Positions 1 through 64,000 of a DNA stretch of 64,000 nt are shown here, piece after piece; the stretch's first letter is position 1; the number at the start of each line of letters is the position of its first letter. The DNA comes from Acholeplasma granularum ATCC 19168 (GTDB lineage Bacteria; Bacillota_I; Bacilli_A; Acholeplasmatales; Acholeplasmataceae), in the NCBI RefSeq assembly GCF_000526235.1, contig NZ_JAFR01000009.1:1-64000 (forward strand). Reading direction: 5' to 3'. The translations under genes were made by a program, and so were the position numbers. The notes beneath the pieces are model-generated. The model made no database searches. It was not told where the DNA came from and worked only from the letters and a program-made list of their open reading frames with translations.

Positions 1-1
1 A

Positions 2-3000
2 TTCAACTTAAGAGAACTTCAAAGTTTATTATCAGATTCATTTAACGAAGTACTTCCAACATTAATCTATTATAAATTACCAAGAAGTATTGAGGACTTA
101 TCACTTTCAAATGAAGTTGTAAATGTCTTAGAAACTGTAGGTATTAAAGATTTAGAAGTCTTAGTTAAATTCGACAAAAAAACACTTTATCATGTTTTTA
201 AAGATGATGAGTTTTTACTAAAAGAAATTAATGACTTATTTGAACTTTATAATGAACAATTACTTGCTGATTCAGAGTATGAAGTTGAATTTAAAGATGA
301 AGAAGTTGTTGTTACTTCAAATGTTGAAGATAGATATCAAAAACACATTGAACCAATTAGAAAAACTTATGGTTCAAAAGCTTTTACTCACTTTAAAATT
401 AGACTAGCAAGTCCAGATGAAATTAGAAACTGGTCTTATGGTGAAGTTATCAACCATGAAACGATTAACTATAGAACATCTAAACCTGAACCAGGTGGTC
501 TATTTGATGAAAGAATCTTTGGACCAACAAGAGATTATCAATGTGCTTGTGGTAAAAAACAAACAGTAAACAAAGGGCAAGTTTGTCCAAAATGTGGTAT
601 TGAAATTACTGAGTCTAAAGTACGTCGTGAACGAATGGGACACATTAATTTAGAAGCTCCAGTTGTACATACTTGGTACTTAAAAAACTCTCCTTCACGT
701 CTTGCTATACTTTTAGGTATTAAAGCAAAACAATTAGAAGAAGTTGTTTATCATGCAAGTTATATCGTAATTAACCCTGGTAATAATACACCTCTTGCTA
801 AAAAACAAATATTATCTGAACAAGATTACTCACAGTTAGTTGAAGAATATGGTAACAGATTTGAAGCCTTAACAGGTGCAGAAGCTGTTAAAAAATTACT
901 TCAAGAACTAGATTTAGACAAAGAAGTAAAAAGCTTACGTCGTCGTCTAAAGACAAGTTCTAAACAAAAACGTGATCGTATTATTAAACGTTTAGAAGTA
1001 GTTGAGGCATTTAACCAATCAGATAACAAACCTGAGTGGATGGTTATGGATGTTATTCCTGTTATTCCACCAGATTTACGTCCAATGGTACCACTAGATG
1101 GTGGACGTTTTGCAACAACTGACCTAAACGACTTATACCGTAGAATCTTAAATAGAAACAACCGTTTAAAGAAACAAAAAGAACAAATGGCTCCACGCTT
1201 AATTACTAAAAACGAAAAACGTATGTTACAAGAAGCGGTTGATGCATTATTTGATAATGCGAAACGTGGTAAAAAGGCTGCTGTTGAACGTAACCGTCAC
1301 CTAAAATCATTATCTGACTTATTACGTGGTAAACAAGGTCGTTTCCGTCAAAACTTATTAGGTAAACGTGTGGACTATTCAGGTCGTTCAGTTATTATTG
1401 TTGGACCAGACTTAGAAATGTACCAATGTGGTATTCCTCGTGAAATGGCTATTACTTTATTTAAACCATTTATCTTAAGAGAATTACAATTAACACATGG
1501 TGCTGAAAGAAAAAATGCGAATGCTAAATATGAACGCCGTGATGATGATACATGGCGTGCACTTGAAAAAGTAGTTAGAGAACATCCAGTTTTACTAAAC
1601 CGTGCCCCTACACTACATAGACTTGGTATTCAAGCTTTCGAACCAAAATTAATTGATGGTAAAGCAATCCGTCTACACCCACTTGTTACCCCTGCGTTTA
1701 ACGCTGACTTTGACGGGGACCAAATGGCTGTTCACGTTCCACTTTCACCAGAAGCACAAGCAGAAGCAAGATTATTAATGCTTGCAAGTAACAACATCTT
1801 AAACCCTAGAGATGGTAAACCGGTTGTTACCCCTTCTCAAGACATGGTTTTAGGTAACTACTACTTAACTATTGAAGAATCTATTTATAGAGACTTTGAA
1901 GGCGATGTAGAAAGAGCCCAAAAACATCAACATTTACATCGTAATGAAGGTAAATTCTTCTCATCAATTGATGAGTTAAAAATCGCTTATGAAAATAAAG
2001 ATGTTTCTCTACATACAAGAGTTATCTTAAATCCTTTAAGTGTAAAAGATACCTTTACAGATGAACAAAAAAATATGTACTTAGTAACGACTTTAGGTAA
2101 AATTATTTTTAATGAAATTCTACCTCCAACATTCCCATATATTAATGAACCAACTATGTCGAACCTAAGTGAAAAAACTCCAGATATTTACTTTATACCA
2201 AAGGGTGTAAATCCTAAAGAAGCACTAAAAAATATGCCAGTGCCAGATCCGTTTAAAAAACGTTTCTTATCGATGGTTATTGCACAAGTCTTTAAACTAT
2301 TCCACATTTCTGAAACATCAAAAATGTTAGATAAATTAAAAGACTTAGGATTTAAGTATTCTACAGTTGCCGGTATTACAATTTCTTATGCAGACATCAA
2401 TGTCTATTCAAAGAAAAAAGAAATGCTTGAAGAAACAGAAGAACAAATCGCATTAATTGACGAATGGTTTGAAGATGGATTACTAACAGATTCAGAACGC
2501 CGTAAACTAGTTATTGATAAATGGACAAATGTTAAAAACGATATCCAATCAGGTATTATGAAAGAATTCGATCAAGATAATAATATCTTTATGATGAGTG
2601 ATTCAGGTGCTCGTGGTAACGTTTCAAACTTCACCCAATTAGTTGGGATGAGAGGGCTCATGAATAACCCTAAAGGGGAAACTATTGAAGTTCCTGTTCA
2701 ATCATCATTTAGAGAAGGCTTAACAGTTTCTGAATTCTTCATCTCTACCCACGGTGCGAGAAAAGGTTCTACCGATACCGCATTAAAAACTGCTGAATCA
2801 GGCTACTTAACTCGTCGTTTAGTTGACGTTTCACAAGATGTTATTATTGTTGAAGATGATTGTGGTTCAAACCATGGTGTCTTTGTAGAAGCAATCAAAG
2901 ATGAATCAGGTAAAGAAGTTGTACCTTTATTTGATAGAATTTATGGTCGCTTTGCATCTAAAACAATTATTGATCCAAAAACTGGAGAAGTATTTGTTGA

Positions 3001-4015
3001 AAGAAACGAACTTATCACTGAAGAAATTGGTGAAAAGATTGTTAAAGCAGGAATCGAAAAAGTTGAGATTAGATCAATTATGACATGTTCATCAAGTCAT
3101 GGTATCTGTGCAAAAGACTATGGTATTAACCTTGCAACGAATAAACACGTTGAAGTAGGGGAAGCTATTGGTGTTGTTGCTGCTCAATCAATTGGTGAAC
3201 CTGGTACTCAGTTAACCATGCGTACCTTCCATACCGGAGGGGTTGCTGCTGGTGCCGATATTACTCAAGGGTTACCGCGTATTCAAGAATTATTTGAAGC
3301 ACGTAATCCAAAAGGTAAAGCAACCATTTCAGAAGTTAATGGTAAAGTAAAAGAAATTAACCGTCGTGGTGGATCATTTAGCATTACGATTGTTGATGAG
3401 GCAAATAACGAGTATAAATATACACTAGATCCAAACATTGAATCCCTAGTTAAAAAAGGCCAAGACATTGTTGCTGGTCAAAGATTATCAAGTGGATCAA
3501 TTAACCCTAAAGAATTATTACGTGTAACAGATGTTAAAACTACTTCTAACTATATTTTAGAAGAAGTTCAAAAAGTATACCGTGCACAAGGGGTAGAAAT
3601 TTCAGATAAACACGTTGAGGTTATCATCCGTCAAATGTTAAGACGTATTATGGTAATTATCGAAGGTGATACAGAAATACTACCAGGAACAGAAGTATCA
3701 ATTGATGAATTTAAACGTGAAAACAAAGCTGTTTTCGAAAGACGTGGTCGTTTAGCAGTTGGTCGTCCAATCCTACTTGGTATTACCAGAGCATCTTTAA
3801 GAAGTGATTCATTCTTATCTGCTGCATCATTCCAAGAAACAACAAGAATTCTAACAGATGCTGCAATTAAAGGTAAAAAAGATGAGCTTCACGGATTAAA
3901 AGAAAACGTCATTATTGGTGGATTAATCCCAGCGGGAACTGGTATTTTAGAAGAAAGCTATTTCAACTACGATAAACCAGAACCTCAAAAACCAGTTTAT
4001 GATGATTTTGAATAA
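2..4015 (+). CDS. rpoC: RNA polymerase beta' subunit, 5' end outside window, with N-terminal extension
   Basis: Catalytic large subunit of RNA polymerase. The frame is open from base 2; 1337 residues are visible. The zinc ribbon (CAC...CPKC) lies near 542-600, the catalytic [12 protein letters not shown] motif near 1700-1735 with all three Asp, and the second zinc site (DDCG..., [11 protein letters not shown]) near 2850-3120. The usual RpoC N-terminus ([14 protein letters not shown]) is encoded only from about base 404. At least 130 residues precede it in the same frame. They include a segment at about 83-256 (IEDLSLS...LETVGI) that resembles the helix-hairpin-helix of the RpoA C-terminal domain. 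An ELQSL string near base 14 recalls the RpoB C-terminus, so a beta-beta' fusion is possible, but the upstream sequence is not visible. A start at base 635 is too late because it would remove the zinc ribbon. An intrinsic terminator follows. Confidence 0.97.
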
Positions 4016-4033
4016 ATAATAATTTAAATGAAA

Positions 4034-4069
4034 AGATAGTCGTTTGTATTCATAGACGGCTATCTTTTT
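4034..4069 (+). terminator. Intrinsic terminator of rpoC
   Basis: AGATAGTCGT pairs with ACGGCTATCT (G-U pairs allowed) across a short loop and is followed by TTTTT. It lies just after the rpoC stop and separates rpoC from the next gene. Confidence 0.85.
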
Positions 4070-4077
4070 ACTTTATA

Positions 4078-4086
4078 TGCTATAAT
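4078..4086 (+). promoter_or_regulatory. Extended -10 promoter element
   Basis: TGC-TATAAT lies about 45 bp before the 4132 start. No clear -35 hexamer is seen. Confidence 0.6.
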
Positions 4087-4131
4087 ATTATTGCAAAATA
4101 AATCTAATAACTCAACAAAGGTGGTTAATGA

Positions 4132-4728
4132 ATGAAAAAAGAATCATGGGGTTTTTTACTGATAGGTAGTTCCTATATTATTAAGATGCTTAGCAAAATA
4201 GTTGAATCATTTATGGATGTTTCTTTAAGTTTTTCAATTGAGTATAGAATGTATGTAAGCATCATAACAGTACTTATTATGTTAATTGGAATACTTCTAA
4301 TAGTAATTGATAACAAATCAAATATCTTTATACTCATTTCAAGTATTTTACTATTAGTATCCCCGTTTAGTAGTCTATTTACGACATGGCTTGGTTTAGG
4401 ATTTAAAGTAGATACTTTAGCTGAGAAAGTATTAATCGTACAAGCAATTAGTTTTGCACCTATACTTTTATATCTCTTCTTACTTAGTTTTTATAAAAGA
4501 ATTACTAATATCGGTAAAACTTTAACAATTGTATATATTTTAATATCATTTATATCTTTAGTTGTATCATTTATAGTAACATCACTAATAAATAATCTAC
4601 CACAAGATATAATTAGATTACATCAAATAATATTTAATGGCGTACTATTTTATGTTCAAACGCTTATAATATTAGGCGTTCTAACAATAAACTTTGATTA
4701 CACATTAGCTGAACCAAGATTTAAGTAA
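4132..4728 (+). CDS. Hypothetical multi-pass membrane protein
   Basis: A 198-residue protein made almost entirely of hydrophobic stretches, with about six likely membrane segments (e.g. residues 8-25, 42-62, 65-82, 100-125, 137-158, 165-190). No family is recognised and no catalytic motif is visible. A good ribosome binding site (AAAGGTGG) precedes the ATG. It has its own extended -10 promoter and a bidirectional terminator after the stop, so it is a single-gene unit. It opens an accessory block between rpoC and the str operon. Confidence 0.75.
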   Translation: MKKESWGFLLIGSSYIIKMLSKIVESFMDVSLSFSIEYRMYVSIITVLIMLIGILLIVIDNKSNIFILISSILLLVSPFSSLFTTWLGLGFKVDTLAEKVLIVQAISFAPILLYLFLLSFYKRITNIGKTLTIVYILISFISLVVSFIVTSLINNLPQDIIRLHQIIFNGVLFYVQTLIILGVLTINFDYTLAEPRFK

Positions 4729-4730
4729 TA

Positions 4731-4757
4731 AAAAAGCATTCACCTGAATGCTTTTTT
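4731..4757. terminator. Bidirectional intrinsic terminator
   Basis: AAAAAGCATTCA and TGAATGCTTTTT form a near-perfect stem around a two-base centre, with A and T runs on either side. It serves the convergent genes at 4132 and 4763. Confidence 0.85.
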
Positions 4758-4762
4758 TATAT

Positions 4763-5041
4763 TTAAAGTTTTTTCCTAAATTGGAAAAAGAGTATCAATG
4801 AACTTAAAATAGTGCCTGTGAATATAAATAAACCTATAAAGGCTAATATTAAAAATATCAGGCTACCCCAGTTTGTGGTACCAAAAAAGGCATATAAGAA
4901 AATTAAACCTGAAATAATTAAAACAATTGCTGGGATTATAAAAACATAAAACATATTCTTCTTAACAAACAATCGACTTATAAAATAATTAATTATACCT
5001 GATACGAATATAACAATTAAGACATCTATAAGGTTATCCAT
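4763..5041 (-). CDS. Hypothetical small membrane protein
   Basis: A 92-residue protein with three to four hydrophobic segments (about residues 5-22, 30-52, 58-88) and a basic end (FQFRKKL). The family is not recognised; it has the look of the small YesK-type membrane proteins of Firmicutes, but that is only an impression. The start has an AGGTG ribosome binding site on the minus strand. It converges on the preceding membrane-protein gene and shares its terminator. Confidence 0.65.
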   Translation of the reverse strand: MDNLIDVLIVIFVSGIINYFISRLFVKKNMFYVFIIPAIVLIISGLIFLYAFFGTTNWGSLIFLILAFIGLFIFTGTILSSLILFFQFRKKL

Positions 5042-5128
5042 AGAAACACCTCACTTTTTTAGAATAATTAATTATATATGATTAAATTTTAAAATACTAT
5101 GAAAATGAATAAAAATTACTAGATGTAT

Positions 5129-5134
5129 TATAAT
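5129..5134 (+). promoter_or_regulatory. -10 element TATAAT for the GNAT gene
   Basis: TATAAT lies 30 bp before the ATG at 5165. Any start codon upstream of about 5140 would precede the transcript, which supports the shorter reading of the gene. Confidence 0.6.
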
Positions 5135-5164
5135 AGAAGTATATTAAAAAAAGGAGGCGTTAGG

Positions 5165-5437
5165 ATGTTTAATCACGAAAAGGGAAAGTTCTATTTGACA
5201 AGTGATGAAGGAAAAACAATAGCTTTTATTACATATAAATATATTAGTGATTATATTGCAGTTGATCACACCTTTGTAGATCCTATATTAAGAGGTCAGG
5301 GAATTGCTCAAAAATTAGTTGATGAGGTTGTAAAACTTGCTCGATTAGAAAACAAGAAAATCGATCCAATATGCCCATATGTTCATAAATTGTTTGAAAA
5401 AGACCCACAATATGAGGATATTTATAGAAAAAAGTAA
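5165..5437 (+). CDS. GNAT-family N-acetyltransferase (YjdJ/COG2388 type)
   Basis: A 90-residue minimal GNAT domain. The acetyl-CoA binding loop is recognisable (DPILRGQGIAQKLVDE, about residues 38-53), as is the family's C-terminal pattern of the type P-x-C-P-Y-V (ICPYVHKLF). Small stand-alone proteins of this type are widespread and their acceptor substrates are mostly unknown. The start was placed at 5165 because AAAGGAGG lies just upstream and an upstream ATG at 5123 falls inside the -10 region. Confidence 0.85.
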   Translation: MFNHEKGKFYLTSDEGKTIAFITYKYISDYIAVDHTFVDPILRGQGIAQKLVDEVVKLARLENKKIDPICPYVHKLFEKDPQYEDIYRKK

Positions 5438-5498
5438 CATTTTTTAAATATATGATAAAATAACGGAAGTAAGTCATACATAGGTTAGGGAGAAATCT

Positions 5499-6614
5499 AT
5501 GCAGTCAATAAATCTAGCTTTATTTTTCTATTCATTTTTTATACTCAGTGCGATTCTTATATCAAATCATAAATTTGGTAATAAGCGTATTAATGATAAG
5601 ATGTTTAATGTCATAGTCTTAGTGATATTTTTTGTATTGATTGGAGATATATTGTCTCGCTTTGAAGGTATAGAAAATCCAATCTATCCAATATTAACCA
5701 GAATTGGAAATTTTGTGACTTACGGATTAAGTCCAATTATTGGCTTTGTTTGGTTTAGATATATTCACTACAAAATATACTCAAACCTGGATAGACTAAA
5801 GAAATTTACCAATAAATTTAAAGTTATCTATACCATGTATTTTATAATACTTATTATTACACAATTTACTGGTTGGTTTTATTATATTGATAGTCAAAAC
5901 TATTATCACCGTGGACCCATTAATTTATTGGCATATTTACCAGCATTTTTATTAGTTTCATTAGTTACATCTTTACTTATTTCAAGACATAATAGAATTG
6001 AAAATAATCATTTAATCGCATACATTAGCTTTGGTATTATACCTGTTATAGCTGTATTTCTACAATTGATATATTATAGTTATGCCTTAATTCCTAATGC
6101 ACTTACCTTTTCTGCACTTGTATTATTTTTATTTGTTCAAAATAATCGTGCGAATATTGATTATTTAACAGGCCTATTTAATAGAAGACAGCTAGATTAT
6201 TATCTTGAAGATAAAATAAATGATGCTAAAAAAGGTAAAACATTTTCGGCAATTTTAATTGATTTAGATAATTTAAAAACAATTAATGATACATTAGGGC
6301 ATAGCATTGGGGATGAGGTCATTAAAGCAACAGCAAAACTACTTATGGATCATTCAAAGAAGTCTGATTTTGTTGCACGCTATGGTGGTGATGAGTTTTT
6401 AATCATTACAGAAATCACAAATGAAAAAGAGATTCTAAACTATATTTATAAATTGAATGAAAATTTTAATGAGTTTAATGAAAGTCAAAAAGAATTAAAA
6501 ATAGAGTTTACATACGGTTATAAAATTTATGAAAAAGAATCAAACTTACAAGCTATAGACTTCTTTAATATGATTGATAATATGATGTACCGTAATAAAA
6601 ATCTTAAAAAGTGA
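5499..6614 (+). CDS. Membrane-bound diguanylate cyclase (GGDEF)
   Basis: A 371-residue protein with about seven membrane segments in residues 1-215, followed by a GGDEF domain. The active-site motif RYGGDEF is intact near residue 293, and the nucleotide-binding region LTGLFNRR...DLDNLKTINDTLGH is complete, so c-di-GMP synthesis from two GTP is predicted. No RxxD inhibitory site is obvious. The ribosome binding site is AGGGAGA. It is monocistronic and is followed by a terminator. Together with the GGDEF/HD-GYP protein at 31321 it implies c-di-GMP signalling. Confidence 0.88.
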   Translation: MQSINLALFFYSFFILSAILISNHKFGNKRINDKMFNVIVLVIFFVLIGDILSRFEGIENPIYPILTRIGNFVTYGLSPIIGFVWFRYIHYKIYSNLDRLKKFTNKFKVIYTMYFIILIITQFTGWFYYIDSQNYYHRGPINLLAYLPAFLLVSLVTSLLISRHNRIENNHLIAYISFGIIPVIAVFLQLIYYSYALIPNALTFSALVLFLFVQNNRANIDYLTGLFNRRQLDYYLEDKINDAKKGKTFSAILIDLDNLKTINDTLGHSIGDEVIKATAKLLMDHSKKSDFVARYGGDEFLIITEITNEKEILNYIYKLNENFNEFNESQKELKIEFTYGYKIYEKESNLQAIDFFNMIDNMMYRNKNLKK

Positions 6615-6616
6615 GT

Positions 6617-6650
6617 AAAGTGCGAGAATAATCGCACTTTATTTTATTTT
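6617..6650 (+). terminator. Intrinsic terminator of the GGDEF gene
   Basis: AAAGTGCGA and TCGCACTTT form a 9-bp stem with a six-base loop, followed by a T-rich tract. Confidence 0.88.
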
Positions 6651-6699
6651 TATACATTAACATAATTTGAAAATAATATGTCAAATAAATTATTTTTAG

Positions 6700-6728
6700 T
6701 TGACAAAACACTCCATAAAATATATAAT
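6700..6728 (+). promoter_or_regulatory. Consensus promoter of the str operon
   Basis: TTGACA, a 17-bp spacer and TATAAT form a perfect sigma-70/SigA promoter. The predicted transcription start is near 6735, giving an rpsL leader of about 105 nt. Confidence 0.92.
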
Positions 6729-6769
6729 ATAAAAGGTATGAAATATATAAGACATTTCATTCAGACATC

Positions 6770-6821
6770 TTGGCTTTATAAGGCCAAAAAATCAAATTTG
6801 AAACACTTGGAAGTGTGTTTC
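6770..6821 (+). promoter_or_regulatory. Two tandem hairpins in the rpsL leader
   Basis: Hairpin 1 (6770-6787) has a TTGGCTT/AGGCCAA stem with a TATA loop. Hairpin 2 (6800-6821) has a GAAACAC/GTGTTTC stem with an eight-base loop. Neither has a strong U run, so they look like regulatory or mRNA-stability elements of the ribosomal protein leader rather than terminators. Autoregulation by a ribosomal protein is possible but not shown. Confidence 0.5.
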
Positions 6822-6839
6822 TAGAAAGGAAGTTAGAAA

Positions 6840-7268
6840 ATGCCTACCATATCACAATTAATTAACAAATCCCGTTCTGATAAGAACTACAAATCTAAAT
6901 CTCCAGCATTACACTATGGATTCAACAGTTTAAAGAAAGAAGATTCTGATTACAATTCTCCTCAAAAACGTGGTGTTTGTACACGTGTTACAACTATGAC
7001 TCCTAAAAAACCTAACTCTGCATTACGTAAATATGCGCGTGTTAGATTATCAAACGGAACTGAAGTAACAGCGTATATCCCAGGTGTAGGGCACTCACTA
7101 CAAGAACACTCCGTTGTACTTGTACGTGGTGGACGTGTTAAGGACTTACCAGGGGTAAGATACCATATCGTTCGCGGTGCACTAGATGCTACTGGTGTTG
7201 CAAACCGCATGCAGGGTAGATCCAAATACGGTGCTAAGCGTCCAAAAGCCGCAAAAGCTAAAAAGTAA
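6840..7268 (+). CDS. rpsL: 30S ribosomal protein S12
   Basis: A 142-residue S12, including the insertion typical of Firmicutes-type S12 (about residues 12-40). The decoding-site motifs [11 protein letters not shown] and [13 protein letters not shown] are intact, with both Lys residues at which streptomycin-resistance mutations occur. It is the first gene of rpsL-rpsG-fusA-tuf, driven by a consensus promoter and preceded by a leader with two hairpins. The ribosome binding site is AGGAAG. Confidence 0.98.
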
Positions 7269-7326
7269 TCATAACAAATTACAAAAAATAAAATGAAAAA
7301 TCTAGTAAAGGAAGAAGGTGAACAAT

Positions 7327-7797
7327 ATGCCACGTAAAGGACATATCGTAAAACGTGATGTATTACCAGATCCGATTTACAATTCCAAATTAATTACGAG
7401 AATCGTAAACACAATTATGGAAGATGGTAAAAAAGGAACTGCACAAAGTATATTATATGGTGCGTTAAATCGTATCCAAGACCAAACTGGTCGTGAAGCT
7501 ATTGATGTATTCAATGAAGCCTTAAATAATATCTCACCAATCTTAGAAGTTAGAGCACGCCGTATTGGAGGTCAAAACTATCAAGTACCTGTTGAAGTTA
7601 GACCAGAAAGACGTCAAGCCCTTGCATTAAGATGGTTAGTTCAATATGCTAAGAAGCGCAATGAAAAAACAATGGAAGAAAGATTAGCAAAAGAAATTTT
7701 AGATGCTTCTCAAGGCACAGGTGCCGCAGTTAAGAAGCGTGAAGATGTACACAAGATGGCTGAGGCGAATAAAGCATTCGCACACTATCGCTGGTAA
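7327..7797 (+). CDS. rpsG: 30S ribosomal protein S7
   Basis: A 156-residue S7, the primary 16S rRNA binding protein of the small-subunit head. It begins [16 protein letters not shown], matching the family. The ATG at 7327 is preferred over the in-frame GTG at 7318 because AAAGGAAGAAGG gives correct spacing and S7 proteins begin at MPR. It is followed after 17 bp by fusA. Confidence 0.97.
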
Positions 7798-7814
7798 GAA
7801 GGGAAGATAAAACT

Positions 7815-9887
7815 ATGCCACGTCAATATTCATTAAAAATGACTCGTAACATCGGCATCATGGCACACATTGATGCTGGTAAAACGACCACAACTGAGCG
7901 TATTTTATATCATACCGGTAAAATCCATAAAACAGGAGAGACTCACGATGGTGCTTCTCAAATGGACTGGATGGCTCAAGAGCAAGAGCGCGGTATTACA
8001 ATTACCTCTGCAGCAACAACTTCTGTGTGGAGAGACCACAGAGTAAATATTATCGATACTCCAGGACACGTAGACTTTACAGTTGAAGTTTCCAGATCAC
8101 TTCGTGTATTAGACGGAGCGGTTACAGTTATCGATGCTCAAGCGGGTGTTGAACCTCAAACTGAAACAGTTTGGCGTCAAGCAACCGAATATAAAGTACC
8201 AAGAATTGTTTATGTAAATAAAATGGACAAAATTGGTGCAGATTTTAAACATGCAATTAAAACTTTACACACCCGTTTAGGTGTTAAAGCTAATGCAATC
8301 CAATTACCAATTGGAACAGAAACTGATTTTAACGGTATCATTGACTTAGTTACAATGACAGCTGTTGAATATTCAGGTGATGCAAATGAGACAACAAAAG
8401 ACATTCCAATTCCAGCTCACTTAGAAGAACAAGCAATCGATTTAAGAAATGAACTGATTGAAGCTGTTGCTGAGTTTGATGATGAATTAATGGTTACATA
8501 CCTTGAAGGTGAAGAAGTTTCAGTAGAATTACTAAAACGTGCAATCAGAAAAGGTGTATTAGCTGTAGAATTCTTCCCTGTTGTGTCAGGATCAAGTTTC
8601 AAAAACAGAGGTGTTCGTAAAGTATTAGATGCTGTTATCGACTACTTACCATCACCACTTGATATTCCACCAGTATTAGGACACACTGTTGATGGAGTTG
8701 AAGTTTATCGTCATGCGGATGATTCAGAACCGTTTACTGCTTTAGCATTTAAGGTTATGACAGACCCATTTGTTGGTAAATTAACATTCTTCAGAGTATA
8801 TTCTGGATCAATTAAGAGTGGATCATATGTACAAAATACAACAAAAGGTACACGTGAAAGATTTGGTCGTATCTTACAAATGCATGCGAATACTCGTCAA
8901 GAAATTGATGAAGTATATGCAGGTGATATTGCTGCTGCAGTTGGTTTAAAAGTAACTACAACAGGTAACACACTTGCAGGACAAGATGACGATATTATCT
9001 TAGAATCAATGAACTTCCCAGAACCAGTTATTGAAGTAGCTGTTGAACCAAAAACTAAAAATGACCAAGATAAGATGGGACAAGCTTTAGCAAAACTTGC
9101 TGAAGAAGATCCAACATTCAAAACTTATACAAACAATGAAACTGGTCAAACAATTATCGCAGGTATGGGTGAATTACACTTAGATATCTTAGTAGATCGT
9201 ATGAAACGTGAATTCAAAGTTGAAGCAAACGTTACAGAACCTCAAGTATCTTACCGTGAAACACTTACATTATCTAATGAAGTTGAATCTAAATTTGTTC
9301 GTCAATCCGGTGGACGTGGACAATATGGACACGTTGTAATCGACTTTGAACCAAACCCTGGTAAAGGATTTGAATTCGTTGACAAAATTGTTGGTGGGGT
9401 CATTCCTCGTGAATACATTCCTTCCGTACAAAAAGGTTTAGAAGAAGCTTTAGCTGGCGGTATTATTGCAGGATTCCCTGTAGTTGATGTTAAAGCAACA
9501 CTTAAATTTGGTTCTTACCATGATGTTGACTCTTCAGAAATGGCGTTTAAAATCGCTGCAAGTATGGCACTTAAAGATGCTAAAAATAAAGCGGGCGCTG
9601 TTATTTTAGAACCAATCATGGACGTTGAAGTTGTTACACCAAATGATTATGTAGGTAACGTTATTGGAGACTTAACTAGCCGTCGTGGTCGTTTAGAAAG
9701 CCAAGAAGGTAGAGGAAATGCAATTTCAATTCGTGCATTCGTACCACTATCTGAAATGTTTGGTTATGCAACATCATTAAGATCAAATACTCAAGGTCGT
9801 GCAACATTCGTTATGCAATTTGACCACTTTGATAAAGTTCCTAAGAGTATTCAAGAAGAAATCATTAAAAAACGTGGTTCAAACTAA
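7815..9887 (+). CDS. fusA: Elongation factor G
   Basis: A 690-residue translocation GTPase. The G motifs are AHIDAGKTT (G1), DTPGHVDF (G3) and NKMDK (G4), followed by the EF-G domains II-V, with full family length. It sits in the conserved str operon, 17 bp after rpsG and with AAGGGAAG as ribosome binding site. Confidence 0.98.
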
Positions 9888-9892
9888 ACCAC

Positions 9893-9927
9893 TTCACAAA
9901 CAAATAGTAATATGATAAAATATCATA
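9893..9927 (+). promoter_or_regulatory. Possible tuf promoter and inverted repeat
   Basis: TTCACA (9893-9898), a 17-bp spacer and TAAAAT (9916-9921) could be a secondary promoter for tuf. A perfect inverted repeat TATGATA-AAA-TATCATA covers 9911-9927 and overlaps it. Either may support extra EF-Tu expression. Confidence 0.35.
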
Positions 9928-9973
9928 TGATAGCTTATTATATTCAATTAAAATTATAGGAGGCTTTTGCGTT

Positions 9974-11161
9974 ATGGCAAAACAAAAATTCGAAAGAACA
10001 AAACCACACGTTAACGTTGGAACAATCGGTCACGTTGACCATGGTAAAACTACTTTAACTGCTGCAATTACATCAGTACTTGCAGGAAGAGGGTTAGCTA
10101 CAAAAAGAGATTATAACCAAATCGATGGAGCACCAGAAGAAAAAGCTCGTGGTATAACAATTAACGCATCCCACGTAGAATATGAAACAGATACAAGACA
10201 CTACGCACACGTAGACTGCCCAGGTCACGCTGACTATGTTAAAAACATGATTACAGGTGCTGCACAAATGGATGGTGGTATCTTAGTTGTTTCTGCAGCT
10301 GATGGCCCAATGCCACAAACTCGTGAACATATTTTATTATCACGCCAAGTTGGGGTACCTAAATTAGTAGTATTCTTAAACAAAGCTGACTTAGTTGATG
10401 ACGAAGAGTTATTAGACTTAGTTGAAATGGAAGTTAGAGAATTATTATCAGAATATGACTTCCCAGGTGATGATATTCCAGTTATCAAAGGTTCTGCATT
10501 AGGCGCATTAGAAGGTAAACCAGAATGGGTTTCTAGAATTAATGACTTAATGGCTGCTGTAGATAGCTATGTTGATACACCAGTACGTGCTACTGACAAA
10601 CCATTTATGATGCCAGTTGAAGACGTATTCACAATTACAGGTCGTGGTACAGTTGCTACAGGACGTGTTGAACGTGGAATCGTTAAAGTTGGTGATCCAG
10701 TTGAAATCGTTGGTATCAAAGATACTCAACAAACAACTGTTACAGGTGTTGAAATGTTTAGAAAATTATTAGACCAAGCTGAAGCTGGAGACAACATCGG
10801 TGCTTTATTAAGAGGTGTTGATCGTTCAAACATCGAACGTGGTCAAGTATTATCTAAACCAGGAACTGTTAAACCACACGCTAAATTTACAGCACAAATC
10901 TATGTGTTAAGTAAAGAAGAAGGTGGACGTCATACAGCATTCTTCTCAAACTACCGTCCTCAATTCTATTTCAGAACAACTGACATTACAGGTATTATTA
11001 CTTTAAATGAAGGAACTGAAATGGTTATGCCAGGAGACAACGCTGAAGTTACAGTTGAATTAATTCACCCAATCGCATTAGAAGAAGGAACAAAATTCTC
11101 TATTCGCGAAGGCGGAAGAACTGTTGCATCAGGTACAGTTGTTAAAATTCTTGCTGACTAA
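9974..11161 (+). CDS. tuf: Elongation factor Tu
   Basis: A 395-residue GTPase that delivers aminoacyl-tRNA to the ribosome. Motifs are GHVDHGKTT (G1), DCPGHADY (G3) and NKADL (G4), followed by domains II and III ([13 protein letters not shown] and similar), with full length. The ribosome binding site is TAGGAGG. It is the last gene of the str operon; a strong terminator follows. Confidence 0.98.
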
Positions 11162-11173
11162 TTATTAAAATTT

Positions 11174-11203
11174 GGATCTTCCTTATTGGAAGGTCCTTTT
11201 TTA
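11174..11203 (+). terminator. Intrinsic terminator of the str operon
   Basis: GGATCTTCC and GGAAGGTCC form a nine-pair stem (one G-U) with a TTATT loop and TTTTTT tail. Confidence 0.92.
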
Positions 11204-11482
11204 TTTATATAATTTTTTAGCATATAACTATTTAGGATGACATACTATTTTTAAACAATTCATTTGGGGGATAAATTAAAAATTAGAAGTTTCAAACCTT
11301 AAAAAATTTTATGGACATATCTATCGTAAAAAAAATGACACAATAAAAAATTCTATTTTGTTATGAATAGATTCTAAGTTGTATATTTTTATGATATTAT
11401 CATGCATAGGCTCTCCTTATAGTATTAGTTATGGCAAACTCTTATTATAGGTAAGACCCCTTTTTTAATCAGTAAATTTCCT
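11204..11482. other. Gene-poor AT-rich spacer
   Basis: About 280 bases between the tuf terminator and the terminator of the minus-strand permease. No intact gene was found. The only recognisable content is a short in-frame remnant resembling the start of an ABC ATPase at 11280-11366. Confidence 0.5.
11280..11366 (+). pseudogene. Possible remnant of an ABC transporter ATP-binding protein
   Basis: The frame beginning right after a TAA at 11277 reads KLEVSNLKKFYGHIYRKK and ends at TGA 11364. 'LEVSNLKKFYG' is the typical opening of ABC ATPase domains, but no start codon, Walker A or remaining domain follows. It could be gene decay or chance; the match is only about 11 residues. Confidence 0.25.
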
Positions 11483-11524
11483 ATAAAAAAAAACATCTTT
11501 AAGAAAATTATCTTAGAGATGTTT
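11483..11524 (-). terminator. Terminator of the AI-2E family permease gene
   Basis: AAACATCTTTAAGA and TCTTAGAGATGTTT pair over 14 positions (one G-U). On the minus strand a run of T follows (A run at 11483-11490). Confidence 0.85.
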
Positions 11525-11541
11525 ATAAATTTATATATTAT

Positions 11542-12648
11542 TTATTCTTTAACCTTATCAAGTAACTCAGTTCGTATATGTTTCCAAATAACCATTATAA
11601 TACCACCTAGTGGAATTGAAAGTATAATACCCCATACACCTAAAATAGAACCAAAAAATAACATGAACACTAAGATAAGTGCAGAATGTATACCCATTTC
11701 ATCACCTGCTAGTTTTGGAATAACAATATTACCTTGAATAAACTGAATAACTGTATTTAATACAATTAATATTATATTTCCCCAAAGAGCAGATAACTCT
11801 AGATTATTAATATAAAATAAATTCACATGACCGACTGAAAATATATATATGATTGGAATAAGTAAACCAGTGGTTGGACCTAAGTAAGGAATTAAATCTA
11901 ATACTGCAATAAGTACTGAAAATAATATCACATAACCAATAGGTAATCCTAATACTAAATAAACAACTACAAACATAAAGAATAATACAATCATACTAAT
12001 AATTTTAGATTTAAAATATGATGCAACTAAATAATTAGATTTAATTGCTATAGGCATAACATGTTTTTGCCATGACTTTGGTATATTTTCATCAATGCTA
12101 TTGAGCATTGTTTCTTTGGAATTTAAAAAGTGCCATAAGAATATAGGAACTAAAACAATAACAGTAACAGTTTGTATGATAACACCAATTAAATTAGATG
12201 CAGAACCTAAAAGACTGCTATAATCAAAATTTGAAACCAAATCATATATATAGGCATATACCTCACCTAAATTATTATCAACAAACCAAAATTCCACTTC
12301 ATTTAAAAACTCTGGTCTTGAAATTGTCTCAATAAAAGATTTACTTTGATCAATTAAGAAAAATACACTAAATAATACTATAGCTGCTGTAAAAAGTATA
12401 ATTAAAGTAATTGTTAAAAGTATTGCAACACTTTTTTTAATTTTAAACTTAGTAATAAATTTATCTGTTAATGGATTTAGTAGATAAACAAGTATTAAAG
12501 CAATTAATACAGGTGTAACAACCAGTGATAAGCCGCTAAACGTTTTTTCAATAATGTTACCAGGATATAAAGCATTTAGACTATGAAATAAAAATAAAGC
12601 TAACAAACTTAAAATGATAATGGTCATAATATTTTTAAACTGTTTCAT
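11542..12648 (-). CDS. AI-2E/PerM family membrane permease
   Basis: A 368-residue protein with about eight membrane segments: two at the N-terminus (residues 8-55), one at 62-85, a soluble stretch, then a cluster from 145 to 345. The signature of the AI-2E transporter family (PF01594) is seen as LIPYLGPTTGLLIPIIYIF and IVIPKLAGDEMGIHSALILVFMLFFGSILGVWG. Family members export autoinducer-2 or Na+/H+, or have no known substrate, so the substrate is open. It stands alone between its own minus-strand -10 (ATTATA at 12685-12690) and terminator. Confidence 0.85.
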   Translation of the reverse strand: MKQFKNIMTIIILSLLALFLFHSLNALYPGNIIEKTFSGLSLVVTPVLIALILVYLLNPLTDKFITKFKIKKSVAILLTITLIILFTAAIVLFSVFFLIDQSKSFIETISRPEFLNEVEFWFVDNNLGEVYAYIYDLVSNFDYSSLLGSASNLIGVIIQTVTVIVLVPIFLWHFLNSKETMLNSIDENIPKSWQKHVMPIAIKSNYLVASYFKSKIISMIVLFFMFVVVYLVLGLPIGYVILFSVLIAVLDLIPYLGPTTGLLIPIIYIFSVGHVNLFYINNLELSALWGNIILIVLNTVIQFIQGNIVIPKLAGDEMGIHSALILVFMLFFGSILGVWGIILSIPLGGIIMVIWKHIRTELLDKVKE

Positions 12649-12797
12649 GTAATAGGTTTTCCTTCGTAATTTTTTTCCAAATATATTATAACACTTTATT
12701 CATATATAGTCATTCATCCAAATGTGTGAGAATTTAAGTATAAAGCATATTAAAACACCACTATTTATTCGTTTAAAACCAAACAATATTCCTAATA

Positions 12798-12806
12798 TGA
12801 TATAAT
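12798..12806 (+). promoter_or_regulatory. Extended -10 promoter of the tatD operon
   Basis: TGA-TATAAT, 28 bp before the tatD start. The -35 is weak. Confidence 0.65.
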
Positions 12807-12833
12807 TTACTAAGTGGAAAAGGAAGTGTTTTT

Positions 12834-13592
12834 ATGATAGATACCCATGCACATATCAATATGAAAGAGTTTGAAGATAAATTAGATTTGATAGTAGAAA
12901 ATGCTATTTCAAATAATGTTACTCATATAATTGTTGTAGGTATGGATTTTTTTCATAATGAGCGTAGCTTTATATTAGCAAACACATATAATAATATGTT
13001 TGCAACAGTAGGCATACATCCAACAACACTAAAAGGTAATGTAAAAGATTTAGAAAAATACTTACTTCACAAAAGAGTAGTTGCTATTGGAGAAACAGGA
13101 ATCGATCTTTATTGGAATAAAGATAATCTAGAACTACAAACAAAGTATTTTAAAGAACAAATAGAGCTTGCTATAGAATATAGGCTACCAATAATTATTC
13201 ACACAAGAAACTCATTTAATGAAGCATATGAAATCATAAAGCCATATAAAGGAAAAATAACCGGAGTATTTCACTCATTTTCTTCTAACTATGAAGATGC
13301 CCTAAAAGCAATCGATTTGGGTTTTTATATTGGAATATCAGGTGTTGTAACATTTAAAAAAGCAGAAGAATTAAAAGAGGTAGTAGAAAAAATAGATTTA
13401 AAACACTTACTACTTGAAACAGATTCACCATATTTAGCACCTATACCTTTTAGAGGTAAAAAAAATGAACCAGCATATACGAATTATGTTTTAAAAGAAG
13501 TGGCATTACTTAAAAATATTGATGAAAAAATTGTAGATAAAATTACAACAGAAAATGCAATAAAATTATTTAAACTGGAGAATATATTATGA
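12834..13592 (+). CDS. tatD: TatD family metal-dependent deoxyribonuclease
   Basis: A 252-residue TIM-barrel hydrolase. All metal ligands of the family are visible: DTHAHINM (His-x-His, N-terminus), GETGIDLYW (Glu), IHTRNSF (His), VFHSFS (His) and ETDSPYLAP (Asp). Family members act as 3'-5' DNases. It is the first gene of an operon with two HtrA-like lipoproteins and a PncC-type protein; its TGA overlaps the next ATG. The ribosome binding site is AGGAAG. Confidence 0.92.
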   Translation: MIDTHAHINMKEFEDKLDLIVENAISNNVTHIIVVGMDFFHNERSFILANTYNNMFATVGIHPTTLKGNVKDLEKYLLHKRVVAIGETGIDLYWNKDNLELQTKYFKEQIELAIEYRLPIIIHTRNSFNEAYEIIKPYKGKITGVFHSFSSNYEDALKAIDLGFYIGISGVVTFKKAEELKEVVEKIDLKHLLLETDSPYLAPIPFRGKKNEPAYTNYVLKEVALLKNIDEKIVDKITTENAIKLFKLENIL

Positions 13593-14344
13593 AAAAAGTA
13601 AAACATTTATTTATATTAGTAATCGGTTTATTGTTATTAACAAGTTGTGTTGCAGTTGATGAATATATTGAACAATATAAACCAATTGCATATGCACCAG
13701 AACTTACTTTAGAAGAGGTAAGTTTTATAGACCTTATCCAAGAAAAAAAGAAATCTGGTATTTCTATTAACAATTTATATGCAACAGACACTGGTAATAA
13801 AACAAGACGAGGATCTGGTGTGATTGTTAAAAAAGAAGAAGGCACTTTAATCCATAGATATTATGCCCTAACAACCCAATGGGTTGTTGAAAATACAATT
13901 ACATTAACAGTAAATATAAGTCCTACTGAAAATGTGGTTGCAGTTGTATTAAATCCTAAACTTAATTATGATAAAGACGAAGATATTGCACTAATAAGTT
14001 TTACATCAAATAAAAACTTAACACCTATTACATTAGAACCACTTATAGAAGATACTAATTTAGATAGTTTAGAAATATTTTCAATTGCAACACCAATATC
14101 TAATGGATATTTTAATTATCCAACAAATCCTGCAATAATTATGGGTGTATTTGATAACCGTATTGTACATGGCACAAACTTAAATATTGGCACCTTAGGT
14201 TCTCCTTTATACTTAAAAGAAACAGGACAACTTATAGGTATTAACGTATCTTATTCAACAGTTGCTGGTGGAAGACCAGAGGTTTTAATTAATGAGGCAA
14301 TTCATATTAATCAAGTCATTGAGCTCGTCAAAGGATATTTGTAA
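13589..14344 (+). CDS. HtrA-like lipoprotein with degenerate active site (pseudoprotease)
   Basis: A 251-residue protein. An N-terminal signal with lipobox LLTSC (Cys near residue 20) predicts a lipid-anchored surface protein. The rest follows the fold of trypsin-like S1C proteases and aligns with its downstream neighbour: GSGVIVKKE, then LTTQWVVEN where an active enzyme has NYHVV, DEDIALISF with the Asp kept, and NIGTLGSPLY where an active enzyme has NPGNSGGPLF. Both catalytic His and Ser are therefore missing. There is no PDZ domain. It overlaps tatD (ATGA) and lies 1 bp before the active paralogue, suggesting duplication and possibly a regulatory or binding role. Confidence 0.78.
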   Translation: MKKVKHLFILVIGLLLLTSCVAVDEYIEQYKPIAYAPELTLEEVSFIDLIQEKKKSGISINNLYATDTGNKTRRGSGVIVKKEEGTLIHRYYALTTQWVVENTITLTVNISPTENVVAVVLNPKLNYDKDEDIALISFTSNKNLTPITLEPLIEDTNLDSLEIFSIATPISNGYFNYPTNPAIIMGVFDNRIVHGTNLNIGTLGSPLYLKETGQLIGINVSYSTVAGGRPEVLINEAIHINQVIELVKGYL

Positions 14345-14345
14345 T

Positions 14346-15437
14346 ATGAAAAAGATTTTACTCATAATCATTAGTTTTTCTTTAATCATGTTAACAGGTT
14401 GTATGGCTGATGAAATTGAACATCAATTAAGAGATAAACCAACTTCTTTAGAATATCAAGAATTAGTTGCCTCATTAAAGGATAGTACAGTTAGTTTAAT
14501 TGGTTATCAATTAGAATTTGAAGTTGGACTAGGATCTGGGTTAATATATGATAAAGAACCTTCTAAGGATGATAAATACTACTATTATGTTGTAACAAAT
14601 TATCATGTAGTATCAGCAATGTCTTATGTAGAGGTAGTAACTAATCAGGGCAACATTGAATTTGGTGATATTTATGCATATACATTAGATAGTGAAACAG
14701 ATAATGATGATATTGCAATTGTACGTTTTGAAAGTAGTTATGATTATCCATTAATAGAAATTTTACCACTAAATGAAGAACAAGCAATTCAAGTTCAACT
14801 AAAGGTGGGTCAATTTGTATTCGGTGTTGGAACACCTGTAGATAAAATAAATCAAAACCTAAGTACAAATTTAGGAATCATTACAGACTTATCACAAACT
14901 TATGTTTCTCATAGTGCAAACATCAATCCTGGTAACTCAGGTGGACCACTATTTAGTTATGATGGCACTTTTATTGGAATTAACACGCAACGTGTTGAAG
15001 TTATTGACGGTGAAACAGTTTATCTAATTAATGAATCAATTCATGTTAATAAAGTAGCCGAGGTCATTAAAAGACGCCTTAGCCAAGTTACACCTAAATT
15101 GGGTATTGTTATTATGAGTTACATAGATTTTGTTACAGATGATTATATTGCCAGATATGGTGATAAAGCTAAAGGCTTTAACCCACTAGATCATGTCAAA
15201 AATGGTTTAGCAGGTGTTGTAGTAACGACTGTCAATCAAACCAGAGCAAGTTTTGGAATTCTTGAAAAATATGATGTAATTTTAGAAGCAAACGGTATTC
15301 GAGTGACAAATAATGAGCAATTAGGTGCCGCTTTAAACGGTATTGAAAGTGGTCGGACCTACGAGTTTTTAGTTTCAAGAAAAAACAAAGAAACAAACAT
15401 TTATGAACAAATAAATTTAGAGGTTATTATTCCATGA
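14346..15437 (+). CDS. HtrA/DegP-like serine protease lipoprotein with PDZ domain
   Basis: A 363-residue protein. The signal peptide ends in lipobox LTGC (Cys near 19), so it is lipid-anchored rather than held by a membrane helix as in Bacillus HtrA. The catalytic triad is intact: TNYHVVSA (His), DNDDIAIVRF (Asp), NPGNSGGPLF (Ser). A PDZ domain occupies about residues 255-360 (GLAGVVVTTVNQTRASFGILEKYD). It probably degrades misfolded proteins outside the cell membrane. The start at 14346 is chosen because it gives the signal peptide; an in-frame ATG at 14292 lies inside the previous gene. AAAGGAT lies upstream. Confidence 0.88.
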   Translation: MKKILLIIISFSLIMLTGCMADEIEHQLRDKPTSLEYQELVASLKDSTVSLIGYQLEFEVGLGSGLIYDKEPSKDDKYYYYVVTNYHVVSAMSYVEVVTNQGNIEFGDIYAYTLDSETDNDDIAIVRFESSYDYPLIEILPLNEEQAIQVQLKVGQFVFGVGTPVDKINQNLSTNLGIITDLSQTYVSHSANINPGNSGGPLFSYDGTFIGINTQRVEVIDGETVYLINESIHVNKVAEVIKRRLSQVTPKLGIVIMSYIDFVTDDYIARYGDKAKGFNPLDHVKNGLAGVVVTTVNQTRASFGILEKYDVILEANGIRVTNNEQLGAALNGIESGRTYEFLVSRKNKETNIYEQINLEVIIP

Positions 15438-15895
15438 CAAATATATTAAATACTTTGATTAAAAACAATTTGACAATTTCATTTGTTGAATCAATGACAG
15501 GTGGATTATTAAGTTATGAACTTGTAAGATTATATAATGCATCAAAAGTCTATAAAGAGGGGTTTGTATTATATAGCAATGAGGCAAAATCAAAATATTT
15601 AAATATTGATTTAAACTATATCGAAAATAATGGTGTAGTCTCAAGAGAAGTTGCTGGATTAATGGCGCAAAACTTAAAAGAAATAACTGGTGCAGATATT
15701 ACTGTATCTATTACTGGCTATTCAAGTGGACATGAGCCTAATAAAGCCTTTATCGGTGTAATGATTCATAACTTATTATATGTAGAAGATATTGAATTTT
15801 ATCCAGAAGATAAAAGAGAACAAAACATTAAATTAACAGTTAAAAAAGCAATAAAAATGCTAAAGGAAATTCTTAAAAATCATGTTGCTATTTAG
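15434..15895 (+). CDS. pncC: CinA C-terminal domain / nicotinamide-nucleotide amidase-like protein
   Basis: A 153-residue stand-alone CinA-C domain. The family motif usually read as AESCTGG-L appears as VESMTGGLLS (about residues 18-27), and the SVTGIAGP-type motif is altered to SITGYSSG. The best-studied members deamidate nicotinamide mononucleotide in NAD recycling. The altered motifs make activity less certain. It overlaps the previous gene by ATGA and ends the tatD operon; the rpsF promoter lies inside its last codons. Confidence 0.75.
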   Translation: MTNILNTLIKNNLTISFVESMTGGLLSYELVRLYNASKVYKEGFVLYSNEAKSKYLNIDLNYIENNGVVSREVAGLMAQNLKEITGADITVSITGYSSGHEPNKAFIGVMIHNLLYVEDIEFYPEDKREQNIKLTVKKAIKMLKEILKNHVAI

Positions 15896-15913
15896 CATCA
15901 ATGGTGATATAAT
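15885..15913 (+). promoter_or_regulatory. Promoter of rpsF-ssb-rpsR
   Basis: TTGCTA, 17-bp spacer and TATAAT with an upstream TG (TGA-TATAAT). It overlaps the 3' end of the preceding gene. Confidence 0.85.
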
Positions 15914-15993
15914 TAAAAGGCATGTAAAATGCGACAAAATATAAAATATCCTTGTCAGAAATGACCAAGATGTCCAAAAGGAGGAAGAAAACA

Positions 15994-16281
15994 ATGAAAA
16001 AGTACGAACTGATGTACATTGCTAATCCACAATTAGATCCTGAGAAATTAAAGGCTTTAATTGCTAACTTAAACAACGTTATTACAAGTAACGGTGGTTC
16101 AATCTTAGCTTTAAAAGAAATCGGATTAAAAGATTTAGCATATGAAATCAACAAACACAGAAAAGGTTACTATGTGTGGATGTTGGTTGAAACAACACCA
16201 GAAGGCATTGCTGAATATAAGCGTGTTGTTCAAATTACGGAAGCAGTTATCCGTAATATCGAAGTAAAAGAAGGAGAATAA
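15994..16281 (+). CDS. rpsF: 30S ribosomal protein S6
   Basis: A 95-residue S6 ([14 protein letters not shown]...), of family length, which binds S18 in the platform of the small subunit. The start at 15994 is preferred over an in-frame ATG at 15952 because AAAGGAGG lies 9 bp upstream and S6 begins exactly here. It is followed by ssb and rpsR, the usual bacterial order. Confidence 0.96.
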
Positions 16282-16283
16282 TT

Positions 16284-16727
16284 ATGATTAATAGAGTCGT
16301 CCTTGTAGGAAGAATCACAAGAGATGTAGATGTAAGATCCACCCAATCAGGTGTTTCTGTTGTGAGCTTTACATTGGCCGTAAATCGTAATTTTACTTCA
16401 GCTAGCGGTGAAAGAGAAGCAGATTTTATCAATTGCGTTGCATGGAGATCAACTGCTGATTTCATGAAAAACTATGTAAAAAAAGGAAACTTATTAGGTG
16501 TGGATGGAAGAATCCAAACTAGAAACTATGAAGATAGTGATGGACGTACAGTCTATATAACAGAAATTGTTGCAGACAGTGTTCAATTATTAGAATCTAG
16601 AAATTCACAACCTGATAGCCAACAACCATCTAGAAATAGATATGAAGACAATCGTCAAAATGATGCCCAAGATGAACTGTATGAAACAGCTAAAAACTTG
16701 GTTGCAGATGATGATTTACCATTTTAG
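16284..16727 (+). CDS. ssb: Single-stranded DNA-binding protein
   Basis: A 147-residue SSB with an N-terminal OB fold ([17 protein letters not shown]..., residues 1-105), a Gln/Asn-rich linker, and the acidic C-terminal tip DDDLPF that recruits replication and repair proteins. It is located 2 bp after rpsF and 14 bp before rpsR. Confidence 0.97.
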
Positions 16728-16741
16728 AAAGGAATTTAACT

Positions 16742-16981
16742 ATGCAAGACAGAAAAAATCGTGGTGGATTTAAAAAACGTAAAAAAGTATGTTTCTTTAC
16801 TCAAAACAAATTCACACACATCGACTTTAAAGATGTAGAACTACTAAAAAGATTTATCACTGAACGTGGAAAAATCTTACCAAGACGTGTAACTGGTACA
16901 TCTGCAAAATGGCAAAGACCATTAGCGGTAGCTATCAAACGTGCGCGTCATATGGCACTTCTACCATTCGTAAAAGAATAA
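16742..16981 (+). CDS. rpsR: 30S ribosomal protein S18
   Basis: A 79-residue basic S18 ([24 protein letters not shown]) of the usual length; partner of S6. The ribosome binding site is AAAGGAA. It is the last gene of the rpsF unit and is followed by a terminator. Confidence 0.96.
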
Positions 16982-17000
16982 TAAAATAAATAAATTCAAA

Positions 17001-17048
17001 ACAGAAATCTATAATGTATAAATTACATAATGATTTCTGTTTTTTTTA
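17001..17048 (+). terminator. Intrinsic terminator after rpsR
   Basis: ACAGAAATC and GATTTCTGT close a long stem with an inner ATGTA/TACAT pairing, followed by eight or more T. Confidence 0.9.
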
Positions 17049-17105
17049 TACATATCCTTCAAATATCTCTAAAGTATAAGATTTGTTCAATAACAATACA
17101 AAATA

Positions 17106-17114
17106 TGATATAAT
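17106..17114 (+). promoter_or_regulatory. Extended -10 promoter of the gdpP-rplI fusion gene
   Basis: TGA-TATAAT, 23 bp before the start codon, with a weak -35. Confidence 0.65.
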
Positions 17115-17137
17115 TTTATAGTAAAGAAAGGGGTACT

Positions 17138-19603
17138 ATGAAACATAAAATATTTACTTTTAGTGCAATAACTATTTGGGTTCTTAGTATTATTTTATTA
17201 GCTTTAAGGCTACTAACTACAACACTGGACCATATTTCTAATATTTCTATCATTACGTTTGCAGCCCTTTTGTTTGCAACTTTTTTAGCTTTATTATCAA
17301 TTATTCTTGCAATTACAAATTCTTATAAAAGATATATTAACAACCTACAAAATCGTCTAGCTAGATGGAGCAAACTGTCCCCTAGAGTTAACCAGGTTGG
17401 TGATGATGCTTTTAACGAACTACCTATTGGTATTTTGGTTTTTGATGAAAATCTAAAAGAAGTTAAATGGGTAAATAACTATGCAAAAGTTATTTTTGAA
17501 GAGCGCATTGTTGATAGACCTATTGGTGAAGTTTCAAGTGCACTATCTGATTTTTTACAAGGTGATGATAAAACACCTATTACTATTTCAATTCACGAAC
17601 AAAAATATGAAGTCATATATAAATCTGAGTTTCAAGTAGTTTACTTATTTAATGTAAGTTCAAGAGAAGCAGTTAAGCGTGAGTATCAAAATAATTTACC
17701 TGCAATTGGTATTATGAACTTAGATAACTTTGAAGAAAATATGACAAATTTTGATATCTCAGAACAAACAAGTATTAAGGGTGAATATTTATCTGCAATC
17801 GCTGACTGGGTTGAAGAATATAGTGGATATTTAAAACCATATGGTGATAACCGTATGGTGATGTTACTTAAACGTAAAAGATTAGAAGAAATGATGACAA
17901 ACAAGTTTGAAATACTAGAAACGATTCGTGATATTTCAACCTCTTATGGAATTAGAGTTACATTATCAGTAGGTATTGCATCCTGGGATTTAGAATATGA
18001 TGAATTATCAGATTATGCCCAAAATGCAATTGAACTTGCTGAAAAACGTGGTGGTGACCAAGCAGTTGTTAACATCCAAAATCAAAAAATTGCATATTTT
18101 GGTGCAAAATTAGAATCCATTACAAAATCAAGTCGTACAAATGCAAGATTAGCTGCACAAATGATCCAAGAGATAATAGATAAATCAGATCAAGTATATA
18201 TCATGGGACATGATCAAACAGACCTAGATAGTTTTGGTTCAATGATTGCAGCACTTAAAATGTCACTGGCATCACCAGATACTGTACCTTATTTAATTAT
18301 AGATGAGGATAAGTTAGATCAAACGACTATTGAAGTATACAATTATTTAAAACAAAACGATCATCCTGTAATTAAACATGTAATCACTACAAATGATGCA
18401 TTAAATAAAAAAACTAAAGATACATTACTATTAGTACTAGATACTCAAAATCCTACAATTGTACACAGTAAAGAGTTATTAGAACAAAAATTTAAAATAG
18501 GAGTCATAGACCATCATCGTGGCAATGAAACATCTATTCAAGGAGACTTTACATTCATTGATCCAGGCGCATCATCGACAGTTGAACTTATGATGGAACT
18601 ATTTAGTTTTTATGCTAAAGATATTAAGGTAGACCCTTTTGAGGCATCCATTATGTATGGTGGATTAATTCTTGATACAAATACATTTACTTATAGAACC
18701 AATGTAAGAACATTTGAAGTAGCATCTAAGCTAAAAGATTATGGTGCGGATGCAATGCTTGTAAAAGTATGGCTAAGAAATGACTTAAGTAGAATTATAG
18801 AACAAAACGAGCTGCTTAGTCATGTTGAAATATTCCTAGATAGATTTGCGATTGTTAAAACAAATAAACAATATAAAGATAGAACATTTATAGCACAAGT
18901 ATCAGAATTATTGCTTGATATTAAAGGTATAGATGCATCATTTACAATAGTATTATTTGAACAAAACCAAGTGGCTGTATCAGCGCGAAGTTTTGGAGCA
19001 GTCAATGTTCAAGTCTTAATGGAAGAAATGGGTGGCGGTGGTCACTTAAGTAGTGCTGCAACACAAATTAAAGATGTCAGTGTAGATGATGCTTATAACC
19101 AATTAAAGCATATCTTAGAATTAGAATATGGAGGAGACAATACACCTATGAAAGTAATATTATTAGAAGATGTAAAAGGTAAAGGTAAAAAGGATCAAAT
19201 TATTGAACTTGCTGGAGGTTATGCAAATTACTTAATCTCATCTAAATTAGCTGTTATAGCTAATGAAGAAAACATTAAGAAATTAACTGAAAAGAAAGAA
19301 CAAGAAAGAATACAGGCTGAAAATTATTTAGAATTAATGAAAAAGTTAGCTTCAGAAATTGATGGTAAGTCTGTCACATTAACAATTCAAATTGGTGTTG
19401 ATGGTAAAAGATTTGGTTCTGTAACAACAAAACAAATCGTTGAAGCATTCCAAGAAAAACATGGTGTTGTAATTGATAGAAAGAAACTTGAACTTGCAAC
19501 AGACATTCAGTCTGCAGGTATTTATCCTGTAGTTGTAAGTTTAGATAAGGGTGTAAAAGCAACCTTTGAAGTAAACATTATCGAAAGAAGAGAACAATCA
19601 TGA
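17138..19603 (+). CDS. GdpP-type cyclic-di-AMP phosphodiesterase fused to ribosomal protein L9
   Basis: An 821-residue fusion. Residues 1-60 hold two membrane helices; about 85-175 a PAS-like domain; about 175-310 a degenerate GGDEF domain (KPYGDNRMVM in place of the GGDEF loop); about 350-500 the DHH domain (MGHDQTDLDSFGS, VLDTQ, VIDHHRG); about 595-660 DHHA1 with GGGGHLSSAA. The phosphodiesterase motifs are intact, so c-di-AMP hydrolysis is predicted. From residue 671 the frame continues without a stop into complete L9 (MKVILLEDVKGKGKK). In Firmicutes gdpP, rplI and dnaB are usually separate adjacent genes, so a stop between the first two seems to have been lost. It overlaps dnaB by ATGA. 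Confidence 0.93.
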   Translation: MKHKIFTFSAITIWVLSIILLALRLLTTTLDHISNISIITFAALLFATFLALLSIILAITNSYKRYINNLQNRLARWSKLSPRVNQVGDDAFNELPIGILVFDENLKEVKWVNNYAKVIFEERIVDRPIGEVSSALSDFLQGDDKTPITISIHEQKYEVIYKSEFQVVYLFNVSSREAVKREYQNNLPAIGIMNLDNFEENMTNFDISEQTSIKGEYLSAIADWVEEYSGYLKPYGDNRMVMLLKRKRLEEMMTNKFEILETIRDISTSYGIRVTLSVGIASWDLEYDELSDYAQNAIELAEKRGGDQAVVNIQNQKIAYFGAKLESITKSSRTNARLAAQMIQEIIDKSDQVYIMGHDQTDLDSFGSMIAALKMSLASPDTVPYLIIDEDKLDQTTIEVYNYLKQNDHPVIKHVITTNDALNKKTKDTLLLVLDTQNPTIVHSKELLEQKFKIGVIDHHRGNETSIQGDFTFIDPGASSTVELMMELFSFYAKDIKVDPFEASIMYGGLILDTNTFTYRTNVRTFEVASKLKDYGADAMLVKVWLRNDLSRIIEQNELLSHVEIFLDRFAIVKTNKQYKDRTFIAQVSELLLDIKGIDASFTIVLFEQNQVAVSARSFGAVNVQVLMEEMGGGGHLSSAATQIKDVSVDDAYNQLKHILELEYGGDNTPMKVILLEDVKGKGKKDQIIELAGGYANYLISSKLAVIANEENIKKLTEKKEQERIQAENYLELMKKLASEIDGKSVTLTIQIGVDGKRFGSVTTKQIVEAFQEKHGVVIDRKKLELATDIQSAGIYPVVVSLDKGVKATFEVNIIERREQS
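19148..19603 (+). CDS. rplI: Ribosomal protein L9 module, possible internal translation start
   Basis: The last 151 residues of the fused frame match full-length L9: the N-terminal rRNA-binding domain (MKVILLEDVKGKGKKDQIIELAGGYANYL), a charged connecting helix, and a C-terminal domain (SVTLTIQIGVDGKRFGSVTTKQI). The Met codon at 19148 is preceded by GGAGGAG at 19130-19136, a strong Shine-Dalgarno string at slightly long spacing (11 nt). This probably is the old rplI ribosome binding site, and could still yield free L9 in addition to the membrane-tethered fusion. Whether it does is inference. Confidence 0.6.
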   Translation: MKVILLEDVKGKGKKDQIIELAGGYANYLISSKLAVIANEENIKKLTEKKEQERIQAENYLELMKKLASEIDGKSVTLTIQIGVDGKRFGSVTTKQIVEAFQEKHGVVIDRKKLELATDIQSAGIYPVVVSLDKGVKATFEVNIIERREQS

Positions 19604-20949
19604 CAAGTCGCATTCCAAATGCGGTTGATGCTGAAAAATCTGTCTTAGGTGCTATCTTTTTAGATCAACAAACAGCACCAAATATATTTGATGAAATAAG
19701 AGAAACAGACTTTTATTTAAATCAACACATTTTAATCTTTCAAGCAATGAAAGATTTATTTAAAGAACGTAAATCTATTGATTATACATCTGTAAAATCT
19801 GTTTTAGAACATAAGTCTCAACTTGAAACAGTTGGTGGTTTACTATATTTATTAGAGTTATCTGAATATACTGTTTCAATTGATCATTTAGAGACATATA
19901 TTGAAATTGTAAAAGATTTTTCTCTAAAAAGAGATGTCATTAAAGTCACCCAAGAATTAGCTACTCAAGGATTAACAACTGATGTAAATTCTGCAGAATA
20001 TTTAGATAAAGTTGAACAAGCTATTTTAAGTTTATCTCAACGTAGAAAAGTAGGACAATTTACCCAGTTATCCGAAATTGTTAAAAGTGTCAGTGAAAAA
20101 CTTCACTTTCTTCAAAATAATAAAGGTGAGGTCACTGGACTTACAACCGGATATAAAACACTTGATAAATTCATTAATGGACTTCAACCAGAAGAACTTA
20201 TTATATTAGCAGCACGACCTGCTGTAGGTAAATCTGCGCTTGCTATGAATATTGCCCTCAATGCTGCTGCTAAAAATAAAGGTGGCAAAGCAGGGGTAGC
20301 AATATTTTCACTGGAAATGAGTAATGATCAATTAGTCAGCCGTATGATATCTAACATTTCAAATATTGAAAACTCAAAACTAAGAACCGGATATCTAACA
20401 GCTACAGAATGGCGTAACTTTGAGATTTTTACTGAAAGATTAAACACCTATAATATATATTTTGATGATTCATCATCATCAAATATAAATGATATTCGCG
20501 CGAAATGTCGCCGTTTAGCTCAAGAAGGTAAACTAGACTTTATAGTCATTGATTATCTACAATTGATATCAGTGGATTCAAATAAAAGCACGAATAGACA
20601 AGAAGCGGTATCTAGAATATCAAGAGAATTAAAACAAATGGCTAAAGAATTAAAAGTACCAATATTAGCACTTTCTCAATTATCACGTGATGTTGAAAAA
20701 TCAGATGATAAAAAACCTACTTTAGCACACCTTAGAGAATCAGGTTCTATTGAACAGGATGCCGATATTGTAATATTCATTCATAGAGAAGACTACTATA
20801 ACCAAGGAGCAGAAGGTGAAAACTCTGGTCAAACAGAAATCTTGGTAAGGAAAAACCGTCAAGGACGTATTGGTGATATTAAATTTATATTTACACCACA
20901 ATATTCTAGATTCCAGGAACAATCTAATTTGGAAGAACCGTCAAACTAA
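19600..20949 (+). CDS. dnaB: Replicative DNA helicase DnaB
   Basis: A 449-residue RecA-fold hexameric helicase. The N-terminal domain (NAVDAEKSVLGAIFLDQ) is followed by a linker and the motor domain with Walker A AARPAVGKSALAMNIA, Walker B-type strand FIVIDYLQLIS, and RESGSIEQDADIV. Its ATG overlaps the TGA of the gdpP-L9 fusion, as in the conserved gdpP-rplI-dnaB order. Confidence 0.97.
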   Translation: MTSRIPNAVDAEKSVLGAIFLDQQTAPNIFDEIRETDFYLNQHILIFQAMKDLFKERKSIDYTSVKSVLEHKSQLETVGGLLYLLELSEYTVSIDHLETYIEIVKDFSLKRDVIKVTQELATQGLTTDVNSAEYLDKVEQAILSLSQRRKVGQFTQLSEIVKSVSEKLHFLQNNKGEVTGLTTGYKTLDKFINGLQPEELIILAARPAVGKSALAMNIALNAAAKNKGGKAGVAIFSLEMSNDQLVSRMISNISNIENSKLRTGYLTATEWRNFEIFTERLNTYNIYFDDSSSSNINDIRAKCRRLAQEGKLDFIVIDYLQLISVDSNKSTNRQEAVSRISRELKQMAKELKVPILALSQLSRDVEKSDDKKPTLAHLRESGSIEQDADIVIFIHREDYYNQGAEGENSGQTEILVRKNRQGRIGDIKFIFTPQYSRFQEQSNLEEPSN

Positions 20950-20952
20950 TAA

Positions 20953-20981
20953 AAAAACTCTGAAAATTTTCAGAGTTTTTC
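20953..20981. terminator. Bidirectional terminator between dnaB and dps
   Basis: AAAAACTCTGAAAA and TTTTCAGAGTTTTT form a 28-bp palindrome with A/T runs on both sides, between convergent genes. Confidence 0.9.
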
Positions 20982-20994
20982 TTTACTTAAGAAC

Positions 20995-21429
20995 TTATTT
21001 ATTAAAAGCTGTAAACATCCAAATATGTTTTTCAAAAGATGAAACAGTACTAATTAATAAATCTGCTGTTTGTTCATCTCCTAATTCTTGACTAACTGAA
21101 GTTAGTTCCTTAAATTCTTTAACAAGTTGTTTTAAATCTTGTAATAACTCTCCAACCATTTTGTTAGAATCTAAGTTATCAGTTTCTTTTAAAGTAGTTA
21201 ACTTTAAGTAGTCACTTAATTTGGAAGCAGGCTTACCACCTATAGTGATTAAACGTTCTGCAAATTGGTCGTATAATTCATTGACCTCATCATAAAGTTC
21301 TTCAAATTTTTCATGTAATATGAAAAATTGATTACCCTCTACAAACCAGTGAAAATGATGTAGCTTCGTAAATAAAACAAAAAGATTAGCTACCTCTTTA
21401 TTTAATCCCTGATGTAACTGATTATTCAT
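20995..21429 (-). CDS. dps: Dps/ferritin-like iron-storage and DNA-protection protein
   Basis: A 144-residue four-helix bundle of the Dps family. The ferroxidase-type ligands are visible in the first two helices: LHHFHWFVEG, then HEKFEELYDEVNELYDQFAERL, and ...IGGKPA. Such proteins form 12-mers that oxidise and store iron and protect against peroxide. The start at 21429 has AAGGAGG at good spacing; a longer in-frame start at 21468 lies upstream of this ribosome binding site. A TATACT -10 is present on the minus strand. Confidence 0.9.
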   Translation of the reverse strand: MNNQLHQGLNKEVANLFVLFTKLHHFHWFVEGNQFFILHEKFEELYDEVNELYDQFAERLITIGGKPASKLSDYLKLTTLKETDNLDSNKMVGELLQDLKQLVKEFKELTSVSQELGDEQTADLLISTVSSFEKHIWMFTAFNK

Positions 21430-21523
21430 AAAATATACCTCCTTATTTGTATAAGTATAGTATAACAAAAAAACCTCATTTGTGGTAAAATATACAGGCG
21501 TATGACTACAAACGGAGGTAAAT

Positions 21524-22087
21524 ATGGCAAAAACATCATACTTTCAAATATTTATTACTTTCTTTAAAATAGGATTATTCACCTTCGGAGGTGGATATGC
21601 AATGATGCGTGTAATGGAACGTGAACTTGTTGAAAACAAGGGTTGGATTGACGGTAAAACTATGTTAGATTTACTAGGTATATCTCAATCAACACCTGGA
21701 CCATTTGCAGTAAATAGTGCAACTTATATAGGACATCATCAAAGAGGGTTTCTAGGGTCTTTTTTTGCAACACTTGGTGTTGTATTACCGAGTTTTATTA
21801 TAATCATTTTAATATCAATATTTTTAGAGGCATTTAATGCAAATATATATATTCAAAATACATTAAAAGGAATTAACGCAGGTGTTTCTGTATTAATCTT
21901 TCAAGCATGGTTTAGACTAACCAAACAATTAGGAATAACAGTTACAAATGTAGTTTTAATGATTATTGGATTTGCTGTATCACTTTTTATTCCTAGTTTT
22001 TCAATTGTGTATTTAATTTTAATAACTGCTATTAGTGCAATTATTTATGGATATGTATTTTTAAGAGGTGAAGAAAATGGTATTTGA
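21524..22087 (+). CDS. CHR-domain transporter half (chromate transporter family), first subunit
   Basis: A 187-residue short-chain CHR protein with about five or six membrane segments. Characteristic motifs are FKIGLFTFGGGYAMM near residue 10 and STPGPFAVNSATYIG near 55. It is followed by a paralogous half overlapping by 11 bp; short-chain CHR proteins commonly work as pairs. Chromate efflux is the textbook activity, but the native substrate of such pairs is often another anion. The ribosome binding site is CGGAGG; the -10 is TGG-TAAAAT. Confidence 0.88.
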   Translation: MAKTSYFQIFITFFKIGLFTFGGGYAMMRVMERELVENKGWIDGKTMLDLLGISQSTPGPFAVNSATYIGHHQRGFLGSFFATLGVVLPSFIIIILISIFLEAFNANIYIQNTLKGINAGVSVLIFQAWFRLTKQLGITVTNVVLMIIGFAVSLFIPSFSIVYLILITAISAIIYGYVFLRGEENGI

Positions 22088-22643
22088 GTTAATAAGGCTA
22101 TTTTTCATTTTCTTTAAAATTGGATTATTCACCTTTGGAGGTGGATATGCAATGATACCACTTATTCGTACTGAGGTAGTTCAAAATCATTATTTAACAA
22201 TTATCCAAGTCGATCAATTTATAGGTATTGCAGAATCAACACCTGGGCCTTTTGCAATAAATATTGCAACATTTGTTGGATATAATACACATGGTTTATT
22301 AGGCTCAGTATTTGCAACATTAGGCGTTGTTTTACCAAGTTTTATCATAATTTTATTAATCGCTTATTTTAGTGCTAAAATATTAACGACTAAGGCTGCA
22401 AAAATGGCTTTAGCATGGATTAACCCGCTTACAATCGGCCTTATTTTATCTGCGGGAATCTCAGTATTTATCCAAGCCAATTTTGGTGGTATGGACGGAT
22501 TATTTAAATTTGATGCAGATTATATAGGTATTGTGATATTTGCAGTCGTATTATTAGCATCAGTTGTTTTTAAAAAAATAAATCCAATATTTTTAATAAT
22601 TATCGCAGGTGTATTAGGGCTCATCGGCTATTCTATATTTTAA
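22077..22643 (+). CDS. CHR-domain transporter half, second subunit
   Basis: A 188-residue paralogue of the preceding gene with the same motifs (FKIGLFTFGGGYAMIP, STPGPFAINIATFVG, LGVVLPSFIIILLI). Start taken at ATG 22077, with AGAGGTG 7 bp upstream inside the previous gene; a GTG at 22068 is in frame but overlaps the ribosome binding site. The two halves probably form a heterodimer. prfA follows after 11 bp, so all may be cotranscribed. Confidence 0.87.
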   Translation: MVFELIRLFFIFFKIGLFTFGGGYAMIPLIRTEVVQNHYLTIIQVDQFIGIAESTPGPFAINIATFVGYNTHGLLGSVFATLGVVLPSFIIILLIAYFSAKILTTKAAKMALAWINPLTIGLILSAGISVFIQANFGGMDGLFKFDADYIGIVIFAVVLLASVVFKKINPIFLIIIAGVLGLIGYSIF

Positions 22644-22654
22644 GGAGTAAACAT

Positions 22655-23719
22655 ATGTTTGATAGATTAGATGTCATGAAAAAAACATACCTAGAATTAC
22701 AAGATAAACTTGCCTCAGGTATAACAGATGTAAAAGAAATAACTAAATTAATGAAGGAACTAAGGGATCTAGAGGATGCTGTTTTAACATATGATAAATA
22801 CCTTGGTTTAAAAAAAGAATTAGAAGATGTACATGTTTTATTAGATATGGAAGATGAACCAACACTCCTTGAAGAAGCCAAACAAGAAGCTAAAAAACTA
22901 GAAAACACTTTAGAAACATTAGAAGAAGAATTAAGAATATTACTGATACCAAAAGACCCAGATGACGATAAAAACGTTATTATTGAAATTAAGGGTGCTG
23001 CTGGTGGTGATGAGGGAAATATTTTTGCAGGAGATCTTTTTAGAATGTATTCTAAGTACGCTGAAAGTAAGGGTTGGAAGGTTTCTGTTGTAAATATCTC
23101 ACACGGTAGTAGTGGTGGATTTGCAAGTATTGAATTTATCGTTTCTGGACAAGGTGCATATAGTTACTTAAAACATGAATCAGGTGTACACCGTGTACAA
23201 CGAGTACCTGAAACAGAAAGCCAAGGTAGAATACATACTTCAACCGCTGTAGTTTTAGCACTAGCTGAACAACAAGAAATTGAATATGATGTTAAATGGG
23301 AAGACATTCGTTTTGATACATATAACTCATCAGGTGCCGGTGGACAATCAGTTAACACAACATATTCAGCAGTACGTTTAACACACATACCAACCAATGT
23401 TGTTGTAACATCTCAAGAAGAAAGATCACAACATGAAAACAAAGATAGAGCGTATAAATTATTAGTAACACGTATCTACGATAAAGTCTTACAAGAACAA
23501 CTAGAAAAAGAAGGCGAAACTAGAAAAAGTTTAATTGGTCGTGGAAATCGTAGTGAAAAAATTAGAACATATAATTATCCACAAAATAGAGTAACAGATC
23601 ATAGAATTGGTTTAACCTTAAACAGATTAGATGCAATTATGGATGGAAAAATTGATTTGATTATTGAACCATTAATTAATGAATTCCAAAAAGAATTACT
23701 ACAAGGTGAAAAAAAGTGA
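22655..23719 (+). CDS. prfA: Peptide chain release factor 1
   Basis: A 354-residue RF1, which reads UAA and UAG. The catalytic GGQ is present (SSGAGGQSVNTTYSAVRLTH), and the stop-codon recognition tripeptide is PET in RVPETESQGRIHTS, the form also seen in Bacillus RF1. Ribosome binding site AAGGAG. The TGA stop of prfA overlaps the GTG start of prmC, which methylates the GGQ glutamine. Confidence 0.96.
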   Translation: MFDRLDVMKKTYLELQDKLASGITDVKEITKLMKELRDLEDAVLTYDKYLGLKKELEDVHVLLDMEDEPTLLEEAKQEAKKLENTLETLEEELRILLIPKDPDDDKNVIIEIKGAAGGDEGNIFAGDLFRMYSKYAESKGWKVSVVNISHGSSGGFASIEFIVSGQGAYSYLKHESGVHRVQRVPETESQGRIHTSTAVVLALAEQQEIEYDVKWEDIRFDTYNSSGAGGQSVNTTYSAVRLTHIPTNVVVTSQEERSQHENKDRAYKLLVTRIYDKVLQEQLEKEGETRKSLIGRGNRSEKIRTYNYPQNRVTDHRIGLTLNRLDAIMDGKIDLIIEPLINEFQKELLQGEKK

Positions 23720-24564
23720 AACTACAAAAATTAGTAGACCACTATGAAAAATTAACCATCAAACATAATAAAGACCCACATGCAATCAAATGGTTAATTA
23801 CTGAACTATCAGGTTATAGCCCAACCCAATTTTATGCAAATTTAAATACTGAAGTATCTTTAGAAATTGAATCTTTAATTGAATCAGGTTATAAAAAGTA
23901 TGTATTTGAAAATATACCAGTTCAACACATCACCGGTTTTTCATACTTTTACGGCTATAAATTTAAAGTAAATGAACATGTATTAATTCCAAGACGTGAA
24001 ACTGAAGAGCTTGTTGAAGAAACACTTTTGATATATGATCAGTATTTTTCAAATAAAAAAGTAGATGTATTAGACTTAGGTACAGGTAGTGGTAATATTG
24101 CAATTACATTATCTTTAGAAGAAGATAATTTAAATGTGGATGCAATTGATGTATCAACTAAAGCTTTAGAAGTTGCTAAGATAAATAATAATGAACTTGG
24201 TGGAAATGTCAATTTCTTCCAATCTGATTGGTTTTCTAATGTTACAAAAAAATACGATATAATCATCGCAAATCCACCTTATATACCTAACAATGAACAT
24301 GTAGATGACATTGTATTAAAAGAGCCTAATTTAGCCCTTTTTGGTGGCGTAATAGGTCTTGAACCGTATGAGATAATCTTAAAAGAATCTAAAAACTTTT
24401 TAAATTCAAATGCATTTATTGGATTTGAACATAGTATGTTTCAAAGTGCCATGTTAAAAGAAATGATTTTAAAGTATCATCCAAATGCAATTATAAAACA
24501 ACTTAAAGATCTACAAGGTAAAGATAGAATGAGTTTTGTTTTAATAGGGGATTTATTTAAATGA
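23716..24564 (+). CDS. prmC: Release factor glutamine methyltransferase
   Basis: A 282-residue SAM-dependent methyltransferase that methylates the Gln of the GGQ motif in release factors. The SAM-binding motif is VLDLGTGSGNIAI (about residue 116) and the catalytic NPPY is in IIANPPYIPNNEHVD (about 183). GTG start, overlapping prfA by 4 bp; the upstream frame has no better start. Confidence 0.94.
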   Translation: MKLQKLVDHYEKLTIKHNKDPHAIKWLITELSGYSPTQFYANLNTEVSLEIESLIESGYKKYVFENIPVQHITGFSYFYGYKFKVNEHVLIPRRETEELVEETLLIYDQYFSNKKVDVLDLGTGSGNIAITLSLEEDNLNVDAIDVSTKALEVAKINNNELGGNVNFFQSDWFSNVTKKYDIIIANPPYIPNNEHVDDIVLKEPNLALFGGVIGLEPYEIILKESKNFLNSNAFIGFEHSMFQSAMLKEMILKYHPNAIIKQLKDLQGKDRMSFVLIGDLFK

Positions 24565-25109
24565 ATCATATAATTATATTTCCAACAGATACAGTTTATG
24601 GTATGGGTACACCTTACCTAAATAAAGAGGGCCTAAAAAAAATATATGAAATTAAAGGTAGAGACTTTAACAAGCCTATTGCAGTATTAGTTTCAAATAT
24701 TGATCAAGTTAAGCAAATTGGCTTAATGGATGAAAGCATTGAAATAATACTTCAAAACTTTTGGCCAGGGGCACTAACTATTATACTAAATAGCACACCC
24801 CAATATTTTGAAGTTTCTGGTGAAAAGACAATTGGTGTGCGTATGCCAAATCACCCACTTGCTCTAGAGTTAATTGAGAAGTTAGGACCTCTTAAAACAA
24901 CTTCAGTTAATCAATCAAATGAAGCACCTTTAAATGATTATGAACTAATTTTAAAAACTTATGGACATCTTGTTGATAAAGTATATCCTAATGATTTGAA
25001 ATTAACAGAAACATCTTCAACTGTAATCGATTTTACAAAAGAAGAACTAATCATCATTAGACAAGGTGATGTAACACTTAAAGACATCCAAAATGTCCTT
25101 AATAAATAA
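24561..25109 (+). CDS. tsaC: Threonylcarbamoyl-AMP synthase (Sua5/YrdC family)
   Basis: A 182-residue single YrdC domain, which makes threonylcarbamoyl-AMP for the t6A37 modification of ANN-decoding tRNAs. Family motifs: FPTDTVYGMGT, KIYEIKGRDFNKPIAVLV, NFWPGALTIIL, GVRMPNHPLA and TTSVNQSNE. The Sua5 C-terminal domain is absent. ATGA overlap with prmC; the prfA-prmC-tsaC order is common in Firmicutes. Confidence 0.93.
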   Translation: MNHIIIFPTDTVYGMGTPYLNKEGLKKIYEIKGRDFNKPIAVLVSNIDQVKQIGLMDESIEIILQNFWPGALTIILNSTPQYFEVSGEKTIGVRMPNHPLALELIEKLGPLKTTSVNQSNEAPLNDYELILKTYGHLVDKVYPNDLKLTETSSTVIDFTKEELIIIRQGDVTLKDIQNVLNK

Positions 25110-25127
25110 TTTTTTACATAACTTTCG

Positions 25128-25157
25128 AGTCACATTATAAAATGTGGCTTTTTTTTA
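25128..25157 (+). terminator. Intrinsic terminator after tsaC
   Basis: AGTCACATT and AATGTGGCT pair (one G-U) around ATAA, followed by TTTTTTTT. Confidence 0.88.
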
Positions 25158-25203
25158 AATTTTATTATAGATATATGATAAAATGATAAAGGTTAAAAAA
25201 AGG

Positions 25204-27030
25204 ATGAATAAAAATATGGAAATTAGAAATGTCGCCATCATCGCTCACGTCGATCATGGTAAAACTACGTTAGTAGATAAATTATTACAACAATCAGAAA
25301 ATTACAGACAAAATCAAGCAATGCAAGAACGTGCAATGGATAACATAGACATTGAACGTGAACGCGGTATTACAATACTTGCAAAAGCAACATCAATTGA
25401 ATACGACAACTATCGTATTAATATTATGGATACTCCAGGTCACGCTGACTTTGGTGGTGAAGTTGAACGTATTATGAAATTAGTTGATGGTGTTCTACTT
25501 TTAGTAGATGCTAAAGATGGTGTTATGCCACAAACTAAGTTTGTATTAAGAAAAGCATTAGAAGAAAATTTAAAACCGATTGTTGTTATTAACAAAATCG
25601 ACAGACCATTTGCTGACCCTAAAAAGACAGTAAATCAAGTATTTGACTTATTTATTGATCTTGGGGCAACAGAAGAACAATTAGAATTTCCCATCATTTA
25701 TGCATCAGGTCTTTTAGGTTTATCAAGTTTTGATGTAGAGTTTAATACAGCTAAAAACATGAAACCTTTATTAGATACAATCATTAATCATGTAGACAGT
25801 CCAAGGGTGAATATCGATGGACCATTATTATTCCAACCAGCATTAATTGACTATAACGAATTTGTTGGACGTATGGGTATTGGTAAAGTATTTCAAGGAA
25901 CATTAAAGGTAAACTCATTTGTATCATGTTTAAGACATAACGGATTAGTTGATAACTTTAGAGTTCAAAAACTATATCGTTATAGTGGATTAAACAAAGT
26001 TGAAACAAATGAAGCACATGCTGGAGATATTGTCGCAATCGCAGGTTTATCAGATATCTTTGTTGGAGATACAATTACAGAAGTTGGACAAACAACAAGG
26101 CTACCTTTACTTCATATTGATGAACCAACAGTTCAAATGACGTTCTTAACAAATAATTCACCATTTGCTGGTCAAGAAGGTAAGCATGTTACAGCTTCTA
26201 AAATACAAGAAAGATTAATTAAAGAAACACAAAAGGATGTTTCATTAAAAGTAGAAAAAGAACAAGGTTCAGAAGCCTGGTTAGTATCAGGTAGAGGAGA
26301 ATTGCACTTAGGTATTTTAATTGAAACAATGCGCCGTGAAGGCTTTGAATTCCAAGTATCACGTCCTAAAGTAATTATTAAAGAAATTGATGGTATCTTA
26401 CAAGAACCTTATGAAGAAGTTCAAGTAGATACTCCAAATGATTATGTAGGATCTGTAATGGAATTATTAGGTAACCGTAAAGGTGAAGTTATAAAAATGG
26501 ATCAAGGGGTGAATGAAACTAGATTAATTTACCATATGTCATCACGTGGATTAATCGGTTTAATGACACAATTTTTAACTGCAACCAAAGGTTATGGTGT
26601 ATTATCACATATCTTCTTAGATTACCGACCACTGATTGAAGAATCCGTTGGTAATCGTGTAAATGGAGCATTAATTTCACTTAAACCAGGACTTACAACT
26701 GCATATGCAATCGGACACTTAGAAGATCGTGGACAATTTTTTGTTGAACCTAGAACATCCGTATATGAAGGTATGATTGTTGGTGTAAACAATAAGGATA
26801 ATGATTTAGTTGTTAACGTCGTTGAAGAAAAGAAATTATCAAATATGCGTTCAGCAGGTAAAGATTCAACAGTTGTCTTAAAAAGACCAATTGAAATGAG
26901 TTTAGAGGGTTGTATGGACTTTATTAATGATGATGAATTAATTGAAATCACACCAAAATCTATACGTATTAGAAAAAGATACTTAACGGCTCAAGAAAGA
27001 AAAAGAGCTAATTATAAAGACAATCAATAA
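25204..27030 (+). CDS. typA: Translational GTPase TypA/BipA
   Basis: A 608-residue ribosome-associated GTPase involved in 50S assembly and stress responses. G1 [10 protein letters not shown]3 [11 protein letters not shown] and G4 NKIDRPFAD are intact, followed by EF-G-like domains and the BipA-specific C-terminus. Start 25204 keeps the distance to the G1 loop seen in Bacillus; AAAGG at 25188-25192 serves as ribosome binding site. ATG 25216 would be equally spaced from AAAGGA at 25199-25204, and ATG 25183 lies too close to the -10 (TATGAT at 25174). Confidence 0.95.
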
Positions 27031-27078
27031 TTATTTTTTAAATGATTTATAGTAACTAACTTTTTGATAATAACTTTA

Positions 27079-27087
27079 TGTTATAAT
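27079..27087 (+). promoter_or_regulatory. Extended -10 promoter of rpiB-upp
   Basis: TGT-TATAAT, 24 bp before rpiB; no clear -35. Confidence 0.65.
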
Positions 27088-27111
27088 AAATAAAAATAAG
27101 GACGGTGGATT

Positions 27112-27552
27112 ATGAAAATAGGTATTGGCGCAGACCATGCGGGATTTAATAGAAAAACTGAAATTATCGAGTATTTAACTTTAAAAGGTCATGAGGTCGT
27201 TGACTATGGTACAACTTCAGTTGATAGGGTTGATTATCCGGATTATGCAAAAATTGTAGGAGAAGCTGTAGTAAATAAGGAAGTAGAAGCTGGTATTTTA
27301 ATTTGTGGTACTGGAATTGGAATGAGTATAGCTGCAAATAAAGTAGAAGGTATTCGTGCTGCACTTGTTTATGATGAATTAACAGCAAGACTTGCTAAAG
27401 AACATAATCATGCTAACATTATTGCATTTGGTGGTAGAACACAATCAGCATTAGAATCTAAAGTAATTGTAGATGCTTACCTTAATGCTCATAAAGAACC
27501 ACGTCACTCAAATCGTGTAGAAAAAATAGCAAATATGGAAAAGGGTGAGTAA
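27112..27552 (+). CDS. rpiB: Ribose-5-phosphate isomerase B
   Basis: A 146-residue RpiB/LacAB-fold enzyme interconverting ribose-5-phosphate and ribulose-5-phosphate. Motifs: [10 protein letters not shown] at the N-terminus, [23 protein letters not shown] with the active-site Cys, and [13 protein letters not shown]. It feeds ribose-phosphate toward PRPP, matching the uracil salvage gene that follows it directly. Ribosome binding site AAGGACGG. Confidence 0.94.
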
Positions 27553-27553
27553 A

Positions 27554-28180
27554 ATGAACAAAGTTGTTGTCTTATCACACCCATTAATTGATCATAAAAT
27601 GGCACTTATTAGAGATAAAAACACCTCAACAAAAAGTTTTAGAGAAAATGTTGGTGAAATTGGTGCTTTAATTACTTATGAAATTACTAAAGATTTAGAA
27701 ACAATTGATATCATTGTTGAAACACCTATACAAAAAACAGTTGCAAAACAACTTAAAAAATCATTAGTGATTGTTCCTATACTAAGAGCTGGTCTTGGTA
27801 TGGTTAATGGTATTCATGATATGATACCAAGCGCTAAAATAGGCCATGTCGGATTATATAGAGATGAGACTACTTTAGAACCAGTTACTTATTATGCTAA
27901 ATTTCCTGAAGACATTATAGATGGTGTAGTAATTGTGGTTGACCCAATGCTTGCAACGGGAGGATCTGCTACTGCAGCGATTAAAGAGTTAAAACAACGA
28001 GGTGCTAAAGATGTACGCTTTGTTGGTTTAGTAGGATGCCCTGAAGGGGTAGCACGTCTTCAAAAAGATCACCCAGATGTACCAATATTTTTAGCGGCAA
28101 TGGATGAAAAACTAAACGAAAAAGGCTACATCGTACCTGGATTAGGAGATTGTGGCGATCGTCTGTTTGGTACAAAATAA
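27554..28180 (+). CDS. upp: Uracil phosphoribosyltransferase
   Basis: A 208-residue enzyme making UMP from uracil and PRPP. The PRPP-binding loop is [18 protein letters not shown]; the C-terminus [14 protein letters not shown] is that of the UPRT family. ATG 27554 is chosen over GTG 27545 because AAGGGTGA lies at correct spacing and the length matches the family. It begins 1 bp after rpiB. Confidence 0.94.
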
Positions 28181-28395
28181 TGAATGAATATATTATTTAT
28201 TTAATATTTTGGTCCGTATTTATTTTAGGATTTTTCATTACATTTAGAATTCTTCAAGCTATAGAAATAGAAAAATATTTCAAAAGTTATAGACTATTTG
28301 AAATTAATGCAGCATATTTAATTATTTCAATTTTAACAAGTTATATGTTAGCTAAATTTATATTAGAGACAATATCACTTTTTCCAGGGAACTAA
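28180..28395 (+). CDS. Small membrane protein, DUF1146 (YwzB) type
   Basis: A 71-residue protein with two membrane helices around the pattern F-x-ILQAIEIEKYFKSYR, which fits the DUF1146 family (Bacillus YwzB). In Firmicutes such genes sit near the upp/ATP-synthase region; here upp remains as neighbour but no atp genes follow. Start 28180 shares the last A of the upp TAA; longer in-frame starts lie inside upp. Its 3' end overlaps the convergent IMPACT-family gene by 21 bp. Function unknown. Confidence 0.65.
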   Translation: MNEYIIYLIFWSVFILGFFITFRILQAIEIEKYFKSYRLFEINAAYLIISILTSYMLAKFILETISLFPGN

Positions 28396-28968
28396 AACTT
28401 CTTTAGTTCCCTGGTTTTTTATTGACTTGAATAAATAGGCATGTTCATCTAATAATTCCATATTAGATTTAAATGACAATGTATAGGTAACATCAGATAA
28501 GTAAGATTTATCGGTAACATAATCGTTAAATATATGATCTATTTTAGATATTAGGTCATAAGTAAAAGTGATTTCATAATTATGCATCAGTATTTTTTCA
28601 AGTAAACTGGCATGACTTATCACATCAGATGCAGACTTAGCATAAGCTCTAATTAAACCACCAGCGCCAAGCTTAATACCACCAAAATACCTAACTACTA
28701 CAGCTAAAACATTTTTTAGTTGATGAACGTTTAATATTTCTAAAACAGGTACACCTGCTGTACCGGAAGGTTCACCATCATCGTTTGAACCTTGTGTATT
28801 ATCAAGCACATAAGCTGTGACATAATGATTGGCTTTAGGATATTTTTTACGAATAGATTTTAATATTTCTGGTATTTCTTTAGTATCTGAAATTGGAGTT
28901 AAAATACCAATAAATTCAGATCTATCAATAATTATTTTAGATTCTACTTGTTTTTCTAAGTAATACAT
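28375..28968 (-). CDS. IMPACT/YigZ family protein (UPF0029)
   Basis: A 197-residue protein with the highly characteristic core FIGILTPISD...HYVTAYVLDN...NDDGEPSGTAGVPVLEIL...NVLAVVVRYFGGIKLGAGGLIRAY. Bacterial members (YigZ, YvyE) have a ribosomal-protein S5 domain 2-like fold; a role in translation or RNA binding has been suggested but is unsettled. Ribosome binding site GAGGGTGAT. It overlaps the convergent DUF1146 gene and carries that gene's terminator inside its last codons. Confidence 0.88.
   Translation of the reverse strand: MYYLEKQVESKIIIDRSEFIGILTPISDTKEIPEILKSIRKKYPKANHYVTAYVLDNTQGSNDDGEPSGTAGVPVLEILNVHQLKNVLAVVVRYFGGIKLGAGGLIRAYAKSASDVISHASLLEKILMHNYEITFTYDLISKIDHIFNDYVTDKSYLSDVTYTLSFKSNMELLDEHAYLFKSIKNQGTKEVLVPWKK
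28384..28421 (+). terminator. Strong terminator overlapping two genes
   Basis: CCAGGGAACTAAA and TTTAGTTCCCTGG form a perfect 13-bp stem with a 5-base loop and TTTTTT tail. The stem contains the stop codon of the DUF1146 gene and also encodes part of the last residues of the opposite-strand gene. Confidence 0.92.
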
Positions 28969-28988
28969 TTAGATCACCCTCATGAAAA

Positions 28989-28997
28989 AGTATATCA
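28989..28997 (-). promoter_or_regulatory. Extended -10 promoter of the YigZ-type gene
   Basis: On the minus strand TGA-TATACT, 21 bp before the start codon. Confidence 0.5.
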
Positions 28998-29032
28998 TAA
29001 AACACACCATCCTTTAAGAAAATGTGTTTTTT

Positions 29033-29041
29033 TGATATAAT
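29033..29041 (+). promoter_or_regulatory. Extended -10 promoter of cca-yhaM
   Basis: TGA-TATAAT. The predicted transcription start near 29048 rules out the in-frame ATG at 29022 as the cca start. Confidence 0.65.
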
Positions 29042-29081
29042 AATAAAGGTATATTATATATTAGAATTAGAGGAAATTACT

Positions 29082-30230
29082 TTGAGTATAAAATCAGCAA
29101 AAAATTTAATAAGAGATTTAAAAAAACACGGTTATCAAGCTTACTTAGTAGGTGGTGTAGTTCGTGATTTTTTAATGAAAGAAAAGTTTAGTGACATTGA
29201 TATTACGACAAATGCAAAACCATTTGAGGTCATGAAACATTTTAAAGCAGTACCTTCTGGTATAAAATATGGTACGGTTACAATTTTGTATGATAATTTA
29301 CAATTTGAAGTGACAACATTTAGAACAGATGGCCCAACATCTGATTTTAGACATCCGGATTCTGTAATATACTCAGATAATGTTACAGATGATGTTCATA
29401 GAAGAGATTTTACAATTAATGGTATTTTAATGGATGAATATCAAAATATATATGATTATGTTGGTGGTCAAAAAGATATTGAAAATAAATTAATTCGTGC
29501 AATTGGAGATCCAAGTACACGTTTTAATGAAGATGCCCTAAGAATATTAAGAGCTTTATATTTTCAATCTAAATTAGGCTTTGAAATAGAAGAAAACACT
29601 AAAGAAGCCATGCTTAATAACCGTCACTTAATTAAAGAGCTTGCTATGGAAAGAGTACATAAAGAACTCATTAAAATTCTACAAGGTAAACACTTGAAAA
29701 TGGCGATTCAAAGCATAATTGATACAAAGATACATGAAGTACTACCTGGACTAGAAAAAGGCATTTTATGGGTAAATAAACTTGAGGAAATGCCATTTAT
29801 TGATACATTCTTTGCACTAAGTTTTACTTTAAATAAAGGTATAATCCCGGTAGAGTGGACATTTTCTAATGTACATAGAAATAAGTACTTAAAAGCAAGT
29901 GAAGTAGCATTAAATTATCCAAAAGAAATATCTGATGAAGCATTATATCAGTATGGATTAGAAATTTGCTTACTTGCAAATAAAGTAAACTTTAATTTAG
30001 GCAAACAAAAATATTTAAACCGTAGCATACAAGATAGATTTGAAAAACTACCTATTAAATCAGAATTAGATCTTGCACTTACAAGCCAAGAAATTATGAA
30101 TATCAAAAATAAAAAAGCAGGTATTTGGTTAGGGAAAATTAAAAAAGAAATGATTACGGATATATTGAATAAAAAAGTTCTTAATACAAAAGAGTCTTTA
30201 ACTAAATACGTCGAGAGTAAGGAAGTGTAA
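29082..30230 (+). CDS. cca: CCA-adding tRNA nucleotidyltransferase (class II)
   Basis: A 382-residue enzyme that adds or repairs the 3' CCA of tRNAs. N-terminal nucleotidyltransferase motifs: YLVGGVVRDFLM, SDIDITTNA with the catalytic Asp pair, and RRDFTINGILMDE; then NEDALRILRALYFQSKLGFEIEE. The start is most likely TTG at 29082: AGAGGA lies 7 bp upstream and the alternative ATG at 29022 precedes the promoter. No HD domain is visible. A relation to poly(A) polymerase is possible within this superfamily. Confidence 0.9.
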   Translation: MSIKSAKNLIRDLKKHGYQAYLVGGVVRDFLMKEKFSDIDITTNAKPFEVMKHFKAVPSGIKYGTVTILYDNLQFEVTTFRTDGPTSDFRHPDSVIYSDNVTDDVHRRDFTINGILMDEYQNIYDYVGGQKDIENKLIRAIGDPSTRFNEDALRILRALYFQSKLGFEIEENTKEAMLNNRHLIKELAMERVHKELIKILQGKHLKMAIQSIIDTKIHEVLPGLEKGILWVNKLEEMPFIDTFFALSFTLNKGIIPVEWTFSNVHRNKYLKASEVALNYPKEISDEALYQYGLEICLLANKVNFNLGKQKYLNRSIQDRFEKLPIKSELDLALTSQEIMNIKNKKAGIWLGKIKKEMITDILNKKVLNTKESLTKYVESKEV

Positions 30231-30231
30231 T

Positions 30232-31131
30232 ATGGATTTTGTTATTGGAAAAGTAGAATCTATAAATAAAGGTGATAACTACTGTAATGCATCATTATCA
30301 CTAGAAGATAAAAAACATTTTAATGTTAAATTAGGTATGAAAGATGATCAATTACTTACAATTGGTAAAATATTTATTTTTGAAGTAGAACCGTTTTATA
30401 GAGAAGATGTTATTCAATATAAAGCAACTAAAATCACACCTCTTGAAACATCAGATCTACCTCAAAAAGATAAAAATAAATACTATTCTAACTTTTATAA
30501 TTATGCACCACTACCATTAAATGAAATTAGAGAAGGTATTGAATCTTACTTAAATAAAATCAGTAATAAAATTCTTTTTGAAGTAACAAGTGATGTTTAT
30601 AATAAATATGAAGGAAACTTCTATTTGCATCCTGCAGCTACAAAATTTCATCATGCTTATGTAGGAGGCTTAGCTTATCATACATTTACAATGTTAAAAA
30701 TGGTTGATGCAATGTTATCTGTTTATAGTTATTTAAATCCAGATTTACTATATGCAGGGACTATTTTACATGATATTTCTAAGATTGAAGAAATGACTGG
30801 TGTTGATGGTGAATATACTAAAGAAGGTCAATTATTAGGCCATCTTGTAATGGCAAGTTTAGAGGTCGAAAAATCAGCTCTAAAATTAGGATATGAAAAC
30901 ACAGAAGAAGTATTATTACTGAAACATTTAATTGTTTCACATCATGGACTTCTTAATTTTGGTTCTCCTAAAAAGCCTCAAACAGGTGAAGCTTTACTTC
31001 TTTGGTATATAGACTCAATAGACTCTAAGTTTACAGAGTTAAAAGATGCACTAGACTCAACTAAACCAGGTGAATTTACAAATAGCTTAGCTGTTTTAGA
31101 CAAAATGAGATTTTATAAACCTAAACTTTAA
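30232..31131 (+). CDS. yhaM: YhaM-type 3'-5' exoribonuclease
   Basis: A 299-residue protein with an N-terminal OB-fold nucleic-acid-binding domain (residues 1-70) and a C-terminal HD domain. HD ligands: FHHAYVGGLAYHT, TILHDISKIEE, and LIVSHHG. This is the architecture of Bacillus YhaM/CBF1 nucleases, which trim RNA and single-stranded DNA from the 3' end. It begins 1 bp after cca, suggesting a joint RNA-metabolism operon. Confidence 0.88.
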   Translation: MDFVIGKVESINKGDNYCNASLSLEDKKHFNVKLGMKDDQLLTIGKIFIFEVEPFYREDVIQYKATKITPLETSDLPQKDKNKYYSNFYNYAPLPLNEIREGIESYLNKISNKILFEVTSDVYNKYEGNFYLHPAATKFHHAYVGGLAYHTFTMLKMVDAMLSVYSYLNPDLLYAGTILHDISKIEEMTGVDGEYTKEGQLLGHLVMASLEVEKSALKLGYENTEEVLLLKHLIVSHHGLLNFGSPKKPQTGEALLLWYIDSIDSKFTELKDALDSTKPGEFTNSLAVLDKMRFYKPKL

Positions 31132-31186
31132 AAACTCTATTATGAGTTAGTTTATTAAAAACTGACACTAATTAAAAACGGTAGAC

Positions 31187-31226
31187 AGAACTTGCATACG
31201 ATACTTAATCGGTGTGAGTTCTTTTA
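31187..31226 (+). terminator. Probable terminator after yhaM
   Basis: AGAACT and AGTTCT close an imperfect long stem with inner CGAT/ATCG pairing, followed by TTTT. Confidence 0.65.
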
Positions 31227-31276
31227 TTAATTATATATGTCAATGATATTATTTTTATGATATGTTAAAGGACTTT

Positions 31277-31285
31277 TGATATAAT
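31277..31285 (+). promoter_or_regulatory. Extended -10 promoter of the GGDEF/HD-GYP gene
   Basis: TGA-TATAAT, 35 bp before the start; ribosome binding site AGGGAGA near 31310. Confidence 0.6.
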
Positions 31286-31320
31286 TAAGGTACAAGGCAT
31301 TTTCATATTAGGGAGAAACT

Positions 31321-33336
31321 ATGAAAATAGATGAAATAATACTATCAATCCTACCGCTACTTAATAATATATTTACATTAATTTCGGTTGTCTTTTTATA
31401 TACACTTACAAATTATCAAGTAGAAACTAAGAAATTGGTTAGTAAAATACTAACTGGCGTTTTAATTGGTCTGGTAGCCATTATTCTTATGAGCAATAAT
31501 TTTAAGTTCTCTGAAGGACTTGTTTTTGATTCTAGAACTATCCTACTTTCAATTAGTGTACTTTATTTTGGTTCAACATCAACTATTATAGGTGGTTTGA
31601 TTGCTATAGGTTATAGAGTTTATTTGGGTGGTTTTGGTCTTTTTGTAGGTATATCAACAATTGCTATGAGTGTAATAATAGGTATATTATGGCGTTATTA
31701 TTCAAGTAAACTTAAAATTAAGAATAAAACTTATGAATATTTATTGTTTGGACTTATTGTTCATATTTTTACACTTTTAATATTCTTATTCTTACCTAAC
31801 AATATAGATGTCCTAAGAAATCTATGGGTAATCTATCTAATTATATTTCCCATAACTACAATGATTATTGGATTAGTTATGAAAAACCAAAAAGAAAGAA
31901 TTGCTCAAATAAATTTAGTTAAGGCACAAAAAATATTACTTCAAAGTTCAATAGATGCTTCAACTTCAATTGAAATTTATGTATTAGACGAAAAGTTTAA
32001 TTACTTAACATTTAATGCATTTCATCAAATTCAAATTAAAAAATTATACGATATTGATATTCAAGTTGGAGATAATTTAATTGATATTATTAAAGATAAG
32101 ATTATAGGATCTACAATTAAAGAATCTATAAATGATGCTTTTAATGGTAATGGATCACTAAAAGTTGTAGAAATAGAGATTCAAGGAAGAAAAATCTTAG
32201 AAGAACATTTTACACCAATATATAAGGGAAAAGATATTGTTGGTGTAGTAGTTTTTGTAAAAGATATTACTGAACAAAAAAAACATGAATCAGAAATTTT
32301 ACAACTAAGTTATTATGATGCTTTAACTGGTCTTTTAAATCGTAGATCATATCATGAACATTTATTTAAATTTAGTGCACCAGAGTATTCACCACTTTCA
32401 ATTGTAACGTGTGATATCAATGGATTAAAGTTAATTAATGATGCCTTGGGGCATCAAATGGGTGATAAGATTATAATAGAGTTTTCAAATTTATTATCAT
32501 GTGTGAGCGATAGTAATAATTATTTATTCCGTATAGGTGGAGATGAATTTGTATATTTATTACCTAACACGAATGAGTATAAAGCGGAAATTTTTGTCGA
32601 TAAATTAGAATCAAAAATTGAAAATCACACGCTTGAAGGTGTAAAAATATCTTTATCTTATGGTGTTGCTACAAAATATGAAAAAGATTCGCTAGATGAG
32701 ATATTATCTATTAGCGAAGAAAGAATGTATAAACATAAACTATTTGAAAAACATTCACACCGTAGAGACTTTATCAATTCAATATTACAGACACTTCATG
32801 ATAAAAATCCAAATGAAAAACTTCGTTCTGATAGAATTATTCAAATGAGTCTTGCTATTGGAGAAAAACTAAACATGAAAAAGTCTGAACTCAAACTATT
32901 AGAAACAGTCGCATTATTACATGATATTGGAAACATTAGTGTTGATGATGAAATATTACAAAAACCTACTGACCTTACAATTTCTGATTGGGAACAAGTA
33001 AAAAGACATTGTGAAATTGGTTATAGAATTGTATCTAGTGTACCAGATTATGCAGAAATAGCTCAAGATATATTATCACATCATGAGCACTATGATGGTA
33101 ATGGTTATCCTAGAGGTATTGCTGGAGAAGACATTCCATTAAGAGCACGAATAATTGCAATTGCAGATGCATATGATTCCATGTTATCAGATAAACCATA
33201 TAGGAATATATTTGATAAAAATGAAGCGATAAATGAGATAATTGATAAAAAAGGGACACAATTTGACCCCTACTTAGTTGATCTATTTTTAGAAGTATAT
33301 AACGAATATTTAAGTGATTATAAAAAGACTACATAG
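31321..33336 (+). CDS. Membrane sensor with PAS, GGDEF and HD-GYP domains
   Basis: A 671-residue protein. Residues 1-190 form a 5TM-LytS/YhcK-type sensor region (VFDSRTILLSISVLYFG...GLIAIGYRVYLGG). A PAS-like domain is at about 205-315, a GGDEF domain at 330-470 (RIGGDEF near 403, intact), and an HD-GYP domain at 490-665 (LHDIGNISVDDEI, ILSHHEHYDGNGYPRG). It may both make and break c-di-GMP. The usual HDIGK reads HDIGN, a possible change in the active site. Monocistronic, with a terminator at its stop codon. Confidence 0.9.
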   Translation: MKIDEIILSILPLLNNIFTLISVVFLYTLTNYQVETKKLVSKILTGVLIGLVAIILMSNNFKFSEGLVFDSRTILLSISVLYFGSTSTIIGGLIAIGYRVYLGGFGLFVGISTIAMSVIIGILWRYYSSKLKIKNKTYEYLLFGLIVHIFTLLIFLFLPNNIDVLRNLWVIYLIIFPITTMIIGLVMKNQKERIAQINLVKAQKILLQSSIDASTSIEIYVLDEKFNYLTFNAFHQIQIKKLYDIDIQVGDNLIDIIKDKIIGSTIKESINDAFNGNGSLKVVEIEIQGRKILEEHFTPIYKGKDIVGVVVFVKDITEQKKHESEILQLSYYDALTGLLNRRSYHEHLFKFSAPEYSPLSIVTCDINGLKLINDALGHQMGDKIIIEFSNLLSCVSDSNNYLFRIGGDEFVYLLPNTNEYKAEIFVDKLESKIENHTLEGVKISLSYGVATKYEKDSLDEILSISEERMYKHKLFEKHSHRRDFINSILQTLHDKNPNEKLRSDRIIQMSLAIGEKLNMKKSELKLLETVALLHDIGNISVDDEILQKPTDLTISDWEQVKRHCEIGYRIVSSVPDYAEIAQDILSHHEHYDGNGYPRGIAGEDIPLRARIIAIADAYDSMLSDKPYRNIFDKNEAINEIIDKKGTQFDPYLVDLFLEVYNEYLSDYKKTT

Positions 33337-33359
33337 TTAATGGCTATGTAGTCTTTTTA
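33324..33359 (+). terminator. Terminator of the GGDEF/HD-GYP gene
   Basis: AAAGACTACATAG and CTATGTAGTCTTT form a 13-bp stem with TTTTT after it. The TAG stop codon lies in the left arm. Confidence 0.9.
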
Positions 33360-33371
33360 TTTGTTAAAAAA

Positions 33372-33404
33372 TAAAAAAACCACACAATTTAATTTGTGTG
33401 GTTT
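33372..33404 (-). terminator. Terminator of the large lipoprotein gene
   Basis: AAACCACACA and TGTGTGGTTT form a 10-bp stem; on the minus strand it is followed by seven T. Confidence 0.88.
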
Positions 33405-33421
33405 AAGTGAAGTTATGTTAA

Positions 33422-36400
33422 TTAAACTTCTGGATTAAGTATTGAAAAGAAATTGCCATATGATTCAGCATAGAATTCATTATGTGCCTGATCATAGATT
33501 GTATTACCAGTTCCATCATAACCCTCAAAGTATGAGTAGTTGAAGAATTGGTTAAAGTTTGCATTTCTTAATACTTGAAGTCTAGTATTTTGATCTTGAT
33601 TATCACTAATAACTACATTGCCTTCAAAGATATATAAGAATGCAATTTCTAATTGTACATAACTTGAGTTATACATTGTGTTTGACATTAACGGTGTAAA
33701 GTATTTTGTAATTGCTGAGTTAACATTTGTTGGTAATGTAATAACACCAGTTTCTGTTTTAGATTCTTCAATATGAATTAAGATTTGTTGCCATGTTAAT
33801 TCATGATCTAATTCATTATAGCCAATTAGTTTTTCTTCTGCATTAAATGGATTTACTACAGTAGAAGTGTAAGCATTTTTTTGACTATTTGTTAATGTTG
33901 AAGACATTGCTGATTCTTGATGTTGATATGATTTAGCAATAATTAAATGCCATCCAAATGAACTACGTACAGCAGAGTTTCCATCAACTATGATTGTGTT
34001 ATCAGTTGTGATTGCAGCTGGTGCATATAATGGAAGAATTGCTTTAGCACGATTTTCCATTTCAGTTTTTGATGGGATACCATCTGTTGAATCAATGACT
34101 TGATCTTTAATGTGGTTAGCAAGTTTAATTGCGTATTCATAGAATGCTTCATCTAATCTAGATTGAGCATTAGGGAAGTTTGTTTGGTTACTAATATTTC
34201 CTAAGTCTTGATAGATTAATTGGATACCAGCTTTTCTATATTTTAACCATTCATCTTCTTTGTTATAACCGTTTTGGTAAGCTTCTAAGTCTGCTAAGTA
34301 CTCATCAACTGCTAATTCATAATCTTCAACAGTTGCAAAATCAGCTCTTACAGGACGTACTGGTTGATCTAAGATAGTTAACTCATAACGTGTAGAGTTT
34401 GTATATGAGTCAACAACTTTTTGAATACCAGCTTCAACTGTTTTTTCCAATTTAGCACGGTTATTTACAATTTCAGTAAGTTCTAATACATAAGTTTCAT
34501 ATAATGCAAGTTCAGCAGCATCAAGCTTAGTTGGATCATCTGCTTTACCATCACGGTCAATATCGATTTGGAATAATAAGTGTGATGCACCAATAGATAC
34601 TTCAACATCTCTTAAGTGATTTGCTAGATCAGCAAACTTAGTATAAATGTTTTCTAAAGGAGTATCTCCTGGGAAGTGTGCTCTTAGATCTTCTTGGAAT
34701 AATTTTCTTAGTTCTTGTTGAACAAATACTTTATCAATAGCATCTTGAGTAGCACTCTTACCATCACGTGCCCATGCACCAAAACCTAATAGTAAGAAGT
34801 TTTCTAAACCGATTTTAGCTGGGAAACCTGCAGAAGCATATTGGTCAGCTAAGAATGGATTTACATATTGTGTTTCTAATTGTTTTCTAAATTCTTCTTC
34901 CTTTTCTTCAATTTTATTGCCGTAAGAATCATTTAATTTTTCCATAAAGATTAAATCAAGGGCTGTAGATAAACCTAATGTAGACTCTAATAATTCAAAG
35001 TATGCATCAACTGTTAAATCTGTACCATTAATTGTAGCTAATACATCATCATTTTTAAATCCAGTTGAACCTTTGTATGATGCACCGTTTTTGTATAATT
35101 CACGAATAATTGGATCGTAAATATCTATTTTAACGTTTTCATATTTTTCAGTGACTTTAGAATTAATATATGTTGCATTTAATCTTTGTTCAATTAATTT
35201 TGAGTAAATATCTGCTAAGATTGCTTGAGCTTCTGTATTTTCTTCAAATTTAATTTCATCTTTGTTTTCTTCATTTAAAACATTCTCATCAACTGCACGT
35301 CCATCTTCTAGTACATAAATTAAATATGAGTTTCCAGAAATAGATTGAATTTGACGTGAATATGGTTTTGCATAAGGATTATTATCTTTATCAACACCAT
35401 CACCATTGTCATATAAAACTTCAGTTGACATTGCATAAACTTGAGTTCTTAACTCAGGTGTTGCAGTAAATAATGGACTAGTATATTCTAAAGTTAATTT
35501 TTCAACTAAAGTTTCTCTAGTATCATTTGATAATGTTGTACCATTTAATTCATCATAGATTGCTAGGAATGTATCTAATAATTGATTGTTATCAGTAAAG
35601 TCATTAAGTAATAATCCAGCATCACGTGTTGAGTTAATTACATAACTATTGTAGTAAGTTGCATATGCAGCTTCTCTATAATCAATTACTTCAAATGATC
35701 CTTGAACTAATTTTAGGTTATCTTCTAAAATATCTACAACTGCTTGATGGTAGTCTTGCCATTCAGCATGAGAAGAACCAGCATTTAAAATATCAATAAC
35801 TGATTGGTCGCCAAGATTTGGTAATTTAAACCATTCACCACGTGCATTTGATTTAATACCGTGTTTAAATCTAGCAATTTCTTGTTCTTTTGCTGAATCA
35901 AACTTAATAATAAGTGCTGTCGTGTCATATTTACCTGCGATATTGTTTCTAAAATAAGTTACAGCGTGTGCTTCGGAAATGTAAGCAGCTGAATCTTTAT
36001 CATTGATATCACCAGGTAGGTTTTCACCAACCTCATTACCTAATTCTTGATTTGCATAAACTTTCTTTAATACAGGCAATGTATATTGCTTAATAACTGT
36101 ATTAACGATTGTTTGATGTTGAGCTTGATTTAAGTAACCAAACACAAAAGGTAGGTCTTCATCAAATCCTTCTGCAGTAGCTCTTGCGATAACATCAGCT
36201 ACAACTGTTTGTAGATAGCTAATAACATCATCAACGCTTACGCTTGGGTTTGTAATAACAAATGAATCCGCATATGAAAGTATACGTTTTGCAATTTCAC
36301 TTTCTGGGAATTCACTTATTTGTTTCGCTGTGATCGTTGCAGATGAGAAGAGTGCTGTATTGATTTCTTGTTCAAATGCTTTAACCTCAAATTCTGATAG

Positions 36401-36664
36401 ATTTGACGTATTTAAAACTACGTCCTTAAAAACTTGTTCATCAATGAATTGATTTAATCTAGTTAATGAAGATGTTCTTAATTGATCATATAATTGTTTT
36501 TCTGTTACAGTATAACCTTCTACTGTTAAGTAGGGATCATTTCCTAATGAACCGTAAGGAACCTTAGTTGTTTGTCCACATGCTACTAATGTTAGTGCAG
36601 TAACCGCCACCATTAAAAAAATAGCGATTTTCTTTGCGGATAAGAATCTTTTTAGTATATTCAT
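33422..36664 (-). CDS. Very large lipoprotein with SurA/PrsA-like foldase features
   Basis: A 1080-residue protein with an N-terminal signal and lipobox ending at Cys 29 (LTLVACG), so surface-anchored. Right after it, residues 44-80 (PYLTVEGYTVTEKQLYDQL...RLNQFIDEQV) resemble the N-terminal domain of SurA/PrsA; a second such module is near 540-580 (LATINGTDLTVDAYFELLE). Residues from 691 (ASHLLFQ, then a DxDxDG-type loop) and 903 (FGWHLIIAKSY) look like the start and end of a parvulin-type isomerase, but about 210 residues apart instead of about 90. A chaperone for exported proteins is inferred; the exact family is uncertain. Monocistronic. Confidence 0.7.
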   Translation of the reverse strand: MNILKRFLSAKKIAIFLMVAVTALTLVACGQTTKVPYGSLGNDPYLTVEGYTVTEKQLYDQLRTSSLTRLNQFIDEQVFKDVVLNTSNLSEFEVKAFEQEINTALFSSATITAKQISEFPESEIAKRILSYADSFVITNPSVSVDDVISYLQTVVADVIARATAEGFDEDLPFVFGYLNQAQHQTIVNTVIKQYTLPVLKKVYANQELGNEVGENLPGDINDKDSAAYISEAHAVTYFRNNIAGKYDTTALIIKFDSAKEQEIARFKHGIKSNARGEWFKLPNLGDQSVIDILNAGSSHAEWQDYHQAVVDILEDNLKLVQGSFEVIDYREAAYATYYNSYVINSTRDAGLLLNDFTDNNQLLDTFLAIYDELNGTTLSNDTRETLVEKLTLEYTSPLFTATPELRTQVYAMSTEVLYDNGDGVDKDNNPYAKPYSRQIQSISGNSYLIYVLEDGRAVDENVLNEENKDEIKFEENTEAQAILADIYSKLIEQRLNATYINSKVTEKYENVKIDIYDPIIRELYKNGASYKGSTGFKNDDVLATINGTDLTVDAYFELLESTLGLSTALDLIFMEKLNDSYGNKIEEKEEEFRKQLETQYVNPFLADQYASAGFPAKIGLENFLLLGFGAWARDGKSATQDAIDKVFVQQELRKLFQEDLRAHFPGDTPLENIYTKFADLANHLRDVEVSIGASHLLFQIDIDRDGKADDPTKLDAAELALYETYVLELTEIVNNRAKLEKTVEAGIQKVVDSYTNSTRYELTILDQPVRPVRADFATVEDYELAVDEYLADLEAYQNGYNKEDEWLKYRKAGIQLIYQDLGNISNQTNFPNAQSRLDEAFYEYAIKLANHIKDQVIDSTDGIPSKTEMENRAKAILPLYAPAAITTDNTIIVDGNSAVRSSFGWHLIIAKSYQHQESAMSSTLTNSQKNAYTSTVVNPFNAEEKLIGYNELDHELTWQQILIHIEESKTETGVITLPTNVNSAITKYFTPLMSNTMYNSSYVQLEIAFLYIFEGNVVISDNQDQNTRLQVLRNANFNQFFNYSYFEGYDGTGNTIYDQAHNEFYAESYGNFFSILNPEV

Positions 36665-36711
36665 GAATGCGTTTCACTCCTTAATTGTGTTTAAAAAATT
36701 ACAGCACATAT

Positions 36712-36740
36712 AATATAGCATTTTTTGGCACTTATTGCAA
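36712..36740 (-). promoter_or_regulatory. Promoter of the large lipoprotein gene
   Basis: On the minus strand TTGCAA, a 17-bp spacer and TATATT. Confidence 0.65.
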
Positions 36741-36830
36741 CCACTTTTTACCACAAATGATATTTATATCATGCTAAAAACTCTTCTTTTTGCATGTCTT
36801 ATTATGCTACAATATACTTAGGTGAAATTT

Positions 36831-37601
36831 ATGGAAGTATTTGTATTAGCATCAGGATCTAAAGGTAATATTACATTTGTAAAAAACGATATTGTTTCTT
36901 TTTTCATTGATGTAGGAATTAGCTACAAAAAAATAGTTACAAAAATGAAAGCTTATGGCGAAGATATTTCTCAAGTTAAGACTTTATTTTTGACACATGA
37001 ACATAGTGATCATATTTTAGGCTTATTAGCATTTTTAAAAACAGGTCAAATTGAAGATGTATATTTAACTCAAGGCACCCTTGATGCTTTAAGTGATGAA
37101 ACAAAATCATTATTACCGAATGTACATATAATTAAAGCAGATGAGAAATTTAAATTTGCATCATTTGATGTACTACCAGTATTACTATCTCATGATGCAA
37201 AAGAACCTGTTGGATTTAGATTTGATTGGAACAATAAAAGTTTTGTTTGCTTAACGGATACGGGATATGTAGACCAATCATATTATGAAGTATTAAAAGA
37301 TGCAGATTTATATTTATTAGAAGCAAACCACGATCCAAAAAGGTTACTTGATTCTAGGAGACCATTTATGCTAAAACAACGTATTTTAGGTATTTATGGG
37401 CACTTATCAAATAATGAAGCAGCTATATTAATGAACAGGCTCATCCAAAATAAAAAGGCTAAATGGATTATTGCACATGTAAGCGAAGAGTGTAATGACC
37501 CATTTGATATTGAAAAAGCGATTGTTGATAATTTTGATGATATTTTAAAAACGGAAATCATATACGCCTCACAAGAGTCACTGCCTGGAATCAAACTATG
37601 A
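36831..37601 (+). CDS. walJ: MBL-fold hydrolase, WalJ/YycJ type
   Basis: A 256-residue metallo-beta-lactamase-fold protein. The metal-binding motif is LTHEHSDHILG (about residue 57), with VLASGSKGN at the start as in YycJ. Bacillus WalJ has been linked to DNA repair or replication control. Start 36831 is chosen: AGGTGA sits 6 bp upstream and the homologous N-terminus begins there; an in-frame GTG at 36822 is part of this ribosome binding site. TGC-TACAAT near 36805 is the likely -10. Overlaps rlmH by 4 bp. Confidence 0.88.
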   Translation: MEVFVLASGSKGNITFVKNDIVSFFIDVGISYKKIVTKMKAYGEDISQVKTLFLTHEHSDHILGLLAFLKTGQIEDVYLTQGTLDALSDETKSLLPNVHIIKADEKFKFASFDVLPVLLSHDAKEPVGFRFDWNNKSFVCLTDTGYVDQSYYEVLKDADLYLLEANHDPKRLLDSRRPFMLKQRILGIYGHLSNNEAAILMNRLIQNKKAKWIIAHVSEECNDPFDIEKAIVDNFDDILKTEIIYASQESLPGIKL

Positions 37602-38041
37602 AGATAAAAATAATTTGTGTTGGTAAAATCAAACAACAAAACTTAAAGTCATTAATGAACGATTATTTAAAACAACTTAAAGATATTGAAATTATTGAAT
37701 TGAGTGATGAACCTAATTTAAACGGTATGGAAAAAGAAGGTATTAAAATACTGTCGAAAATACCTAAGGATAGTTATGTTATTTCATTAGCCATAGAGGG
37801 CGATGAGATGACAAGCGAAGCATTTGCACAAAACTTAGATAAAGTAATTACAAATTATACACCGAATATAACGTTTATTATTGGTGGTTCTTATGGCCTA
37901 AGTCAAGATGTTAAAAGTGCTTCTAATCGATTATTATCCTTTTCAAAGATGACCTATCCGCACCAACTCATGAGACTTATATTAATAGAGCAAATTTATA
38001 GAGCTCAAATGATACTTAAAAACCATCCCTATCATAAGTGA
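37598..38041 (+). CDS. rlmH: 23S rRNA pseudouridine-1915 N3-methyltransferase
   Basis: A 147-residue SPOUT methyltransferase (older name YbeA/YydA). The SAM-binding region FIIGGSYGLSQDV and the C-terminal SFSKMTYPHQLMRLILIEQIYRA are family hallmarks. ATGA overlap with walJ, a pairing also seen in Firmicutes. The stop lies in the loop of the following terminator. Confidence 0.94.
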   Translation: MKIKIICVGKIKQQNLKSLMNDYLKQLKDIEIIELSDEPNLNGMEKEGIKILSKIPKDSYVISLAIEGDEMTSEAFAQNLDKVITNYTPNITFIIGGSYGLSQDVKSASNRLLSFSKMTYPHQLMRLILIEQIYRAQMILKNHPYHK

Positions 38042-38058
38042 AAAGGATGGTTTTCTTT
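38019..38058 (+). terminator. Terminator of walJ-rlmH
   Basis: AAACCATCC and GGATGGTTT pair across a 16-base loop that contains the rlmH TGA, then TTCTTT. Confidence 0.82.
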
Positions 38059-38115
38059 CGTTTTTAGGTGTATAATATGAAATAACTACATGAAATACTT
38101 GGGAGGAAATAGTAA

Positions 38116-38658
38116 ATGAGTCAAGAAATAAAAATAACTAAGAAACAAAGAAAGGATGGGTTTATGAAGGGGTTTAAAAACTTTATTATGCGCGGCAATG
38201 TCATTGACATGGCTGTTGGGGTCATTGTAGGTGGAGCATTTGGTAAAATTGTTACAAGTTTAGTTAACGATATTATTTTACCCCCGATCGGAGTTTTATT
38301 AGGTGGTGTTGAATTTAGAGAACTACAACTTCTAATTAAAAGCACACCCATTTTAGATGATATGGGCAACCAAGTTGTTATTGACGGAATCTCGCAGTTT
38401 ACCAATGTCTACATTAGATATGGAAATTTAATTCAAATTATTATTGAGTTTTTAATTATTGCATTTACAATTTATCTAGTGTTATATATCTTTATTAAAC
38501 GTAAAGAAATGGAACAAAAGTTAATTAAGGAAGAAAAAGAAAGATTAGAAAAATTAGAACTTGAAAAAAATCCTCCAAAACCAGAACCAGTTGTTATACC
38601 TGAAGACATTTTATTATTAACTGAAATAAGGGATTTATTAAAGAAAAATGACAAGTAA
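38116..38658 (+). CDS. mscL: Large-conductance mechanosensitive channel
   Basis: A 180-residue MscL. The pore helix is textbook (FIMRGNVIDMAVGVIVGGAFGKIVTSLVNDIILPPIGVLLGG, in residues about 23-65), the second helix is at 102-128, and a charged linker leads to the C-terminal amphipathic helix (EDILLLTEIRDLL). There are 16 extra basic residues before the usual start (MKGF); the ribosome binding site GGGAGGA fits the longer start. It acts as an osmotic safety valve, important in a wall-less cell. Confidence 0.94.
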   Translation: MSQEIKITKKQRKDGFMKGFKNFIMRGNVIDMAVGVIVGGAFGKIVTSLVNDIILPPIGVLLGGVEFRELQLLIKSTPILDDMGNQVVIDGISQFTNVYIRYGNLIQIIIEFLIIAFTIYLVLYIFIKRKEMEQKLIKEEKERLEKLELEKNPPKPEPVVIPEDILLLTEIRDLLKKNDK

Positions 38659-39499
38659 AATTAAAGTTATTGTTTGTTCAAATTCAGCGATTGATTACTT
38701 AGATTATGATAAAAACATAGATGTTTTTAGAAGTAAAATCAACTTTGGATTTGAATCATTTGATGATTATACTGAACTTAGTGCAAGTGATTTTTATAGT
38801 CGATTAACAAAGGAACCAGATAATATTCCTAAAACAAGTTATGTTTCTCAAGGACACATGCTAAAAACATTCAATAATCTTTACAAAGAAGGATATAAAC
38901 AAGCATTAGTAATTGTGATTGCCAAACCACTATCGGGGCTACATGATGCGATTATACAAGTTTCTAAAGAAACAAAATTAAAGGTGCATGTATATGATTC
39001 TAAAACTTTAGCTTATCCTGAAAGTTATATGGCAATGACTGCACAAAATATGGTTAATTTAGGCTCAAATATAGAGGAAATTAAACATGTTTTAAACTTT
39101 ATAAGGGATAATCATAAAATGTATTTTGCTGTTGATACACTACTTTATTTAGTGAAAAACGGTAGATTATCAAAACTAAGTGGAACGCTAGGATCATTTT
39201 TAAAAATTAAACCAGTTTTAACTTTAACTCAAGAAGGTAAAGTTGAAACGTTAGAAAAAATTAGAACATCAAAAAAAGCAATTGCTCGTATTGTTGAACT
39301 TTATTTAGAAGATACAAAAGATAAAGATGTAATTACATTTATATCACATGCACACAATGATGAAGGTGTAGAAACGATTAAAAAAATGATTCATGAAGTA
39401 TATCCAGATAGACAAATAATTAGTAATTATTTAACGCCAGTTGTTGGTGCTCATTGCGGCCCTAAAGCAATTTCTGTTGGTTATATTTTAAAACAATAA
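38648..39499 (+). CDS. DegV family fatty-acid-binding protein
   Basis: A 283-residue DegV fold. Motifs: KTSYVSQGHMLKTF in the N-terminal half, IAKPLSGLHDA, and LLYLVKNGRLSKLSG, and a GAHCGPKAISVGYI end. Family members bind fatty acids; FakB-type members present them to a fatty acid kinase, which would suit a mollicute that imports lipids. Whether this is a FakB is not decidable here. It overlaps mscL by 11 bp. Confidence 0.88.
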   Translation: MTSKIKVIVCSNSAIDYLDYDKNIDVFRSKINFGFESFDDYTELSASDFYSRLTKEPDNIPKTSYVSQGHMLKTFNNLYKEGYKQALVIVIAKPLSGLHDAIIQVSKETKLKVHVYDSKTLAYPESYMAMTAQNMVNLGSNIEEIKHVLNFIRDNHKMYFAVDTLLYLVKNGRLSKLSGTLGSFLKIKPVLTLTQEGKVETLEKIRTSKKAIARIVELYLEDTKDKDVITFISHAHNDEGVETIKKMIHEVYPDRQIISNYLTPVVGAHCGPKAISVGYILKQ

Positions 39500-39513
39500 T
39501 ATTTTTTCGATTG

Positions 39514-39542
39514 TAAACAATTTTAAAATATGTTAGTATAAT
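39514..39542 (+). promoter_or_regulatory. Promoter of the aromatic amino acid operon
   Basis: TAAACA, 17-bp spacer and TATAAT; predicted start of transcription near 39549, giving a leader of about 220 nt before the first enzyme gene. Confidence 0.65.
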
Positions 39543-39573
39543 TACATCAACGAATTGAAAGTTGGGCAAACAC

Positions 39574-39615
39574 ATGTTTAAAACAAACTATTATTACTAT
39601 TACTATCACATGTAA
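39574..39615 (+). CDS. Tyr-codon leader peptide
   Basis: A 13-codon frame reading MFKTNYYYYYYHM then TAA. Codons 6-11 are six consecutive Tyr codons (TAT TAT TAC TAT TAC TAT). It lies between the operon promoter and an intrinsic terminator, directly ahead of DAHP synthase and tyrA. The Shine-Dalgarno is weak. The mix of TAT and TAC shows it is not a simple repeat expansion. It is expected to stall ribosomes when Tyr-tRNA is scarce. Confidence 0.8.
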   Translation: MFKTNYYYYYYHM

Positions 39616-39709
39616 AAGGATTTGCAAATCAAGAATGCATTCCTTTTTCTAGTTAGATAAAGTAACATGAAGGAATGTGACCCAACAAGCATAAAAAAAT
39701 CATTTTATG

Positions 39710-39747
39710 ACTCCTTAAGGCACATACCTTAAGGAGTTTTTGTTTTT
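39710..39747 (+). terminator. Attenuator terminator ahead of the aromatic operon
   Basis: ACTCCTTAAGG and CCTTAAGGAGT form an 11-bp stem with CACATA loop, followed by TTTTTGTTTTT. It sits upstream of the first enzyme gene, not after a gene, so it must be conditional. Confidence 0.93.
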
Positions 39748-39770
39748 AAAATAGAAAGAGAGTAAGACAC

Positions 39771-40793
39771 ATGATTGTCAAAATGAAAATAGATGCAGAT
39801 GAAAAAGAGATTTCTCGTCTACAAAAGTATTTAATAGATAAAGGTTTCGGTATAAAGGATGCCTCAAGTGAATCAGTTACTTTATTTGGTATTTTAGGTG
39901 ATGTTAAATCATTAGATCCAGAGCAAATAAAAGTATTTCCTGGAGTTGAAAGTGTAACTAGAATTTCTAGCCCCTTTAAACTAGCAAGTAAAGCATTTAA
40001 ACAAGAGCCAACAATAATCACATTAAAAAATGGTGTAGAAATTGGTGGTAATGAATTTGTTGTTATGAGTGGCCCATGTAGTGTGGAAAACGAAGAACAA
40101 CTTAGAATTATTGCTAAAGCCGTTAAAGAAAGTGGATCTAAAATACTACGCGGTGGAGTTTTTAAACCTAGAACATCGCCGTATGCATTTCAAGGATTAG
40201 GTATAGAAGGCTTAAAAATGATGCGTAAAGTTGCTGATGAGTATGGTCTTGCAATTATTAGTGAGTTAATGGGAACTGAGCATATTGATGAATTCATAAA
40301 ATATGTGGATATTATTCAATTAGGCGCCAGAAATATGCAAAACTTTGACTTATTAAAAGCTGTAGGTAAAACAAAAGTTCCTGTGATGCTAAAAAGAGGA
40401 TTAAGTAACACCATTGAAGAATGGTTGATGAGTGCTGAATATATTATGGCTGGTGGTAATGAAAATGTTATATTATGCGAGCGTGGCATTAGAACATTTG
40501 AAAAATACACAAGAAATACTTTAGATATATCCGCAGTACTAGCTATTAGAGAATTATCACACCTTCCAGTGTTTGTTGATCCATCCCATGCAGCTGGAAA
40601 ATGGCAAATGATTGAGGCATTATCGCTAGCTGCTCTTGCAGTGCAAGCAGATGGTATTATTGTTGAAGTACATCATGACCCTGAAAATGCGTTATCAGAT
40701 GGTGCTCAAAGTCTTAAACCACATAAGTTTGAACATATGATGGAGCGCTTAGAAAAAACTTCTAAAGTTTTTACTAAGCAAGTAAATAGATGA
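39771..40793 (+). CDS. aroF: 3-deoxy-7-phosphoheptulonate (DAHP) synthase
   Basis: A 340-residue type I-beta DAHP synthase, the entry enzyme of the shikimate pathway (PEP plus erythrose-4-phosphate). Residues 1-68 form the N-terminal ferredoxin-like domain which in Thermotoga DAHP synthase mediates inhibition by Tyr; the barrel follows with metal and substrate motifs GPCSVEN, RGGVFKPRTSPYAFQG, KRGLSNTIEEW and DPSHAAGK. First gene of the operon, behind the Tyr leader. Overlaps tyrA by ATGA. Confidence 0.94.
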   Translation: MIVKMKIDADEKEISRLQKYLIDKGFGIKDASSESVTLFGILGDVKSLDPEQIKVFPGVESVTRISSPFKLASKAFKQEPTIITLKNGVEIGGNEFVVMSGPCSVENEEQLRIIAKAVKESGSKILRGGVFKPRTSPYAFQGLGIEGLKMMRKVADEYGLAIISELMGTEHIDEFIKYVDIIQLGARNMQNFDLLKAVGKTKVPVMLKRGLSNTIEEWLMSAEYIMAGGNENVILCERGIRTFEKYTRNTLDISAVLAIRELSHLPVFVDPSHAAGKWQMIEALSLAALAVQADGIIVEVHHDPENALSDGAQSLKPHKFEHMMERLEKTSKVFTKQVNR

Positions 40794-41629
40794 AAGTTTT
40801 TATTGTTGGACTCGGATTAATGGGAGCTAGTTATGCTCAAATGTTAACCAATCTAGGTTATAGTGTTTATGGTTATGATAAAAACGAAGAAGTACTAGAA
40901 TATGCAAAAAAAGATAAGGTTATTCTCGGTACCGACCTAAAATACTTAAAATCAGCAGATTTAGTCATTTTAGCGCTGTATCCAAACCAAAACATAGATT
41001 TTGTAAAAAAATACTTAGAGTATTTTGATTCACAACTAGTAACAGATATATCAGGAAGTAAAACACATTTACTAGAAACACTTTTTCAACTACTTCCGAA
41101 CACTGTTCGTTATCTTTCTCATCACCCGATGGCTGGACGTGAAAAATCAGGATATTTTAACAAAGATATTTCGATGTTTAAGGGTGCAAATTTTATAATT
41201 ATAGATTCAAATAAACATACCCCTGATGATTTGAAAGTACTTAAAAAATTAGCAAAAGATTTTGGATTTAAAAACATTACAATCCTTAGTGCAACTGCAC
41301 ATGATCATTTAATTGCACATACTTCACAGTTAACACATCTTCTAGCTGTTGGACTAATGTTAATAGATCATTCAGATAAAACAAAAGATGCAACAGGTGA
41401 TTCATTTAGAGATTTAACAAGAATAGCAAATATTAATGAAACTATGTGGACAGAACTTTTTTTAGATAATAAAAATGCATTAATTGAAAAGACAGATGAA
41501 TTCATTAAAACATTAGAAAGTATAAAATATGATATTCAATCAAGTGATGCCAAATCACTTAAAGATAAATTAATTAAATCCAAACAAAGGAGAATGATGT
41601 TTGATGAAAATAAATCTAAATCAATATGA
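40790..41629 (+). CDS. tyrA: Prephenate dehydrogenase
   Basis: A 279-residue NAD(P)-dependent enzyme converting prephenate to 4-hydroxyphenylpyruvate for tyrosine. Rossmann motif FIVGLGLMGAS at the N-terminus, SHHPMAGREKSG near residue 108, and AHTSQLTHLLA. There is no C-terminal ACT domain, so allosteric control by Tyr would have to act elsewhere, e.g. on DAHP synthase. Overlaps aroF by 4 bp and aroB by 26 bp. Confidence 0.92.
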   Translation: MKVFIVGLGLMGASYAQMLTNLGYSVYGYDKNEEVLEYAKKDKVILGTDLKYLKSADLVILALYPNQNIDFVKKYLEYFDSQLVTDISGSKTHLLETLFQLLPNTVRYLSHHPMAGREKSGYFNKDISMFKGANFIIIDSNKHTPDDLKVLKKLAKDFGFKNITILSATAHDHLIAHTSQLTHLLAVGLMLIDHSDKTKDATGDSFRDLTRIANINETMWTELFLDNKNALIEKTDEFIKTLESIKYDIQSSDAKSLKDKLIKSKQRRMMFDENKSKSI

Positions 41630-42602
41630 TATCCAAATAGGTGAGGATACAATGGATAAAATTGATGAATCAATTAGAAGTTTTTATCCTTATAAAGAAA
41701 TATTTATCATAACAGATGATAATGTATTCAAACTATATAAAGATTTTATGATAAAAAAATTATCTAGTTTCACATTACATTTTATTAGTATCGAGCCCTT
41801 TGAATCATCTAAATCATTAAAAACTTATGAAAGAGTAATCAACCAACTACTTGATAAGAAAATTAGAAAAAATAATTTAATTATCGCCTTAGGTGGCGGT
41901 GTTGTCGGTGATTTAGCTGGATTTGTAGCTGCAACATTATTTAGAGGTGTTGACTTTATTCAAATACCAACAACTTTACTAGCTATGGTTGATTCTTCTA
42001 TTGGAGGTAAAACCGGTATTGATCTAAATCAAGGAAAAAACCTTATTGGAGCATTTAAAAATCCTGTAAAAGTGTTTATAGATCCAATATTCTTATCAAC
42101 ACTTCCAAAAGTAGAGTATAAAAATGGTTTAGCAGAAACACTAAAAGCCGGATTAATTGGTAATCCAAAACTATATGAATATTTAAAGGTAAATGATAAA
42201 CTTACCATTAATGAAATAATAATGGCTATAGAAGTTAAAGCAGACATCGTAAAAAAAGACCCGTTTGAAAAAAATGAACGCATGTTTTTAAACTTTGGAC
42301 ACACATTTGGTCATGCAATCGAGCGTCATTATGACTATGCAATTAAGCACGGTGTAGCAATTTCTTATGGTATGCTTTTTAGTCTAGAATTAGGTATAAA
42401 AAGTAAAGTTACCAATCCATTATTATTTGATGAAGTAAAAAAGATATTGTTAAGACTAGAATTAATTAAAGAGCCAATCCTTGATAAAGAACAATTTATA
42501 GGTTACATACAATATGACAAAAAGAACTATTCAGATGGATTAAGATTTGTCTATTTAAAGGATGTTGGTAAACCAATCATTCAAAAAGGAGTTCAACTAT
42601 AA
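41604..42602 (+). CDS. aroB: 3-dehydroquinate synthase
   Basis: A 332-residue NAD- and metal-dependent cyclase of the shikimate pathway. Motifs: ALGGGVVGDLAGFVAATLFRGV, IPTTLLAMVDSSIGGKTGID, LNFGHTFGHAIE (metal-binding His). Start ATG 41604 is preferred over TTG 41601; AAAGGAGA is 9 bp upstream inside tyrA. Confidence 0.95.
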   Translation: MKINLNQYDIQIGEDTMDKIDESIRSFYPYKEIFIITDDNVFKLYKDFMIKKLSSFTLHFISIEPFESSKSLKTYERVINQLLDKKIRKNNLIIALGGGVVGDLAGFVAATLFRGVDFIQIPTTLLAMVDSSIGGKTGIDLNQGKNLIGAFKNPVKVFIDPIFLSTLPKVEYKNGLAETLKAGLIGNPKLYEYLKVNDKLTINEIIMAIEVKADIVKKDPFEKNERMFLNFGHTFGHAIERHYDYAIKHGVAISYGMLFSLELGIKSKVTNPLLFDEVKKILLRLELIKEPILDKEQFIGYIQYDKKNYSDGLRFVYLKDVGKPIIQKGVQL

Positions 42603-43846
42603 TGATAGAAATAACTCCAAGAAATTTAAGTGGTGAAATTACTATTGTTTCATCTAAATCACTATCTCATCGTTATGTATTAGCAGCCTCTCTTGCAGAA
42701 GGTACATCTGTCATTGAAAACATACTTGATTCAGACGATTTAGTAGCAACAAAAAATGCACTCATTTCATTAGGTGCAAAAATAAGTGGTAATAAAATTA
42801 CAGGTAGCAAGATTCATTGTGTAAATAATCAAATAGATGCTTTTGAATCTGGTTCAACACTAAGATTTTTAATACCAATAGCAATGCTACAAGACAAAAG
42901 CATTACCTTTAATGGAAGTAATCAACTACCATATAGAACACTTTCTGTATATGAAGAACTATTTAAAGATAAATATGAATTTATAAGACCAAGTGATAAG
43001 TTTTTACCATTAACTGTTAAAGGTATATTAAAAAATGGTGTATACCCATTAAGAGGTGATATTAGTAGCCAGTTTATTACAGGCCTTCTTTATGCATTAC
43101 CTTTAGTAGAAGGGGATTCTAAAATAGAGCTTACAACACATTTAGAGTCTGTTGGTTATATTGATTTAACACTTGATGTGCTAAATAAGTTTGGAATTAA
43201 AATAAATAAAGTAAATGATGGATACATCATTTTCGGTAATCAAAAATATCAAAGTGGTAATTACTATGTAGAAGGTGATTTTTCTGGAGCAGCATTTTTT
43301 ATTGCAGCAGGCTTAATAGGCAGAAAAATCACATTAAAAGGATTAAATCCGAAAAGTTTACAAGGCGATAAAAAAATGATTGATTTTGTAAGACAAATGG
43401 GTGGGAAAATAGAAGAATTAAATGATGGTTATATTGTATATCCTTCAAAACTAAAAGGTATAACAATTGATATTGGACAAACACCAGATATTGGCCCAAT
43501 ACTTATGGTATTAGGTGCACTTGCTGAAGGTGAGACTGTAATTACTAATGCCTCAAGACTAAGAATTAAAGAATCAGATAGATTAGAAGCAATGGTTGTT
43601 AACTTGAAAAGATTAGGTGCCAAAATTGAATATTTATCCGATGATTCTGTAATTATTTATGGAAATGACACCTTTAAAGGAAATGTAACTGTATCTAGTT
43701 ATAAAGATCATAGAATAGCTATGTCAATGGCAATAGCATCAATCAAATGTGAAAACAACATCAAAATTGATGATGAAACTGTCGTTTCTAAAAGTTATCC
43801 AAGTTTTTTTGAAGAATTTACTAAATTAGGGGGTATTTATAAGTGA
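42602..43846 (+). CDS. aroA: 3-phosphoshikimate 1-carboxyvinyltransferase (EPSP synthase)
   Basis: A 414-residue EPSP synthase. SSKSLSHRYVLAASLA at the N-terminus, SGSTLRFLIPIA, and the C-terminal SRLRIKESDRLEAM and DHRIAMSMAIA. The glyphosate-sensitive region reads ESGSTLRFLIP, without the usual NAGT-A-R form, so its class would need alignment. The ATG shares a base with the aroB TAA. Confidence 0.94.
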   Translation: MIEITPRNLSGEITIVSSKSLSHRYVLAASLAEGTSVIENILDSDDLVATKNALISLGAKISGNKITGSKIHCVNNQIDAFESGSTLRFLIPIAMLQDKSITFNGSNQLPYRTLSVYEELFKDKYEFIRPSDKFLPLTVKGILKNGVYPLRGDISSQFITGLLYALPLVEGDSKIELTTHLESVGYIDLTLDVLNKFGIKINKVNDGYIIFGNQKYQSGNYYVEGDFSGAAFFIAAGLIGRKITLKGLNPKSLQGDKKMIDFVRQMGGKIEELNDGYIVYPSKLKGITIDIGQTPDIGPILMVLGALAEGETVITNASRLRIKESDRLEAMVVNLKRLGAKIEYLSDDSVIIYGNDTFKGNVTVSSYKDHRIAMSMAIASIKCENNIKIDDETVVSKSYPSFFEEFTKLGGIYK

Positions 43847-44097
43847 CACTTAAAGAACTAAGAAAAAGAATTGATCAATTAGATTATGATATCGTTAAAT
43901 TACTAGAACTTAGATTTCAAGTTGTAAAAGAAATTGGTGCATATAAAAAAGAACATCAACTACCAATTTATGATCCTAAAAGAGAAGAAGAAGTACTTCA
44001 AAGTAAAAAAGAGTTAATTTTAAATAAAGAACAGTGGCCATATTATGAAGAAATCTTTAAATTAATTATGGACATATCTAAACGATTAGAAAAATGA
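43843..44097 (+). CDS. Chorismate mutase, AroQ type
   Basis: An 84-residue all-helical chorismate mutase (LKELRKRIDQLDYDIVKLLELRFQVVKEIGAYKK...PIYDPKREEEVL), converting chorismate to prephenate, the substrate of TyrA. Key Arg, Lys and Asp positions of the AroQ fold are present. Stand-alone, not fused to dehydratase or dehydrogenase. GTG start overlapping aroA by 4 bp. Confidence 0.92.
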   Translation: MTLKELRKRIDQLDYDIVKLLELRFQVVKEIGAYKKEHQLPIYDPKREEEVLQSKKELILNKEQWPYYEEIFKLIMDISKRLEK

Positions 44098-44876
44098 AAA
44101 AATTTGGACTAATTGGACATCCTGTCATTCAATCTAAATCAGTACAACTTCATAAAGCTATTGCAAAAACTTTAAATAGAAAGTTAGATTATGAATTAAT
44201 TGATTTAGAAAAAATAGAGGATGTTCAAAAATACTTAGAAAAATTAAAGAAAAACTTAATGCACGGATTTAATGTTACCATACCGTATAAAGAACAAATT
44301 ATGAAGTATTTAGATGTAATTACACCTAAAGCTTTAAGTATTGGAGCTGTAAATACAATCTATTTAAAAGATAATCTAATTATTGGTGATAATACAGATT
44401 ATGATGGTTTTAAATATATTTTAGAATCTTCCAATATACCGTTAAAACAATTAACTACCATAATTTTAGGTACCGGTGGAGCAGCAAAATCTGCATATAA
44501 AGTGTGTAAGGATTTAAATTTAAATCCTTACATAGTTACTAGAAATAAAACTAGAACTTCAAAATTTGATAATCTAATTGACTATAATGAATTAAATAAT
44601 CTAAAATTTGATGTAATAATTAATGCAACTCCTGTTGGTATGTATCCAAATATTTACGAAAGTCCTTTGGATGATGATTTAGTTAAAGAAAAAATTGTAT
44701 TTGATATGATATATAATCCTTTAGAAACTAAACTTATGCAACAAGCAAAAATAAGCTATAATGGATTAGAGATGTTTATAATCCAAGCACTTTATGCTCA
44801 AAATCTTTGGTTTAATGAAAATATAAACATAAATGAATCGTTAATAAAAAATATAAAGGATAACTTTTATGAATAG
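44094..44876 (+). CDS. aroE: Shikimate dehydrogenase
   Basis: A 260-residue enzyme reducing 3-dehydroshikimate to shikimate. GHPVIQSKSVQLHKAI at the start, FNVTIPYKEQIM with the catalytic Lys, GDNTDYDGF with the catalytic Asp, and nucleotide-binding ILGTGGAAKSA. ATGA overlap with chorismate mutase. Confidence 0.94.
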   Translation: MKKFGLIGHPVIQSKSVQLHKAIAKTLNRKLDYELIDLEKIEDVQKYLEKLKKNLMHGFNVTIPYKEQIMKYLDVITPKALSIGAVNTIYLKDNLIIGDNTDYDGFKYILESSNIPLKQLTTIILGTGGAAKSAYKVCKDLNLNPYIVTRNKTRTSKFDNLIDYNELNNLKFDVIINATPVGMYPNIYESPLDDDLVKEKIVFDMIYNPLETKLMQQAKISYNGLEMFIIQALYAQNLWFNENININESLIKNIKDNFYE

Positions 44877-45855
44877 TATAGGCACATTATTTAAAATAAC
44901 TTTATATGGTGAAAGTCATCAAGAAGCAATCGGTGTTGTTATAGATGGAATGTTACCGGGTATAAAGTTGAATTGGGATTTAGTTCATCATGATTTACTT
45001 TTAAGAAGACCTGGAAAAATAGGAACAACCCCTAGAGTAGAAAAGGATAACTTTAAAGTAACATCAGGTATTTTTAATGAATTTACAACAGGGTCACCAA
45101 TACATATAATGATTCCAAACGAAAATGTAGTATCAAAAGATTATGAACATTTAGTTACTCAACCTAGACCAGGACATGCTGATTATGTAGCATATAAAAA
45201 ATATAGTGGGTTTCATGATTACCGTGGTGGAGGTCGTTTTTCTGGTAGACTTACTGCACCTATAGTTGTTGCAGGTAGCTTAGCAAAACAAATGCTTCCA
45301 TATGAATTTAGTCATGAACTTATTCAAGTTGGAAGCCTAAAGGATATGTCAAAAATTGATGAATACTTAAAAAGTGTACATGAACTTGGAGAGTCTGTTG
45401 GTGGTATTGTTGAAATAAAAGTTAAAAACGTAGATATTGGTTTAGGTGAACCAATGTTTGAAAAATTAGATTCTAAAATAGGTCAAATCATGTTTTCTAT
45501 TCCTGCAGTTAAAGGTGTTGAAATAGGAACTGGATTTAGCGGTGTAAATATGTATGGATCAGAGTTTAATGATGTATATATAGATAGTTTAGGTAAAACT
45601 AAAACAAATCATTCAGGTGGTATCTCAGGTGGTATCTCAAATGGTAATGATATTGTTGTTAGAGTGTTTGTAAAACCCACTAGTAGTATCTCAAAAACTC
45701 AAAAATCATTTAATTTAAAAACGAATGCAGAAGAGTCATTTGAAGTCGGGGGACGTCATGATACGGCCATTGTAAGACGTGTGGGTATTGTATTAGAAAA
45801 TGCTTTAGCAATCGTTTTAGCAGATCTATATTTATGGAGTAAAATATATAAATAA
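44869..45855 (+). CDS. aroC: Chorismate synthase
   Basis: A 328-residue FMN-dependent enzyme producing chorismate. GESHQEAIGVVIDGMLPGI near residue 14, RPGHADYVAYKKYSGFHDYRGGGRFSGRLTA near 103, and GGRHDTAIVRR near the C-terminus. It is shorter than the usual 350-390 residues but keeps all signature regions. Overlaps aroE by 8 bp. Confidence 0.95.
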   Translation: MNSIGTLFKITLYGESHQEAIGVVIDGMLPGIKLNWDLVHHDLLLRRPGKIGTTPRVEKDNFKVTSGIFNEFTTGSPIHIMIPNENVVSKDYEHLVTQPRPGHADYVAYKKYSGFHDYRGGGRFSGRLTAPIVVAGSLAKQMLPYEFSHELIQVGSLKDMSKIDEYLKSVHELGESVGGIVEIKVKNVDIGLGEPMFEKLDSKIGQIMFSIPAVKGVEIGTGFSGVNMYGSEFNDVYIDSLGKTKTNHSGGISGGISNGNDIVVRVFVKPTSSISKTQKSFNLKTNAEESFEVGGRHDTAIVRRVGIVLENALAIVLADLYLWSKIYK

Positions 45856-46841
45856 TGTATAAACAAATTCTACATACGACAATTAAATTAGTTATAGTAG
45901 CTGTTATATCAGGATTGATTGCATATTTTGTTGGTATAAAAGACTATATTCTTGTAGGTACGATTGGTATATTAAGCGTATCACTAACAAAAAAAGATAC
46001 TATAAAAGACGGTATCAATAGGTACTTAGATGTATTAATGGGACTTATATTATCAACAGTAATGTTTATTTTTTTTGGATATCATTTAGTGGTATTAATT
46101 ATATTTTTAGCAATATTTATCAACTTATCATATGTATTAAAAATTAATGTAGGTTTGATTCCTGCACTTGTATTAGTAAAACATATATTTGATGCACAAG
46201 ATCATAGTTTATTTTTTATATTAGAACGTGTTGGAATCATTTCAATTAGCGTTGGTTCAGCTTTATTAATCAATCTATTTTATCCAGAATTTTATAATCA
46301 ACGTATGAAAAAATCTTTAATTGAAGTAGACCAAATGTTAAAAGACCATTTATATATGTTAAATTTATATTTAATAAAAAAAGAAGATGGACCGGAATAT
46401 TTAAGGCACTATGAACTTTTAAATGAAAAAATTTCAAATCAAGTACTTTTAGCAGAACTTGGAGATAAAGATAAATTATTTGATAATGACCATAGATACT
46501 TAGCCTATTTATATATGCGTAGAAACCAGTTAAATTATATTAATAAAATGTATGAATGTGTCGATAGAATAGAAGTTCATCATCCGTTTGAACAAATTGT
46601 TGCAAACTATATAAAAGATTTAGTTGCTGATATTGCACCAGACGATAATGCAACCAAACAACTTAAAAGTTTAAAGGAATTAAAAAATAATTTTAGAAAT
46701 GAAAAATTACCTAAAAATAGACAAGAATTTGAAACTAGAGCGCTATTGTTTCATATATTAGAAGACTTAGAAGAATTTTTAAATATAAAATTAAGATTTC
46801 ATGATAGATATCCTGACTTTGTAATAGAAAAACAAGTGTAA
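45855..46841 (+). CDS. Putative aromatic acid exporter (ArAE_1/FUSC-like) membrane protein
   Basis: A 328-residue protein with about six membrane segments in residues 8-155 followed by a long, charged helical cytoplasmic part. This matches the ArAE_1 type (COG4129), whose relatives include aromatic carboxylate exporters. Its start overlaps the aroC stop by one base, so it is the last gene of the aromatic operon. A role in relieving pathway overflow is inferred from position. Confidence 0.75.
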   Translation: MYKQILHTTIKLVIVAVISGLIAYFVGIKDYILVGTIGILSVSLTKKDTIKDGINRYLDVLMGLILSTVMFIFFGYHLVVLIIFLAIFINLSYVLKINVGLIPALVLVKHIFDAQDHSLFFILERVGIISISVGSALLINLFYPEFYNQRMKKSLIEVDQMLKDHLYMLNLYLIKKEDGPEYLRHYELLNEKISNQVLLAELGDKDKLFDNDHRYLAYLYMRRNQLNYINKMYECVDRIEVHHPFEQIVANYIKDLVADIAPDDNATKQLKSLKELKNNFRNEKLPKNRQEFETRALLFHILEDLEEFLNIKLRFHDRYPDFVIEKQV

Positions 46842-46868
46842 ACGATTATGTTTACACTTGTTTTGTTT
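46833..46868. terminator. Bidirectional terminator, aromatic operon and mvaA
   Basis: CAAGTGTAAAC and GTTTACACTTG form an 11-bp stem with a GATTAT loop; T-rich on both strands (TTTTGTTT on plus, TTTTT on minus). The stop of the plus-strand gene lies in the left arm. Confidence 0.9.
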
Positions 46869-48093
46869 AAGATTTATTAATATATTTTTTAGCAGTTTCT
46901 AATGTAATAGATTTTTCATTTAACATATACTCTACAACGTCATTCATATTTTCATTACTTGCACCTGCTTCTAGTGCTATATTTCTAGCATGTAGGCGCA
47001 TGTGTCCTTTATTTATGCCATCTGTAGTGAGTGCATAAAGTGCTGCAAAGTTTTGGGCTAATCCTAAAGATGCTGCAACAAACATAAGTTCTTTTGCTGA
47101 TGAAACATTTAATATTTTATGACTGAGTTTAACTTTAGGTAAAATACCCATAGATCCGCCTACAGTACCTAAAGCAAGTGGAATTGTAATTTCACCAATC
47201 AATAAATTATCTTCAACATACCATTTTGAAAGAGGTTTATAACTTCCAGTAATTGAAGCATAAGAATGAGCAGCGGCTTCAATACTTCTAGTATCATTTC
47301 CAGTAGCAAGCATTAATGCAGTTACACCATTCATAATACCTTTATTATGTGTTGCTGCACGGTACGGATCTAAACTTGCATAGGTGGACGCATCTGCGAT
47401 ATCATGATGTATTGTTGAGCTAGACTTTAAGTTTCTAGGGTCAATTGTTACACGAACGCTTACTAAACTATTAACATTTAAATTAGATAATATACTCATA
47501 AGTATTTTAGTAGGATAATTAACAATAATATAATTTGAAATTGCTTCTAATATAGTGTTAATAGTATTAGCACCCATTGCATCTAAGGTATTAATTGATG
47601 CGTATAAACAAACAAACCCTTGAGATTTATCTTCAACTCTAAAATCAATTAAACCACCACCCAGTTTATGAATTTGTGGATGGGCCTGATATGCAATTTT
47701 TTTAAAAGTATCTTTCTGGGTCTCTAAATAATCTATTAAATCTTTAGCTTTTTTTACATCCTTAAAGATAATTTGTCCGATCATTAATCGAGATAGTGAT
47801 AGAACTTTGAAACCACCATTTCTTTTAATTATTTTAGCTGCATGTGATGCACCTGCAATGACTGATGGTTCTTCTGTGGCCATCGGAATATGATATATTT
47901 TACCATCGATTAAAAAATCAGGTGCAACACCCATTGGAACCTCATAAGTTGTAATATAGTTTTCAATTAGATGATTAAAAGAATCATCATCTAATTTATA
48001 ATCAAAGTTATCATCATAAAGATTTAAATCTTTTAATGCAGATTTTCTTTCTTTAACAGTTTTCTTGTAAAAACTCTTTAATTTAGTTTCCAT
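46867..48093 (-). CDS. mvaA: Hydroxymethylglutaryl-CoA reductase (class II type)
   Basis: A 408-residue HMG-CoA reductase. Family features: ENYITTYEVPMGVAPDF with the catalytic Glu region, AATHNKGIMNGVTAL with the catalytic Lys, TGNDTRSIEAAAHSYA with Asp, and RLHARNIALEAGA with His. It yields mevalonate for isoprenoids. It is divergent from mvaS, with both promoters in the 105-bp gap. Confidence 0.95.
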   Translation of the reverse strand: METKLKSFYKKTVKERKSALKDLNLYDDNFDYKLDDDSFNHLIENYITTYEVPMGVAPDFLIDGKIYHIPMATEEPSVIAGASHAAKIIKRNGGFKVLSLSRLMIGQIIFKDVKKAKDLIDYLETQKDTFKKIAYQAHPQIHKLGGGLIDFRVEDKSQGFVCLYASINTLDAMGANTINTILEAISNYIIVNYPTKILMSILSNLNVNSLVSVRVTIDPRNLKSSSTIHHDIADASTYASLDPYRAATHNKGIMNGVTALMLATGNDTRSIEAAAHSYASITGSYKPLSKWYVEDNLLIGEITIPLALGTVGGSMGILPKVKLSHKILNVSSAKELMFVAASLGLAQNFAALYALTTDGINKGHMRLHARNIALEAGASNENMNDVVEYMLNEKSITLETAKKYINKS

Positions 48094-48113
48094 AGTTCAC
48101 CTCATAATAAAAT

Positions 48114-48160
48114 ATTATAACATGTATAATCTATAAAACCCTTTAGAGTTATGTTATAAT
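48114..48160. promoter_or_regulatory. Divergent extended -10 promoters, mvaA and mvaS
   Basis: Minus strand TGT-TATAAT (48114-48122) faces mvaA and plus strand TGT-TATAAT (48152-48160) faces mvaS. Both are TG-extended and both have weak -35 regions, so the two mevalonate genes could be coregulated. Confidence 0.7.
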
Positions 48161-48198
48161 TTCATATACAAGTTTTAAACTCAAATGAGGAGTAATTC

Positions 48199-49344
48199 AT
48201 GAAAATAGGAATAAATAAAATATCTTTTTATGCCCCAAAGTATTATTTAGATTTAAAAACATTAGCTTATGCAAGAAATGTCGAACCTGAAAAATATACT
48301 AAAGGCTTACTTACTAATAAAATGAGTGTTGTACCAATGAATCAAGATATTGTATCAATGGCAGCAAATGCAACACTAAATTATTTAACAAAAGAAGATA
48401 TTAAAGATATTGATTTAATTTTATTTACAACTGAAACAGGTCAAGACTATTCAAAATCAGCAGCTACACATTTAATTAGTATATTAGGATTAAGAAATGA
48501 TGTAAGAGCAGTTGAATTAAAACAAGCATGTTATGCAACAACTGCAGCACTATATTTTGCCAAAGGTCATATATTACAAAACCCAAATTCAAAGGTTTTA
48601 GTACTTGCATCTGATATTGCAAGATACGGTCTAGAATCACCAGGTGAACCAACTCAAGGTGCAGGTGCTGTATCTATATTAGTATCAAAAGATCCCAATA
48701 TAATGGTACTAGAAAATGAATATGGAATCTATTCGGAAGATATCTATGATTTTTGGAGACCAGATGGATCTGATTATGCTATGGTTGATGGCCAATATTC
48801 TAACGAACAATATAAAAAATTCTTTTTAAAAACATATAATGACTATTTAACAAAAACTCAATCATCAATCTCAGATTTTAGTGCACTTACATTTCATATT
48901 CCATATTCTAAAATAGGATTAAGAAGTTTAGAGTTGGTTGCAGAAAAGTCAACTTATCCACAACTATTTAATAATTTTGATAAAGCTATTATATACAACA
49001 AAGAAATTGGAAATATTTATACAGGCTCCCTTTTCTTATCACTCATTGCATTATTTGAGTTTGGCAATTTAAAAGCTTCAGATAAGGTAGGTATGTTTGG
49101 ATATGGATCAGGTGCAGTTGCTGAATTTTTTGTAGGTACTATGGTTAGTGACTATAAAGCGCATTTACTACCTATGTTACATAAAAAAATACTAGATTCA
49201 CGAACAGAACTTAAAATAAATGAGTATGAGTATTTAATAACGAATAAAACACCTAAAGAAGTAATCTTAGATAAAGATACACATGGAAGGGTTCAACTAG
49301 AAAGTATTCTAAATTTCCAAAGAAAATATAAAATAAATATCTAA
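48199..49344 (+). CDS. mvaS: Hydroxymethylglutaryl-CoA synthase
   Basis: A 381-residue thiolase-fold enzyme joining acetyl-CoA and acetoacetyl-CoA. Catalytic residues are visible: FTTETGQDYSKS (Glu), VELKQACYATTAAL (Cys) and TFHIPYSKIG (His). Ribosome binding site GAGGAG. Adjacent to and divergent from mvaA; together the first committed steps of the mevalonate pathway. Confidence 0.95.
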   Translation: MKIGINKISFYAPKYYLDLKTLAYARNVEPEKYTKGLLTNKMSVVPMNQDIVSMAANATLNYLTKEDIKDIDLILFTTETGQDYSKSAATHLISILGLRNDVRAVELKQACYATTAALYFAKGHILQNPNSKVLVLASDIARYGLESPGEPTQGAGAVSILVSKDPNIMVLENEYGIYSEDIYDFWRPDGSDYAMVDGQYSNEQYKKFFLKTYNDYLTKTQSSISDFSALTFHIPYSKIGLRSLELVAEKSTYPQLFNNFDKAIIYNKEIGNIYTGSLFLSLIALFEFGNLKASDKVGMFGYGSGAVAEFFVGTMVSDYKAHLLPMLHKKILDSRTELKINEYEYLITNKTPKEVILDKDTHGRVQLESILNFQRKYKINI

Positions 49345-49349
49345 ACAAA

Positions 49350-49386
49350 ATAAGCGTATACTGGAGAAGTATACGCTTATATATTT
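49350..49386 (+). terminator. Probable terminator of mvaS
   Basis: ATAAGCGTATAC and GTATACGCTTAT form a 12-bp stem with a 7-base loop; the tail is only moderately T-rich. Confidence 0.75.
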
Positions 49387-49416
49387 AAATAACATAAATA
49401 CGATAATAACTAGAAG

Positions 49417-49482
49417 TTATTTCTTAACTGGTTTTTTAGGAGCCGGAGCTTGTTTTGAAGCTGGTTTTACTGGAGCAGCCAT
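49417..49482 (-). CDS. Small Ala/Pro/Lys-rich basic peptide
   Basis: A 21-residue frame built only from Met, Ala, Pro, Val, Lys, Ser and Gln: it starts MAAPVKPASKQ and ends PKKPVKK, with six Lys and five Pro and no acidic residue. AAAGGGG lies 7 bp before the ATG. A TG-extended -10 (TGG-TAATAT, 49513-49521 on minus) lies 31 bp upstream, and a short hairpin follows the stop. The composition recalls histone H1-like tails. Function unknown; the combination of promoter, ribosome binding site and biased composition makes it likely to be a real gene. Confidence 0.6.
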   Translation of the reverse strand: MAAPVKPASKQAPAPKKPVKK

Positions 49483-49666
49483 GGTAAATCCCCTTTCTTT
49501 ATATTTTTAGATATATTACCAAATCATTTGAAATAAACATTTCATCTCCACAGAAACATAAAGATTCAAATAATTATGAATAAATAAAGTGTATATATTT
49601 ATTATTTCAATTATATTATACACTTATATTTTTTAATAATATAAATTTGATATATAAAATGAAACC

Positions 49667-49695
49667 TTATCATTTCTAGTGATTTGTAGTATAAT
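49667..49695 (+). promoter_or_regulatory. Promoter of recG, leaderless arrangement
   Basis: TTATCA, 17-bp spacer, TATAAT. The -10 ends only 6 bp before the recG ATG, so transcription should start at or next to the start codon. Confidence 0.75.
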
Positions 49696-49701
49696 TTATC
49701 T

Positions 49702-51651
49702 ATGAAAAAAGAACTAATTGACGTTCCTCTAATAGGTCCAAAAATTGTTAAATATCTGAATCAGCAAAGAATTTATTCCATATATGATTTAGTTAATTAT
49801 TTACCTAAATCATATAGTGATTTTCGTGTTAAATCATTTGATTCATTAAATCATTTAGAAACAGCTACTATAATTGGTAAGATATCTAAATCACTAGAAG
49901 TAACTCATAAAAAGGTGCATATTATACATACAAGTATATTAACTAGTGATTTACATGAAGTTAATTTAACAATATTTGGACGGAGCTATTTAACAAAACA
50001 ACTTAAATTAGGAGATGAGGTTATAGTTAAAGGAAAATATAACCTTTTTTACAATGAAATAAACGTTGATTATATATCAACAAATTTAAAAGTTCCTGAT
50101 ATTAAACCAATTTATCAAATGGAAAATATAAGTGATCCTAAATTTTCAAACATCATTAAAAATATATTTCTGAATCATTTAGTTGAAATTTATGAAACAC
50201 TTCCTACAAAATTAATAAAAAAACATAACTTAATGGATAGAAAATTAGCGCTTAAAACCATGCATTTACCATATGATTATAATGAGTTAAATGATGCCTA
50301 TAACCGGTTTAAATATGAAGAAGCATTTTTACATTTATTAAAATACCACTTAAGTTTAGCACCAAGGAAATTAAGAGGACCTATTAACTATGATATTAAT
50401 TGGGTTAAACTTCAAATCAAGAAGTTACCATATAATTTAACAAAAGATCAAAAAGAAGCCACCAATGATATATTTATAGATTATAAACAAAATTATTCTA
50501 CATACAGACTTATTCAAGGAGATGTAGGAACAGGAAAGACATTTGTTACATTTATTGCTGCACTTGGTATGATTTCAGCAGGATATCAAGTAGCATTTTT
50601 AGCGCCAACAGAAATATTAGTACGCCAACACCATGAAAATTTTAAGAATCATTTTCCTGATATTAAATCAGAACTACTTACATCTTCAATTAAAAATAAA
50701 AATGACATATTAAAAAAATTAGAAACAGGCGATACAAAAATTATTTTTGGAACGCACATATTATCCTCTGATCAAACAATTTTTAATAATCTCGGATTAG
50801 CTATAATTGATGAACAGCATAAATTTGGTGTAGATTTAAGGGATAATTTAATTAAAAAAGTAATTACAGGTGATACAATTTATCTATCTGCAACGCCAAT
50901 TCCAAGGAGTTTATCACTAACTTTTTTTGGTGATTTAGATGTGTCAAATATTAAAGAAAAACCAAGAAATACAACACCAATAAAAAGTTATTTATTAGAT
51001 GATAAAAAATTTGATAAAGTAATATCAATTTTAAAGGATACACAAATAAAATTTGAACAAAGCTTTATTGTAGTACCTGCAATAATGGATGCAGGTATTA
51101 AACATTCTATTCATAGTATATTTACTAAACTCGAACCATTTTTTAATTCTGCTGATTTATATGTAATTCATGGACAACTAAAATTTGAAGAAATAGAATC
51201 AATAATGGATGATTTTATGAATAATCCTAAAGGAATACTGCTTTCAACAACAATTATAGAAGTTGGAATTGATGTAAAAAATGCAACTACAATTATAATT
51301 ATGGGTGCTGAATACTTTGGATTATCTCAACTTCACCAATTAAGAGGACGTGTGGGTAGAGGTAATAAATCCGGAAGTTGTTACTTTGTTTCAAGTAAAA
51401 CAGATACCGAAAGATTAAAATTATTATTAGAGCACCATGATGGATTTAATTTAAGTTTATATGACTTGAAACTTAGAGGACCAGGAGTATTTTCATCTAT
51501 TACACAAAGCGGACAATTTAATTTTAAATATCTAGACTTAAAAACGGATTTAAAAATTCTTCAAGAACTTATACCTGATGTAAAATACTATAAAAAAAAT
51601 ATTGATAAATATACCTATTTGAAAAAACTAATTTCTAATATAGTGATATAA
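49702..51651 (+). CDS. recG: ATP-dependent DNA helicase RecG
   Basis: A 649-residue helicase that remodels stalled forks and branched DNA. An N-terminal OB/wedge domain (residues 50-140) is followed by helicase motifs: GDVGTGKT (Walker A), IIDEQHKFGV (DExH variant), SATPIPR, and VGIDVKNATTIIIMGAEYFGLSQLHQLRGRVGRG. No Shine-Dalgarno precedes the ATG, which lies 6 bp after a -10 box: probably leaderless. plsX follows. Confidence 0.95.
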   Translation: MKKELIDVPLIGPKIVKYLNQQRIYSIYDLVNYLPKSYSDFRVKSFDSLNHLETATIIGKISKSLEVTHKKVHIIHTSILTSDLHEVNLTIFGRSYLTKQLKLGDEVIVKGKYNLFYNEINVDYISTNLKVPDIKPIYQMENISDPKFSNIIKNIFLNHLVEIYETLPTKLIKKHNLMDRKLALKTMHLPYDYNELNDAYNRFKYEEAFLHLLKYHLSLAPRKLRGPINYDINWVKLQIKKLPYNLTKDQKEATNDIFIDYKQNYSTYRLIQGDVGTGKTFVTFIAALGMISAGYQVAFLAPTEILVRQHHENFKNHFPDIKSELLTSSIKNKNDILKKLETGDTKIIFGTHILSSDQTIFNNLGLAIIDEQHKFGVDLRDNLIKKVITGDTIYLSATPIPRSLSLTFFGDLDVSNIKEKPRNTTPIKSYLLDDKKFDKVISILKDTQIKFEQSFIVVPAIMDAGIKHSIHSIFTKLEPFFNSADLYVIHGQLKFEEIESIMDDFMNNPKGILLSTTIIEVGIDVKNATTIIIMGAEYFGLSQLHQLRGRVGRGNKSGSCYFVSSKTDTERLKLLLEHHDGFNLSLYDLKLRGPGVFSSITQSGQFNFKYLDLKTDLKILQELIPDVKYYKKNIDKYTYLKKLISNIVI

Positions 51652-51652
51652 T
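51644..51652 (+). promoter_or_regulatory. Extended -10 promoter of plsX-rnc
   Basis: TGA-TATAAT overlapping the recG stop codon. Confidence 0.55.
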
Positions 51653-51680
51653 CAATATAACAAGAATAGAGGTAATGTAT

Positions 51681-52685
51681 ATGATAAAATTAGCAATCGA
51701 TGGAATGGGTGGAGATTATGCCCCAAAAGAAATCGTTGAAGGATCAATTTTAGCATTAAAAACTTTTGATGATATCGAACTTACAATCTTTGGTGATGAG
51801 TCAAAAATGAAACCATTTTTGATTGAACATCCTAGATTAAAAGTTGTTCACACACCAAAATATTTTGACATGGGTGTTAAAGATATTGGACGTCATACAT
51901 TAAGAGAAGATAAAGATACATCTATGTTAATGGCAATAAATCACGTCAAAGAAGGACTTTCAGATGGGCTTGTAAGTGCTGGTCCAACACAAGCACTTAT
52001 TTTTGCATCATTTTTTATGATAAGACCTATGAAGGAAATGAGTAGGGTTGCGATTGCACCGATGATTCCAAGTGTTGCTGGTAAACCAACAATACTACTA
52101 GACGCTGGTGGTAATATCGATGCCAAACCTGAGCATTTAGTAGATTTTGCTGTGTTTTCAACGATTGTTTTAAAAGAAGTTTACGGAGTAAAAGACCCTA
52201 AAGTAGGTCTTATTAATATTGGAACTGAAAAAGGAAAAGGTAGAGAAATAGATAAACAAACATTTAATTTATTAGAAGCTCATCCAGAAATAAACTTCTA
52301 TGGTAACTTGGAACCTAAAGAAATATTAACCTCAGAAGCACAAGTAATAGTATCTGATGGATTTACTGCAAATATTGTAATGAAGACTATGGAAGGTACT
52401 GCAAAGGCTTTAGGACAAATATTAAAACGAGAAATAAAATCAAGTTTTTGGGCAAAGCTTGCAGCTGTATTATTCTTAAAAAAACCACTTAAAAATTTTA
52501 AAAAATCAATGTCTGCTGATGAAGTTGGTGGAGCATTAATATCAGGTTTAGATAAAGTTGTAGTTAAAGCACATGGTTCAAGTAATGCATATGCATTTAT
52601 GAATGCAATTAGACAAGCAAAAACTATGGTTAGTCAAGATGTAATTGGTAAAGTTAAAAAGGTTTTGGGAAACAAAGATGAATGA
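51681..52685 (+). CDS. plsX: Phosphate acyltransferase PlsX
   Basis: A 334-residue enzyme making acyl-phosphate from acyl-ACP for phospholipid synthesis. Characteristic start IKLAIDGMGGDYAPKEIVEG, then SAGPTQAL, PTILLDAGGN and ILTSEAQVIVSDGFTANIVMKTMEG. ATG 51681 is chosen over 51675 because AGAGG is then 8 bp away. It overlaps rnc by 8 bp; the acpP gene often found between plsX and rnc is absent here. Confidence 0.95.
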   Translation: MIKLAIDGMGGDYAPKEIVEGSILALKTFDDIELTIFGDESKMKPFLIEHPRLKVVHTPKYFDMGVKDIGRHTLREDKDTSMLMAINHVKEGLSDGLVSAGPTQALIFASFFMIRPMKEMSRVAIAPMIPSVAGKPTILLDAGGNIDAKPEHLVDFAVFSTIVLKEVYGVKDPKVGLINIGTEKGKGREIDKQTFNLLEAHPEINFYGNLEPKEILTSEAQVIVSDGFTANIVMKTMEGTAKALGQILKREIKSSFWAKLAAVLFLKKPLKNFKKSMSADEVGGALISGLDKVVVKAHGSSNAYAFMNAIRQAKTMVSQDVIGKVKKVLGNKDE

Positions 52686-53334
52686 GTTATTTAATAAACT
52701 AAACATCAAACCTAAAAACACAGAAATATATGTTAAAGCACTCACCCACACATCTTATGCACATGAAAATCAAACAGAACATAACGAGCGATTAGAGTTT
52801 TTAGGAGATGCAGTAATTGAATTAATGATGAGTACATACTTATTTAATAATGATTTATCTGATCAAGGTATTCTTACAAAAAGACGTGCTCAAAGTGTGC
52901 GTGAAGAAGCACTTGTTTTGTATGCTCAAAAATTAGATTTGACTAACTATATGAAACTAGGTAATGGAGAAACCACTCCAAAGCCTAGTATGATAGCAGA
53001 TGCTTTTGAAGCGCTTTTTGGAGCAATGTACTTAGATTTAGGCTTTAAAGAAACGTATAAAGTTTTTTTAAATGTTGTGATTCCTAATTTAAAATTAGTT
53101 GAAAATATAAAAGATTATAAAACACAGCTTCAAGAATTTATTCAACTTGAAAGAAAAAGTTTAACCTATAAAACATTTAAAACCGGTGGTCCATCACATA
53201 AACCAACCTTTAAATCTGAGGTCTATCTTGAAGGAGACATCTTACTTGGTTATGGTAATGGATCTTCAACAAAAGAAGCCGAACAAAATGCTGCTAAAGA
53301 AGCTCTATCAAAAGTGGTTAAGGAGCGTGTATAA
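52678..53334 (+). CDS. rnc: Ribonuclease III
   Basis: A 218-residue double-strand-specific endonuclease for rRNA and mRNA processing. Signature HNERLEFLGDAVIEL (residues about 39-53), second acidic site in MIADAFEALFGAMYLD, and a C-terminal dsRNA-binding domain (DYKTQLQEFIQ...GSSTKEAEQNAAKEAL). Starts inside the last codons of plsX; a longer upstream frame from 52645 lies within plsX and is unlikely. Confidence 0.95.
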   Translation: MNELFNKLNIKPKNTEIYVKALTHTSYAHENQTEHNERLEFLGDAVIELMMSTYLFNNDLSDQGILTKRRAQSVREEALVLYAQKLDLTNYMKLGNGETTPKPSMIADAFEALFGAMYLDLGFKETYKVFLNVVIPNLKLVENIKDYKTQLQEFIQLERKSLTYKTFKTGGPSHKPTFKSEVYLEGDILLGYGNGSSTKEAEQNAAKEALSKVVKERV

Positions 53335-53337
53335 CCC

Positions 53338-53949
53338 ATGATTCAAAAACTATATGAAGATCATTTTCTAGAAATCGATGCACTATTAACTAAAGAAAGT
53401 AAAAGACTAAAATTAAGCCCTAATGAAGTGGTTGTTTTAAAGACGCTCTTCCAAAATTATAAAAGACGTACATTTTCAATTTTAAGTATTTCAAGAAAAA
53501 TCGAACTATCTAGTAATGATATTGGAAAAGCAGTAGATAAATTAATTAATAAAGGTTTTTTAAATTTAAATCTAGAGACTAGAAATGAAAAGGAAGTTGA
53601 GGTTTTTGATTTAACAGGAACATTTAAAAAAATTACAGAATTATATGAATCTGATTTAGAACAAATCAAACAAGAAAAGAATGAATCTAAGATTTCAACG
53701 ACTATTGAAATGTTAGAACAACATCTAGGCAAAGCATTATCAAGTATGGAATTAGAAATTATTCGTTCTTGGTATGATGAATCCCTTTATACCCATGAAT
53801 CAATTATTTCTAAAATAGAAGAATTAGGACCATCAGGAAGATTTTCAATTAAATTTTTAGAAAGAAACTTAAATAGAGAAAAACTCAAAAGTAACCCAAT
53901 TGATGAAAAAGCTGATCAAGTCATTGATGCAATTTTTAAGGCAATATAA
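53338..53949 (+). CDS. dnaD: DnaD-like replication initiation protein
   Basis: A 203-residue protein with an N-terminal winged-helix part (residues 25-105) and a C-terminal DnaD domain (LEQHLGKALSSMELEIIRSWYDE...FSIKFLERNLNREKL). In Bacillus, DnaD loads the replicative helicase with DnaB and DnaI and is followed by nth, exactly as here. It starts 3 bp after rnc and ends directly before the nth ATG. Confidence 0.82.
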   Translation: MIQKLYEDHFLEIDALLTKESKRLKLSPNEVVVLKTLFQNYKRRTFSILSISRKIELSSNDIGKAVDKLINKGFLNLNLETRNEKEVEVFDLTGTFKKITELYESDLEQIKQEKNESKISTTIEMLEQHLGKALSSMELEIIRSWYDESLYTHESIISKIEELGPSGRFSIKFLERNLNREKLKSNPIDEKADQVIDAIFKAI

Positions 53950-54591
53950 ATGACCAAAAGTCAAAGAATATTTTTTAGTAACTATTTAGAAGAACTTTTT
54001 CCAGATGCAAAAGCCGAACTCGATTTTACAAATAACTTTGAACTTTTAGTTGCTGTTGTCTTATCTGCTCAAACAACAGATATCGCAGTAAATAAAGTTA
54101 CTAAAGAGTTATTTAGTAAATATAAATCACCATATGAGCTAATGAATGCAGAGCTTAATGATGTGATGCAAATCATTCAATCCATTGGTTTATATAAAAC
54201 AAAAGCAAAAAATATCATTAACTTATCAAAAAAATTAGTAGAAGAATTTAATGGTGAGGTACCAAATAACAGACAAAGTTTAGAATCCTTACCAGGTGTT
54301 GGTAGAAAAACAGCTAATGTAGTTTTATCTAATGCCTTTAATGTACCTGCACTAGCAGTAGATACACATATTTTAAGAATATCAAAAAGATTAGGTTTGG
54401 CACTTGATAGTGATGATGCATATCAAGTTGAAATGAAATTAAATAAACAATTCCCCAAAGAACTTTGGCATAAGCTACACCATCAACTAATTTTCTTTGG
54501 ACGTTATCATTGTACAGCTAGAAAACCTAAGTGTGATGAATGTAAAATGCAGTCAATATGTCCATTTTTTAAAAATGAAATTAAAGGGTGA
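53950..54591 (+). CDS. nth: Endonuclease III
   Basis: A 213-residue DNA glycosylase/AP lyase for oxidised pyrimidines. Helix-hairpin-helix LPGVGRKTANVVLSNAF with catalytic Lys, VDTHILRISKRLGL with catalytic Asp, and a C-terminal 4Fe-4S cluster motif C-x6-C-x2-C-x5-C. The TGA stop lies in the terminator stem. Confidence 0.95.
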   Translation: MTKSQRIFFSNYLEELFPDAKAELDFTNNFELLVAVVLSAQTTDIAVNKVTKELFSKYKSPYELMNAELNDVMQIIQSIGLYKTKAKNIINLSKKLVEEFNGEVPNNRQSLESLPGVGRKTANVVLSNAFNVPALAVDTHILRISKRLGLALDSDDAYQVEMKLNKQFPKELWHKLHHQLIFFGRYHCTARKPKCDECKMQSICPFFKNEIKG

Positions 54592-54625
54592 ATATAATCA
54601 AAAAATGATTATATTCACCTTTTTA
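54587..54625 (+). terminator. Terminator of plsX-rnc-dnaD-nth
   Basis: GGTGAATATAATCA and TGATTATATTCACC form a perfect 14-bp stem with a five-A loop and TTTTT tail. Confidence 0.93.
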
Positions 54626-54706
54626 TATTTCCATGAAAAAACTGCTAGATTTAAAAACATGATTCCTTTATAATATAAAAAAATTAACAAAGGGGATATT
54701 AAAAAC

Positions 54707-55930
54707 ATGTTTATACATACAAAATATTTACAAAATCAAATTAGACTTAGGAAGCATTTACCCAGATATACAACTGATAATATAGGTTCAATGCTAAAAC
54801 ATCATCGGTTAAAGTTAAGTTTAACACTAGAAGAAGGGGCAGAAAACATTTGTAGTATAAGCTATTTATCTAAAGTTGAAAACAATTTAATTAGACCATC
54901 AGATAAATATCTACTACAGTTTCAAGAAAAATATAATATAGACTTATCACTGGATAAAAGTAAATCAGATACACTAATGGATGATATGATTGAAGTACTT
55001 TTTTATAATACATCTAATTTAATGGATGAAACACAATTCAAAGCATTTGATTATTACAGTAAACTTTGTTATTTTGGATACTTAGTTTCTATAAAAAATT
55101 TTAAACAAGCTAAAAAAGAATACTTTAAATTAAATCCATATATTAAGAATTTTAATAACGTAGAATTAATGTTTTATTTATATTTAACTAGTCAAATATT
55201 AATTAATGATGGCAGAATTAAAGATGCATTTGAAACACTTCAAATGTCAAAAGATAAATATGATCATAACAAATTAAGTATTTTAATTAAGTCTCAATTA
55301 ATTAAATTAGCATGTATGATGAATCACCATACATATATTATTCTAAATTATGAAAAATTAAGAAAATCACTCATTAATGATGAACATTACCATATTACCC
55401 ATGATATTAAATATATGTATCTACTATATTTCTTACCATTTTTAACGTTTGATCAATTAGTTGAAAAACTAGAAAACTCAAGACATTTTGAAAAACATCA
55501 AGAAGACTTCTTAAAGGCGAAACATCATTATTTAAATATGAAATATGATGAGGCTTATCAAATTTTAAAGGATAAAGAAACTCATGATATATTATATTTT
55601 GAGCTTTCACTATTCACTTTAAATAAATTAAGAAATCATAGATCTTTAGAAAAGTTACTTAAAAATCATCCAGTAAATATAAATATAAATTTAGAGGTGA
55701 TAATAAAATACTTAGAAAGTAAATATTATAATAAAGATCATGAAGGACCCAACTTTATAAAAAATCAAGTATTAAAAACACATGATATTCCTGACAGATT
55801 AGATTACTTAATGTTTTGGTATGAAGAAGGCAATGAAACATTTACCCAACAAGGCTTTTATAAGGATGCAACAACACTCAATCAACTAGCTTTTAGAAAA
55901 ATGATGGATGTAATGACTATTTTAAGTTAA
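54707..55930 (+). CDS. XRE-type HTH regulator with long helical C-terminal domain
   Basis: A 407-residue protein. Residues about 24-80 form a Cro/CI-type HTH (IGSMLKHHRLKLSLTLEEGAENI, then SISYLSKVENNLIRPS). The remaining 320 residues are helix-rich in TPR-like pairs, the layout of Rgg/PlcR-type (RRNPP) peptide-sensing regulators, though no specific family could be assigned. It has its own -10 (TATAAT near 54669) and ribosome binding site (AAAGGGG). It lies directly upstream of a leader peptide and an ABC exporter and is the obvious candidate regulator. Confidence 0.75.
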   Translation: MFIHTKYLQNQIRLRKHLPRYTTDNIGSMLKHHRLKLSLTLEEGAENICSISYLSKVENNLIRPSDKYLLQFQEKYNIDLSLDKSKSDTLMDDMIEVLFYNTSNLMDETQFKAFDYYSKLCYFGYLVSIKNFKQAKKEYFKLNPYIKNFNNVELMFYLYLTSQILINDGRIKDAFETLQMSKDKYDHNKLSILIKSQLIKLACMMNHHTYIILNYEKLRKSLINDEHYHITHDIKYMYLLYFLPFLTFDQLVEKLENSRHFEKHQEDFLKAKHHYLNMKYDEAYQILKDKETHDILYFELSLFTLNKLRNHRSLEKLLKNHPVNININLEVIIKYLESKYYNKDHEGPNFIKNQVLKTHDIPDRLDYLMFWYEEGNETFTQQGFYKDATTLNQLAFRKMMDVMTILS

Positions 55931-55943
55931 ATTAAAAAAACTG

Positions 55944-55952
55944 TGATACAAT
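55944..55952 (+). promoter_or_regulatory. Extended -10 promoter of the ABC exporter leader
   Basis: TGA-TACAAT, predicted start near 55959, giving a leader of about 230 nt. Confidence 0.55.
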
Positions 55953-56003
55953 ATTAAGGATTAGAAAAATAATATATTTTTTAAAATGAAGAAGGAGGTA
56001 AAA

Positions 56004-56060
56004 ATGAAATCTACAAAAAACCACCATTTCATTATAGATCGAGGTATCATAATTACTTAG
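56004..56060 (+). CDS. Leader peptide upstream of the ABC exporter
   Basis: An 18-codon frame, MKSTKNHHFIIDRGIIIT then TAG, behind a near-perfect Shine-Dalgarno (GAAGGAGG at 55990-55997). An in-frame ATG at 55986 would overlap the ribosome binding site. Five of the last nine residues are Ile. The stop is 8 nt before the first arm of a four-segment RNA switch, a position at which a stalled ribosome would cover that arm. A second idea, that it is a signal peptide for the adjacent HTH regulator, is less supported: there is no secretion signal. Confidence 0.7.
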   Translation: MKSTKNHHFIIDRGIIIT

Positions 56061-56068
56061 AAACTATA

Positions 56069-56160
56069 ATGAAGGCAATTTTTATTTATTATGCCCTTCA
56101 TCTATTTAAGCATATTTTTATATGTAATTTATAAGAGGGCATATGCCCTCTTTTTCTTTT
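56069..56160 (+). promoter_or_regulatory. Candidate four-segment transcription attenuator
   Basis: Segment A ATGAAGG..CA (56069-56077) pairs with B TG..CCTTCAT (56092-56101). B as TATGCCCTT (56090-56098) also pairs with C GAGGGCATA (56135-56143). C as AGAGGGCA (56134-56141) pairs with D TGCCCTCT (56144-56151), a terminator with T-rich tail. A:B allows C:D (off); covering A by a stalled ribosome allows B:C (on). The logic mirrors the attenuator described for Bacillus bmrB-bmrCD. Confidence 0.78.
56134..56160 (+). terminator. Attenuator terminator ahead of the ABC exporter
   Basis: AGAGGGCA and TGCCCTCT form an 8-bp stem around TA, followed by TTTTTCTTTT. It lies 27 bp before the first exporter gene. 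Confidence 0.9.
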
Positions 56161-56186
56161 AAAATTAACAGTTTAGGAGAACTTTC

Positions 56187-58019
56187 ATGAAATTTATATC
56201 ACTAATGAAACTAGCTAAAGGCCATATATGGGGCTATATCGTACTCATATTATTAACCATTTTTCATAGGTTCACATATTCTTATGTACCACTATTTACT
56301 CAGTATTTAATTCGAACACTATATGTAGAATTAGATCCATTAAATCCTAATATAAAACCAGTTAATTTACCTAAAGTGGTAACTAATTTTTTTGATTCAG
56401 GAAGTAATGTAATAGAAATTATATTATTGATTGCAATATCACTTGTATTTTTCCAAGCAATTAGATATTTAATGATGTATTTTGAATTATATTTAAGAGG
56501 TAAAATTCAAGAAAATATTGCTAAAAACTTAAGAGTTAGGTTATATGATCATATTCAAAACTTAAGTTACAAATATCATAACAATTCAGATAGTGGGGAC
56601 TTGATACAAAGAGTCACATCAGATGTTGAAACCACTACAGGATTTATCGTTTTACAAATGATGCAACTTGTTGGTCTTGTTTCATCTTTACTGAGTGGTG
56701 TATTCCAAATGTATTATATTAATACAACAATTATGTGGGTTTGTTTGGCAGTTATACCATTATATGCAATCTCATCAATTTTCTATTTTATGAAGATTGA
56801 AAAGATATTTGAGAAAGTTGAACATGATGAATCTGAAATGATGACAACTATTCAAGAAAATATATCTGCATCTAAAGTTGTTAAAGCTTTTGCTAATGAA
56901 CCTTTTGAAATTGAAAAAATGGAAGAAAAAAACCTACAATTTACAAACAGTAATATTAGAGCAAACAAAGTAGTCGCATTTTATTGGGGAAGCATGGATT
57001 TTGTATCAATGACTCAGTATGCACTTGTAACGGTATTAGCGATTTCCTTTGTTCGAAATGGAACGATGGACGGTGCTAGTTTTGTAGCATCACTCATGCT
57101 TATTGGACTTCTTGTGTGGCCAATAAGAGGACTAGGTAGACTTATTAATGAATTTACAAAAGCATTTGTTGCAATTGGAAGAATTAATCATATTTTTGAA
57201 GAAAAACAAGAATATGAAGTTGATGGTACATTAGAACCTGAAATCAAAGGACATATTATATTTAACAATGTAAGTTTTAAATTTGATGATGACCAAAACT
57301 ATTTACTAAAAGACGTTAATTTTGAAATATTACCCGGACAAACGGTTGCATTTATTGGAAAAACAGGTAGTGGTAAAACAACTATTATTAATTTACTTAT
57401 GCGTATGTATCCTTATGAAGGTTCCATTACGATTGATGGTACCGAGTTAAGTGATATTAAAAAGCAACACATTAGAAAAGCAATTGGTGCTGTCTTACAA
57501 GATCCGTTTTTATATTCAAGAAGTGTATATGAAAATATAGCCATTACAAATAGACAAGCAAGTAAAGATAAAATTATTAGTGCAGCTCAAACAGCAGCAC
57601 TAGATAATGATATCCATACATTTAAAAAAGGTTATGAAACGATGGTTGGTGAAAAAGGTACAACACTATCTGGCGGACAAAAGCAAAGGGTTGCTATTGC
57701 TCGTGTGTTAATTAGTGAAAAACCAATTCTTATTTTTGATGATGCACTATCAGCAGTTGACAATAAAACAGATATGATGATTCGAAGTGCTTTATATGAA
57801 AAGTCAAACCAATCAACTAATATTATTGTTACACACAGAATAACAACAGCTAAAGAAGCTGACCGTATTATTGTAATTAATAATGGTATGATTGAAGCAA
57901 TTGGAACACATAAGGAATTATCTACTAAAGATGGGCTATATAAAAAGTTATGGGGTATACAAGGAAAACTAGAAGAAGAATTCCTAAACTTAGTAAAGGA
58001 GGAGAAACACCATGCATGA
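56187..58019 (+). CDS. ABC exporter half-transporter, degenerate-site subunit (BmrC/YheI-like)
   Basis: A 610-residue fusion of a six-helix export domain (residues 15-330) and an ATPase domain. Walker A is GKTGSGKTT, the signature LSGGQKQRVAIARV is canonical, but Walker B reads PILIFDDALSAVD with Asp where the catalytic Glu normally is. This is the pattern of the degenerate-site subunit of heterodimeric multidrug exporters. Ribosome binding site AGGAGA. It overlaps its partner by 8 bp and sits behind the candidate attenuator. Confidence 0.92.
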   Translation: MKFISLMKLAKGHIWGYIVLILLTIFHRFTYSYVPLFTQYLIRTLYVELDPLNPNIKPVNLPKVVTNFFDSGSNVIEIILLIAISLVFFQAIRYLMMYFELYLRGKIQENIAKNLRVRLYDHIQNLSYKYHNNSDSGDLIQRVTSDVETTTGFIVLQMMQLVGLVSSLLSGVFQMYYINTTIMWVCLAVIPLYAISSIFYFMKIEKIFEKVEHDESEMMTTIQENISASKVVKAFANEPFEIEKMEEKNLQFTNSNIRANKVVAFYWGSMDFVSMTQYALVTVLAISFVRNGTMDGASFVASLMLIGLLVWPIRGLGRLINEFTKAFVAIGRINHIFEEKQEYEVDGTLEPEIKGHIIFNNVSFKFDDDQNYLLKDVNFEILPGQTVAFIGKTGSGKTTIINLLMRMYPYEGSITIDGTELSDIKKQHIRKAIGAVLQDPFLYSRSVYENIAITNRQASKDKIISAAQTAALDNDIHTFKKGYETMVGEKGTTLSGGQKQRVAIARVLISEKPILIFDDALSAVDNKTDMMIRSALYEKSNQSTNIIVTHRITTAKEADRIIVINNGMIEAIGTHKELSTKDGLYKKLWGIQGKLEEEFLNLVKEEKHHA

Positions 58020-59835
58020 TCAAGATCAAGAAAATGAGTTAAAGAAAGTTTCACTTCCGGTTTGGGGAAAACTCTTTAAAGTAATTTTAAAAAATAAAAA
58101 ATCTTTTTACACAATGATAGGATTTGGTGTATTTGTAGCAGCACTTGATGCACTAACTATTGTTGTACAACAATATGCACTTGATGAATTTATTACAAAT
58201 AATAATTATGAGCATTTTACAATTTACACAATATTAAATGTTTTAATTGCACTAGGTTTTGGTATTGGTGTGTGGGGCTTTATATATCATGGTGGAAAAA
58301 TTGAGGCGAATGTAAACTATAATTTAAGGAAAGAAGCATTCAAAACACTACAAAGACTACCATTTTCATATTATGATAAAACCCCTCAAGGCTGGATTAT
58401 GGCACGTATGACTAGTGACTCCAAAAGACTTGCCAATATTATTTCTTGGGGTATTGTTGATGTAATTTGGTCTGTTTTATTAATGATCTTCACATTAATT
58501 GTCCTATACTTTTACTATTGGAAATTAGCTATAATTGTTACACTTGCAATACCTATGATGTTATTAGTTACTGTATTATTTAGAAAAAAAGTATTACTTA
58601 GACATCGTCAAGCAAGACACTATAACAGCGAGATTACAGCAAAATATTCTGAAAGTTTCCACGGAGCTAAAACCTCTAAATCCCTTGTAATTGAAACTGA
58701 AAACTTATATGAATTTAATCAGGTTGCAGATAAAATGTATAAAGCAAGTGTAAGAGCAAACGGCTTATCAGCAATGTATTCTGCAGTTTTATTACTTGCA
58801 TGTTACATATTTGTTGCGGTTGTTATGTATACTGGAACACACTTTACACTAAGTGGTGCAATTGCGATTGGTGTATTATATTTATTTATACGTTCAACTA
58901 TAAGTTTCTTTGATCCAATTATTAACCTTTCAAATTTCATATCACAACTTCAACAAGCACAAGCAAGTGCTGAACGTATAATCGAATTAATAGAAACAGA
59001 ATCAACGATTAAAGATAATGAAGAAGTAACTAAAATATACGGAGACTGGTTTAATAAAAAGAAAGAAAACTGGGAAGATTTAAAAGGTGATATAGAGTTT
59101 AAAGATGTGACATTCTACTATAATGAAAACGAAATAATTTTAGATAATTTCAATTTAAAAATTAAAGCAGGTATGAGTGTAGCACTAGTAGGGCATACAG
59201 GAAGTGGTAAAACAACAATTGTAAACCTAACATCAAGATTTTATGAACCCATTTCAGGAAATATATTACTTGATGGTAAAGATTACAGAACAAGAAGTAT
59301 CTCATGGCTTCATGAAAAACTAGGATATGTACTACAATCTCCACATCTATTTTCTACAAACATATTAGAAAATATTAGATATGGTAGATTAGATGCTACA
59401 GATGAAGAAGTCATAAATGCAAGTAAAGCAATCGGCCTACACCCATTTGTTGAGAAGCTAGAAAATGGTTATTTAACAAATGTTGGTGAAGGTGGTAATT
59501 TATTATCCATGGGACAAAAACAACTGATATCTTTTGCTCGTGCAATTCTTGCACAACCTAAAATACTTATTTTAGATGAGGCAACATCATCAATTGATAG
59601 TGAGGCTGAATCACTTATTCAAAATGCTACCAAATCTTTACTAAATGGACGTACAAGCTTAATAGTTGCTCACCGTTTATCAACGATCGTTGAATCAGAT
59701 TTAATTGTCATGTTAGATGGCGGTAAAATCACTGAAATGGGAACGCATAAAGAGTTATTAGAAAAGCGTGGCGCATATTTTGAACTCTATAAAAATCAGT
59801 TCCTAGAAGAAAAATCTAAAGAATTTAATTTTTAA
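58012..59835 (+). CDS. ABC exporter half-transporter, catalytic subunit (BmrD/YheH-like)
   Basis: A 607-residue partner. Six membrane helices in residues 20-325, then the ATPase: Walker A GHTGSGKTT, Walker B KILILDEATSSID with catalytic Glu intact, but a changed signature (LLSMGQKQLISFARA instead of LSGGQ). The degenerate signature here complements the degenerate Walker B of the first subunit, so together they form one active and one inactive ATP site. Lipid, drug or peptide export are all possible. Ribosome binding site AAAGGAGGAG. Confidence 0.92.
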   Translation: MHDQDQENELKKVSLPVWGKLFKVILKNKKSFYTMIGFGVFVAALDALTIVVQQYALDEFITNNNYEHFTIYTILNVLIALGFGIGVWGFIYHGGKIEANVNYNLRKEAFKTLQRLPFSYYDKTPQGWIMARMTSDSKRLANIISWGIVDVIWSVLLMIFTLIVLYFYYWKLAIIVTLAIPMMLLVTVLFRKKVLLRHRQARHYNSEITAKYSESFHGAKTSKSLVIETENLYEFNQVADKMYKASVRANGLSAMYSAVLLLACYIFVAVVMYTGTHFTLSGAIAIGVLYLFIRSTISFFDPIINLSNFISQLQQAQASAERIIELIETESTIKDNEEVTKIYGDWFNKKKENWEDLKGDIEFKDVTFYYNENEIILDNFNLKIKAGMSVALVGHTGSGKTTIVNLTSRFYEPISGNILLDGKDYRTRSISWLHEKLGYVLQSPHLFSTNILENIRYGRLDATDEEVINASKAIGLHPFVEKLENGYLTNVGEGGNLLSMGQKQLISFARAILAQPKILILDEATSSIDSEAESLIQNATKSLLNGRTSLIVAHRLSTIVESDLIVMLDGGKITEMGTHKELLEKRGAYFELYKNQFLEEKSKEFNF

Positions 59836-59850
59836 TATAAAATAAAAGTT

Positions 59851-59905
59851 AAAAGACAACATCAAACCTACTATATGTATGAGGTGATAAGATGTTGTCT
59901 TTTTT
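59851..59905 (+). terminator. Terminator containing the start codon of the next gene
   Basis: AAAAGACAACATC (59851-59863) and GATGTTGTCTTTT (59891-59903) form a perfect 13-bp stem with T tail. The 27-base loop holds the ribosome binding site GAGGTGAT and the right arm holds the ATG (59892) of the following gene. Confidence 0.85.
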
Positions 59906-61958
59906 AAATTTATTAATGAATGTTGCAATCATATGGACAAACGAAGTAGTAAATATTCCCTTAGGGGAATCTTTAGAAGATTATAAGAACCTACCACAGG
60001 CAAGTATTTATCTAGATAATAAGTTAGCAAATGATAGATTAATGTTCTATGAATATGAAATTAATTATACATCGTTTAGTGTCATAAGAACGAATGTGAT
60101 AGGAACATATACTGTTTGGTACAGGGCTCATTTTCCAAGTTTAGGATTTGAAAGTGATGTGCCCATTTCATTTGTTGTATATGACAATTTAGCTCCTGAA
60201 ATAATAGGTGAACCTATGATAGAAGTTGATGTAGGAACTAAACAATTAGATTATAAATCACTCATTACTTATAAAGATAATTATGATAGTTTTAAGGATT
60301 TAAATCTATCAATTCATTCATCCAACGTTCAATTATCTAGTGTTGGAGAATATGAGGTTTTATATACAGTAACAGATTTGAGTTTAAATCAGGCGAAATT
60401 TATTCAAAAAATACAGGTTGTGGATAAACAAAAACCAATAATTAATCAAAAGATGCAAATAGAACTGAATATGGGTGAAAAAATTGATATAGATAAATAT
60501 TTTACAGTAACAGATAATTATGATAAAGTATTAAATATTAAAATAGATGATCATTTAATAAATTATGATGTTGAAGGAACTTATAGTGCACAAATCATAG
60601 CAAGCGATCAATCAGGAAATGAGACAATTAAAACATTTAATGTCATAATTAAAGATAATAATGCACCCATCATTCACTTAAAAATTAATTTAATTAATAT
60701 AAACTATAAAGATGAAATATCAATTGAAACACTAAAGGGTTACATTTCTAGAGTCGAAGACAATATAGATAATATAAGTATAGATGATGTTAAAATAGAA
60801 AGTTTTATAGAGTCTGATTTTTTAGGAAATTATGAGGTTATATATTCAGTAACTGATTCAAACGGATTAAAAGGAACTGCAAAATTAAATGTTAAAGTAC
60901 TTGATTTAGAACCACCTAAGATTGAGTTGATTAAACCAATTAAAGTAGATGTAAACACACTGGAACCTTATATATATGATTACTTATTAATAACGGATAA
61001 TTATGATGATTATAATCATTTAACAATTACTAAAACAGGCACTATTAATATGAAGGTTGTGGATACTTATAGAATAATAATTAAAGTAAAAGATCAGGCA
61101 AAAAACGAAATTGAATATCCAATATTAGTCGATGTAGTTGATACTATACCACCCATACTAGAGTTTAAAGAAGTGGAAGTCATAACAAATTATTCTAGAC
61201 CTAATTATAATGAACTCATTAAAGTATCTGATAACTATGATAAAACTTTAAACTTAATTATAGACGATAGTCATATTGATTATAGCTTAACAGGACAACA
61301 CCAAATTAAAGTGACAGCAATCGATCAACAAAATAATCAAACAAATAAATATTTAACACTAAAAATAATTGACCAGGACTATCCTGAAATCTTTTTAACT
61401 ACAAGACAAATATATGTACCATATGGCACAGAAGAAATTAATTATCTGGATTATGTTGAAAAAATATATGATTACTATGATAAAACTTTAACACTTGATA
61501 ATCTTAGAATTGAATCCCAAATTAACTTTTCTAAGATAGGACTTTATAAAGTTATTTATAAATTAAAAGATAGTTCAAATAACGAGACATCTGAAATCCT
61601 TTATGTTTATTTAAATGATTATGAACCACCTAATATAAATGTCCAAACAATTATTTTAAATAAAGGAGATGCATTTGATTATAAAAAATATGTTGATGTT
61701 TCTGATAATTATGATAAGGATTTAATTAATCATGTAAAAATGAATCCAACATATTTACCTACAAATATAAATGGACATTATGAAGTCATATTTTATGTAC
61801 ATGATAGTTCTGGCAATTATAGTGAATTGAAAGTTTTAATAACTATTAATGATTCCAAATATGTAATAGATTATATATTTTATATCAGTGGAGCAATTGG
61901 AATAATACTTATTGTCTTAAGCTATTACATTTACCGGAAAAAACATGAAAAATTCTAA
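59892..61958 (+). CDS. Surface protein with seven Ig-like repeats and C-terminal membrane anchor
   Basis: A 688-residue protein. After a short hydrophobic N-terminus come seven repeats of about 80 residues, each with a D-N-Y-D-type motif at residues of roughly 129, 207, 289, 368, 446, 526 and 605, and endings of the form GxYxxxYxVxDxxxN, which fit bacterial Ig-like domains (DUF5011/HYR type). A single membrane helix (about 662-682) and a basic tail (YRKKHEKF) close the protein. Probably an extracellular stalk or adhesin held in the membrane. The start codon lies within the stem of the upstream terminator. Confidence 0.82.
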   Translation: MLSFLNLLMNVAIIWTNEVVNIPLGESLEDYKNLPQASIYLDNKLANDRLMFYEYEINYTSFSVIRTNVIGTYTVWYRAHFPSLGFESDVPISFVVYDNLAPEIIGEPMIEVDVGTKQLDYKSLITYKDNYDSFKDLNLSIHSSNVQLSSVGEYEVLYTVTDLSLNQAKFIQKIQVVDKQKPIINQKMQIELNMGEKIDIDKYFTVTDNYDKVLNIKIDDHLINYDVEGTYSAQIIASDQSGNETIKTFNVIIKDNNAPIIHLKINLININYKDEISIETLKGYISRVEDNIDNISIDDVKIESFIESDFLGNYEVIYSVTDSNGLKGTAKLNVKVLDLEPPKIELIKPIKVDVNTLEPYIYDYLLITDNYDDYNHLTITKTGTINMKVVDTYRIIIKVKDQAKNEIEYPILVDVVDTIPPILEFKEVEVITNYSRPNYNELIKVSDNYDKTLNLIIDDSHIDYSLTGQHQIKVTAIDQQNNQTNKYLTLKIIDQDYPEIFLTTRQIYVPYGTEEINYLDYVEKIYDYYDKTLTLDNLRIESQINFSKIGLYKVIYKLKDSSNNETSEILYVYLNDYEPPNINVQTIILNKGDAFDYKKYVDVSDNYDKDLINHVKMNPTYLPTNINGHYEVIFYVHDSSGNYSELKVLITINDSKYVIDYIFYISGAIGIILIVLSYYIYRKKHEKF

Positions 61959-62012
61959 TATTTTTAGTATAATAAATACAATATAAAATATTTTAGAAAT
62001 GAGAATGAAAAA

Positions 62013-62438
62013 ATGGCTATATTAGTTGTTTATTGGAGTGGCACAGGAAATACCGAAGTTATGGCTCAAAATATTTATGATGGCATTATAGAAGCTGGTG
62101 TTGAATGCGACTTAAAACAAATTGATGAAGTCCTACCAGATGACATTTTAGATTATGATAAAATTGCTATTGGATGCCCATCCATGGGTATTGAAGAATT
62201 AGAACCAGAAGAATTTTTACCTTGGTATGAAGATGTTGAACCACTTTTAGGTGATAAACCATTATTACTCTTTGGCTCTTATGGTTGGGGTGAGGGTGAA
62301 TGGATGGATTATTGGCAAGATAGAGTTAATGATTTAGGTTTAAACCTTTTTGAAGAGGGAATTAAAATAGCTTCAATGCCTTCTAGAAAAGAATCAGAAG
62401 AAATTAAATTAAAAGCAAAAAGATTTGCAGAAATGTAG
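62013..62438 (+). CDS. Flavodoxin
   Basis: A 141-residue FMN-binding electron carrier. The phosphate-binding loop is WSGTGNTEVMAQ (residues 9-20) and flavin-contact loops are CPSMGIEELE and FGSYGWGEGEWMD. Length is normal for short-chain flavodoxins. Its own -10 (TATAAT, 61968-61973) and a terminator make it monocistronic. Confidence 0.94.
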   Translation: MAILVVYWSGTGNTEVMAQNIYDGIIEAGVECDLKQIDEVLPDDILDYDKIAIGCPSMGIEELEPEEFLPWYEDVEPLLGDKPLLLFGSYGWGEGEWMDYWQDRVNDLGLNLFEEGIKIASMPSRKESEEIKLKAKRFAEM

Positions 62439-62441
62439 ATT

Positions 62442-62467
62442 AAAAAGGATCTAAAAAATCCTTTTTT
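62442..62467 (+). terminator. Terminator of the flavodoxin gene
   Basis: AAAAAGGAT and ATCCTTTTT form a 9-bp stem with a 7-base loop and T tail. Confidence 0.85.
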
Positions 62468-62478
62468 ACTAGTTGATG

Positions 62479-62484
62479 TATAAT
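62479..62484 (+). promoter_or_regulatory. -10 element TATAAT of dnaE
   Basis: TATAAT, 25 bp before the predicted TTG start; -35 not clear. Confidence 0.5.
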
Positions 62485-62509
62485 GATATAGAAAGGTAGT
62501 TTAATAAAT

Positions 62510-64000
62510 TTGGTTGGTACATTATATACTCAAAGTGCATATTCAATATTAAAATCCACACTTTCTTTAGAAGTGATTTTTGATAATGCTAAAAATAGTA
62601 ACCATGATTTTGTAGCAATCACTGATTATCATAACCTACATGCACTATATAAGATTTTAGTTTTAAGTAAAGACTATCAAATGAAAATAATTTTAGGCAT
62701 TGAAATGAATTTAATCTTTGAGGATTCAAAAATTAAACTATTAGTTTATGCAAGAAACGACAAAGAACTAGAATATTTAATTAAACTTTCTAGTTATATC
62801 TCAATGGAACCAAAATTAAAGTTAATGGATATTATAGATGAGTTAAATCATTTGGTTGTAGTTATTCCAAATACACAAGTGCTATTTACTCATAATTACA
62901 ATGATGTGACCATCATAGAAAATATGATGATTAAATTAAAGAATATAATAAATAATTTATTTTTAGGCATATCTAACCAATCAGAATTATATGAATTTAA
63001 TATTACTCCACTGACATTTAAAATAGCTAAAAACTTAAAAATAAAATTACTACCGACTTATCAAAATAGTTATTTTAAAAAAAATGATAAAAAATCATAT
63101 GAAATAATTAGAAAAATAGATAATAGTTCATATACCGATGATCATACCAACTTAAATTTTTTATCAAAAGATGAATTGTTAGAACATTATAGAGACTATA
63201 ATTTTGTATTTGATAATTTAAAACAAGTTTTTTCAAATACCAAATACAACTATTTAAATAATCAACAAGAACTACCAAAGTTTCCTACAAAAGATAATGT
63301 TGAAAGCCATATATATTTAAATGCATTATCTACACTAGGACTTAAAAAAAGATTAAAAAATGTTAGTAATAAAGTATATCATGCATATTTAGAACGATTA
63401 AATCATGAACTAAATGTAATTCATCAAATGGGTTATGATGACTATTTTTTAATAGTTTATGATTTTGTAAGATATGCAAAAACAAATGATGTTTTAGTGG
63501 GTCCAGGACGAGGTAGTGCTGCAGGTAGTTTAGTTGCATACTGTTTAGGAATTACAGAAGTTGATCCTTTAGAATATAATCTCTTGTTTGAAAGATTTTT
63601 AAATATTGATCGTAAAACAATGCCCGATATAGATCTAGACTTTCCAGATGATAAAAGAGACTTAGTTATTGAATATGTAAAGAATAAATACGGGAAAAAC
63701 CATGTAGTAACTATATCCACATTTACAAATCTAACAACAAAAACATCCATGCGAGATATTGCTAGACAAATGGGTATGAGTCAATCAAGGATTAATGCAA
63801 TTGTTGCAAGTCATTCAAAAGGAATACTTGATGAAAGTGACCTTGAAGCAATGGAACTTGTAAGAATTGCACAATTAATTGAAGGTATACCAAGACAAAC
63901 AGGCACACATCCGGCAGGTATTATTATTTCTAAAAATGACTTAACAACCCTTATTCCGTTAACAAACGGACCAAAATCAATATTTCAATCGCAGTTTGAA
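62510..64000 (+). CDS. dnaE: DNA polymerase III alpha subunit DnaE, 3' end outside window
   Basis: 497 residues are visible and the frame runs off the window. The polymerase core is clear: LVGPGRGSAAGSLVAYCLGI, and MPDIDLDFPD with the catalytic Asp pair near 63615-63645, then GKNHVVTISTFTNLTTK and RQTGTHPAGIIIS. The start is a TTG at 62510: GAAAGG is 14 bp upstream, no ATG is available after the in-frame stop at 62489. The PHP domain at the N-terminus has lost ligands (LYTQSAYSILKS where active forms have HxHS; TDYHN for TDHGN), so it is probably catalytically inactive. Confidence 0.93.
   Translation, partial: MVGTLYTQSAYSILKSTLSLEVIFDNAKNSNHDFVAITDYHNLHALYKILVLSKDYQMKIILGIEMNLIFEDSKIKLLVYARNDKELEYLIKLSSYISMEPKLKLMDIIDELNHLVVVIPNTQVLFTHNYNDVTIIENMMIKLKNIINNLFLGISNQSELYEFNITPLTFKIAKNLKIKLLPTYQNSYFKKNDKKSYEIIRKIDNSSYTDDHTNLNFLSKDELLEHYRDYNFVFDNLKQVFSNTKYNYLNNQQELPKFPTKDNVESHIYLNALSTLGLKKRLKNVSNKVYHAYLERLNHELNVIHQMGYDDYFLIVYDFVRYAKTNDVLVGPGRGSAAGSLVAYCLGITEVDPLEYNLLFERFLNIDRKTMPDIDLDFPDDKRDLVIEYVKNKYGKNHVVTISTFTNLTTKTSMRDIARQMGMSQSRINAIVASHSKGILDESDLEAMELVRIAQLIEGIPRQTGTHPAGIIISKNDLTTLIPLTNGPKSIFQSQFE

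Follow-up and report, generated by a model that had tools for sequence, protein, structure and literature searches.

The window, i.e. the whole stretch of 64 000 nucleotides of Acholeplasma granularum ATCC 19168 analysed here, contains two ABC transporter genes followed on the same strand by the gene of a putative surface protein. The first ABC exporter gene (56187..58019, +) is an open reading frame in a synteny shared by most related genomes, and the second (58012..59835, +) matches the Pfam families ABC_membrane and ABC_tran. The third gene (59892..61958, +), called the Ig gene below, codes for an Ig-repeat surface protein of 688 aa (Pfam Bact_surface_Ig-like) with a hydrophobic N-terminus and a C-terminal TM segment. 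The ABC stop codon ends at 59835, which leaves a gap of 56 nt before the ATG at 59892. Upstream of the two ABC genes, a further gene (54707-55930) encodes a 407-aa protein whose N-terminal HTH_3 domain precedes a series of helical repeats; judging by this layout, the protein may be a peptide-sensing regulator of the ABC exporter.

The ABC–Ig junction is occupied by a long hairpin. Its left arm, AAAAGACAACATC (59851-59863, +), pairs over 13 bp, all of them Watson–Crick, with the right arm, GATGTTGTCTTTT (59891-59903, +), which holds the ATG (59892-59894) and codons 2-4 of the Ig gene. The right arm ends in a run of six T (59900-59905, +), a predicted terminator U-tract that also encodes N-terminal Phe codons. 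The 27-nt loop carries the Shine–Dalgarno sequence (SD) GAGGTGAT (59881-59888, +), nearly invariant in the alignment of orthologs. Sequence and predicted fold confirm the description given in an earlier note: a 13-bp stem after the ABC operon, whose loop contains the SD and whose right arm contains the ATG. The fold adds an inner helix to that description (59866-59885, +), in which ACCT (59866-59869) and AGGT of the SD (59882-59885) are paired, plus 2 bp; variants of this helix are found in relatives. The junction region folds at -20.4 kcal/mol, against a mean of -8.4 kcal/mol for shuffled sequences (z -4.67; 0/200 shuffles). The hairpin alone (-18.1 kcal/mol, 13 bp, T6) has the stable stem and U-run of an intrinsic terminator, and its loop of 27 nt is longer than the classical 3-8 nt. 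Pattern scanners applied to the window detected neither a terminator nor a promoter, because the loop is long and the motif described below is not of the sigma-A type.

Since a TGA is present at 59880-59882, the Ig gene has no in-frame start codon further upstream. The next in-frame ATG, at 59916, is found in some species only. In the alignment, the conserved start of the orthologs coincides with ATG 59892, and the start is not to be sought well downstream of 59905, a position that the earlier note held would count against its proposal. Among 398 gene starts sampled in 464 kb of the window's genome, that of the Ig gene is the only one with its ATG inside a strong T-tailed stem. The T-run imposes an N-terminus devoid of Lys and Arg (MLSFLNLL.., MSFLLS..; window 59892-59951), whereas in the outgroup family the signal peptide is of the classical MKK type; from these sequences, the start of the Ig protein seems to have been reshaped by the terminator. 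The Ig orthologs of four genomes of one genus (G031, G038, G043 and G044) each contain one in-frame TAG within the matched stretch.

The junction also contains a promoter-like motif, AAAGTYAAA-N15-TACTAT, which ends 6 nt before the SD. It is composed of a -35-like element, AAAGTTAAA (59845-59853, +), whose last three A (59851-59853) are the first left-arm bases of the stem, and of a -10 element, TACTAT (59869-59874, +), 15 nt further on. AAAGT-like and TAnnAT elements recur at fixed spacing in nearly all aligned orthologs, with the -10 element 6-7 nt 5' of the SD. The -35-like element is unlike the TTGACA of A. laidlawii. For that species, PMC5138195 gives a usual distance of 6 nt from the -10 element to the transcription start and a first base G or A; by this rule the predicted start of the Ig transcript is G59881 (+), the first base of the SD.

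Orthologs of the Ig gene are present in 8/8 genomes of the genus, in 48/88 genomes of the family and in five genomes of a second family of the order. An ATG-bearing stem is found in five of the six other genus members whose upstream region is covered, with mostly different arm sequences (left/right: GACAGTATG/CATGCTGTC; GACAGTATG/CATGTTGTC; CGATAACATC/GATGTTATCG; GACAGCA/TGCTGTC; TTTGAAACAT/ATGTTTCAAA), to be compared with GACAACATC/GATGTTGTC in the window. In other genera the right arm is mostly ATGTC(C/T)TTTTT and the left arms are AAAAGGACAT-like. The answer to the question raised in the earlier note, whether stem and ATG position are both conserved, is therefore yes: the ortholog start is ATG 59892, and the stem is family-wide and covarying. 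RNAalifold found no consensus structure in the full mixed alignment, probably because the arm of the window's genus is 3 nt longer than that of other genera, and pair counting with controls was used in its place. Among Ig orthologs from 14 genera of the family, the left arm, which lies outside the coding sequence, tracks the ATG-bearing right arm. Own arms pair at 428 of 470 positions, compared with 371 +/- 5 (maximum 388) for arms swapped in 500 shuffles; two-sided changes occupy 64 cells, compared with 28.9 +/- 5.2 in shuffled arms (0/500) and 16-32 in slid controls, counts that are inflated by the close kinship of the orthologs and do not represent independent events. Judged from the alignment, the stem is not a product of chance.

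The arms are symmetrical about the -10 element, as they would be if the inverted repeat around the promoter were a repressor site in DNA and not an RNA structure. The covariation is hard to reconcile with such an operator: the arm sequences vary between species while their pairing is kept, a common operator sequence is absent, and other genes with the same promoter use a different arm register, with the SD in place of the ATG (see below). G–U pairs, found in one orientation, are tolerated in the stem (e.g. U–G at columns 19/60 in nine sequences), which fits an RNA structure better than a DNA operator. We regard the operator as the least credible of the explanations considered.

We then have to ask what the RNA structure would do to the Ig start. 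Opening costs and pairing probabilities were computed mostly on windows of 70-100 nt, with gene starts called by a simple script. For the window, opening SD and ATG is predicted to cost 14.0 kcal/mol in a read-through RNA and 3.1 kcal/mol in an RNA starting in the loop; the medians for 47 Ig orthologs are 14.9 and 3.5 kcal/mol. The background for 888 genes has a mean of 4.0 and a 99th percentile of 12.9 kcal/mol. The Ig start region in the predicted read-through RNA is harder to open than that of about 98-99% of genes. In the fold of that RNA the ATG has an unpaired probability of at most 0.001, and the inner helix keeps SD bases 59882-59885 largely closed; in an RNA beginning at 59881 the ATG is 52-85% unpaired. 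These computed costs support the suggestion, made in the earlier note, that read-through transcripts have a masked start codon. Its corollary, that translation needs a transcript beginning within the loop, is consistent with the conserved promoter motif there and with a predicted start at the first base of the SD.

Natural variation in the neighbourhood of the Ig gene provides further comparisons. In three loci in which the upstream gene is divergent (L041, L067 and L068), the stem is gone and the promoter motif is kept; the opening costs are 7.0, 2.9 and 5.7 kcal/mol, respectively, against a median of about 15 kcal/mol in 44 same-strand loci (p=0.004). Some same-strand loci (L007, L031, L033, L038 and L063) also have lost the stem or keep a weak one, and the stem is therefore not indispensable. 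In the outgroup family (f4), the same ABC–Ig junction has an ordinary terminator right after the ABC stop codon, followed by a leader of the usual kind and a signal peptide that contains lysine; the merged form is therefore likely to have originated in the ancestor of the window's family. The stem is conserved and covaries across the family and is absent from the three divergent-upstream loci, findings that favour the earlier idea of an element that insulates or switches expression.

In a rival reading, the ABC transcript could be the normal Ig message, with some factor opening the stem in the manner of a regulated attenuator or riboswitch. Both ATG and SD are covered by the stem, and an alternative inner helix exists. 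However, the region 55000-62600 gave no Rfam match at the gathering score, and no aptamer-like sequence is conserved beyond promoter and SD. Moreover, the upstream genes vary between genera while the promoter motif is constant, and the stem vanishes where no upstream transcript enters. A regulated attenuator is thus very improbable as an account of the Ig junction.

The distribution of the promoter motif was analysed with a position matrix built from 18 sites, which was used to scan the complete chromosome of an Acholeplasma (G004; 1,496,992 bp, joined from stretches). The seven best sites (at least 20.6 bits; the next has 17.7) each lie just upstream of a gene: recA, a 206-aa secreted protein, the Ig gene, a ComFC-like gene, radC, comEA (clustered with comEC) and a 326-aa secreted protein. 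Sites below these seven are no commoner than in the reversed sequence. Some training sites came from the same genes, and the scan therefore indicates that there are no other equally good sites; it is not an independent discovery. The independent evidence for a regulon, as far as it can be read from genomes, is the recurrence of the motif in other genera. In the window's own genome the pattern precedes recA, the 206-aa protein gene and a small UvrD-like helicase, with a near match at radC; in six other genera it is found at recA, radC, comEA, the ComFC-like gene and the same secreted proteins. The RadC and ComEA assignments are from NCBIfam. The ComFC-like gene is named after its cysteine-rich start, and the stretch of it submitted to Pfam gave no match. 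ComEC (PF03772) was detected in 3/8 genomes of the genus at E<=0.001.

Two members of this group deserve separate mention. The secreted protein of about 206 aa (sec206; G004 880662-881283, -; L270-L299) is present in 38/47 sampled genomes of the family and has no Pfam or NCBIfam match; it is likely to be a new competence-associated protein. The small UvrD/Rep-like helicase, of 382-384 aa (L128 in G000 and L123 in G007), has the same promoter and a start-masking hairpin.

A candidate for the sigma factor that reads this promoter is encoded between rlmB and rpmG-secE. In the G004 chromosome the gene (132823-133317) codes for 165 aa, and the sigma protein measures 165-171 aa; the order rlmB-sigma-rpmG-secE was established from translations (see also L183-L186, L190, L192 and L193). 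This is the region of the Firmicutes sigH locus, cysS-nusG, as described in PMC3364868. The best specific models for the protein are of the SigH type, although it scores 47.1 bits with TIGR02859, whose cut-off is 294.8, and passes only the general sigma-70 superfamily model. Nearly every non-phytoplasma genome of the family has the gene. The phytoplasma-like g11 genomes listed gave no sigma match, and the Ig gene is also lacking there. The Listeria sigma-H consensus, RMAGGRWWW-N11/12-RRMGAAW (PMC4754846), resembles AAAGTYAAA-N15-TACTAT partly in the -35 element and differs from it in the -10 element and the spacing. A SigH/ComX-like sigma factor probably recognizes the Acholeplasmataceae motif.

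Masked starts are not restricted to the Ig gene. In the G004 chromosome, start-masking terminators are found at four of the seven regulon genes and at nine of 1433 other genes (p=1.4e-7). The strict mask test is failed by recA, the 326-aa secreted protein gene and comFC, the last of which still has an opening cost at the 98th percentile. When genes are chosen across the family by protein homology, without use of the motif, the start is masked (opening cost above the 95th percentile) for radC in 24/28 species, for the 206-aa protein gene in 21/29 and for recA in 0/30. Two registers can be distinguished. In the first, represented by the Ig gene, the right arm bears the ATG, with the T-run downstream of that codon; in the second, the SD is in the right arm and the T-run lies between SD and ATG (most radC genes, comEA of G004 and the Ig gene of genus g4). 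By the recurrence of its motif, the Ig promoter is thus placed in a putative competence/recombination regulon, other members of which are masked likewise, a point that goes beyond the earlier note. In the same chromosome, a gene without the regulon motif (362360-362855) has an SD-masking, T-tailed hairpin (TACCTTCTATCC..GGATAGGAGGTATTTTT ATG).

These overlaps might be explained by compaction only: a 56-nt gap has to accommodate terminator, promoter, SD and start, and masking would then be a by-product without function. Most orthologs indeed have a gap of about 45-57 nt, loci with a divergent upstream gene lack the stem, and at some loci with a separate terminator the ATG stem is weak or absent (G006, where it is weak, and G020). 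Several observations speak against this explanation. In G002, a 10-bp stem that masks the ATG and lacks a T-run persists in spite of a dedicated terminator (GAACTGCCC..GGGCAGTTTTTTTT). More generally, the mask is kept at 18 of 27 regulon starts that already have a separate terminator, and termination alone is therefore no explanation. The recA gene of G004, with the same promoter and a 57-nt gap, has no mask, and comparable overlaps are seldom seen at the other genes of this compact genome (the 9/1433 given above). We consider compaction alone unlikely.

The reading that we prefer, with a probability of roughly 0.7, is that the Ig element is an alternative-sigma competence/recombination promoter nested in a start-masking terminator, and would thus constitute a self-insulated conditional promoter. 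Polymerase arriving from the ABC operon would make the whole stem, and most of its transcripts would stop at the T-run; those that read through would carry a sealed SD and ATG. The Ig gene would consequently be silent outside the conditional state. In that state, the SigH/ComX-like sigma factor would initiate transcription of the Ig gene within the loop, at the SD (about 59881), and the resulting mRNA, being devoid of the left arm, should be translatable. The same guard, in either register, would be placed on radC, comEA, the ComFC-like gene, the small helicase and the 206-aa secreted protein. It would be dispensed with at recA, a gene under the same promoter that ordinary growth requires as well; that recA is consistently unmasked fits the purpose of insulation. 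Extended to the whole family, the proposal is that Acholeplasmataceae have a competence/recombination regulon with alternative-sigma promoters, in which the -35/-10 spacer also serves as the anti-SD or anti-start arm of an often-terminating hairpin, forming a two-level insulator against the read-through of neighbours from which recA is exempt as always needed. This wider proposal appears to us reasonably probable.

Such a design, testable by experiment, would allow a compact genome with few regulators to keep conditional genes silent by means of a promoter inside the hairpin that ends or seals outside transcripts. It would also provide Acholeplasmataceae with a candidate SigH-like competence regulon, none having been described in the literature searched, and a conserved Ig-repeat surface protein of unknown function with a likely setting, namely a state of DNA uptake or recombination. 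The contrast between recA, which is always unmasked, and radC, comEA and sec206, whose starts are usually masked behind the same promoter, makes the function easy to test.

The SigH/ComX regulons of Lactobacillus sakei, Listeria and streptococci share with the putative Acholeplasmataceae regulon a small sigma gene at the sigH locus (PMC3364868), targets in DNA uptake and recombination (here recA, radC, comEA(-comEC) and the ComFC-like gene) and a short distance from promoter to gene. The Listeria sigma-H -35 element begins with AAAGG (PMC4754846), the Acholeplasmataceae motif with AAAGT. The latter differs by its -10 element, TACTAT, and its wider spacing, and the sigma protein is far below the curated SigH scores. 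Masking terminators are not mentioned in the available parts of these two papers on SigH/ComX competence regulons (PMC3364868, PMC4754846).

With an ordinary same-strand intrinsic terminator, the element shares the stem and T-run after the ABC operon; it differs by a 27-nt loop with promoter and SD and by a right arm that bears the start codon of the next gene. The insertion sequences IS10 and IS200 are protected from impinging transcription by a terminator and by a hairpin that sequesters the RBS. Read-through would likewise be silenced at the Ig junction by a terminator and a sequestered start, but the Ig element is no transposon and has its own putative conditional promoter in the loop.

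A close likeness is to bacteriophage T4. In the I-TevI-type arrangement, a hairpin over the RBS silences long upstream transcripts and a second promoter inside the hairpin gives a translatable mRNA (PMC2988022). Late genes and homing endonuclease genes of T4 (e, soc, I-TevI/II/III and segB), as well as mobE of Aeh1, have a late transcript without the 5' arm of the RBS-sequestering hairpin. The Ig arrangement, as deduced from sequence, is similar: predicted fold and opening cost close the RBS and start in the long transcript, and the loop contains a conserved motif from which a transcript without the 5' arm is predicted to start. Unlike its phage counterparts, the Ig-type element is chromosomal, belongs to a bacterial family and is common to several genes of a putative alternative-sigma regulon. 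Its stem is often a predicted intrinsic terminator as well, and in the Ig gene the ATG itself lies in the arm.
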